Source of the DNA: Candidatus Woesebacteria bacterium
GTDB lineage: Bacteria > Patescibacteriota > Microgenomatia > UBA8517
Direction: 5' to 3'
Length of the DNA: 35,666 nucleotides
Assembly (NCBI GenBank): GCA_020061305.1
Contig: JAGUYM010000007.1
Location: forward strand, 1 to 35,666
A model generated the notes under the pieces. The model was not told where the DNA came from. It worked only from the letters and a program-made list of their open reading frames with translations, and searched no databases. This document shows positions 1 through 35,666 of the stretch, piece by piece. Each line of letters opens with the position of its first letter. Positions within the stretch are counted from its first letter, which is position 1. A program made the translations under genes and the position numbers.

Positions 1-73
1 GGAGCGGGTGAGCAGAATTGAACTGCCTACTCATCCTTGGGAAGGATGTATTTTACCGGTAAACTACACCCGC
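1..73 (-). tRNA. tRNA-Gly (anticodon CCC)
   Basis: The reverse strand folds into a complete cloverleaf: a 7-bp acceptor stem (GCGGGTG with CACCCGC), a D-arm with the loop ACCGGTA, an anticodon stem CATCC/GGATG around the loop TTCCCAA, and a T-arm with the loop TTCAATT. The anticodon at positions 34-36 is CCC, giving glycine. The discriminator base is T, as is usual for bacterial tRNA-Gly. The 3' CC is encoded at positions 2-1. Whether the terminal A is encoded lies outside the window. Confidence 0.93.
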
Positions 74-112
74 CTACATTTCGTTTTGACTGTAGGTTTC
101 GCCTACCGACAT

Positions 113-118
113 ATTATA
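113..118 (-). promoter_or_regulatory. Putative -10 box of tRNA-Gly
   Basis: The reverse strand has a perfect TATAAT about 40 nt before the tRNA 5' end. The sequence 17 nt further upstream is TTTTGG, a weak -35. The short leader between them contains a 5-bp hairpin (GTAGG/CCTAC). A 12-bp palindrome, CTACCTTGGTAG at 122-133, lies over the end of the upstream LysM gene. Confidence 0.35.
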
Positions 119-121
119 CCA

Positions 122-658
122 CTACCTTGGTAGCACCAAAATGTTTCCAGAATGAATTAGGTTAGGGTGAATAAGATTATTTGCCTTTGCAATTTCCAAC
201 CATTTATAACCATCTCCATATGCTCTCACAGCGATATCCCAAAGATTATCTCCCTTTTGTACTTCATAAGTTGATGAGTCAATTGTATTGGTTTTATCCG
301 CTGTTTCGTCATCCAAATTAGGAATAACCAGTTCTTGTCCTTCTTCAATGATACTTGCGTTTGCTAGTTTATTTTCTGTGGCTATATCAACCCATTTAAA
401 ACCGTCTCCGTAATATTTAACTGCTATATTCCAAAGGTTTTCGTCTTTTTCTACCCTGTGTGTTTTTTGTGTAGCTTCAATAGAATTGGTTTCTGTTAAT
501 AATTCTTCCGGTATTTTTCCTGTCGAATTTTTAATAAACTTTACAGCAAGACTAGCTACAGTTATTAAAACCAAAATTCCCAAAAAAAGAGAAATAGAGG
601 ATTCATTTAGTTTTATAATTTTTAATGTTTTTTTAAGATTTAAATTCAATGCTATCAC
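122..658 (-). CDS. Membrane-anchored protein with two LysM domains
   Basis: The protein has 178 residues. A hydrophobic segment near residues 22-41 (SISLFLGILVLITVASLAV) should anchor it in the membrane with the rest outside. Two LysM repeats follow, at about residues 66-113 and 131-177. Both have the features VxKxxNLWxIAV, YGDGxKW and a closing LVIP or LVLP. LysM domains bind N-acetylglucosamine polymers, so a role at the peptidoglycan is likely. There is no catalytic domain, so it may be a scaffold or anchor. The start is uncertain. The GTG at 658 gives the longest frame, but a TTG at 649 is better placed behind GGGGTGAT, a good Shine-Dalgarno match, and may be the true start. It is transcribed towards tRNA-Gly. 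Confidence 0.85.
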   Translation of the reverse strand: MIALNLNLKKTLKIIKLNESSISLFLGILVLITVASLAVKFIKNSTGKIPEELLTETNSIEATQKTHRVEKDENLWNIAVKYYGDGFKWVDIATENKLANASIIEEGQELVIPNLDDETADKTNTIDSSTYEVQKGDNLWDIAVRAYGDGYKWLEIAKANNLIHPNLIHSGNILVLPR

Positions 659-709
659 CCCAATTTCTTCAGGGCAGAAGTATATGAAACAATTTAGAGG
701 AATTTGAAT

Positions 710-738
710 TTGAAGTCAAGAGGAAATTAGTCTAAAAT
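710..738 (+). promoter_or_regulatory. Putative promoter of tRNA-Asp
   Basis: A -35-like TTGAAG (710-715) and a -10-like TAAAAT (733-738) are separated by exactly 17 nt. This places transcription start near 745, about 11 nt before the mature tRNA. Confidence 0.5.
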
Positions 739-755
739 ACATTAGTTTACAATGT

Positions 756-830
756 GGGGTCGTGGTGTAATTGGTTAACACATCTCCCTGTCACGGAGAA
801 GACTTGCGAGTTCGAGTCTCGTCGATCCCG
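756..830 (+). tRNA. tRNA-Asp (anticodon GTC)
   Basis: The cloverleaf is complete. The acceptor is GGGGTCG with CGATCCC (one G-T pair), the anticodon stem TCTCC/GGAGA encloses CTGTCAC with anticodon GTC, and the T-arm is GCGAG-TTCGAGT-CTCGT. The discriminator is G, as expected for Asp. The following bases are CTTT, so CCA is not encoded and must be added after transcription. With GatCAB in the same window, a non-discriminating AspRS/GatCAB route to Asn-tRNA is possible, but this tRNA alone cannot show it. Confidence 0.95.
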
Positions 831-855
831 CTTTGTAAATTCAGGTCTACACATT

Positions 856-1062
856 TTAGTCAGAGTATTTTTTAGTTAGTTTTAGACCTTTTTCGTACTT
901 TCTCCCTAAAACATCAATTGTTAGTATCTCGTGTTCTGTTGGAGTTGCCGTTAAAAATTGAGGAGTCCCAATGTGTGTTTCTGTACGATTTATTATCTGA
1001 ACAAGATCATCTTGTTTGCCAGTATCCTGCCCAATTACAACTCCACAGTTATTACAAATCAC
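856..1062 (-). CDS. Small hypothetical protein with one N-terminal CxxC
   Basis: This is a 68-residue protein starting with GTG at 1062. The start is chosen because an excellent Shine-Dalgarno (GGAGGAGG at 1080-1073) precedes it by about 10 nt, which is unusual here because most neighbours have none. The N-terminus MICNNCGVVIG holds a CxxC knuckle like half of a zinc ribbon. No second pair of cysteines follows, so metal binding would need a dimer or may not occur. The rest (about residues 20-68) is polar, with IDVLGRKYEKGLKLTKKY at the end. I do not recognise the family. It stands alone between tRNA-Asp and the divergent SemiSWEET-like gene. Confidence 0.6.
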   Translation of the reverse strand: MICNNCGVVIGQDTGKQDDLVQIINRTETHIGTPQFLTATPTEHEILTIDVLGRKYEKGLKLTKKYSD

Positions 1063-1123
1063 AACAGATAAACCTCCTCCGAGATTTCAGTTAAACCCTC
1101 TTTTCTTATTATCATTTGGGTAT

Positions 1124-1129
1124 TATAGT
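1124..1129 (+). promoter_or_regulatory. -10 box giving a leaderless start for the SemiSWEET-like gene
   Basis: TATAGT ends exactly 6 nt before the ATG at 1136, which puts the predicted transcription start on the A of the ATG. There is no Shine-Dalgarno. Confidence 0.5.
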
Positions 1130-1135
1130 TGATTA

Positions 1136-1438
1136 ATGTCGAAATATAAAAAATTTCAAAAAGATAAAAATAATAATGGGGTGGATGATAGGCTTGACTT
1201 AATTACAAACATTTGTGCGGTTGTATTGCCTTTTACTACCATTGATCAACTTTATATTATTTACATAAATAAACAAACTGTGGGTGTATCTTCAATTACT
1301 TGGCTTCTTTATGGACTTTTATCTATCCCTTTACTTGTTTACTCCATAAAAAGAAAAGAAGTTCCAATGATAATTTTAAATGGTTTATGGGTTATTGTTG
1401 ACTTTGCAGTCTGGTTTGGTGTTGTGCTATATTCATAG
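1136..1438 (+). CDS. SemiSWEET/MtN3-like small membrane transporter
   Basis: The protein has 100 residues. A very polar N-terminal tail (about residues 1-20, rich in K, N and D) is followed by three predicted helices, near residues 21-42, 52-70 and 75-98. The spacing and the GVSSITWLLYGL and NGLWVIVDFAVWFGV stretches fit the three-helix SemiSWEET/PQ-loop fold, in which two copies form a sugar pore. The usual Pro-Gln pair in helix 1 is not present (LPFTTIDQL instead), so transport activity and substrate are uncertain. The gene ends 4 nt before polX and may be cotranscribed with it. It appears to be expressed from a leaderless promoter. Confidence 0.65.
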   Translation: MSKYKKFQKDKNNNGVDDRLDLITNICAVVLPFTTIDQLYIIYINKQTVGVSSITWLLYGLLSIPLLVYSIKRKEVPMIILNGLWVIVDFAVWFGVVLYS

Positions 1439-1442
1439 TTAG

Positions 1443-3134
1443 ATGACAAATGTAGAGGTTGCTGAATTATTGAGACAGGTAGCGTCTGCATATCAATACA
1501 AAGATGAATCTAAATATAAATTTCAAATAATCGCGTATAACCGTGCAGCAGATTCTATTGAGCATGCAACTTCTGAACTTAAAGACCTTTGGGATGATGG
1601 AAAATTAGACGAAATTCCTTCAATTGGTTCTTCAATCGCCTCACATTTAGATGAACTTTTTAAAACTGGTAAATCAAAACATTTTGATGAGATCATGAAT
1701 GGAATTCCTAAAGAAGCATTTGTTTTAATGGCATTACCTAAGGTTGGTCTTAAAACAGCATTAAAAATGTTAAATGAGTTGCCAAAATCCGAAATTAAAA
1801 AACACTTAGATCAAGCCATAAAGCTTAAGGCTAAAAACTTAAGACATTTATTGCCTTATGCCGAAAAACTAGCGTATGAGGTTGTAGAATGGCTTAAGGC
1901 CTGTGGATTGGTTGAAAAAATAGATGTATTGGGGTCACTTCGTAGAAAAACGGCAACAGTAGGGGATATAGATATACTGGTTTCGCCAAAGAACTCCAAA
2001 AACCAAGAACTTCAAAAATCAAAATTAATAGAGCATTTTACAAAATACCCCAAAACACAAAAAATAATAGAGGCTGGAACAAAAACAGCGTCAATTTTGC
2101 TTCCTAATAATGTTCAAGTTGATATTTTGGTTACTGACCTCAACGCCTATGGTAACGCTCTCCAACACTTTACAGGTAGCAAATTTCATAATATTGCCCT
2201 GCGTGAACACTCACTTAAAAAGGGTTGGAGCATGAATGAATTTAGATTAAAACCAACTAAGAACGAAAAGATAAGAGCTAAGAGATTTAGAACAGAAAAA
2301 GAACTTTATGAATTTTTGGACTTGAGATATATAGAGCCGGAATTAAGAGAAGATCTGGGAGAAATAGAAGCTTCAAAAAACAATACTTTACCAAATCTTG
2401 TTAAATTGGAGGATATCAAAGGTGATTTACAAATACATAGTAACTTTGATATTGAAACAAGCCATGACTTGGGGGTAAGTAGTATGGAGGAAATAGTAAA
2501 GAGGGGTGAGGAATTAGGATATGAATATATTGCCTTTACTGAACACAACCCAAGTAAAAAGAACCATGATGCTAAACGGATAATAGAATTACTCAAATTA
2601 AAGAGTGAAAAGATTCGTGAAAAAGATTGGGGTATTAAAGTATTCAATAGTTTAGAGATAGATATAAATAAAGATGGCAGTTTGCCAGTTCCAGACAAAG
2701 GTTTAGAACTTTTAGACTTCGCGTTAGTTTCCATTCATGGGGTTTTTGACCTTCCTCGCTCTGCTCAAACAGAACGAGTTTTAAATGCTCTCAATCATCC
2801 CAAAGTTAAAATATTCGCTCACCCTACTGCAAGAAAAATTAATGAAAGAGAAGGCGTGGAACTTGATTGGGAAAAGATATTTGATTTTTGTCTTAAAAAC
2901 AATAAGTGGATAGAAATAAATGCTGATCCGATGAGGCTTGATTTACCGGATGTTTTAGTCAGGGATGCTGTGAAAAAAGGTGTGAAATTAACAATTGGAA
3001 CAGACACTCATGAGGTATCAATGATGGATAATATGAAATATGGGGTATATGTGGCGAGAAGAGGATGGTGTGAAGATAAAAATATAATAAATACGCTTCC
3101 CTTTATTGACCTGATTAACCTAATTACTAATTGA
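1443..3134 (+). CDS. polX: DNA polymerase X family with C-terminal PHP domain
   Basis: This 563-residue protein matches the usual length of bacterial PolX. Its order is an N-terminal helix-hairpin-helix 8-kDa-like region (about 1-150, including IPSIGSSIASHLDEL and LPKVGLKTALKML), the polymerase palm (about 150-300), and a C-terminal PHP phosphoesterase (about 325-560). The palm carries GSLRRKTATVGDIDILV, whose DxD pair binds metal, and a third aspartate in VQVDILV. The PHP part begins GDLQIHSNFD and has TEHNPS, SIHG, AHPTAR and GTDTHE, so the metal-binding histidines and aspartates look complete. The family does gap-filling in base excision repair, and the PHP part gives 3'-5' exonuclease or AP-site processing. 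A TATATT with extended TGC lies 9 nt before the ATG, so it may also have its own promoter. Confidence 0.93.
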   Translation: MTNVEVAELLRQVASAYQYKDESKYKFQIIAYNRAADSIEHATSELKDLWDDGKLDEIPSIGSSIASHLDELFKTGKSKHFDEIMNGIPKEAFVLMALPKVGLKTALKMLNELPKSEIKKHLDQAIKLKAKNLRHLLPYAEKLAYEVVEWLKACGLVEKIDVLGSLRRKTATVGDIDILVSPKNSKNQELQKSKLIEHFTKYPKTQKIIEAGTKTASILLPNNVQVDILVTDLNAYGNALQHFTGSKFHNIALREHSLKKGWSMNEFRLKPTKNEKIRAKRFRTEKELYEFLDLRYIEPELREDLGEIEASKNNTLPNLVKLEDIKGDLQIHSNFDIETSHDLGVSSMEEIVKRGEELGYEYIAFTEHNPSKKNHDAKRIIELLKLKSEKIREKDWGIKVFNSLEIDINKDGSLPVPDKGLELLDFALVSIHGVFDLPRSAQTERVLNALNHPKVKIFAHPTARKINEREGVELDWEKIFDFCLKNNKWIEINADPMRLDLPDVLVRDAVKKGVKLTIGTDTHEVSMMDNMKYGVYVARRGWCEDKNIINTLPFIDLINLITN

Positions 3135-3140
3135 CCTAAA

Positions 3141-3168
3141 TTGGGATTTGGTAATTGGAATTTGTTTA
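3141..3168 (+). repeat. Heptanucleotide tandem array upstream of lemA
   Basis: Four 7-bp units in exact phase all begin with TTG: TTGGGAT, TTGGTAA, TTGGAAT, TTGTTTA. They fill part of the 95-nt gap between polX and lemA. The rest of the gap (to about 3208) is another low-complexity stretch made of repeated ATTAG words. Confidence 0.6.
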
Positions 3169-3229
3169 GAATAATTAGTACAATTAGAATTAGAATAATT
3201 AGAAATTATTGAAGGGTGGTGATAATGAA

Positions 3230-3790
3230 ATGAATATTTTATACATATTATTGGCAATAGGAGCGATTTTGATTGGTTGGGTAATTTCTCAATACAATTT
3301 TTTTGTATCAAGTAAAGCAAGAATTAAAGCTTCGATTCAAGAGATTGGAAATCAACTTAAAAGGCAGGCAGACCTTATTCCAAATCTTGAAGCTTCAGTC
3401 AAAGGATACTTAAAGCATGAAAAGGGAATACTGGAAATGCTTTCAGAAGCTCGCAAGCTTGTTTCTAAGGGACAAGATGCTTCGAAACAAATTGGTCAAG
3501 CTTTGTCTGGTTTAAAAATAGTAGTTGAGAGTAATCCTGAACTTAAAGCAAACACTGTTGTTGAAAACTTAATGGGGGAACTTAGAGACACAGCAGACAA
3601 GGTAATGTATGCAAGAAGACTGATGATTGACTTAACTGCAGATTACAATGTTAAAAGGGCAACTTTTCCAACAAATTTAGTAGCACAGATGTTTAAGTTT
3701 GATGAACTAAAAGGCTTGGAAACTGAAGAAGGTGGCGACTTTTTAAAAGTAACTGCAACTGAAATGAAAAGTACTAAAATTAATCTTTAA
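3230..3790 (+). CDS. lemA: LemA family protein
   Basis: The protein has 186 residues, a normal LemA length. It has one N-terminal membrane helix (about residues 2-19) and a long helical remainder. Family hallmarks are QLKRQADLIPNLEASVKGYLKHEKGILEMLSEAR and later NLMGELRDTADKVMYARRLMIDLTADYN, which match the LemA consensus. The ATG at 3230 is chosen over an in-frame TTG at 3209 because GGTGGTGAT sits just before it as a Shine-Dalgarno, and the 7 extra residues are not LemA-like. The molecular function of LemA is not firmly established. It is usually next to HtpX, as here (28-nt gap), which suggests a shared role in membrane quality control or peptide handling. Confidence 0.9.
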   Translation: MNILYILLAIGAILIGWVISQYNFFVSSKARIKASIQEIGNQLKRQADLIPNLEASVKGYLKHEKGILEMLSEARKLVSKGQDASKQIGQALSGLKIVVESNPELKANTVVENLMGELRDTADKVMYARRLMIDLTADYNVKRATFPTNLVAQMFKFDELKGLETEEGGDFLKVTATEMKSTKINL

Positions 3791-3818
3791 TTAATTTATG
3801 CTTAAGTAAGCCTGTGAT

Positions 3819-4745
3819 ATGCAAAATATATATGAGGTGCAACAGAGTAATAAGATAAAAAGCGGTGTTATTACTGCTTTGTTTCTGGTATTTTCTTTTA
3901 TTGCTATTTATATATTGGGTCAAGCGTTCGGATATTACATGGGCTATGATGTTGGAGGCCTGGGTTATATAGGGATTGCATTTATAGTTTCAGGAATTTC
4001 TACATTTATAAGTTATTACAATTCAGACAAAATAGTTCTTTCAATTTCTGGGGCAAGGCCAGCAAATAAAGAAGAAGATAAAATATTTAAACAAGTTGGG
4101 GAGAATTTATCAATTGGAACCGGTCTACCTCTACCTAAACTTTATGTCATTGAAGATACTGCTCCAAATGCTTTTGCAACAGGGAGAGATCCGGAACACG
4201 CAGTGGTTTGTGTTACATCCGGTTTACTTTCAAAACTAAATAGAAGTGAACTTGAAGCAGTTGTGGCCCATGAGATGGGGCATATCAAAAATTATGATAT
4301 AAGGCTTATGAGTATCGTTTCTGTGATGGTTGGTTTAGTCGCACTTTTGGCTGATTGGCTTTTACATATTGGAATGAGGACAAGAGGAAGGAGGGATGAG
4401 TCGGGTAATGCGGGAGCGATAATCGTGGTATTGGGGGTAATTTTTGCTTTAATTTCCCCAATTATTGCGACAATGATACAACTTGCAATTTCAAGAAGGA
4501 GAGAATTTTTTGCAGATAGTGAAGCAGTGATGTTTACCAGAAACCCTCAGGGGCTAATAAATGCACTTACTAAAATATCAAATGACCATGAACCATTGGA
4601 AGCTGCAAATAAAGCAACAGCTCATTTGTATATAGTTACTCCTTTTAAAGACAAAGTCAGGTCCTCAGTGGGGATGTTTGCAAATTTGTTTAATACTCAC
4701 CCACCAATTAAAGAAAGAATTCAAGCCCTTCAAAAAATGAGTTAA
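3819..4745 (+). CDS. htpX: HtpX-type membrane zinc metalloprotease
   Basis: The protein has 308 residues. Two N-terminal membrane helices (about 17-37 and 47-67) precede the M48 catalytic domain. The zinc motif HEMGH is at residues 151-155, with the third ligand in the RRREFFADSEA segment. Two further helices lie between them (about 168-188 and 198-225). HtpX degrades misfolded membrane proteins at the cytoplasmic face. The C-terminus with THPPIKERIQAL is typical of the family. It follows lemA by 28 nt and precedes gatC by a short gap that holds a separate -10 box. Confidence 0.93.
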   Translation: MQNIYEVQQSNKIKSGVITALFLVFSFIAIYILGQAFGYYMGYDVGGLGYIGIAFIVSGISTFISYYNSDKIVLSISGARPANKEEDKIFKQVGENLSIGTGLPLPKLYVIEDTAPNAFATGRDPEHAVVCVTSGLLSKLNRSELEAVVAHEMGHIKNYDIRLMSIVSVMVGLVALLADWLLHIGMRTRGRRDESGNAGAIIVVLGVIFALISPIIATMIQLAISRRREFFADSEAVMFTRNPQGLINALTKISNDHEPLEAANKATAHLYIVTPFKDKVRSSVGMFANLFNTHPPIKERIQALQKMS

Positions 4746-4751
4746 ACAAAG

Positions 4752-4757
4752 TATTAT
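4752..4757 (+). promoter_or_regulatory. -10 box giving a leaderless start for gatC
   Basis: TATTAT lies exactly 6 nt before the ATG at 4764 and abuts the alternative ATG at 4758. This favours 4764 as the true start, because the predicted +1 would fall on its A. Confidence 0.45.
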
Positions 4758-4763
4758 ATGGAT

Positions 4764-5069
4764 ATGGCTAAATTAACTAAGGGTGATGTCTTGCACGTCG
4801 CGAGACTTTCGAATTTGAATTTAACAGAAGATGAATTGGAGATGTTTACGCTACAACTTTCAAAAATAGTTGATTTTTTTAGTGAACTATCTGAAATTGA
4901 TACAACAAATATTAAACCAACCAGTCAAACTACAGGACTTATAAATATATTAAGAGATGATATGGTAATGAGTGACAGGATGTTAACACAGAACGAAGCT
5001 TTATCTGGAACTGACAACACATATAATGGCATGTTTAGGGTTCCAAAAGTACTTAAAAACAAGATTTAG
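4764..5069 (+). CDS. gatC: Asp/Glu-tRNA(Asn/Gln) amidotransferase subunit C
   Basis: The protein has 101 residues from the preferred start, the family's usual size. It begins MAKLTKGDVLHVARLSNLNL and contains DELEMFTLQLSKIVDFFSEL and DTTNIKPTSQ, all characteristic of GatC. It ends in the conserved pattern MFRVPKVL. GatC wraps around GatA and GatB and stabilises the complex. A second ATG at 4758 would add two residues but overlaps the probable -10 box. The stop codon lies within the first unit of a heptanucleotide repeat array that forms the gatC-gatA junction. Confidence 0.93.
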   Translation: MAKLTKGDVLHVARLSNLNLTEDELEMFTLQLSKIVDFFSELSEIDTTNIKPTSQTTGLINILRDDMVMSDRMLTQNEALSGTDNTYNGMFRVPKVLKNKI

Positions 5070-5088
5070 GATGCAAGATTTAAGATTT
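5061..5088 (+). repeat. Heptanucleotide tandem array at the gatC-gatA junction
   Basis: There are four 7-bp units in exact phase: AAGATTT, AGGATGC, AAGATTT, AAGATTT. The first contains the gatC stop codon, and the array ends at the base before the proposed gatA ATG. Confidence 0.65.
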
Positions 5089-6477
5089 ATGACTAACAAC
5101 AATATACCATTAACAATTAAGGAGACACAGGAAGGATTGAAAGCTAAAAAGTTTTTGGCCGTTGAATTGGTTGATGCTTATTTGGAAAGAATTAAAAAGT
5201 TTAATCCTGAGTATAATATATTTTTGACAATTACAGAGGAAGAGGCTTACAAGAAAGCCAGAGAGTTAGATAAAGTGGGATTGTATGATAAACCTTTGTC
5301 TGGAGTTACAGCTTCATATAAAGATATATTCCTTACTAAAAATATTAGAACTACAGCTGCTTCTAAAATATTAGATAATTATATTCCTGCTTACAGTGCA
5401 ACAAGTGTCAAAAAAATTGAAGATGCTGGGGCAATACCACTTGGAAAACTCAATTGCGACGCCTTTGCGCATGGAGCATCTGGAGAGAATTCAGATTATG
5501 GTTCAACTAAAAATCCTTGGAACAAAGAATTTGTTCCAGGCGGATCATCTAGTGGATCTGCTGCTGCATTGGCTGCTGGAATGTCTTTGGTTTCATTGGG
5601 TAGTGATACTGGAGGTTCTACTAGACAACCTGCCAATTTTTGCAATTTAGTCGGTTTAAAGCCTACACGAGGTGTGATATCGAGATATGGTGTTATAGCT
5701 ATGAGTTCATCAATTGACACAGTTGGAACATTTACACATACAGTAGATGATATGGAAATAATGTTTGATGTTTTAAAGGGAGAAGATGGCTTTGATGGAA
5801 TTGTTAAAAATTTTGAAAAGCCACAAATTAAAGAAGAGTTTAAATTAGGTATTGCAAAAGAATTTTTTAAAGAGGGTCTAGATAGAGAGGTTGAGGAAAT
5901 GATTGAGGGTGTTAGAAAAACCTTTGAAAGTATAAATATTGAAATTGTCGATATAAGCTTACCTCATACTAAATATGCAGTTCCTATTTATTATATAATT
6001 CAACCTGCAGAAGTATCAAGTAATTTAGGCAGATTTGATGGAATTAGATATGGGAACAATAGAGATCGTTTTGGAAGCGAAGCTAAAAGAAGAATAATGC
6101 TTGGAAGTTATGTTTTATCAAGTGGTTATTATGATGCCTATTTTGATAAGGCCCAAAGAGTACGGACAAAACTTATTGAAGATTTTAACTTGGCTTTCGA
6201 AAAAGTAGATGCCATTCTTTCCCCTGTATCTCCAACTCCACCATTTAAATTGGGCGAAAACACAAATGACCCACTGAAAATGTATTTGGAGGATGTATAT
6301 ACAGCATCAATTAATCTTGTTGGGGTTCCCTCACTTGCTTTACCTACTATGTTTTCTGAGGGTGGATTACCGATTGGGTTTCAATTAATTGGCCCCAATT
6401 TTTCTGAGCATAATTTATTTGAACTTGGAAGACGATATCATCAAGAAATAAATTACAAACCAAAAATTGCTTTATGA
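5089..6477 (+). CDS. gatA: Asp/Glu-tRNA(Asn/Gln) amidotransferase subunit A
   Basis: The protein has 462 residues in the amidase-signature family. The Ser-cisSer-Lys triad is visible: K78 in SYKDIF, the cis-serine S153 in GGSSSG, and the nucleophile S177 in GSDTGGSTRQPA. GatA hydrolyses glutamine to ammonia, which is channelled to GatB to amidate misacylated Glu-tRNA(Gln) or Asp-tRNA(Asn). The start at 5089 gives MTNNNIPLTIKETQEGL, close to the family N-terminus. An ATG at 5071 would add six residues encoded by the repeat array, and a more distal in-frame codon at 5026 overlaps gatC and is unlikely. The stop overlaps the gatB start (ATGA), so the two are translationally coupled. Confidence 0.95.
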   Translation: MTNNNIPLTIKETQEGLKAKKFLAVELVDAYLERIKKFNPEYNIFLTITEEEAYKKARELDKVGLYDKPLSGVTASYKDIFLTKNIRTTAASKILDNYIPAYSATSVKKIEDAGAIPLGKLNCDAFAHGASGENSDYGSTKNPWNKEFVPGGSSSGSAAALAAGMSLVSLGSDTGGSTRQPANFCNLVGLKPTRGVISRYGVIAMSSSIDTVGTFTHTVDDMEIMFDVLKGEDGFDGIVKNFEKPQIKEEFKLGIAKEFFKEGLDREVEEMIEGVRKTFESINIEIVDISLPHTKYAVPIYYIIQPAEVSSNLGRFDGIRYGNNRDRFGSEAKRRIMLGSYVLSSGYYDAYFDKAQRVRTKLIEDFNLAFEKVDAILSPVSPTPPFKLGENTNDPLKMYLEDVYTASINLVGVPSLALPTMFSEGGLPIGFQLIGPNFSEHNLFELGRRYHQEINYKPKIAL

Positions 6478-7775
6478 AATATACACCAATAATCGGACTA
6501 GAGGTTCATATAGAACCAAATACAAAATCAAAAATGTTTTGTGGATGCAGTCAAGATCATTTTGGCAAAAAGCCAAATACCAATACTTGCCCTATTTGCT
6601 TGGGACTTCCTGGGGCGTTGCCTTATGCAAACAAAGAAGCCATAAAAAAAACTATTTTACTAGGTCTTGCGTTGGGATCTGAAATTTCAAAATCAAGCAG
6701 ATTTTACAGAAAGCATTATTTTTACCCTGACCTTCCTAAAAGCTATCAAACAAGCCAAAAAGAAAACCCGTTTTGTATAGGCGGTGAACTTCTTGGCAAA
6801 AAGATAAACCATATTCATCTAGAGGAAGATGCTGGTAAACTTATTCACGCTGATGATGGCTCACTTATTGATTTTAATCGTTCTGGATGTGCTTTAATCG
6901 AGCTTGTAACTGAGCCTGTTTTTCATTCTATTGATGAAGTTTTAAAATTCTTAAAAGAACTTCAACTAATTGCAAGATACTTGGATATCAGTTCTTGTGA
7001 TATGGAAAAGGGAACTATGAGGCTAGAGGCAAACGTTTCTTTAGGCACTAGACAACAGGTACCGGGCAATGGGTTGCCCGATTACAAGGTAGAACTTAAA
7101 AACATAAATAGTTTCAGGTTCTTGGAAAAGGCAATTGAAGTAGAAATTAGGAGACAGGAGTTAGAGCTCAGTAAAGGCAGGGAGCCTATACAGGAAACGA
7201 GAGGATATGATGAAGCTAAAAAAACAACTTTTAGTCAAAGGTCTAAAGAAGAAGCTCATGATTACAGATACTTTCCAGAAGCTGATTTACCGCCTGTTGT
7301 GATAGATAGATCTATTATCTTAGATCTTAGATCTAAGATGGTGGAACTGCCACAACAAAAGAGGGAGAGATTTGAAGAACAATATAAAATTTCAAAAGAA
7401 TTTATAGAGATTTTGGTAAGTGATAAAAAAAGAGCAGATTATTTTGAGGAAGTGGCAAAATTAGATAGCAACTACAAAACTATTGCTGATTTGATAGTTA
7501 ACAAAAGATTTGACCAAAAATATCCTGAACCCGCTGGACTTGCGAGAGAAATTTATAACTTAAGCCACATGCAATATGCAACTGATACCGAAACTGCAGA
7601 AATAATATCAAAAGTAATTGCAGGTAATACTGATATAGTTACCAAATATAATAATGGACAGACTCAAGTATTGGGATTTTTAATTGGTCAAGTACAAAAA
7701 TTGCTTAAAGGCACGGGTAACCCAAAACTTATTTCTAGATTATTGATTGAAAAACTTGAGAATGATCAAAAGTAG
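6474..7775 (+). CDS. gatB: Asp/Glu-tRNA(Asn/Gln) amidotransferase subunit B
   Basis: The protein has 433 residues, about 40 shorter than typical GatB but with both main parts. The N-terminal catalytic cradle begins YTPIIGLEVHIEPNTKSKMFC and includes CPICLGLPGALP, RKHYFYPDLPKSYQTSQ, EEDAGKL, DFNRSG and ELVTEP. The helical and YqeY-like tail runs from about 300 to the end. The tail contacts the tRNA. Cysteines in MFCGCS and NTCPIC suggest an intact zinc site. Near residues 193-201 the usual short loop carries extra residues (RQQVPGNG) encoded by a GC-rich palindrome. It is coupled to gatA upstream and overlaps the MFS gene downstream. Confidence 0.95.
   Translation: MKYTPIIGLEVHIEPNTKSKMFCGCSQDHFGKKPNTNTCPICLGLPGALPYANKEAIKKTILLGLALGSEISKSSRFYRKHYFYPDLPKSYQTSQKENPFCIGGELLGKKINHIHLEEDAGKLIHADDGSLIDFNRSGCALIELVTEPVFHSIDEVLKFLKELQLIARYLDISSCDMEKGTMRLEANVSLGTRQQVPGNGLPDYKVELKNINSFRFLEKAIEVEIRRQELELSKGREPIQETRGYDEAKKTTFSQRSKEEAHDYRYFPEADLPPVVIDRSIILDLRSKMVELPQQKRERFEEQYKISKEFIEILVSDKKRADYFEEVAKLDSNYKTIADLIVNKRFDQKYPEPAGLAREIYNLSHMQYATDTETAEIISKVIAGNTDIVTKYNNGQTQVLGFLIGQVQKLLKGTGNPKLISRLLIEKLENDQK
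7063..7080. repeat. GC-rich palindrome inserted in gatB
   Basis: CGGGCAA and TTGCCCG form a perfect 7-bp inverted repeat around TGGG. It stands out in an AT-rich gene and encodes the centre of the extra loop VPGNGLP. The reading frame is kept. Confidence 0.55.
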
Positions 7776-8967
7776 AAACTTCATTTATCTTTTTATCTCA
7801 CAAATATTGTCACAGATGACAGTAAACATAATGAATTTTTTACTTTTAGCCCGACTTTTCAATTCAACAGGCTCTTCTATTGCCACATCCCTATTGTGGG
7901 TAAGTTATGCATTGCCAGCTATTTTTTTTGGTCCCATTGGGGCAGGAATTGTTGACCTTTTTGATAGAAGGAAAATACTAATATTTTCAAACCTAATCCA
8001 AGCTCTAATTGTTTTTATGTATATTTTTTCCCACAGTTATTCAATATTTTTACTCTTTGCTGTAGTAACTGGTTATTCTTTCATGAATCAATTTTATGTA
8101 CCTGCAGAATCTGCAGCCTTACCATCGGTTGTTAACAAGAAAGTCTTAGCTAAAGCGAATAGTATTTTTTTTATAACACAACAACTAGCAGTTTTAATTG
8201 GGTTTGGCTTTGCAGGGATATTGGAAAAGCTGATTGGATTTAAAGGATCGCTAATTTTATGTTCAATATTTTTGTTTATGGCAACTACGAGCGTATACTT
8301 TTTACCAAAATTAACAGTAACATCTAAAGTTAAAATTGATTGGGAAAATGTATTGAACAATTTATTTTCCCATATTTTAGACGGTTATAGATTTATAAAA
8401 CATAACGGAAACATTCTTTACCCACTAGGGCTATTGTTTGTCATCCAAGCGGGGCTTGCCGTAATTACCGCCAACTTACCACAATTTGCGAAAGAAATAT
8501 TTAGCGTTTCATCTAACTATATTGGACTTTTAGTTGTAGTTCCTGCCGGAATTGGTGCATTATTTGGATCAATTTTCTTGAATAAAGTAGCTTTAAATAA
8601 AATTAGAAAAAAGAAAATAATTGAAACAGGCCTATTATTATTGGCTTTGTCATTATTAGTGTTGATTTTGGCACCTATTTATTTTTCATCAATAGCAGTT
8701 TTAATTTTAGGTGTTGGATTTGCATTTATAAACATAACTACAATTACATATCTGCAGCAGGTTACGCCACTCTTTTTAAGAGGAAGAGTTTTTGGAAATT
8801 TGTGGTTTTTGGTTACAATTGCAAGTATTTTGCCCGTAATTTTTTCTGGGGTGGTGTCAGAATTTTTTGGAACAAAAACCTTATTAACAATAATCGCATT
8901 GGGTGCTATTCTAATTCTGAGTTGCTCAATAACTAAAGGTCAAAAATTTATAGAGGAAAAATTTTAA
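7762..8967 (+). CDS. MFS transporter, probable efflux protein
   Basis: The protein has 401 residues, almost wholly hydrophobic, with about 12 predicted membrane helices. The layout and motifs (FGPIGAGIVDLFDRRKILIFSN between helices 2 and 3, and later PAGIGALFGS and FLRGRVFGN) resemble the MFS_3 or EntS-like drug and siderophore exporter group. The DLFDRRK loop is the classic MFS motif A variant. The ATG at 7762, overlapping gatB by 14 nt, is preferred over a TTG at 7747. The substrate cannot be told from sequence. It is probably cotranscribed with gatCAB but is functionally unrelated to it. Confidence 0.85.
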   Translation: MIKSRNFIYLFISQILSQMTVNIMNFLLLARLFNSTGSSIATSLLWVSYALPAIFFGPIGAGIVDLFDRRKILIFSNLIQALIVFMYIFSHSYSIFLLFAVVTGYSFMNQFYVPAESAALPSVVNKKVLAKANSIFFITQQLAVLIGFGFAGILEKLIGFKGSLILCSIFLFMATTSVYFLPKLTVTSKVKIDWENVLNNLFSHILDGYRFIKHNGNILYPLGLLFVIQAGLAVITANLPQFAKEIFSVSSNYIGLLVVVPAGIGALFGSIFLNKVALNKIRKKKIIETGLLLLALSLLVLILAPIYFSSIAVLILGVGFAFINITTITYLQQVTPLFLRGRVFGNLWFLVTIASILPVIFSGVVSEFFGTKTLLTIIALGAILILSCSITKGQKFIEEKF

Positions 8968-8969
8968 AT

Positions 8970-9539
8970 ATGGAAGAAAAAAGACACGATTATTGGACAA
9001 AATGGATTGAGAATAAATCTCCAGAAGAAATAGCAAAAATGTTGGCTGACATTGAGTATGAATCAGAACATGATGGCTTGACCGGATTATTAAATCGAAA
9101 AGGTTGGAATCGTCAATTGTCAAATTTTGAAGTCTTATCTGATCGAGAAGGTAAAGAACTAAGCTTTTTGATTATAGACATAAATGATTTCAAAAGAATT
9201 AATGATAGTTTTGGCCACAACGTTGGTGATGAAGTACTACAATTTGTGTCTAGAATTTTCAAATCGGTGGATCGCTCAAGTGATATTCAGGCAAGAATTG
9301 GTGGTGATGAGTTTGCGATTTTATTACCGTTTACAAATTTTGAAGAAGCCGAGAAATTAAAAGATAGAATAATACATAAAATGACAGAAGAAATTGATGA
9401 ATTACCAGATAATAATAATTTAGTGAAAGTAAATCCTTCTGTATCAATTGGAACAGGAACAAGGAAACCTTATGGTGATAGTACGATTGCTATCAAACAA
9501 GCAGATGATAATATGTACACGATCAAAAGAAATAAATAA
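8970..9539 (+). CDS. GGDEF-domain diguanylate cyclase
   Basis: The protein has 189 residues. A short charged helical lead (about 1-35) is followed by one GGDEF domain. The active-site motif RIGGDEF ends at residue 115, and the metal-binding LIIDINDFKRIND and FGHNVGDEVL are intact, so c-di-GMP synthesis from two GTP is expected. The product-inhibition I-site RSSD (102-105) stands exactly five residues before GGDEF, the canonical spacing. There is no sensor or membrane domain, so control may be by the I-site or by partner binding. The stop overlaps the dnaE start by one base (TAATG), so the two are translationally coupled, which is an unusual partnership. Confidence 0.92.
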   Translation: MEEKRHDYWTKWIENKSPEEIAKMLADIEYESEHDGLTGLLNRKGWNRQLSNFEVLSDREGKELSFLIIDINDFKRINDSFGHNVGDEVLQFVSRIFKSVDRSSDIQARIGGDEFAILLPFTNFEEAEKLKDRIIHKMTEEIDELPDNNNLVKVNPSVSIGTGTRKPYGDSTIAIKQADDNMYTIKRNK

Positions 9540-12500
9540 TGACAAAATTTGTACATCTTCATAATCACACAGAGTATTCGCTTCTTGATGGGCTTTCTAG
9601 GATTAAGAAGTTGATTTCATATACCAAAGAACTTGGTATGAATGCAATTGCCATAACTGACCATGGCGTGATGTATGGAGCCATTGAATTTTATAAAGAA
9701 GCGAAAAAACAAGAAGTAAAGCCGATAATTGGAATGGAAGGTTATGTGACTGAAAGTTTTGATAAAAAAATTAAAGACAATTATCACATTACACTTCTGG
9801 CCAAAAATTACACAGGTTATAAAAATTTAATGAAATTGACTTCAATTGCAAATATCGAAGGTTTCTATTACAGACCTAGAATAACAAAAGAAATTTTAGA
9901 AAAATACAAAGAAGGTTTAATTTGCCTTTCTGGTTGCCCTAAGGCTGAAATCCCACAGCTTATTATTAATGAAGAATATGACAAAGCAAAAATATTGACC
10001 ACTTGGTACGCAGATACTTTTAAAGAAGATTTTTATTTAGAAATCCAAAGACACAATGATGATGAAATTTTGACCAAAATAACCGATCCTGAGATTAAAG
10101 ATCATATGGCTAAAGTGGCAATGAATTCCAAGCTTTTTCAAACTGGAGTTATTAAATTAAGTAGAGAATTGGGAATACCGATGGTTGCCACAAATGACAA
10201 CCACTATATTAAAAAAGAAGATGCCTTGGCTCAAGATGCATTGGTCTGCATAGCAACTGGCAAAAATATGAGCGACACCAAAAGACTTCGCTATATAGAT
10301 AATCCTGATTTTTATGTTAAATCCCCTGAAGAAATGGAAAGGAATTTTTTAGATTTACCTGATGCCATTGAAAATAGCGTAAAGATAGCCGAAAAATGTG
10401 AACTTGAAATACCAATTGGCTCATGGTTTTTCCCTAAATTTAATTTGCCAGAAGGTAAGAGTGATAAAGAATATTTGGAGGAATTGGCTTGGGAAAAATT
10501 ACCACAAAGGGTCGAAAAAATTACTTCAGAATTGAAAGAAAGATTAAAATATGAGCTTGAGATTATAAACACCAAAGGTTATGCTCCATATTTTTTGATA
10601 GTTATGGACATGGTTAATTGGGCGAATAGAAACGGGGTTATTACAAATACCAGGGGGTCGGCCGCTGGAAGTCTTGTGTCATATGTTTTAGGTATTACTA
10701 CAGTTAACCCGATTACTTATAATCTTCCTTTTGAGCGATTTTTAAACCCATATAGACCTTCTCCTCCCGATATTGATTTTGATATTTCTGACAATAGAAG
10801 GGATGAGGTTATAAGATATATCGCCAAAACTTATGGTGAAGAAAAAACTGCCCAAATTTGTACATTTGGAAGAATGTTAACCAAGGCTAGCGTTCGTGAT
10901 ATTGCAAGAGTAATGGGTTATCCTTATGCAGTTGGAGATAAAATTGCAAAACTTATTCCAGAAGGCTCGCAGGGTTTCCCTATGACTTTTGAAAGGGCTC
11001 TTGAAGAAGCACCTGAACTTAAGAATGCCTATAATAATGACCCAGATGCAAAAAAGATTATTGATTTAGCAAAAAACATTGAGGGCAATGCCAGGCATTT
11101 ATCAGTTCATGCCGCGGGAGTAGTTGTTTCTCCATCTGAACTAACTGACTTTGCTCCTATCCAAAAGGAGCCTAAGGGAGAAAAGATTGTTACTCAATAT
11201 GAAATGCATGCTTGTGAGGATGTGGGCTTGATCAAGTTTGATGTTCTTGGAATTAGAAATTTATCAATTTTGGGTGAGTCCATCAAAATAGTGAAGAAAA
11301 CAAAAAGTATTGAAATTGATCTTCATAAAATTCCACTTGATGATAAAAAAACTTTTGACATGCTTTCTCGCGGTGAAACAATGGGAACATTTCAATTATC
11401 GGGGGGTGGTATGACAAAGTTTTTAAAGGACTTAAAGCCTAGTAGGGTTGAAGATTTAATGGCAATGGTCGCGCTTTATAGGCCTGGGCCAATGGCTGTA
11501 ATTCCGGAATATATTGAAAGAAAAAATAATCCTAAACTAATCAAATACTTAGATCCTAGAATGGAAAAATTTTTAGATAAATCATACGGCCTTTTGGTTT
11601 ATCAAGACGATTTATTGTTTTGTGCATTAGAGCTGGCAGGATATAGTTGGGAGGAGGTAGATAAATTTAGGAAAGCCGTGGGTAAAAAAATTCCTGAAGA
11701 AATGGCTGCTCAAAAGGAAAAGCTAACCAAGGGTTTAATCGCAAATGGGCAAACTAAAGAATTCGCAGAAAAATTGTGGAAATTATTTGAGCCATTTCAG
11801 GCGTATGGGTTTAATAAAGCACATGCGGCTTCATACGGAATGGTAGCCTACTACACTGCCTATATGAAAGCAAATTACCCTGTCGAATACATGACAGCTT
11901 TGATGACTGCGGAAAGTGGTGATAATGAAAAGGTGGCTCAAGCCGTAAATGAATGTAGAAGAATGGGGATAGCTGTTTTACCTCCCGATATAAACGAGTC
12001 GGGGCTTAATTTTACAATTGTAAATAGTAAAGATATCAGGTTTGGGCTTTCTGCTATTAAAAATGTAGGAAGTGTGGCGATAGAAGTTATATTGAAGGCA
12101 AGGAAGCAAGGTGAATTTAAGACGTTTTCAGATTTTATAAACAGAGTTGATGGTAGGAAAGTAAATAAAAAGGTCTTGGAAAGTTTAATTAAAGTTGGCG
12201 CAATGAAAAATTTTGGCAAAAGAACTGCATTGCTTTCAGCGATTGACTTGATAAAATCAAAACTTGGAAAGCCAAAAGAAAATAATGGTCAATCGGGTCT
12301 TTTTAGTGATGATGAAGCACAGAAAACTTCAGTATTAGTGAGTGATATTGACTTGATTGATAACACCCAGGACGAGTTTACAGACGAAGAGATTGAGAAC
12401 TTTGAAAGAGAATTGTTGGGTTTTTCAATTTCAGCAAAACCTATTGATGAACTACTAATGCCATATAAAGATTTGGCAACTGCAACAATTTCAGAGATTG

Positions 12501-12967
12501 AAGCAGAGAAACATTTGGGAAAACTAATCAAACTTGTAGGGCTTATTAAGGAACCCAGAATAATATTTACAAAAAAGAACAACAGTGAAATGTCTTTTTG
12601 TAAACTTGAAGATACTACTGGTAGGGTTGACATGGTAATTTTCCCCAAAGTTTATATGGAATGCAAAAATCTCTTGTTAGATGGAAAAGTTGTGATTATA
12701 ACTGGTAAAGTTGATCAAAGGGATGGAGAAATAAACATATTAGTTGAAAAAATAGAAGAGCCGGGTAAAAACACAAAGTATCAAATAGTAATTCCAGCAG
12801 ATGTAACAAGAGAAAAGTTATTACAATTAAAAAAATTTTTTGAAGAAAACAGTGGAAATGATGAAATTAGTCTATATTTTGAAAAAGATGGAAAAGTGGT
12901 CATACCTAAACAGAAAGTAAGGTGGGGTGGAGAATTATCACTTCAAATTAATAAAATTTTAGAGTAA
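9539..12967 (+). CDS. dnaE: DNA polymerase III alpha subunit
   Basis: The protein has 1142 residues, a normal DnaE length. It starts with a PHP domain (about 1-280; FVHLHNHTEYSLLDG, TDHG, TNDNHY) whose metal ligands look largely kept, so it may have residual proofreading activity. The palm has PPDIDFDI with catalytic aspartates near residues 411-415. The finger region carries GTFQLSGGGMTKFL and ALYRPGPM. Helix-hairpin-helix motifs and then an OB fold (about 990-1070; LVGLIKEPRIIFTK, GRVDMVIFP) follow. This is the replicative polymerase subunit. The sequence ends in a short extra segment (about 1080-1142) that may bind partners. It is coupled to the GGDEF gene upstream, and its stop overlaps the -10 box of rplS. 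Confidence 0.97.
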   Translation: MTKFVHLHNHTEYSLLDGLSRIKKLISYTKELGMNAIAITDHGVMYGAIEFYKEAKKQEVKPIIGMEGYVTESFDKKIKDNYHITLLAKNYTGYKNLMKLTSIANIEGFYYRPRITKEILEKYKEGLICLSGCPKAEIPQLIINEEYDKAKILTTWYADTFKEDFYLEIQRHNDDEILTKITDPEIKDHMAKVAMNSKLFQTGVIKLSRELGIPMVATNDNHYIKKEDALAQDALVCIATGKNMSDTKRLRYIDNPDFYVKSPEEMERNFLDLPDAIENSVKIAEKCELEIPIGSWFFPKFNLPEGKSDKEYLEELAWEKLPQRVEKITSELKERLKYELEIINTKGYAPYFLIVMDMVNWANRNGVITNTRGSAAGSLVSYVLGITTVNPITYNLPFERFLNPYRPSPPDIDFDISDNRRDEVIRYIAKTYGEEKTAQICTFGRMLTKASVRDIARVMGYPYAVGDKIAKLIPEGSQGFPMTFERALEEAPELKNAYNNDPDAKKIIDLAKNIEGNARHLSVHAAGVVVSPSELTDFAPIQKEPKGEKIVTQYEMHACEDVGLIKFDVLGIRNLSILGESIKIVKKTKSIEIDLHKIPLDDKKTFDMLSRGETMGTFQLSGGGMTKFLKDLKPSRVEDLMAMVALYRPGPMAVIPEYIERKNNPKLIKYLDPRMEKFLDKSYGLLVYQDDLLFCALELAGYSWEEVDKFRKAVGKKIPEEMAAQKEKLTKGLIANGQTKEFAEKLWKLFEPFQAYGFNKAHAASYGMVAYYTAYMKANYPVEYMTALMTAESGDNEKVAQAVNECRRMGIAVLPPDINESGLNFTIVNSKDIRFGLSAIKNVGSVAIEVILKARKQGEFKTFSDFINRVDGRKVNKKVLESLIKVGAMKNFGKRTALLSAIDLIKSKLGKPKENNGQSGLFSDDEAQKTSVLVSDIDLIDNTQDEFTDEEIENFERELLGFSISAKPIDELLMPYKDLATATISEIEAEKHLGKLIKLVGLIKEPRIIFTKKNNSEMSFCKLEDTTGRVDMVIFPKVYMECKNLLLDGKVVIITGKVDQRDGEINILVEKIEEPGKNTKYQIVIPADVTREKLLQLKKFFEENSGNDEISLYFEKDGKVVIPKQKVRWGGELSLQINKILE

Positions 12968-12970
12968 AAT
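12965..12970 (+). promoter_or_regulatory. -10 box giving a leaderless start for rplS
   Basis: TAAAAT overlaps the dnaE stop codon and ends exactly 6 nt before the rplS ATG. Confidence 0.5.
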
Positions 12971-12976
12971 ACCATT

Positions 12977-13387
12977 ATGGCTTTAAGGATTAGACATAAA
13001 GAAGTAGAGTTTGGAGTTGGAGATTTGGTCAAAGTTTATCAAAGGATAAAAGAGGGTGAGAAGTCTCGTCTTGGATTTTTTGAAGGAATTGTGATAAAAA
13101 TTTCAGGTGAACTTAACAGGAAAACTTTTACAGTAAGAAGAGTGGGGGAGGCTGGAGTTGGTATTGAAAAGATTTATCCTGTAAGCCTACCTACTGTTGA
13201 AAAAATTGAGATTGTAAAAAAAGGAGTTAGGGGTGTAAGAAGGTCAAAACTTTATTATATTCGTGAAAAATCTCCTAAGGAAATTGATTTAATTTACTCA
13301 AGATCAAAGAAAAGAGAACAGGCAAGGGTAGGACAGGTAGGAAAAGTAGTAAAGGTAAAGAAGGCGAAGAAATCTGCTTCAAAATAA
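12977..13387 (+). CDS. rplS: Large ribosomal subunit protein bL19
   Basis: The protein has 136 residues. The first 100 or so match L19: FGVGDLVKVYQRIKEGEKSR, FFEGIVIKISG, FTVRRVGEAGVGIEKIYPVSLPTVEKIEI and RRSKLYYIRE. L19 sits at the 30S-50S interface. A lysine-rich C-terminal tail (about 110-136; KKREQARVGQ, KVVKVKKAKK) is longer than in most bacteria and probably contacts rRNA. It stands alone, without trmD or rpsP, between dnaE and ruvC. Confidence 0.95.
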   Translation: MALRIRHKEVEFGVGDLVKVYQRIKEGEKSRLGFFEGIVIKISGELNRKTFTVRRVGEAGVGIEKIYPVSLPTVEKIEIVKKGVRGVRRSKLYYIREKSPKEIDLIYSRSKKREQARVGQVGKVVKVKKAKKSASK

Positions 13388-13396
13388 TCCAGCTTC

Positions 13397-13405
13397 TGTT
13401 ATACT
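13397..13405 (+). promoter_or_regulatory. Extended -10 promoter giving a leaderless start for ruvC
   Basis: TGT followed by TATACT (13400-13405) forms an extended -10 element. It ends exactly 6 nt before the ruvC ATG. Confidence 0.5.
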
Positions 13406-13411
13406 TATTCC

Positions 13412-13906
13412 ATGTTAATTCTTGGTATTGATCCGGGGACTGCGACGACTGGTTATGGTCTGGTGCAAGTTACAAGTGACGGATTACGAGTTGTAAGTTG
13501 GGGACTTATTGAAACTGATAAAAATGGTTTGAAAGAAAATCGTCTAAATATTATTTATGAAAAGACGCTTGAACTTATAAATTTACATAAACCTGATTGT
13601 TTTGTAATTGAAAAAATATTCTTTGCAACAAATGCCAAGACGGCAATCGCCGTAGGCCAAGCACAAGGTGTACTGCTTTTGGCCGCTTCAAAATGTAGTG
13701 TTTCAGTTTTTGAATATGCTCCTGGAACAATTAAAAAAATGATTACAGGCTCAGGAAAATCTAATAAAAAGGAAGTTCAAAAACATGTAAAAAATATTTT
13801 GGGAAACAAAGTCAAAAGCGTAAAAGGTAAGAGGACACATTTTGATAATGAAGCAGATGCACTTGCCATTGCCTTAACTCACGCAATGACTATTAACAAT
13901 GTTTAA
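13412..13906 (+). CDS. ruvC: Holliday junction resolvase RuvC
   Basis: The protein has 164 residues, a normal RuvC length, with an RNase H fold. D7 (LGIDPGTATTGYG), E67 (FVIEKIFFATN) and D149 (EADALAIALTH) match catalytic positions. The usual DxxD pair is replaced by N146-E-A-D149, with an aspartate one step earlier (D145), so the third acidic ligand is shifted or supplied by a neighbour. The VGQAQGVLL and KSNKKEVQKHV segments are typical. It cuts four-way junctions in recombination. It overlaps the next gene by 8 nt and appears to lead a five- or six-gene operon. Confidence 0.93.
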   Translation: MLILGIDPGTATTGYGLVQVTSDGLRVVSWGLIETDKNGLKENRLNIIYEKTLELINLHKPDCFVIEKIFFATNAKTAIAVGQAQGVLLLAASKCSVSVFEYAPGTIKKMITGSGKSNKKEVQKHVKNILGNKVKSVKGKRTHFDNEADALAIALTHAMTINNV

Positions 13907-14147
13907 ACTTGGAACTGTTATAAATTTTTTTGAAAAGACGGGAGTTTGTGTCGTTGAATTAATTCAAGACATTGATATTAATTTTAAATTAAAGGCCATG
14001 CATGAATATAAAGATACGACTGATATTAGCATTGAATTTATACAAATCGGTTCTAAAAAGACAGATTTTGCTACAAAGGACCAAATAGTAATTATTAAAT
14101 TTGATAAAGCTTTAAGAAAGGGAACAGAAATATACAAAAATGGTTAA
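13899..14147 (+). CDS. EF-Tu domain II-like small beta-barrel protein
   Basis: The protein has 82 residues. The pattern LGTVINFFEKTGVCVVELIQDIDINFKLKAM, then SIEFIQIGSKKTDFATKDQIVIIKF and KGTEIYK, matches the stand-alone translation-factor-like barrel family known from archaea and candidate phyla. It is the domain II fold of EF-Tu/IF2 without a GTPase. I recognise it by pattern only. In other genomes such proteins often accompany U32 peptidases. Here the neighbour is a different metallopeptidase. It overlaps ruvC by 8 nt and the next gene by 8 nt. Confidence 0.6.
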   Translation: MFKLGTVINFFEKTGVCVVELIQDIDINFKLKAMHEYKDTTDISIEFIQIGSKKTDFATKDQIVIIKFDKALRKGTEIYKNG

Positions 14148-14523
14148 ATGGGAAGTGGCTGATGATTTACAGCTTGTAACAGAGGGATTAATAGAAAAAC
14201 TTGATCTGGAATGGCTAAAATATGGGAGGTTGTTTTTTTACCGATCAACTGGAAGTAAAGCTAGAGCATACGCGAGAACCTGGGGTTTGCCTCGCCTTTG
14301 GCAAAGAAGCTTAAAAGTAGAGCCAGCTTATATCATTGAAGTTATTAGTGAACATTTTGACAAACTCTCCCAGAGAAAGCAGATTGAGGTAATTCTTCAT
14401 GAGCTCTCTCATATCCCTAAAAATTTTTCTGGTAGTTTAACACCACACACAAGGTCAGGGCACAATAATTTCCTAAAGAAATTAAAGGGGATGATATCAA
14501 AACTTGATACCATTAAAGTATGA
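14140..14523 (+). CDS. Putative metallopeptidase (phage metallopeptidase-like family)
   Basis: The protein has 127 residues. A zinc-binding HExxH motif (HELSH, 87-91) is followed by IPKNFSGSLTPH, with H103 and H108 as candidate third ligands. The upstream part has SKARAYARTWGLPRLWQ and YIIEVISEHFDKLS. The HELxHIPxxFSGxLxPH layout and the ARAYAR segment are those of the short putative metallopeptidase family found in phages, archaea and candidate phyla (named from memory). The substrate is unknown. It overlaps the barrel gene by 8 nt and the holA-like gene by 4 nt. Confidence 0.7.
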   Translation: MVKWEVADDLQLVTEGLIEKLDLEWLKYGRLFFYRSTGSKARAYARTWGLPRLWQRSLKVEPAYIIEVISEHFDKLSQRKQIEVILHELSHIPKNFSGSLTPHTRSGHNNFLKKLKGMISKLDTIKV

Positions 14524-15068
14524 AAATAATTTTATTACATGGAGACGATACAAAAAAAAGCTATGAAAGGCTTACTAAGTTCATTAATGAGGCCAAAAAA
14601 AGAGGTTGGGAAATTGTTAATGATAAGATCGAAGATACAAGATCACTTTTTGATTTAGAAAAATTGATAATTATTAGAGATATTAAATTAGTTGATGAAA
14701 AAAGTATTAATTTAATAAATAAATTAGCTGGAACTTTGGTAATTTATTCAGAAAAAAGGTTGTCTCAAAATTTTCTTAAGATATTACCGAATGATGCAAA
14801 AATTGAAAAATTTGAGTTACCAATTTTAATTTGGAAGTTTTTGGACAATTTCAATATTAAATTATTTCATGAGCTTTTAAAAACAACTACACCTGAATAT
14901 TTACTTGCCATGATTTCTTGGAAGTTAAAGAAAAATTACTTAAAAAACCAAAATGAAAAAACTGCCAGTCAAATACAAGAATTATCTGAGATTGATATAA
15001 AAGCAAAAACAACAGATAGTAATTTACTTGATTTACTTGATTTATTTCTGATTAAAAACTATTCTTGA
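14520..15068 (+). CDS. Probable DNA polymerase III delta subunit (HolA-like), reduced
   Basis: The protein has 182 residues, roughly half the usual delta subunit. It starts MKIILLHGDDTKKSYERL, which resembles the delta N-terminus without the full ATPase-like fold. The C-terminal part has YLLAMISWKLKKNYLKN and ends SEIDIKAKTTDSNLLDLLDLFLIKN. That end closely follows the delta-family ending (an acidic residue, D, then IKxx, then a hydrophobic helix). Delta opens the sliding clamp during loading. This is an inference from pattern and size, and a hypothetical protein with chance resemblance is possible. It overlaps the metallopeptidase by 4 nt. Confidence 0.5.
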   Translation: MKIILLHGDDTKKSYERLTKFINEAKKRGWEIVNDKIEDTRSLFDLEKLIIIRDIKLVDEKSINLINKLAGTLVIYSEKRLSQNFLKILPNDAKIEKFELPILIWKFLDNFNIKLFHELLKTTTPEYLLAMISWKLKKNYLKNQNEKTASQIQELSEIDIKAKTTDSNLLDLLDLFLIKNYS

Positions 15069-15075
15069 TATATAG

Positions 15076-15861
15076 ATGAAACCTCTATCAAGCTTGACCA
15101 AAGAAGATATCAAAGATTTAAAGTTGGTTGTTTTTGATGTTGATGGAGTTACTATCAAAAAAGGGACTCAAATTCAGGAAATTAAAACTACTGATAAAAC
15201 CAAATTTACGATTTCTACAAACAATTTAACTAAAGAGATGAAAGATGCCTTGTTTGAGCTTAAAAAGCATTTTTTTGTCGCTATTTGTAGTGGTCGAAGC
15301 AGTCTTTACTTAACCGATGTTTTTAATGATTTGCTTTGGGATAATTTTGCCTTAATTAGTGAAATTGGAATATTTACATTAAGAGACGGTGAACTCAAAC
15401 AAAATAAAAAGTTTGATCGTCACTATCTGGAAAAAATGAAGCTTTTAAAAGCAGATATAAGTATGTTAGTGGGAGATAAACCCGAAATGGCTGATTTTGA
15501 ATTAAAACAGTTTTTAATTACACTTCATGCTAGTTATGAAATTCCAGAAGTTTATGAAATTATGAAAAGACATGACCCGGAGGAAGAGTTTTATTGTTTA
15601 TGGAATGGTGAGGCGTTTGATATCGCTCCTAAGATATTGGACAAAGGAGCTTCGATTAAGTTTTTGGCCAAAGAACTTGAAATTGGAATTCATCAAACAA
15701 TGGCCAGTGGGAATGGTCCAAACGATAAATCAATGATAGATGCTGCAGGAATTGGGATAACTACCGATAAAAAGTCGGTAGAGGCAGATTATTATACTGA
15801 GGGTGACGAAGAGCTTGGTGGTTTTGAAATAATTAACAAACTCTTAGAATTAAAAAAATGA
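15076..15861 (+). CDS. HAD-superfamily phosphatase (Cof/sugar phosphatase-like)
   Basis: The protein has 261 residues. HAD motif I is VVFDVDGV (nucleophile D21, acid D23), motif II is CSGRSS, the lysine is in DKGASIKFLAKEL, and motif IV is ASGNGPNDKSMIDAAGIGI. A C2-type cap (about 90-190) separates them. This layout is that of Cof-type or sucrose/mannosyl-phosphate phosphatases acting on sugar phosphates. The exact substrate is unknown. Its 4-nt overlap with a mannose-6-phosphate isomerase-like cupin hints at hexose-phosphate chemistry. Confidence 0.82.
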   Translation: MKPLSSLTKEDIKDLKLVVFDVDGVTIKKGTQIQEIKTTDKTKFTISTNNLTKEMKDALFELKKHFFVAICSGRSSLYLTDVFNDLLWDNFALISEIGIFTLRDGELKQNKKFDRHYLEKMKLLKADISMLVGDKPEMADFELKQFLITLHASYEIPEVYEIMKRHDPEEEFYCLWNGEAFDIAPKILDKGASIKFLAKELEIGIHQTMASGNGPNDKSMIDAAGIGITTDKKSVEADYYTEGDEELGGFEIINKLLELKK

Positions 15862-16286
15862 AAGACACTGGCAAATTTAAAATAGAACCCTATGTCATGA
15901 AAATAGAAAAGCCATGGGGATTTGAGTTGATTTTCTCTGATGGAACTTCTAAAGTGACAAGCAAAATACTTCACATAACAAGGGGTAGAAGATCAAGTCT
16001 TCAATATCACGAAATCAAAGAAGAAATACTTACACTTTTGAGCGGAGATGGTATTCTAGAATTAGAAGATCAAAATGGACAATTGCAAAAATTTAATATG
16101 GAACTAAGAAAAAGTTATATTATTGCGCCCAATCAGATTCATAGATTTTCTGCAGGAGCTGACGACTGTGAAATCATGGAATCTTCAACTCCAGAAGAAG
16201 GTAACACTGTAAGACTTGAAGATGACTACGGTCGCGGGACTGAAACAGATGATGATAGAAAAAGGGATAGAGAAAAACTCAATTGA
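15858..16286 (+). CDS. Cupin, type II mannose-6-phosphate isomerase-like
   Basis: The protein has 142 residues in a single cupin barrel. KPWGFELIF, RGRRSSLQYHEIKEEILTLLSGDG, YIIAPNQIHRFSAG and VRLEDDYGR match the isomerase half of GDP-mannose pyrophosphorylase/isomerase proteins. The metal ligands look reduced to Y-H-E (QYHEIKEE) and H in NQIHRF, since the usual second histidine is replaced. The pyrophosphorylase half is absent. It may isomerise mannose-6-phosphate or only bind sugar. The tail (about 118-142) is highly charged. It overlaps the HAD gene by 4 nt. Confidence 0.75.
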   Translation: MKDTGKFKIEPYVMKIEKPWGFELIFSDGTSKVTSKILHITRGRRSSLQYHEIKEEILTLLSGDGILELEDQNGQLQKFNMELRKSYIIAPNQIHRFSAGADDCEIMESSTPEEGNTVRLEDDYGRGTETDDDRKRDREKLN

Positions 16287-16287
16287 A

Positions 16288-16296
16288 TGATATAGT
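16288..16296 (+). promoter_or_regulatory. Extended -10 promoter giving a leaderless start for ppsA
   Basis: TGA followed by TATAGT (16291-16296) ends exactly 6 nt before the ATG at 16303. No Shine-Dalgarno is seen. Confidence 0.5.
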
Positions 16297-16302
16297 GAAT
16301 AT

Positions 16303-18576
16303 ATGACAAATCTGCCCTTAGTTGTTGATTTTAAAAATATTGATAAGGATGACCTCTCTTTGGTTGGGGGGAAGGGCGCGAATCTTGGGGAAATGACTAA
16401 GGCGGGTTTCCCTGTTCCAAACGGCTTTGCAGTCACAGTGCCCTCGTATGAATTGTTTTTGAAGGAAAATGATATATCCAAAAAGATTTATGAAATTTTA
16501 GATCAAACTGATGTAGAAGACCCTAGCCAGCTCGAGCTGGCCTCTAAAGAAATTCAGAAAATTGTTTCAAGTGGAAAATTTCCGATACAAGTATTCAATG
16601 AGTTAAGGAAAGCTTACAGAAAGTTGTCTGGTCCTTTTAGCAAAGCTCTAGTGGCAGTTAGATCATCGGCAACGGCAGAGGATCTTCCTGGCATGAGCTT
16701 TGCCGGTCAGCAGGCGACATTTTTAAATATTAAAGGCGACAATAACTTACAAATTGCCGTTAGAGATTGTTGGGCATCTCTTTTTACCCCCCGTGCAATT
16801 TATTATAGAGTGCACAACAAAATTAGGCATGAAAAAGTGGGGATTTCAGTAATTGTACAAAAAATGATTCAAAGTGAAGTTTCAGGAATAATGTTTTCAA
16901 TTGACCCTGTTACAAACCTTAAAGATAGAGTTGTTATCGATGCTGTTTGGGGATTGGGTGAAATGATAGTTCAGGGAGCATATGTTCCCGATCATTATGT
17001 TGTTCAAAAAGAGTCGTTTTCAATTCTTTCAAAAGAGGTGAACGACCAAAAAAAACAATTAATTAGAGTTGGAACTGTAACAAAAGAAGTAAATGTCTCC
17101 AGTAAAAATGTCGGCAAAATTAAACTTTCCGAAGACCAAATAATTAGTCTTGCAAAAATAGCCCAAAAACTTCAAGAGCATTATTACTATCCACAAGATA
17201 TTGAGTGGGCCATGGAAAAAAACAAACTTTATATTGTCCAAACAAGGCCGATTACTACACTAGAAAAAGTCACAAGTCAGAAGTCACAAGTCACAAGTGA
17301 AAATACGGCACCTATCCTGAAGGGGATACCTGCCAGTCCGGGAATTGGAACAGGTAAGGTTGTGATTCTTAAGAGTCCAAAAGAAATTGACAGAGTGGAA
17401 AAAGGGGATGTGTTAGTTGCTCCAATGACTTCACCTGATTATGTTCCAGCCATGAAAAAGGCTTCTGCAATTATTACAAATGAAGGGGGGATGACGAGCC
17501 ATGCTGCAATTGTTTCAAGAGAAATGGGAACCCCATGTGTTGTTGGAACAAAAACTGCAACAAAAGACCTAAAAGAAGGCGATATTGTAACTGTAAACGG
17601 AAAGACGGGAGATGTGTTTGCGGGACAAAACCGGTCGCTAGTCGCTGGTCAGCGGTCATTAGAAAGACCAAAGACTAAAGACCAAGGACTAAAGACTGCG
17701 ACGAAGTTGTATGTTAACCTTGCTGAACCAGATAGAGCTAAAGAGGTAGCTAAAATGAATGTTGACGGTGTAGGTCTTTTGAGGGCAGAATTTATTATTG
17801 CCGATATTGGGCTACATCCGAAAGAGGCAATAAGGCTTAAAAAACAGGATCTTTTTGTAGAAAGGTTAGTAAAAGGTTTGACTATCTTTTGTGACGCCTT
17901 TAATCCAAGGCAAGTAGTATATAGGACAACAGATTTTAAAACAAATGAGTACAGAAGTCTTGAGGGCGGTAAACATTGGGAACCGATTGAACCCAATCCA
18001 ATGCTGGGATATAGAGGTGCATTTAGATATGTTTCAGACCCAGAGGTCTTTACTTTAGAATTAAGAGCTATTCGAAAAGTTAGGGAAAAATATAAAAATT
18101 TACAAATAATGATACCTTTTGTACGAAGTCCCGAAGAATTAAGGAGGGTAAGGAGGTTGGTTTCGGCAGAAGGTTTGTTTGACGATTCTACATTTAAATT
18201 TTGGATGATGGTGGAGCTTCCTGTTAATGTAATTTTACTTGATAAATTTATAGAAGTAGGAATTGATGGTGTATCAATTGGTAGTAATGATTTAACCATG
18301 CTTTTTCAGGGAACAGACAGGGATAATTCAACAGTCGCCAGTTCCTTCAATGAAATGCAACCTGAGGTTATTTGGGCCCTGAAAAAAGTAATTAAAACTT
18401 GCAATAAATATGGGATAACAAGTTCAATTTGTGGTCAGGCAGCAAGTACATATCAAGAAATGGCAGAAATTTTGGTTAAAGCTGGAATAACAAGCATTTC
18501 GGTTAATCCTGATGCAATTGATAGAACTAGACAAATGATATATGAAACTGAAAGGCTTGTGGTAAGCAGAAAATAA
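16303..18576 (+). CDS. ppsA: Phosphoenolpyruvate synthase
   Basis: The protein has 757 residues, slightly shorter than most. The N-terminal ATP-grasp domain (about 1-325) includes SLVGGKGANLGEM, VRSSATAEDLPGMSFAGQQ and IVQTRPITT. The swivelling phosphohistidine domain (about 335-440) has TNEGGMTSHAAIVSREMG with the catalytic histidine. The C-terminal TIM barrel (about 465-757) has GLLRAEF, GYRGAFRY, MVELPVN, SIGSNDLT and SICGQAAS with the catalytic cysteine. It converts pyruvate and ATP to PEP, AMP and phosphate, feeding gluconeogenesis with enolase and GpmI downstream. Both inter-domain linkers (about 322-333 and 444-466) are encoded by heptanucleotide repeat arrays. A palindrome encodes SQLELA near residue 76. 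Confidence 0.95.
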   Translation: MTNLPLVVDFKNIDKDDLSLVGGKGANLGEMTKAGFPVPNGFAVTVPSYELFLKENDISKKIYEILDQTDVEDPSQLELASKEIQKIVSSGKFPIQVFNELRKAYRKLSGPFSKALVAVRSSATAEDLPGMSFAGQQATFLNIKGDNNLQIAVRDCWASLFTPRAIYYRVHNKIRHEKVGISVIVQKMIQSEVSGIMFSIDPVTNLKDRVVIDAVWGLGEMIVQGAYVPDHYVVQKESFSILSKEVNDQKKQLIRVGTVTKEVNVSSKNVGKIKLSEDQIISLAKIAQKLQEHYYYPQDIEWAMEKNKLYIVQTRPITTLEKVTSQKSQVTSENTAPILKGIPASPGIGTGKVVILKSPKEIDRVEKGDVLVAPMTSPDYVPAMKKASAIITNEGGMTSHAAIVSREMGTPCVVGTKTATKDLKEGDIVTVNGKTGDVFAGQNRSLVAGQRSLERPKTKDQGLKTATKLYVNLAEPDRAKEVAKMNVDGVGLLRAEFIIADIGLHPKEAIRLKKQDLFVERLVKGLTIFCDAFNPRQVVYRTTDFKTNEYRSLEGGKHWEPIEPNPMLGYRGAFRYVSDPEVFTLELRAIRKVREKYKNLQIMIPFVRSPEELRRVRRLVSAEGLFDDSTFKFWMMVELPVNVILLDKFIEVGIDGVSIGSNDLTMLFQGTDRDNSTVASSFNEMQPEVIWALKKVIKTCNKYGITSSICGQAASTYQEMAEILVKAGITSISVNPDAIDRTRQMIYETERLVVSRK
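16526..16541. repeat. Perfect 16-bp palindrome in ppsA
   Basis: GCCAGCTCGAGCTGGC is its own reverse complement. It is GC-rich in an AT-rich gene and lies in frame at a surface-type segment (DPSQLELASK). Confidence 0.6.
17267..17300 (+). repeat. Heptanucleotide tandem array in ppsA, linker 1
   Basis: The units AAGTCAC, AAGTCAG, AAGTCAC, AAGTCAC and a partial AAGTGA are in exact 7-bp phase. They encode KVTSQKSQVTSE between the ATP-grasp and phosphohistidine domains. Confidence 0.75.
17633..17697 (+). repeat. Two opposed heptanucleotide arrays in ppsA, linker 2
   Basis: The first four units are GGTCGCT, AGTCGCT, GGTCAGC, GGTCATT. After 2 nt come five units in the opposite sense: AAAGACC, AAAGACT, AAAGACC, AAGGACT, AAAGACT. 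The shared core is RGTC or its complement GACY. They encode a charged linker before the TIM barrel. Confidence 0.75.
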
Positions 18577-18584
18577 TATCTAGT

Positions 18585-19865
18585 ATGGCGTTGATAAAAA
18601 AAGTTTGGGCCAGAGAAATTTTAGACAGCCGAGGTATTCCTACAGTTGAGTCCTACTGTTTATTGGATGACGGTAGGTTTGCAACTGCCTCCGTGCCTGC
18701 GGGCACATCAACTGGTAGTCATGAAGCATTGGAACTGAGGGACAAAGATCAAACAAGATATTTTGGTGAAGGAGTATTAAAGGCCGTCGATAATATAAAT
18801 AATATAATAGGTCCTGTAATTGCAGGAATGGACCCTCTTAAACAGTCGCAAATTGATCAGAAGATTATCGAAACCGATGGTACCGAAAATAAGACAAGAT
18901 TGGGAGCAAACGCTACGCTTGCGGTATCTGTAGCTGTTTGTAAAGTAGCTGCAGTTTCTCAAGGCAAAGCTCATTATACCTGGATAAATGAACTTGGGGT
19001 AGAAATAGGGATGGCTAAGGGAGTAAAGATACCAACACCTTTGATGAATATGATAAATGGTGGTCTTCATGGTGCTGGCAATCTGGATTTCCAAGAGTTT
19101 TGGATGATTCCTGCTAGCTTTAAAAAATTTTCAGAGGGACTTCAAATGGGGGCAGAAGTATATCATTCCATTGGTCAAAATTTATCAAGAAGAGGAGCGA
19201 TTCATTCTGTGGGTCAAGAGGGAGGATATGCCCCAAATTTGTTTACCAACGCTGACGCATTTGAAGTTTTTGTCGAATCAGTTAAGCAAACAAATTATTC
19301 ACTGGGAAGGGATGTTTTTTTGGGTCTCGATATAGCTGCCAACAGTTTCTATAAAAGTGGCGAGTACACTATTAGAGATAGGTCGTCAGTACTATCCGAT
19401 GATCAACTTTTGGACTATTATAAAGATCTGGTCGATAATTACAGGCTTGCAATTTTAGAGGATGCGTTTCAAGAAGATGCTTGGGATTCGTGGAAGAAGC
19501 TTTATAATGAACTTTCTGGTACTGCTATAATTGTAGGAGATGATTTGCTTGTCACAAACCCAAAAAGAGTTCAAAAAGCAATTAGTGAAAAGGCTTGTAA
19601 TTGCGCAGTAATTAAGCCAAATCAAATTGGGACAATAACTGAAACTTTACAGGTTGTTAAAATGGTAAAAGATGCAGGTTGGAAAGTTTTGGCATCTCAT
19701 AGAAGTGGGGAGACTAATGATACATTTATTGCCGATTTTGCGGTTGGAATAGCTGCTGATTACGCAAAATTTGGCGCCCCTGCAAGAGGGGAAAGGGTTT
19801 CGAAATATAATAGGTTGTCAGCTATTGAAATTGAGCTTGATTTCTTCAAAACACAAACAAAATGA
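18585..19865 (+). CDS. eno: Enolase
   Basis: The protein has 426 residues, full length. It begins KVWAREILDSRGIPTVES. The substrate-loop segment is VPAGTSTGSHEALELRD. The metal-binding and catalytic segments are MNMINGGLHGAGNLDFQEF, QEGGYAPN, LEDAF, VGDDLLVTN, IKPNQIGT and SHRSGETNDT. It interconverts 2-phosphoglycerate and PEP. Small departures from consensus (PAGTSTG for PSGASTG, GQEGGYAPN for GDEGGFAPN) leave key residues in place. A TAATAT overlapping the ppsA stop lies 5 nt before the ATG and may be a weak promoter, but cotranscription with ppsA is likely. It overlaps gpmI by 4 nt. Confidence 0.96.
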   Translation: MALIKKVWAREILDSRGIPTVESYCLLDDGRFATASVPAGTSTGSHEALELRDKDQTRYFGEGVLKAVDNINNIIGPVIAGMDPLKQSQIDQKIIETDGTENKTRLGANATLAVSVAVCKVAAVSQGKAHYTWINELGVEIGMAKGVKIPTPLMNMINGGLHGAGNLDFQEFWMIPASFKKFSEGLQMGAEVYHSIGQNLSRRGAIHSVGQEGGYAPNLFTNADAFEVFVESVKQTNYSLGRDVFLGLDIAANSFYKSGEYTIRDRSSVLSDDQLLDYYKDLVDNYRLAILEDAFQEDAWDSWKKLYNELSGTAIIVGDDLLVTNPKRVQKAISEKACNCAVIKPNQIGTITETLQVVKMVKDAGWKVLASHRSGETNDTFIADFAVGIAADYAKFGAPARGERVSKYNRLSAIEIELDFFKTQTK

Positions 19866-21502
19866 AATTAAATAAAAGTTCAGATTTTGTGATTTTAGGG
19901 ATCCTTGATGGGTGGGGTATTTCTGCTCCAAGTGCAGGAAATGCTATATCATTAGCAAATCCGATAAATTTTAATAGATTTTGGGCAAGCTATCCCCATA
20001 CACAACTCCAAGCCGCAGGCGCTTCTGTTGGACTTCCTCAAGGAGAAGCTGGAAATACTGAGACTGGACATCTAAATATTGGGGCAGGGAGAATCGTTTA
20101 TCAAGATTTGGTTAGAATAAATATGTCGATAGCCGATGGAACTTTTTTTAATAACCCTGTTTTAAACGGAGCGATTGACCACGCAGAAAAAAATAATTCA
20201 AACCTGCACATTATGGGATTGGTTGGAGCGGGGGGTGTACATAGTAACATTGAGCATTTATTTGCCTTAATTCAACTTTGCGAAAGGAGAAGTTTCAATA
20301 GGGTTTTTTTACATCTTTTTACAGACGGAAGGGATTCTCCGCCAACTGCGGCTAAGATTTATATCGATAAAATAAGGAGTGTTTGCAGAAACGAAGGTGT
20401 TGGAGTAATAGCCTCAATAATGGGTAGGTACTGGGCAATGGATAGGGATCATAGATGGGAAAGAACTGAAAAAGCGTATAACGCTCTAACAAGGGGTGAA
20501 GGAAATCAGTTTAAGACACCTGAGGAAGCTGTTGAGAGCTCCTATGATAACGGCAAAACGGACGAATTTATTGAACCAAGTATTTTTCCTGAATTTAAAG
20601 AAATAAGTCAAAACGATTCTGTAATCTTTTTTAATTTTAGAATTGATCGACCAAGACAGCTTTCTCGAGCCTTTGTCTATGAAAATTTCTCAAAGGTAGA
20701 AAATATTCATTCTTTTGATCCTTACTTAATTAAATATCAAAAATCCCATGTTGAGAAAAAAAATATTAGCACATCTAAAACATTTGAAAGGGGACCAAAA
20801 TTATCAAATTTATATTTTACAACAATGACCTTATATGAAAAGCCGCTTGAAGATGAGGGTTGTAAAGTTGCGTTTTTGCCTGAAACAGTTGATATGCCGT
20901 TAGGTAGAGTTATATCTGAACATGGGTATAAACAATTAAGAGTTTCTGAAAGCGAAAAGGAGAGGTTCGTTACTTTTTATTTTAATGGTCAGCAAGAAAC
21001 TCCAATGGAACAGGAAGAAAGATTGATTGTCCCATCCCCAAAGATAGCCACATACGATTTAAAACCTCAAATGAGTGCGGTTGAATTAACTGATGCACTT
21101 TTAAATAAACTAAATAACTCACCTGATTATAAGCTAGTAGTAGTTAACTATGCCAATCCTGACATGGTTGGGCACACAGGAAATATTGGTGCGGCTGTTC
21201 AAGCCATACAAACAGCTGACGAGTGTATTGCTAGATTAGCAAATTTTGTACTTGCCTATGATGGCAGCTTAATTATCACAGCCGACCATGGAAATGTTGA
21301 AGATATGATTGATTCTCAAACAGGTCAAGTTTCAACAGAACATAGTAGTAATCCTGTGCCGTTTATTATAATAAATAAGGAATTTACGGGTCATGGAGAA
21401 ATGCTTCCTGCCGGAATCTTGGCAGATATAGCCCCAACTTGTCTTAGCCTTTTAGGCATGCAAATACCTACTCAGATGACAGGTAGAAATTTATTGGAAT
21501 AA
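19862..21502 (+). CDS. gpmI: 2,3-bisphosphoglycerate-independent phosphoglycerate mutase
   Basis: The protein has 546 residues. Family motifs are ILDGWG, LFTDGRDSPP, FFNFRIDRPRQLSRAF, NYANPDMVGHTGN, TADHGNVEDM and EHSSNPVPF, so the two-manganese site is intact. The position of the catalytic serine in GNSEVGHLNIGAGR is threonine here (T66 in GNTETGHLNIGAGR). The alkaline phosphatase superfamily also includes threonine nucleophiles, so activity is plausible. It interconverts 3- and 2-phosphoglycerate, completing the ppsA-eno-gpmI unit. It converges with lexA, with only 2 nt between the stop codons and no visible terminator. Confidence 0.95.
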   Translation: MKLNKSSDFVILGILDGWGISAPSAGNAISLANPINFNRFWASYPHTQLQAAGASVGLPQGEAGNTETGHLNIGAGRIVYQDLVRINMSIADGTFFNNPVLNGAIDHAEKNNSNLHIMGLVGAGGVHSNIEHLFALIQLCERRSFNRVFLHLFTDGRDSPPTAAKIYIDKIRSVCRNEGVGVIASIMGRYWAMDRDHRWERTEKAYNALTRGEGNQFKTPEEAVESSYDNGKTDEFIEPSIFPEFKEISQNDSVIFFNFRIDRPRQLSRAFVYENFSKVENIHSFDPYLIKYQKSHVEKKNISTSKTFERGPKLSNLYFTTMTLYEKPLEDEGCKVAFLPETVDMPLGRVISEHGYKQLRVSESEKERFVTFYFNGQQETPMEQEERLIVPSPKIATYDLKPQMSAVELTDALLNKLNNSPDYKLVVVNYANPDMVGHTGNIGAAVQAIQTADECIARLANFVLAYDGSLIITADHGNVEDMIDSQTGQVSTEHSSNPVPFIIINKEFTGHGEMLPAGILADIAPTCLSLLGMQIPTQMTGRNLLE

Positions 21503-21504
21503 AA

Positions 21505-22140
21505 TTAAACCCTTGCGTATTTCCGGATTAAACCAACAACTCTCCCCTGTATTACAACTTCTTTAGCGAAAATTGGTTTCATCATAGAATTCGCAGGTTC
21601 CAACCTGATCCTTGTTGCTTCCTTAAAGTATCTTTTCAGTGTTGCAAAGCCCGATTTCAGAAGTGCAACAACAATATCGCCATTGTTTGCATCTTCAACC
21701 TGTTCACAAATTACAAAATCACCATCATCAATATGGTCCTCAATCATAGATTGCCCCTTAACTTGTAAAACATAAACCCTTTTGCCACCTTTAGTAAAGG
21801 CTGGAGGAATAGAAATTGTTGCATTTGGGTCGGTCATTGGTTCAATCGGAGCGCCAGCTGCGATGTAGCCCAAAATCGGAACAGTTACCCCTTCATTATT
21901 AATACTAATTGGTGTAGTAAGCTCCATTTTTCTAAGCCTACCTGAAGTTCTTTTTAGAAGTCCTTTTTCAACCAAACTTGTAACATGTTCATGGACAGTG
22001 GCCAGACTTCTAACACCGATGGCATTTGCAATGTCGCGAAGAGTTGGGGCAAAACCGGTAGCTTCAATCGATTGCCTAATAAAATCCAATATTTGTGCTT
22101 GCCTTTTATAAATTACCGGTGCAGTTCGACTGGGTGCCAT
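21505..22140 (-). CDS. lexA: LexA repressor
   Basis: The protein has 211 residues. The N-terminal winged helix (about 1-75) has RQAQILDFIRQSIEATGFAPTLRDIANAIGVRSLATVHEHV. The C-terminal S24 peptidase domain has the self-cleavage site A95-G96 (GYIAAGAPIE), nucleophile S131 (KGQSM) and general base K169 (ATLKRYF). It should repress SOS genes until RecA filaments trigger self-cleavage. The start ATG at 22140 lies 9 nt after a good promoter that overlaps a tandem operator-like repeat, so it is probably autoregulated. It is divergent from uvrB, a classic SOS gene. Confidence 0.96.
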   Translation of the reverse strand: MAPSRTAPVIYKRQAQILDFIRQSIEATGFAPTLRDIANAIGVRSLATVHEHVTSLVEKGLLKRTSGRLRKMELTTPISINNEGVTVPILGYIAAGAPIEPMTDPNATISIPPAFTKGGKRVYVLQVKGQSMIEDHIDDGDFVICEQVEDANNGDIVVALLKSGFATLKRYFKEATRIRLEPANSMMKPIFAKEVVIQGRVVGLIRKYARV

Positions 22141-22149
22141 AATAAAGCC

Positions 22150-22178
22150 ATGTTACGAAGTGTTACCGAATATGTCAA
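22150..22178 (-). promoter_or_regulatory. lexA promoter
   Basis: On the reverse strand, a perfect -35 TTGACA (22178-22173) and a -10 TAACAT (22155-22150) are separated by exactly 17 nt. The -10 ends 9 nt before the lexA ATG, so the leader is only about 3 nt. Confidence 0.65.
22151..22170. promoter_or_regulatory. Candidate LexA operator, 10-bp tandem repeat
   Basis: Two direct 10-bp repeats, TGTTACGAAG and TGTTACCGAA, lie head to tail. They cover the spacer and -10 box of the lexA promoter and lie upstream of the uvrB -10 box. The spacing equals about one helical turn. I infer a repressor site for LexA. It is not the known E. coli or Bacillus SOS box. Confidence 0.5.
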
Positions 22179-22189
22179 CTATATCTTTG

Positions 22190-22198
22190 TGATACAAT
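22190..22198 (+). promoter_or_regulatory. Extended -10 promoter giving a leaderless start for uvrB
   Basis: TGA followed by TACAAT (22193-22198) ends exactly 6 nt before the uvrB ATG. There is no convincing -35. Confidence 0.5.
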
Positions 22199-22204
22199 CT
22201 AGCA

Positions 22205-24223
22205 ATGCAGTTTAAAATAAACTCGGTAAATAAGCCAATCTCTGCCCAAGATGAGGCAATTAAAAATATTGTTAATAATTTCAACAACAGCCAAAAATAC
22301 CAAACCCTAGTAGGAGTTACGGGGAGTGGTAAAACGTATGTTACGGCCAAAGTTATAGAGACTTTGCAAAAACCGACTTTGATAATCAGTCACAATAAAA
22401 CCTTAGCTGCACAGCTTTATCAAGAAATGCGTGAATTATTTCCTGATGCGGCCGTTTCCTATTTTGTGTCATATTATGATTATTTCCAACCGGAAAGTTA
22501 TATTCCATCAACAGATACATATATAGAGAAGGACTCTGCAATAAATGAATTGATTGACAAATTAAGACTTTCAACAACAGCCAACTTGTTGACCAGAAAG
22601 GATGTGATTGTGGTTGCTTCAGTGTCTGCAATTTATAACATAGGATCACCTGATGAATATGGAAAATTCGCATTTGAAATGATCGAAGGGATGAAAATTA
22701 CCAGAGAACAAATAATGGATAGAATTATTGATTTACAGTACGAGAGAAGTGAATTTGGATTTAATAGGGGTACATTTAGGATAAGGGGAGATATAATCGA
22801 TGTTTATCCGGCATATGAGGATACGGGAGTTAGAATTGAGGAATCAGGTGGGGTGATAAAATCAATAAAATCAATAAATACAGTAACCGGTGAATTGATT
22901 AATGACTTTAAACATGGGACTGATAACTATGTTCTTTATCCTGCCAAACATTTCATGACAGACCCAACTACTCACGAACACGCCTTTCAGGCTATTCGTA
23001 GAGATTTGGAGATCAGAGTAGAAGAGTTGAAGAAAAAAGATAAACTATTAGAGGTACAGAGATTAAAACAGAGAGTTAATTATGATTTGGAAATGATTAA
23101 AGAGTTGGGCTATGTCAAAGGAATTGAAAATTATTCTAGATATTTTGACGGGAGAAACGAAGGGGATCCTCCCTTTTCCTTAATTGATTATTTCAAAGCA
23201 AGAAACAATGATAATTTTTTGGTTGTGATTGATGAGAGTCATATTACCTTTCCACAAATAAGGGGCATGTATAATGGGGACAGGAGTAGAAAAGAGACTT
23301 TAATAGAATATGGATTTAGGCTCCCATCAGCTCTTGACAATAGACCTCTAAAGTTTGATGAGTTTATGCGTAAAATTCCAAATTTCTTGGCACTTAGTGC
23401 TACACCAAACGAATGGGAACTCGGTATATCTGACTCAAAAACTGAGCTTTTGGTAAGGCCAACAGGCATACCTGACCCTAAAGTTATAATTAAACCGACC
23501 ACTAATCAAGTCAAGGATGTGATTGAAGAAAGTAAGAATGAAATAGAAAATAAAAAGAGAGTTTTAATTACTACGCTTACTAAAAAAACCGCAGAGGATT
23601 TAGCCTCTTATTTGCAAGAGAAAAAATTTAGAGTAGCTTATTTGCATAGTGATGTGGATACTTTAGATAGAACAGATATTTTAGATAATTTGAGAAAAGG
23701 AAATTACGATATACTGGTAGGGATAAATTTACTACGTGAAGGTCTAGATTTACCTGAAGTAGGATTAGTTGCAATCCTTGACGCAGATAAAGAGGGGTTT
23801 TTGAGGTCTGAAACAAGTCTTATTCAAACAATGGGAAGGGCCGCAAGGCATGTTGAAGGGAGGGTTATTATGTATGCAGATAAAATAACTGGTTCAATTG
23901 AAAAAGCGTTAAAAGAGGTTGAAAGGAGAAGGGAATATCAGCTGGAATACAACAAAACATATAGTATAACTCCAAAGTCAATAACTAAGCCGTTTCGTGA
24001 TAAATTAATTGACCAGCCGGGTATGAGTAAAACTGAGTCAGCATTGGGTTATGGTTTAGAAACTTTTGCCAGATTTACTGAGATTGAGCTAGATAGCTTA
24101 ACCCCAATTGACAAAAAGATGTTGATTAAAAACTTACAAAAAGAGATGCAAATTGCCGCTCATGACTTAAACTTCGAACTGGCTATAGAAATAAGGAATA
24201 GAATTAAATTGCTACTGCCTTGA
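22205..24223 (+). CDS. uvrB: Excinuclease ABC subunit B
   Basis: The protein has 672 residues, full length. It has a helicase-like core with Walker A GVTGSGKTYV (about 37-46), the beta-hairpin region YYDYFQPESYIPSTDTYIEKDS, DESH as Walker B, and helicase motifs V and VI (INLLREGLDLPEV, QTMGRAARH). The C-terminal UVR motif (about 636-670; LQKEMQIAAHDLNFELAIEIRNRI) binds UvrC. UvrB verifies damage and positions UvrC. It is divergent from lexA, and its final 12 nt overlap the end of the opposite-strand gene. Confidence 0.97.
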   Translation: MQFKINSVNKPISAQDEAIKNIVNNFNNSQKYQTLVGVTGSGKTYVTAKVIETLQKPTLIISHNKTLAAQLYQEMRELFPDAAVSYFVSYYDYFQPESYIPSTDTYIEKDSAINELIDKLRLSTTANLLTRKDVIVVASVSAIYNIGSPDEYGKFAFEMIEGMKITREQIMDRIIDLQYERSEFGFNRGTFRIRGDIIDVYPAYEDTGVRIEESGGVIKSIKSINTVTGELINDFKHGTDNYVLYPAKHFMTDPTTHEHAFQAIRRDLEIRVEELKKKDKLLEVQRLKQRVNYDLEMIKELGYVKGIENYSRYFDGRNEGDPPFSLIDYFKARNNDNFLVVIDESHITFPQIRGMYNGDRSRKETLIEYGFRLPSALDNRPLKFDEFMRKIPNFLALSATPNEWELGISDSKTELLVRPTGIPDPKVIIKPTTNQVKDVIEESKNEIENKKRVLITTLTKKTAEDLASYLQEKKFRVAYLHSDVDTLDRTDILDNLRKGNYDILVGINLLREGLDLPEVGLVAILDADKEGFLRSETSLIQTMGRAARHVEGRVIMYADKITGSIEKALKEVERRREYQLEYNKTYSITPKSITKPFRDKLIDQPGMSKTESALGYGLETFARFTEIELDSLTPIDKKMLIKNLQKEMQIAAHDLNFELAIEIRNRIKLLLP

Positions 24224-24592
24224 TTTGAATCTTGTTGTTGTATTAGGCTCTAATTCTGCAAGATGATAATCTGATCTTAACTCTGGATCTCCTACTGTCC
24301 CACTATGTAGATAGTATATAAAGAAAAACTCTTGATTAGAACCTTGGACAAGCCACCCTTCCAATTCTTTTTCATCGTTCACCCAATTGGCAAAAAGGAA
24401 GTCGCCACTTCCAGGCATAACAGAAACTTTTACCCCAAACTTGTTTTCTGATAAGAAGCCATTGAGTTCATTTTTATCACCAATTCTACCGTTTCGAGGC
24501 AATATTAATTCATTTGCAACTTCGACCTTTTCAAGTTTCGGGTAAATTTCCCTAGCTGTTAGACTAACTAATACACGCTCTGATTCGATCAT
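24212..24592 (-). CDS. Hypothetical protein downstream of uppP
   Basis: The protein has 126 residues, with no membrane segment and no cysteine pattern. It begins MIESERVLVSLTAREIYPKLEKVEVANELILP and has aromatic, strand-rich middle parts (GDFLFANWVNDEKELEGWLVQG, EFFFIYYLHSG). I do not recognise a family. It starts 10 nt after the uppP stop, with no Shine-Dalgarno, so it is probably cotranscribed with uppP. It converges on uvrB with a 12-nt overlap of the coding ends. Confidence 0.6.
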   Translation of the reverse strand: MIESERVLVSLTAREIYPKLEKVEVANELILPRNGRIGDKNELNGFLSENKFGVKVSVMPGSGDFLFANWVNDEKELEGWLVQGSNQEFFFIYYLHSGTVGDPELRSDYHLAELEPNTTTRFKSRQ

Positions 24593-24602
24593 GGTGAGCC
24601 AA

Positions 24603-25358
24603 TTATAGTACTAAAAATATAAAAATCAAGGTAAGGATGACTCTATACCATCCAAAGATTCTAAAATCATGTTCTTGTACATATTTGATAAGCCATTTGA
24701 CTACAATATAGGCAGTCATGAAACTCCCAACAAAACCGATAGCTAATAGTTTATAATTAATAGTTGACCATTCATAAACCTCGGTTTTGATAAGATCAAG
24801 AGCGGAGGCGGCAAGCATGGTTGGAATCGCCAAGAAAAATGAAAACTCAGTAGCCTCTTTTCTATTTAGTCCAACAATCATTCCACCAAAGATAGTTGCA
24901 AATGCTCTAGACACACCAGGTATCATTGAAAGAACTTGAAATAGACCAATTACAAGATAGTGGATGGTGAACAGTGGACGGTGAACAGGTTTGAAATATT
25001 TTTCAAAAAGAAGCATAATGATACCTCCAATTAATAAACTCCAAATAACCACCGTTGAATTACCAATTAAATACAATTTAATATTTTTGTAGAAAAATAG
25101 GCCAAAGATTGCAGACGGTAAAAAAGCAATTAATATATTTTTCCAAAGTTTAAAATTGCTGATAAGTTTTTTGGAATAGATAACAACTACGGCTAAAATT
25201 GCCCCAAGCTGTATTATTATCTCAAAGGATTTCACAAATTCTGTTTGTATAATCCCCAGTAAACTGGAAGTAAGTATCAAATGACCCGTGGATGATATTG
25301 GTAAAAACTCCGTTACCCCCTCAACAATTGAGAGAATGATTGTTTGTAATAGATTCAT
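24603..25358 (-). CDS. uppP: Undecaprenyl-diphosphatase
   Basis: The protein has 251 residues, very hydrophobic, with about eight helices. The two active-site regions are present: EGVTEFLPISSTGHLILT (about 13-30) and MIPGVSRAFATIFGGM (about 145-160). Common versions have SRSGxT, so here an alanine replaces serine next to the arginine. It recycles the lipid carrier for peptidoglycan by dephosphorylating undecaprenyl diphosphate. The loop KPVHRPLFTIHY (about 123-134) is encoded by a heptanucleotide array. It is expressed from an extended -10 promoter 6 nt before the ATG. Confidence 0.95.
   Translation of the reverse strand: MNLLQTIILSIVEGVTEFLPISSTGHLILTSSLLGIIQTEFVKSFEIIIQLGAILAVVVIYSKKLISNFKLWKNILIAFLPSAIFGLFFYKNIKLYLIGNSTVVIWSLLIGGIIMLLFEKYFKPVHRPLFTIHYLVIGLFQVLSMIPGVSRAFATIFGGMIVGLNRKEATEFSFFLAIPTMLAASALDLIKTEVYEWSTINYKLLAIGFVGSFMTAYIVVKWLIKYVQEHDFRIFGWYRVILTLIFIFLVL
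24961..24988 (-). repeat. Heptanucleotide tandem array in uppP
   Basis: The units on the forward strand are TGGATGG, TGAACAG, TGGACGG, TGAACAG, in exact phase. They encode most of the loop between two membrane helices in uppP. Confidence 0.75.
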
Positions 25359-25364
25359 CAGTTA

Positions 25365-25373
25365 ATTTTAACA
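25365..25373 (-). promoter_or_regulatory. Extended -10 promoter giving a leaderless start for uppP
   Basis: On the reverse strand TGT followed by TAAAAT (25370-25365) ends exactly 6 nt before the ATG at 25358. Confidence 0.5.
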
Positions 25374-25383
25374 ACAAATCCTT

Positions 25384-25420
25384 GTCATTGCGAGGAAGTC
25401 ATTCGCTACGCTAGCAATGA
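25384..25420. repeat. Short interspersed palindromic repeat between uppP and uvrA
   Basis: A 37-bp element starts GTCATTGCGAGG and ends CTAGCAATGA, so its ends pair (TCATTGC with GCAATGA). It resembles the outer ends of the 84-bp element inside uvrA. It occupies the space between the divergent uppP and uvrA promoters. Confidence 0.65.
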
Positions 25421-25445
25421 GAGCTTTCTTTTGTGTTATGTATGT

Positions 25446-25451
25446 TATAAT
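25446..25451 (+). promoter_or_regulatory. Putative -10 box of uvrA
   Basis: A perfect TATAAT is the only strong -10 candidate. It is 34 nt before the ATG, so uvrA would have a leader of about 28 nt, unlike its neighbours. No clear -35 is seen. Confidence 0.45.
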
Positions 25452-25458
25452 TTCTCAT

Positions 25459-25480
25459 CCGTCGGCAAACCGATGGGATT
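25459..25480 (+). promoter_or_regulatory. Terminator-like hairpin in the uvrA leader
   Basis: CCGTCGG pairs with CCGATGG (7 bp, one G-T) around CAAA. GATTTTT follows immediately. It sits between the -10 box and the ATG, so it could act as an attenuator or may simply be another inserted palindrome. Confidence 0.4.
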
Positions 25481-25485
25481 TTTAT

Positions 25486-28341
25486 ATGGATACAAATATC
25501 ATTTCAGTCAAAGGTGCGAGACAGCATAATCTCAAAAATGTATCTGTTGATATACCAAAGAATAAGCTTGTTGTATTAACAGGTGTATCAGGTAGTGGTA
25601 AAAGCTCGTTTGCTTTTGATACTTTATATGCAGAAGGCCAAAGAAGATATGTAGAAAGTTTGTCAACATATGCCAGGCAGTTTTTAGGCATCATGGAAAA
25701 ACCTGATGTTGATTCGATTACGGGTTTGTCGCCATCAATCTCAATCGATCAAAAAACAACTTCAAGAAATCCAAGATCAACAGTTGGAACAGTTACTGAA
25801 ATATATGACTATTTAAGACTACTCTACGCTCGAGTTGGTCATCCACATTGCCCTGTTTGCAATAGAGAAATTTCACAAATGTCCTTAGAACAAATTATTG
25901 ATAATGTTTTAAAACTAAAAGGCAAGTTTTATATCTTGGCACCAGTTGTTAAGGATAGAAAAGGAGAGTTTACAAGTCTATTTGATAATTTAAAATCAAA
26001 AGGATATACAAGGGTTAGAATTGACGGAATTTATAAAAATTTAAGTGATGACTTTGCACTTATTAAAACAAACAAACATACGATAGATGTTGTCGTAGAT
26101 AAGTTTGCAATACCGCAGGGTGACACCCTGCGGTCGAGACTTTTTGATTCTGTATCACAGGCATTAAATCTTGCTGGTGGGTATGTCATTTTGTCTGAAA
26201 TTAAGGATAAAGCATTTGACATTCCTGATAATCCTAAGGATTTTATTGACCATTTATATTCTGAGAAATTTTCATGCCCAATTGACAACATAAGCCTTCC
26301 TGAAATTGAACCCAGAAGCTTTTCGTTTAATTCACCTCATGGTGCTTGTCCAAGTTGCACTGGACTAGGCAAGATCTTAAAAGTAGACCCTAATTTAGTT
26401 TTTTCAAGCGAGCTTACCATCAAAGAAGGTGGAATAAGACCATTCGCTAACATGATTGAAAATGAAAGTTGGTTTGGTGGTCTAATTATAAAATTTTGTC
26501 AAAATAACGGGGTGGACATCCATAAACCGATTAAAGATTTATCTTATGACCAGATTAAAACAATTTTATATGGCGGAAAAGGATTTGAAGGGGTAGCTAA
26601 TAATTTGGAGCGAAGATACAAGGAAACTGAAAGTGAATGGTCAAGGGAAGAAATACAAAAATACATGAAGGAAATGATTTGTGAAGAATGTGGTGGTACA
26701 AGGCTTAAAAAAGAAGCCTTGTCAATAACTATTGATGGTAAAAACATATCAGAAATCTCCAAAATGTCTGTTTCAAGTTTGGTTTCATGGACTAGTCTCT
26801 TGATTCAAAATATTTTGAATGATAAAGAGGTACAAATTGGAAAACTAATAATTAAAGAGATTGAAACTAGGCTTAAATTTCTTCTTTCTGTGGGACTTGA
26901 ATATTTAACATTAGACAGGGTGGCAGGAACACTTTCAGGTGGTGAAGCACAAAGAATAAGATTGGCTTCTCAAATTGGGTCAGGTTTAACTGGAGTTTTA
27001 TATGTTTTAGATGAACCAACAATAGGTCTTCATCAAAAAGATAATCAGAAATTAATTGATACCTTAAAACACTTGAGAGATTTGGGAAATTCTGTGGTTG
27101 TTGTTGAGCATGACGAGGAAATGATGAAGCAAAGTGATTTTTTGTTAGATTTTGGACCGCAAGCAGGAAGACTGGGTGGAGAATTAGTCGCCAGTGGAAC
27201 ACCTATGCAAATCATGGATAATCCAAAATCTTTGACTGGGAAATATCTATCCGGCAAAAAGAGAATTGAAGTGAAAACGATGTCATTTCGAGAAGCATCG
27301 GCGACGAAGCAATCTAATTTCGAGATTGCTACCCGCGACACTTACGCTCGAGGTCGCAATGACAATTTAAAAATCTTTGGAGCTAGTCAGTTCAATCTTA
27401 AAAAAATAAATGTAGAATTTCCACTTGCTAAGTTAATTTGTATAACAGGAGTTTCAGGTAGTGGTAAATCAACACTTCTAGTTGAAACCCTATATCCCGC
27501 ATTACAAAGAGAATTTAATCCATTTTTCAAAGGCGAAGTTGGACAACATTTTCGTCTTGAGGGTGTTAATCTTATAGATAAGGCTATTTTAATTGATCAA
27601 TCTCCAATAGGTAGAACTCCTAGAAGTAACCCAGCAACTTATACAGGATTATTTGATCCAATTAGAGATTTGTTTGCCACAACTAAAGACGCCAAGCTAA
27701 AAGGATTTAAAAAGGGACAATTTTCATTTAATTTAAAGGGCGGAAGATGTGAAGCCTGTGAAGGACAGGGACAAACGAAAATAGAAATGCAGTTTATGCC
27801 AGATATCTGGATACCATGTGAGGTTTGTAAGGGAAAAAGATATAATTCACAAACGCTAGAGGTTACCTATAAAGACAAAAATATTTCAGAGGTTTTAGAT
27901 TTAACAATTGCAGAAAGCCTAGACTTTTTTGGTAATTTTTCAAAAATCAGGGAAAAACTTGAAACTCTTTTTGATGTAGGACTAGGTTATATGCAACTGG
28001 GACAACCTGCAACTACACTTTCAGGTGGAGAGGCCCAAAGAGTGAAATTGGCAACAGAACTTAGCAGGCGTCAAACAGGAAAAACATTTTATATTTTAGA
28101 TGAACCAACAACAGGACTTCACTTCGCGGATGTTGAAAGATTACTTAAAGTACTTAAACTTCTAGTAAATAAGGGTAATACTGTAGCAGTTATTGAGCAT
28201 AATTTGGATGTAATTAAAAACAGTGATTGGGTCATTGATTTGGGTCCAGGTGGTGGAGATAATGGTGGTGAAGTAATTGCAGTCGGAACTCCAAAGGATA
28301 TCAAAAACAACAAAAATTCAGTAACTGGAAGATATCTTTGA
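25486..28341 (+). CDS. uvrA: Excinuclease ABC subunit A
   Basis: The protein has 951 residues. Two ABC ATPase modules are present. Walker A motifs are GVSGSGKSS (about 33-41) and GVSGSGKST (about 650-658), and signature motifs are TLSGGEAQRIRLA and TLSGGEAQRVKLA. Zinc-binding cysteines are seen in CPVC, CPSC, CEECGG, CEACEG and CEVCKG. UvrA scans DNA for damage with UvrB. The ATG at 25486 is chosen because MDTNIISVKGARQHNLKN matches the family start. An upstream in-frame ATG (25417) would add residues encoded by the repeat and leader. Between the modules, about residues 599-627 are encoded by an interspersed repeat. Confidence 0.97.
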   Translation: MDTNIISVKGARQHNLKNVSVDIPKNKLVVLTGVSGSGKSSFAFDTLYAEGQRRYVESLSTYARQFLGIMEKPDVDSITGLSPSISIDQKTTSRNPRSTVGTVTEIYDYLRLLYARVGHPHCPVCNREISQMSLEQIIDNVLKLKGKFYILAPVVKDRKGEFTSLFDNLKSKGYTRVRIDGIYKNLSDDFALIKTNKHTIDVVVDKFAIPQGDTLRSRLFDSVSQALNLAGGYVILSEIKDKAFDIPDNPKDFIDHLYSEKFSCPIDNISLPEIEPRSFSFNSPHGACPSCTGLGKILKVDPNLVFSSELTIKEGGIRPFANMIENESWFGGLIIKFCQNNGVDIHKPIKDLSYDQIKTILYGGKGFEGVANNLERRYKETESEWSREEIQKYMKEMICEECGGTRLKKEALSITIDGKNISEISKMSVSSLVSWTSLLIQNILNDKEVQIGKLIIKEIETRLKFLLSVGLEYLTLDRVAGTLSGGEAQRIRLASQIGSGLTGVLYVLDEPTIGLHQKDNQKLIDTLKHLRDLGNSVVVVEHDEEMMKQSDFLLDFGPQAGRLGGELVASGTPMQIMDNPKSLTGKYLSGKKRIEVKTMSFREASATKQSNFEIATRDTYARGRNDNLKIFGASQFNLKKINVEFPLAKLICITGVSGSGKSTLLVETLYPALQREFNPFFKGEVGQHFRLEGVNLIDKAILIDQSPIGRTPRSNPATYTGLFDPIRDLFATTKDAKLKGFKKGQFSFNLKGGRCEACEGQGQTKIEMQFMPDIWIPCEVCKGKRYNSQTLEVTYKDKNISEVLDLTIAESLDFFGNFSKIREKLETLFDVGLGYMQLGQPATTLSGGEAQRVKLATELSRRQTGKTFYILDEPTTGLHFADVERLLKVLKLLVNKGNTVAVIEHNLDVIKNSDWVIDLGPGGGDNGGEVIAVGTPKDIKNNKNSVTGRYL
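26113..26133. repeat. GC-rich 21-bp palindrome in uvrA
   Basis: The arms CCGCAGGGTG and CACCCTGCGG pair perfectly around a single A. The element encodes PQGDTLR at a variable position, with no obvious net insertion compared with other UvrA proteins. Confidence 0.6.
27281..27364. repeat. 84-bp interspersed palindromic repeat in frame in uvrA
   Basis: The element starts TGTCATTTCGAG and ends GGTCGCAATGACA, so its ends are near-perfect inverted repeats. An inner 8-bp stem AGCAATCT/AGATTGCT surrounds AATTTCG. It is 28 codons long and encodes a charged linker (starting MSFREASATKQ). Similar GTCATTGCGAG elements are common in many bacterial genomes, and in-frame copies resemble the Rickettsia palindromic elements in behaviour. 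Confidence 0.75.
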
Positions 28342-28355
28342 TACTAGTTTTTTGG

Positions 28356-28361
28356 TATAAT
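28356..28361 (+). promoter_or_regulatory. -10 box of the AbiEii-type operon
   Basis: A perfect TATAAT ends 8 nt before the antitoxin ATG. The leader would be about 2 nt and has no Shine-Dalgarno. Confidence 0.5.
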
Positions 28362-28369
28362 ATACATAA

Positions 28370-28606
28370 ATGTATAAACTTCCAAGTTTTTTAAATAAAT
28401 ACTTCTGGGGTGATGACTTAAATGATATAAACCTCAAAGATCATAAAAATTATATTGCTAAAACTATACTTTCCCACGGTGATTTGAAGGCGATAAAGTG
28501 GCTGCATGAAAATTTTGATAAGAGCTTTTTAAAGAGCCAGTTAGATTCGAAATTAATTGATCCTAAATCCAAAAACTTTTGGAATCTGTATTATTCATCA
28601 AACTAA
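28370..28606 (+). CDS. Probable antitoxin-like partner of the AbiEii-type protein (DUF6922-like)
   Basis: The protein has 78 residues. LPSFLNKYFWGDDLNDINLKDHKNYIAKTILSHGDLKAIKWLHENF and the ending KNFWNLYY match the small helical family that usually precedes AbiEii-type nucleotidyltransferases (named from memory, possibly DUF6922). It is the likely antitoxin by position. It ends 1 nt before the next ATG, a tight operon. It is not the winged-helix AbiEi antitoxin of the classic system. Confidence 0.65.
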   Translation: MYKLPSFLNKYFWGDDLNDINLKDHKNYIAKTILSHGDLKAIKWLHENFDKSFLKSQLDSKLIDPKSKNFWNLYYSSN

Positions 28607-28607
28607 G

Positions 28608-29240
28608 ATGTATTTAAATATATTACCTACAGGACAGGAAGAAGTAATTAAAAAGTTATCGAATTACCCATTCATCAAAGATTTTTATTTAAGTGGTGGT
28701 ACTGCTCTTGCTTTACAATTAGGACATAGGGAGTCTGTCGATTTTGATTTTTTTGGTGAAAAAGATTTTGAACCTCAAGAATTATTAAACATATTGCAGA
28801 ATGATTTTGATGTTGAAGTTGATAAAATTGAAAGAGGAACTTTAAACTGCAGAATAAAAAATATCAAACTTCAATTTTTACATTATCCATATAAATTACT
28901 TGAAGAGTTTATAAATTGGGATGGCATTAATCTATCATCAATAGTAGATATTGCCTGCACAAAAATGATTACAGTATCTGTTCGCGGTAACAAAAAGGAT
29001 TACATAGATATTTACTTTTTGTTACAAAAATATGATCTAGGTGAATTATTTGCAAAGATGGAATTAAAATATACAGGATTGGATTTTAATGAAGCTCATA
29101 TAATAAAATCTCTAACTTATTTTAATGAGGCTGATGAACAGCCAATGCCAAGAATGCATATAGAAACAGATTGGGGAAATGTTAAAAAGGTTATTTCTTC
29201 AAAAGCAGTTGAGTATCTTAAGAAAGTTGACGTGTTTTGA
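28608..29240 (+). CDS. AbiEii/AbiGii-type nucleotidyltransferase toxin family
   Basis: The protein has 210 residues. The nucleotidyltransferase motif YLSGGTALALQLGHRESVDFDFF carries the GG and DxD metal-binding pattern (about 28-50). Later KKDYIDIYFLLQKYDL is typical of the family. Such proteins transfer nucleotides to tRNA or other targets and act as type IV-like toxins or phage-defence factors. The ATG at 28608 is chosen because it follows the antitoxin stop directly, although an open frame extends further upstream. It is followed by a small zinc-ribbon gene. Confidence 0.85.
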   Translation: MYLNILPTGQEEVIKKLSNYPFIKDFYLSGGTALALQLGHRESVDFDFFGEKDFEPQELLNILQNDFDVEVDKIERGTLNCRIKNIKLQFLHYPYKLLEEFINWDGINLSSIVDIACTKMITVSVRGNKKDYIDIYFLLQKYDLGELFAKMELKYTGLDFNEAHIIKSLTYFNEADEQPMPRMHIETDWGNVKKVISSKAVEYLKKVDVF

Positions 29241-29276
29241 TATCAAGGAGAATATTTACAAACTTCAAAACAGTAG

Positions 29277-29282
29277 TAAATT
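29277..29282 (+). promoter_or_regulatory. Possible -10 box of the zinc-ribbon gene
   Basis: TAAATT ends exactly 6 nt before the ATG at 29289. Confidence 0.35.
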
Positions 29283-29288
29283 GTAGTT

Positions 29289-29456
29289 ATGGCACATAAA
29301 ACATTTTGTGACATCTGTGATATCGAGGTTGATTGGTACGAGCTTGTAAATGTTGATATTAGGCGAGGCAAAAGAGGAGAATATTGCAAAAAGTGTTGGT
29401 ACGATGAAAAGAATTGGAAGGATATTCATGAGAAGCCTGCTTCTGATATGGAATAG
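29289..29456 (+). CDS. Small zinc-ribbon protein
   Basis: The protein has 55 residues. Two CxxC pairs, FCDIC (residues 7-10) and YCKKC (33-36), are 22 residues apart and would form a zinc ribbon. The C-terminal part (WYDEKNWKDIHEK) is charged. There is no recognisable enzymatic domain. It lies 48 nt after the AbiEii-type gene and just before a large terminator-like hairpin, so it may be the last gene of that cassette or independently transcribed. Its function is unknown. Confidence 0.6.
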   Translation: MAHKTFCDICDIEVDWYELVNVDIRRGKRGEYCKKCWYDEKNWKDIHEKPASDME

Positions 29457-29463
29457 GTCGTAT

Positions 29464-29536
29464 CAGGTCGTGCAGGGGTATCTTAAAGAAAAAAGTCTTT
29501 AAAATATTGTTCCCCCACACGGACCTGTAATTTTTT
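29464..29536 (+). terminator. Long terminator-like stem-loop after the zinc-ribbon gene
   Basis: CAGGTC (29464-29469) pairs with GACCTG (29522-29527), then GTG with CAC, GGGG with CCCC, and an inner TTAAAGA with TCTTTAA around AAAAAG. A TTTTTT run follows at 29531-29536. The stem is about 20 bp in all, with small bulges. It is larger than needed for an ordinary terminator. Confidence 0.6.
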
Positions 29537-29540
29537 ATAA

Positions 29541-29619
29541 GCCTAGCAAATTTATTGAACATCCCAAGCAATCTTGGTTGAAACACACATTGGTGTGCTG
29601 CTCAATACCCAAACTAGGC
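29541..29619 (+). ncRNA. Candidate three-way-junction RNA, unknown
   Basis: The outer stem is GCCTAG (29541-29546) with CTAGGC (29614-29619). It continues as ATTGAACA (29554-29561) with TGCTCAAT (29599-29606), with one mismatch. Two hairpins are enclosed: CCAAG-CAAT-CTTGG (29564-29577) and CACAC-ATTG-GTGTG (29584-29597). No protein frame is convincing here. The fold is drawn by hand, and the transcribed strand is not known. Confidence 0.35.
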
Positions 29620-29669
29620 ATCCCCCTTGCAAAACAATTTCAATGAAAAAACAAAATAATTCCAAACCT

Positions 29670-29717
29670 CATGCGCGAGCGCCTTCAATCCGAAGATTGA
29701 GCCTCCAAGCCCGCATG
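29670..29717 (-). terminator. UUCG hairpin downstream of the GC-rich membrane gene
   Basis: On the reverse strand CATGCG pairs with CGCATG at the base, and TCAATC with GATTGA at the tip around a UUCG tetraloop. Some further pairing (GAG/CTC) lies between. It starts 14 nt after the gene's stop and is followed by an interrupted T-rich stretch. It is probably a terminator. It also marks the edge of the GC-rich segment. Confidence 0.5.
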
Positions 29718-29730
29718 GGTTCATTTCCCC

Positions 29731-30144
29731 TTATTGTCTTTTTTGACCCACGATGAAGGACAGACTGTTGCAGAGGTTCATAAGGCTGATGACGCCAAAG
29801 AACAATACGGCAAACTGCGCCGATACAACAAACCAGTAGTCCATGGCGATCCAGACGAACGCCGCCAAAAGGTTTGCCCCTGCAAACGCAACAGCCCATA
29901 ACACGCCATGCCATGTGAACCCGTCATTGTAGATGGCGGTAAGCACAGACAGCGGAATGAATAGGGTATGTGAAAGCAGGACCAGTGCTGTGTACATGGA
30001 CATGGTGCCGATGGCATCTTCGATGTAGAAGTCGCTCATGTATACCGCGCCGAAGGTGTTGCCGACGATGACATAGGTGTAATATGTCAGCAATCCAGCC
30101 AGGATCAAGTAGAACAATTTCAATGCTTTGATTGTATTACTCAT
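29731..30144 (-). CDS. GC-rich hypothetical 4-TM membrane protein, probably acquired
   Basis: The protein has 137 residues with four predicted helices (about 11-31, 52-71, 80-102 and 104-126). The short polar parts include YMSDFYIEDAIG and NDGFTWHG, and the C-terminus is VGQKRQ. I do not recognise the family. By hand count, 29761-29940 is about 53% G+C, and codons favour C or G at third positions, while neighbouring genes are near one third. The ATG at 30144 has a strong Shine-Dalgarno (GGAGG, 5 nt away), unlike most genes here. An open frame continues upstream but has the local AT-rich composition and contains the leader structure. Horizontal transfer is the simplest reading. Confidence 0.7.
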   Translation of the reverse strand: MSNTIKALKLFYLILAGLLTYYTYVIVGNTFGAVYMSDFYIEDAIGTMSMYTALVLLSHTLFIPLSVLTAIYNDGFTWHGVLWAVAFAGANLLAAFVWIAMDYWFVVSAQFAVLFFGVISLMNLCNSLSFIVGQKRQ

Positions 30145-30239
30145 TTCATCCTCCGATGAAAATATTTTGGGTTTGATTTTAGCCGAAGCTAGACCCATTT
30201 TAGGCACATATTGTATGCGCAAAATGGGTCCATCAAACC
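30144..30239 (-). promoter_or_regulatory. Structured leader of the GC-rich membrane gene (possible riboregulator)
   Basis: On the reverse strand GGTTTGAT (30239-30232) pairs with ATCAAACC (30177-30170), enclosing two hairpins. The long one is GACCCATTTT with AAAATGGGTC, continued by GCGCATA/TATGTGC with one mismatch. The short one is TAGC-TTCG-GCTA. Next to the start codon, TTTCATC and GATGAAA form a 7-bp hairpin whose loop is GGAG, the ribosome binding site. A TACAAT lies in the long hairpin, so a promoter within the palindrome is an alternative reading. Confidence 0.4.
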
Positions 30240-30347
30240 ACTTATTTTTGCAAGAGTTGTTAAGGTACAAGTCTAAAAACAAAAAATACTTCAAATGTCG
30301 CAATCGATATCTAAAGTATGTTTCCACTATATCACTAACTATAGGTT

Positions 30348-30376
30348 TTGTCAAGTTAAGTAGCTTCAATTACAAT
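30348..30376 (+). promoter_or_regulatory. Promoter giving a leaderless start for the transglutaminase gene
   Basis: A -35 TTGTCA (30348-30353) and a -10 TACAAT (30371-30376) are separated by exactly 17 nt. The -10 ends 6 nt before the ATG at 30383. This is the clearest leaderless promoter in the window. Confidence 0.65.
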
Positions 30377-30382
30377 GATTTA

Positions 30383-32233
30383 ATGAGTCTATCTAAAAAG
30401 TTTTTTATTTTCTTGTTCTCACTATGTACTATGTACTTTGTACTTGGTACTACTGCTCACGCAGCAGGTGAATTTAACACTGATTTTGAAGTTACCTATA
30501 CTTTAAGAGAAAATGGAATTACTGAAGTTAAAAATAAAATTACCTTAACCAATATTTTTAGTAATTTATATGCCACTTCTTATTCTGTAGTTCTATCTGG
30601 AGTCAGCCCAAAAAACATTATTTCATACGGAAGTGATGGGGCAAGTTATATTGTAAACACCAAGCAGGATGAAGGTCAGACAAATATTAATATCGATTTT
30701 CCTGATACTGTAGTAGGTAAAGGCAACTCAAGAACTTTTTATTTAACTTATGATGAATCTTCATTTGCAGTGAAAACTGGTGAAGTTTGGGAAGTGACAA
30801 TTCCTAAGATTGGTGATGAAAACGCATTTTCAAGTTATTTTGTAAATTTAATTGTGCCTAAAAATTTAGGTCAGGAAGCATACATATCTCCAAGCCCTAG
30901 ATCAACTGATCACAATGAAAGCCATTTTGTGTATAGATTTACCAAAGATGATGTAAAAACATCAGGAGTTGTTGCCGGTTTTGGTCAATTTCAAGTTTTT
31001 AGTTTCACTTTAAATTATCATCTTGAAAATCCATTAAGTAAAACCGCTCAAACAGAAATTACACTTCCTCCGGATACTTCCTACCAAAAAATGTATTACA
31101 CCAATTTAAATCCACGGCCAAATAGTATGTATGTGGACCGAGACGGAAATTGGATAGCTAATTATGCCCTTAAACCAAGGGAAAGAGTAGATGTAATTGC
31201 GTCTGGTCAAGTTCAAATTTTTGCTTCGGTTCGGCCATTTCCTAAACCAAGTGAGGAAACCTTAAAAGATAATTTAAAACCAAATACATATTGGGAAGTT
31301 GATGATCCAAATATTAAAAATTTAGCCAACAACTTAAAAACTCCAAAAGCAATTTATGATTATGTATCAACTACACTAAAATATGATTATGGGAGGGTAA
31401 AGCCAAATGTTGAAAGATTGGGAGCTTCTCGCGCATTAAATGCCCCAAATAGTGCAATTTGTATGGAGTTTACAGATCTTTTTGTAGCCATAGCGCGAGC
31501 GGCAGGAATTCCTGCCAGAGAAGTAAACGGATATGCTTATACGGAAAATCCCGAAATACAACCGCTTTCGTTGGTAAACGATGTTTTACACGCTTGGCCT
31601 GAATATTATGATTATAAAAAAAACGCGTGGATACCTGTTGACCCTACATGGGCATCAACTACAGGTGGAATTGATTATTTTAGCAAACTTGACCTAAGAC
31701 ATTTTACATTTGTAATTCATGGTGTAGACTCGGTCAGACCATATCCAGCCGGATCTTATAAACTAGGAATTAACCCACAAAAAGATATATTTGTTTCATT
31801 TGGCAGTTTACCTCAAGAGAGAAATACAAAACTTCAGGCAACTGCTTATTTGGAGAGCTGGATTCCACTAGTTGCAAATAGAATGGATTTGGAAATTACT
31901 AACCCTGGCCCATCAGCTTATTATGATGTTTTACCCAAAATCTATTTTGACAAAAATGAAGTCAAATACGATAAGACGATCGAAACATTATTGCCGTTTC
32001 AAACCCACGAAACTTACATAGAAATTCCATTTTCTTTTTTGGGAACCAAAACACCTGAAATAGTAAGAGTATTGATAAATGGACAAGATTTAGAAGTTAA
32101 AACAGGTAAGACTCAGGTAATTGTCTATAATTTAATTTTTATATTTTTGCTGGCTATCGTTTTCTTGGTTACTATATTGATAAGACTTGGTAAAATATCT
32201 TTCCGATGGAAATTTCCAAAAAAGAATTCTTAA
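30383..32233 (+). CDS. Exported, membrane-anchored transglutaminase-like protein
   Basis: The protein has 616 residues. A signal peptide (about 1-28, ending TTAHAAG) is followed by a large strand-rich extracellular part (about 30-320). A transglutaminase-like cysteine protease core (about 320-450) has a Cys-His-Asp triad: C360 (NSAICMEF), H403 (VLHAWPEY) and D420 (VDPTWAS). A C-terminal membrane helix (about 582-604) and a basic tail follow. It probably cleaves or crosslinks surface proteins. The start is set by the promoter and signal peptide. An upstream in-frame codon near 30128 would precede the promoter. Part of the signal-peptide core is a heptanucleotide array. It overlaps uvrC by 28 nt. 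Confidence 0.85.
   Translation: MSLSKKFFIFLFSLCTMYFVLGTTAHAAGEFNTDFEVTYTLRENGITEVKNKITLTNIFSNLYATSYSVVLSGVSPKNIISYGSDGASYIVNTKQDEGQTNINIDFPDTVVGKGNSRTFYLTYDESSFAVKTGEVWEVTIPKIGDENAFSSYFVNLIVPKNLGQEAYISPSPRSTDHNESHFVYRFTKDDVKTSGVVAGFGQFQVFSFTLNYHLENPLSKTAQTEITLPPDTSYQKMYYTNLNPRPNSMYVDRDGNWIANYALKPRERVDVIASGQVQIFASVRPFPKPSEETLKDNLKPNTYWEVDDPNIKNLANNLKTPKAIYDYVSTTLKYDYGRVKPNVERLGASRALNAPNSAICMEFTDLFVAIARAAGIPAREVNGYAYTENPEIQPLSLVNDVLHAWPEYYDYKKNAWIPVDPTWASTTGGIDYFSKLDLRHFTFVIHGVDSVRPYPAGSYKLGINPQKDIFVSFGSLPQERNTKLQATAYLESWIPLVANRMDLEITNPGPSAYYDVLPKIYFDKNEVKYDKTIETLLPFQTHETYIEIPFSFLGTKTPEIVRVLINGQDLEVKTGKTQVIVYNLIFIFLLAIVFLVTILIRLGKISFRWKFPKKNS
30421..30455 (+). repeat. Heptanucleotide tandem array in the signal peptide region
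   Basis: The units ACTATGT, ACTATGT, ACTTTGT, ACTTGGT and a fifth, partly matching ACTACTG are in exact 7-bp phase. They encode most of the hydrophobic core and the end of the signal peptide (about residues 13-24). Confidence 0.75.
32188..32196 (+). promoter_or_regulatory. Extended -10 promoter of uvrC
   Basis: TGG followed by TAAAAT (32191-32196) lies inside the transglutaminase gene. It ends 9 nt before the uvrC ATG, so the leader would be about 3 nt. Confidence 0.4.
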
Positions 32234-33504
32234 AATTACCCGTTAGTCCCGGTGTTTATATTTTTTATGCCAAAAATACCCCCATCTATATTGGCAAGGC
32301 AATAAATTTAAAAAACAGATTAAACAGCTATTTATCAAAAAATTTACTCCCAAAAACTAAAAAAATGGTAGCTTCAGCGAATTATGTAGAATATATTCTT
32401 GTCAATTCAGAGATTGAAAGTTTACTTTTAGAAGCAGAACTAATTAAAAAATACAAGCCAAAATACAACATAGTACTTAAAGATGACAAAAATCCACTTT
32501 ATATTGTAATTACAAAAGATGAATTTCCCCGCATTCTTACAGTTCGTAAACTTTTGACTTTTGACTATAGACTTGCAACTGTTTACGGTCCTTTCCCAAA
32601 TTCATCTGAAGTTAAAAAGATATTAAAAATAATTAGAAAAATTGTACCATTTTCTGACCACAAATTGGGCAAAAAACCATGTATTTATAGTCATTTGGGA
32701 CTGTGTAGTCCATGCCCTTCGGCTGTCGCCAGAATTAAGAATTATGAATTAAGAATTATGAATTTAAAACGATACACACAGAACATCAAAAAAATAAAGC
32801 AGATACTTTCAAGAAAGTTTAGTTTCGTTAGAAATCAACTTGTTAAGGAAATGAAAACGTTAAGTAAGCAAAATAAATTTGAAGAAGCATTGGTAATAAG
32901 AGAAAAAATAAAGACTCTTGATTATATTACTCAAGTTAAATCTAACATCAAATGGTATCTTGAAAATCCTAACCTAATTGAGGATATCAGAAGTCAGGAG
33001 TTGAGAGAGTTAAAAAAAATACTTTCTACATACTGTAGAATACATAATACTAATTTGGTTAGAATTGAGTGCTTTGACATTGCCCACCTGGCCGGGCTAC
33101 ACCCTACAGCGTCGATGGTTGTGTTCGAAAATGGACAGGAGCTAAAAAGTGCGTATAGACATTTTAAAATAAGGCAAAAGAAGTCAAATTCTGATTATGA
33201 TTCTATGAAAGAAGTTGCCATAAGAAGAGTTAAAAACCTTGAGAATTGGGGAAGACCTGATTTGATTATAGTCGATGGAGGATATGGTCAAGTCAAATTA
33301 TTTGATAATGAATTTAAAAGATATAATATCCCAGTTATAGGAATTGCCAAAAATCCAGATAGAATTGTATTTCCAAATGGTAATAAACTTAAATTGCAGG
33401 GCCCGGCCCAATTATTTCTTGAAAGAATTAGGGATGAAGCACATAGGTTTGCCAGACGGCTTCATCATAAGTTAATAAATAAATACTTGACACTTGACTC
33501 TTAA
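32206..33504 (+). CDS. uvrC: Excinuclease ABC subunit C lacking the C-terminal HhH domain
   Basis: The protein has 432 residues against about 600 usually. The GIY-YIG nuclease (about 10-90; GVYIFY, IYIGKA) makes the 3' incision. A cysteine-bearing region (CIYSHLGLCSPC) and a UVR motif (about 215-250) that binds UvrB follow. The RNase H-like nuclease that makes the 5' incision has IECFDIAHLAG, LIIVDGGYGQ and RDEAHRFA. The protein ends soon after this, so the (HhH)2 DNA-binding domain is absent. Three heptanucleotide arrays lie in the gene, and the last contains the stop codon. It overlaps the transglutaminase gene by 28 nt. Confidence 0.94.
   Translation: MEISKKEFLKLPVSPGVYIFYAKNTPIYIGKAINLKNRLNSYLSKNLLPKTKKMVASANYVEYILVNSEIESLLLEAELIKKYKPKYNIVLKDDKNPLYIVITKDEFPRILTVRKLLTFDYRLATVYGPFPNSSEVKKILKIIRKIVPFSDHKLGKKPCIYSHLGLCSPCPSAVARIKNYELRIMNLKRYTQNIKKIKQILSRKFSFVRNQLVKEMKTLSKQNKFEEALVIREKIKTLDYITQVKSNIKWYLENPNLIEDIRSQELRELKKILSTYCRIHNTNLVRIECFDIAHLAGLHPTASMVVFENGQELKSAYRHFKIRQKKSNSDYDSMKEVAIRRVKNLENWGRPDLIIVDGGYGQVKLFDNEFKRYNIPVIGIAKNPDRIVFPNGNKLKLQGPAQLFLERIRDEAHRFARRLHHKLINKYLTLDS
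32551..32578 (+). repeat. Heptanucleotide array 1 in uvrC
   Basis: The units are CTTTTGA, CTTTTGA, CTATAGA, CTTGCAA in exact phase. They encode LLTFDYRLAT, a variable loop after the GIY-YIG domain. Confidence 0.7.
32733..32767 (+). repeat. Heptanucleotide array 2 in uvrC
   Basis: The five units AATTAAG, AATTATG, AATTAAG, AATTATG, AATTTAA are in exact phase. They encode IKNYELRIMNLK between the cysteine region and the UVR motif. Confidence 0.75.
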
Positions 33505-33519
33505 CGCTTAATACTTAGA
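33485..33519 (+). repeat. Heptanucleotide array 3 across the uvrC stop codon
   Basis: The five units ACTTGAC, ACTTGAC, TCTTAAC, GCTTAAT, ACTTAGA are in exact phase. The third unit, with its neighbour, supplies the uvrC stop. The array ends 2 nt before the next gene's ATG. Confidence 0.75.
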
Positions 33520-33521
33520 TT

Positions 33522-33923
33522 ATGAAACGAATCCTGAGATATTTTGTTATAAGTACTGTTGCAATATTTTTAACCTCTTCGATTGCTTCTGGATTAAGGT
33601 TTGAAAAAGGACTAGAGACTCTTCTATATACTGGTTTAGGGCTGACACTGGCCTCTGTAATAGCAAAGCCCATTATTAATCTTTTACTACTGCCTGTTAA
33701 TCTTGTTACATTTGGTTTATTTAGATGGGTTTCGGCGGTTGCTGTTCTTTATATTGTAAGTTTTATAGTTCCCGGCTTTTCAATTTCTAATTTTCATTTT
33801 GGTGGATATACCAGTATGTGGATAGAACTTCCAGCAATAGCCTTTACAGGCTTTTTGGCCTATCTTGCCTTTTCGTTCTTATATTCATTTATCTCATCAT
33901 TTATTTATTGGCTTATTAAGTAG
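33522..33923 (+). CDS. Phage holin superfamily IV-like membrane protein
   Basis: The protein has 133 residues with four predicted helices (about 5-23, 33-60, 66-85 and 102-130). The spacing, the KPIINLLLLPVNLVTFGLFRWV segment and the polar loop FSISNFHFGG match the small four-helix family annotated as phage holin family 4. It is common in ordinary bacteria with no prophage, and its role is unclear. No other phage gene is near. It starts 17 nt after the uvrC stop, directly after a repeat array that has supplied its upstream region. Confidence 0.75.
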   Translation: MKRILRYFVISTVAIFLTSSIASGLRFEKGLETLLYTGLGLTLASVIAKPIINLLLLPVNLVTFGLFRWVSAVAVLYIVSFIVPGFSISNFHFGGYTSMWIELPAIAFTGFLAYLAFSFLYSFISSFIYWLIK

Positions 33924-33932
33924 ATTCTGGTG

Positions 33933-33938
33933 TATAAT
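33933..33938 (+). promoter_or_regulatory. -10 box of secG
   Basis: A perfect TATAAT ends 8 nt before the secG ATG, giving a leader of about 2 nt. Confidence 0.5.
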
Positions 33939-33946
33939 TAAGATAT

Positions 33947-34156
33947 ATGCAAGCAACTATTCAGGTAGTTCAGGTGGCGTCTGCTGCGGTTATTATTTTT
34001 TTTGTTTTGCTTCAAGTAAGGGGAACAGGTTTGGGTAGAAATGCATCATCGGCGTCATTTACCAGAAGGGGATTAGAAAAAACAATCTTTAAGGGAACAT
34101 TTTTGGTTGCATTTATATTTCTGTTATCATCATTTATAGCGCTTTTTATTAAATAA
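33947..34156 (+). CDS. secG: Preprotein translocase subunit SecG
   Basis: The protein has 69 residues with two helices (about 7-24 and 49-67). The loop VLLQVRGTGLGRNASSASFTRRGLEKTIFKGT carries the SecG hallmarks LLQ, the G-rich turn, and the RRGxEKxxxxxT signature. SecG assists the SecYEG channel during SecA-driven export. It is followed after 1 nt by the binding-protein gene, so the two are probably cotranscribed. Confidence 0.9.
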   Translation: MQATIQVVQVASAAVIIFFVLLQVRGTGLGRNASSASFTRRGLEKTIFKGTFLVAFIFLLSSFIALFIK

Positions 34157-34157
34157 A

Positions 34158-35450
34158 ATGCTTTCCTTTAGGTTTATAGTTAGATTTCTTAAGGCTTTTT
34201 TTGCAAGATTTAATACACTAATTATTATCGGCGTTTTTGTCGGATTTTTAATTTTTCTGACCATATCTATACTTTTACCAAACTTAATTATCACAACTCA
34301 AAGAGTTGGAATAATTGGTAGATTTACTCTTTCTAGCTTACCGTTGGAAATCTCAAGTCTAATAAGCAAGGGTTTAACTAAGGTTGCAAATAATGGGAGT
34401 GTTGAGCCTGATATAGCGAAGTCATGGCAAACCAGTGACGGTGGTAAGACCTGGACATTTGAACTTGACAGCTCATTAAAATGGCACGATGGTAAATCAC
34501 TGATATCCAAAGACTTAACCTATGAGTTTAGCGATGCCAAAATCGAATTCCCGTCTGATAACGCCATTCAATTTATACTTGATAGTAAATTTTCCGCATT
34601 CCCTTTAATTGTTAGCAAGCCTGCTTTTAAAAAGGGTCTTTTAGGTTTAAATGATTGGAAGGTAAAAAAATTAAATTTGGCAGGTGGTTATTTACAAAGT
34701 TTAACTATTCAAGATAAGGGTAAAAACAAAATTCAGTTTAAATTTTACCCATCGGAAGAAAGGGCAAAAATTGCATTCAAATTGGGTGAGATTGATACAA
34801 TCCAAAATTTACAGAATCCTGAGCCATTTAATTCATGGAAACAAATTGACTTAGGAAAAAATAAAAGTTATGACAATGTTGTCGTCCTATTTATTAACAC
34901 CCAAAAAGAGAAACTATCGGATAAAGCTGTTAGGCTATCTCTCAATTATGCAATTGATAAAAATTTGTTTAATGATGAAAGAGCAATAAGCCCAATATCC
35001 CCGCTTTCGTGGGCATATAACCCACAAGTAAAGGAATTTAATCAGGATTTAAATAAAACCAAGGAAGCAAAAGGCATGGAAATTAAAATATCAACTTTAC
35101 CTAATTTAACAAAGACTGCAGAAATAATTTCAGATAATTGGAGCGAAGTTGGCATAAAATCAGAGATTGAGGTGGTAACAACCATACCACAGGATTATGA
35201 TGTATTTTTGGCGACACTGGACATACCCAAAGATCCAGATCAATACAGCTTGTGGCATTCAACTCAGACCTCAACAAATATTTCTAAACTCAATAATCCT
35301 AGAATCGACAAACTTCTGGAGGATGGTAGAACAGAGCTGGATCAGGAAACAAGAAAAAAAATATATTTAGATTTTCAAAGATTTTTAGTTGAAGAAGTTC
35401 CAGCTATTTTCCTCTATCATCCTACACTATATACAATTTCAAGGAAATAA
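34158..35450 (+). CDS. Membrane-anchored peptide-binding protein (SBP family 5)
   Basis: The protein has 430 residues. An N-terminal helix (about 18-43) with no lipobox should anchor it in the membrane. The rest matches family-5 solute-binding proteins of peptide transporters: LEISSLISKGLTKVANNGSVEPDIAKSW, GKTWTFELDSSLKWHDGKSL, and DKAVRLSLNYAIDKN. It is shorter than the usual 500-550 residues. No permease or ATPase gene is near, so it may serve a transporter encoded elsewhere or act alone. It follows secG by 1 nt. Confidence 0.85.
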   Translation: MLSFRFIVRFLKAFFARFNTLIIIGVFVGFLIFLTISILLPNLIITTQRVGIIGRFTLSSLPLEISSLISKGLTKVANNGSVEPDIAKSWQTSDGGKTWTFELDSSLKWHDGKSLISKDLTYEFSDAKIEFPSDNAIQFILDSKFSAFPLIVSKPAFKKGLLGLNDWKVKKLNLAGGYLQSLTIQDKGKNKIQFKFYPSEERAKIAFKLGEIDTIQNLQNPEPFNSWKQIDLGKNKSYDNVVVLFINTQKEKLSDKAVRLSLNYAIDKNLFNDERAISPISPLSWAYNPQVKEFNQDLNKTKEAKGMEIKISTLPNLTKTAEIISDNWSEVGIKSEIEVVTTIPQDYDVFLATLDIPKDPDQYSLWHSTQTSTNISKLNNPRIDKLLEDGRTELDQETRKKIYLDFQRFLVEEVPAIFLYHPTLYTISRK

Positions 35451-35481
35451 TCATACTCGAACAAGAGGGGTCGGGTGTATG

Positions 35482-35555
35482 GGTGATCGAGCAGAATTGA
35501 ACTGCCAACCCCTGCTTCCACAGAGCAGTGCTCTAACCGTTGAGCTACGATCACC
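35482..35555 (-). tRNA. tRNA-His (anticodon GTG)
   Basis: On the reverse strand the acceptor GTGATCG pairs with CGATCAC. An encoded extra 5' G (G-1) faces the discriminator C, the identity mark of tRNA-His. The anticodon stem CTGCT/AGCAG encloses CTGTGGA with anticodon GTG. The T-arm GGCAG-TTCAATT-CTGCT is normal. CCA is not fully encoded. The sequence upstream (35556-35666) shows a TATAAT only 2 nt from the 5' end, too close for a normal promoter, and a 6-bp inverted repeat. I see no gene there. Confidence 0.94.
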
Positions 35556-35666
35556 ATATTATAGTCTGGAGCCCATATACGACAGGGCTCGAAACTACTT
35601 CACAAACATAGTTTAACATGTTCGTTTGCATTCTCCAAGGGAGGGGTCAAAGGGGAAGGAATTGGA

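Follow-up and report, generated by a model that had tools for sequence, protein, structure and literature searches.

A 137-codon ORF of the window (the whole stretch analysed here, 35,666 nucleotides long, one contig of the 659-kb genome of a host belonging to the Microgenomates, Patescibacteria) is preceded by a structured leader: a three-way junction, followed by a hairpin that holds the ribosome binding site in its loop. A relative of another genus carries the same junction, with 9 of its 29 base pairs changed on both sides. The evidence inclines us, by a modest amount, towards a constitutively folded, conserved 5′ leader, which would limit translation of an accessory gene and protect its mRNA. 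To our knowledge, little is known of gene control in Patescibacteria, and a search of the literature on structured leaders in this group returned nothing on leaders of this kind.

Predicted fold of the leader

All features described below lie on the reverse strand unless otherwise indicated. The three-way junction (30170..30239) was detected by RNAfold, by a 120-nt scan, and through a covariance-model homologue in genome G009 (see below). An 8-bp closing stem (GGTTTGAT/ATCAAACC, 30239-30232 with 30177-30170) encloses a long hairpin (30230-30192), made of 10 bp (GACCCATTTT/AAAATGGGTC) and 7 bp (GCGCATA/TATGTGC), and a UUCG mini-hairpin (TAGC-UUCG-GCTA, 30191-30180). The first-pass annotation had proposed these three elements, and RNAfold returned them at the same coordinates; the single mismatch it gave to the 7-bp part is in fact a G-U wobble, and a 2-nt CU bulge is also present. 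The ribosome-site hairpin (TTTCATC-GGAG-GATGAAA, 30144..30161) was reproduced as it had been described, with 7 bp, a loop that is exactly GGAG, and a last paired A that is the A of the ATG start codon (30144-30142).

Folding with an energy model had been suggested as a check, and the leader (30239-30144) proved far stronger than shuffled sequences (-39.1 kcal/mol versus -20.5 +/- 3.3, z -5.7, with 0 of 200 shuffles as good). Among 594 windows of 120 nt covering both strands of the whole window, the leader segment ranked 2nd on the plus strand and 4th on the minus strand. The strongest fold of that scan was a 120-nt segment around a perfect 10-bp G+C-rich inverted repeat (accgcagggtgacaccctgcggt, 26112-26134) within the uvrA coding sequence, with a z of -7.9, or -4.1 in another calculation. 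The ribosome-site hairpin alone (22 nt) has an energy of -6.9 kcal/mol (z -4.1), and has no second match in the genome when up to 3 mismatches are allowed; a weak 22-base match, considered as a second copy, was not such a hairpin.

Two frequencies help to read these numbers. The long-plus-short three-way shape was found in 1.8% of shuffled leaders and in 8 of 303 real ribosome-site leaders; by itself it is not very rare, and is no proof alone. Pairing of the Shine-Dalgarno sequence is also common in these genomes, with a median pairing probability of 0.70. That of the GGAG in the window loop is 0.02, and the model has it enclosed merely by geometry and by the flanking pairs.

A homologous leader with compensatory changes

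With the window leader as its only input, a covariance model was run without filters on 57.7 kb of related loci. The top match was exactly the leader of G009 (25.4 bits, E 2.1e-5; runner-up 11.3 bits); default filters make the model miss it. G009 belongs to another genus, and has at the same place and in the same orientation a 143-codon ORF, whose leader (z -8.1) adopts the same three-way fold. Compensatory changes, which had been named as the thing to look for with such a model, are indeed present: in the window/G009 alignment, whose fitting to the structure makes pair counts lean toward it (a bias that does not touch the E-value of 2.1e-5), 98% of cells are paired, all helices are kept, and 9 of 29 pairs are changed on both sides. 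Each of the three helices has some of these changes (2, 5 and 2). Shuffling 500 times gave nothing comparable, and slid partners gave 0-1. Secondary structure upstream of the ORF is conserved with compensatory changes in this one homologue. From this comparison of sequences, we conclude that the leader fold is real, because a relative in another genus shares it by matched base changes. A palindromic operator, also put forward at first, becomes unlikely, because the promoter lies ~100 bases upstream and the helices covary, by paired substitutions in G009, rather than keep a fixed sequence.

A covariance model made from both leaders matched only the window and G009 among 38 genomes. At the syntenic place in G001, the closest genome in the collection and of the same genus as the window genome, neither model finds a match, and the leader has a different structure: a long stem, at whose base UUCUCC is paired to the GGAGAG of the ribosome site. 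The window leader as such is thus known from two genomes, with one covarying homologue. Between these two, the terminal loops are unlike in both length and sequence, no conserved unpaired core is seen (n=2), and the ORFs behind them have no detectable mutual similarity. The ribosome-site loop hairpin is not common to both either: in G009, the ribosome site is enclosed differently.

Is the leader a switch?

The first-pass annotation saw two alternative stems, and from them a riboregulator of the riboswitch or thermosensor type. A conserved structured leader enclosing the ribosome site is what stands of this proposal. The two stems do not exclude each other: in the minimum free energy (MFE) structure the junction and the ribosome-site hairpin are both formed, without a base in common, and opening the hairpin is ~5.5 kcal/mol worse while the junction is unchanged, according to the energy model.

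This bears directly on a translational riboswitch, in which the junction would be the aptamer and the ribosome-site hairpin the expression platform. What is seen here, a ribosome-site hairpin behind a compact three-way junction and compensatory changes between the window and G009, is how such an element would look. Nevertheless, since no base is shared there is no built-in switch, and mutually exclusive folds linking aptamer and expression platform were not found. The difference in terminal loops also argues against it, as does the occurrence in two genomes only, whose ORFs behind the leader show no detectable similarity. Rfam contains no relative: the leader matched no family at the gathering or at a relaxed threshold; the first-pass annotation had not placed it in a known riboswitch class either. 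We regard a riboswitch as very unlikely. With no competing fold and no conserved unpaired core in two sequences, a ligand switch seems neither needed nor supported.

Even less probable is an RNA thermometer, where the ribosome-site hairpin would melt on warming. A hairpin of -6.9 kcal/mol around the Shine-Dalgarno sequence and the A of the AUG does resemble thermometer hairpins. In the energy model, on which this point depends, pairing around the ribosome site nevertheless hardly shifts from 10 to 65 °C, in the window as in the other leaders, the GGAG loop is unpaired at every temperature, and the ribosome site is not released in the physiological range. The different enclosure of the ribosome site in G009 weighs against switching of either kind.

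Ribosome-site hairpins are also classic protein operators, and CsrA is the protein that usually recognises GGA in the loop of a hairpin. The ribosome-site hairpin or the junction could accordingly be the target of an RNA-binding protein, for instance a global regulator. Another hairpin with a ribosome site in its loop, AGATC-TGGAG-GATCT, belongs to a second ORF lying after the syntenic one in G009 (L144:4046-4576, minus strand, 176 codons, without a match in Pfam), and would suit this reading. Yet CsrA was absent from the window genome and from 18 relatives (0 of 19, control genomes being positive), the product of the window ORF is a membrane protein without recognised RNA-binding domain, and the GGAG loop hairpin is missing from the homologous G009 leader. 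We hold a translational operator to be quite unlikely.

Promoter and 5′ region

A promoter, TTGACA-17-TATAGT with an extended -10 TG (30326..30354, 11/12 consensus matches), is found 180-210 bases upstream of the start codon and ~100 bases upstream of the leader hairpins; its position indicates that transcription probably starts ~175 bases upstream of the gene. Nineteen of its bases, spacer included (TTGACAAAACCTATAGTTA, 30336-30354), are identical at the same place in G009 and in G012, i.e. in three genera (another copy lies at L025:1367-1385, plus strand). Elsewhere in the 50 family genomes this sequence was found nowhere, save for one site with 2 mismatches. The equivalent place in G001 reads TTGACT-17-TATTAT. 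G012 retains the promoter without such a gene behind it, and this hints at a bound regulator or at an overlapping divergent promoter.

The predicted transcript folds into a hairpin at its 5′ end (30286..30319), and a similar one, ATATCG..CGATAT, is present in G001. Further on, CTTGCAAAA (30246..30254) can pair with TTTTGCAAG (29626-29634), and does so in the full-length MFE structures of both the window and G001, where this 9-base inverted repeat also flanks the unit; such long-range pairing is a prediction of the model. The stretch TTTAACAA(C)TCTTGCAAAAATA before the leader is common to both genomes as well.

An orphan ORF of foreign composition

The 137-codon ORF (29731..30144) is directed toward uvrA (25417-28341, plus strand), and away from a gene with a transglutaminase domain (PF01841). 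The interval between uvrA and the unit holds an AbiEii-family nucleotidyltransferase toxin gene (PF08843, 28557-29240, plus strand), of which no counterpart was seen in that interval in the stretches read of G001 and G009. The ORF has a GC3 of 0.66, compared to 0.22-0.26 for its neighbours, and the ORFs at the site in the window, G001, G009 and G036 range from 0.58 to 0.74, while ordinary genes have means of 0.27-0.36 in the three genomes where this was measured. Each of the four ORFs has several hydrophobic segments. Four membrane helices are predicted for the window ORF from a low-confidence protein model (pLDDT 57), and a structure search with this model gave no match at E below 0.001. Homologues were found neither in Pfam, NCBIfam and PHROGs, nor among phages, viral contigs and genome contigs, and plasmids gave an insignificant match only. 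The ORFs of the window and G001 align at 21% identity, which is not significant, and a profile comparison with those of G009 and G036 found nothing. A common protein family for the ORFs of the site is therefore not claimed.

3′ region and history of the site

Directly after the stop codon comes a hairpin (29665..29722) conserved in G001: 70 bases of this 3′ element are 90% identical between the two genomes, though their ORFs align so poorly. Its apical stem, TCAATC/GATTGA in the window, is GCAGTC/GACTGT in G001, with a both-sided change. The hairpin was found in no further genome of the 50 of the family, and a pattern scan of genome and viral contigs gave 42 and 4 matches, of which G001 alone has similar flanks. 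Next are a long branched hairpin B (29541..29619), with an equivalent at the same place in G001, and a long hairpin C (29464..29527), similar to one in G001. The fold of this tail has z values of -8.3 in the window and -8.2 in G001. Hairpin C is probably a terminator between convergent genes.

The unit thus consists of a promoter, a 5′-end hairpin, the junction, the ribosome-site hairpin, a membrane ORF and a structured 3′ sequence. Some relatives have similar units at this site, differing in ORF and leader; the distribution is patchy, and a search for a G+C-rich ORF of this type at the site was negative in most other relatives. The pattern at this one site would fit a history of patchy gain, loss or replacement.

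Such a history brings up a mobile or repeatedly acquired cassette, whose inverted repeats and hairpins would be recombination or transfer signals at the DNA level, with little regulatory role. The foreign codon bias in AT-rich hosts, the succession at one site of ORFs without detectable similarity, the 9-base inverted repeats and conserved 3′ hairpin that bound the unit in two species, and the promoter without a gene in G012 all fit this picture. However, no recombinase or target duplication was noticed adjoining the unit, and by eye no integron attC core (RYYYAAC/GTTRRRY) was seen after the ORF, the 3′ hairpin ending in AACCC...GGTTTGG. The unit has its own promoter, and the both-sided changes of the leader fit selection on pairing. 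We find the cassette reading as a whole unlikely.

Other structured leaders

In the syntenic leaders of G009, G001 and G036, pairing with different partners also encloses the ribosome site, in part or in full. G036 and G033 (another family) have ORFs at the site that are homologous to each other (41% over 87 residues), and leaders related in sequence; these leaders were not counted as covariation, as their hairpins are out of register in the alignment.

Strongly structured leaders were then counted in ~0.8 Mb of sampled stretches, among ORFs that have 90 codons or more and a Shine-Dalgarno sequence. A z below -3 was obtained for 8 of the 19 ORFs with a GC3 above 0.5, compared to 2 of the 170 with a GC3 at most 0.42, in a rough count where a few entries are overlapping reading frames; three of the 8 (window, G009 and G036) were known beforehand, and without them the proportion is 5 of 16. 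The GC3-rich genes include the tryptophanyl-tRNA synthetase gene of G001 (PF00579). With the membrane ORF that follows, it lies at L166:16611-18641 (plus strand); both are G+C-rich for that genome, and the leader is a long hairpin with a z of about -4 to -6.

Other individual cases were recorded. One is a 116-codon orphan ORF of G001 (L166:8519-8869, plus strand, GC3 0.60): its leader (z -7 to -10) also forms a three-way junction, whose closing stem contains the ribosome site, but the covariance model of the window leader fails to detect it, and homology is not claimed. In G009, a 58-codon DUF1508 gene (L159:17469, plus strand) has for leader one long hairpin pairing the ribosome site (z -6.1). 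A conserved leader peptide was also considered: the long hairpins of the window and G009 contain possible uORFs of 14 and 13 codons, and the leader at L166:8519 contains none.

It is possible, though we put it forward as a tentative idea, that Microgenomates carry recurring accessory gene units at fixed genomic sites, whose leaders and ORFs are exchanged and whose architecture is kept. Such a unit would consist of a promoter, a rigid structured leader that encloses the ribosome site, a small orphan membrane-protein gene with foreign codon bias, and a structured 3′ end.

Discussion

For the constitutively folded leader that we favour, the following mechanism can be proposed. In the calculated fold, the three-way junction is an independent domain and leaves a short single-stranded stretch, CAAAAUAU, beside which the second hairpin holds the Shine-Dalgarno GGAG in its 4-nt loop and pairs the A of the AUG. 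The ribosome would probably land on the unpaired stretch between the two domains, a standby site that the junction may keep open. Initiation would be limited because the ribosome must first melt a hairpin of ~7 kcal/mol before the AUG is usable, and translation of the foreign-type membrane protein would probably be restrained in this way. The rigid leader, together with the 5′-end and 3′ hairpins, may also shield the mRNA from nucleases.

A covarying leader that Rfam lacks, on a gene of foreign composition, offers a defined RNA for testing how such reduced cells handle acquired genes. The pairing of GC3-rich orphan genes with strongly structured leaders is a testable pattern beyond this single locus.

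Comparative genomics has uncovered structured mRNA leaders and riboswitch candidates (Weinberg et al. 2010, PMC2864571). Like them, the window leader lies before a gene and keeps its secondary structure through compensatory changes; it differs in being found in two genomes only, with no conserved unpaired core seen in these two sequences and no shared gene function. In RNA thermometers of the ROSE and fourU types, the hairpin includes the ribosome site, as it does here; in the window, by contrast, the GGAG is unpaired in the loop, and the model predicts no melting in range. Phage 'morons' are single genes of atypical composition inserted between host genes, with their own promoter and a terminator-like hairpin. 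The window unit lies outside a recognisable prophage, and no phage homologue was found, unlike morons, but it is likewise a lone gene of atypical composition with its own promoter and a terminator-like hairpin. Finally, translational leaders with a Shine-Dalgarno hairpin are known, in which ribosome standby or an initiation-limiting hairpin operates. In the window, what lies upstream is a conserved three-way junction, the gene is an orphan, and the effect on translation is a proposal; as in those leaders, a stable ribosome-site hairpin, an adjoining single-stranded stretch and an upstream structure are found together.
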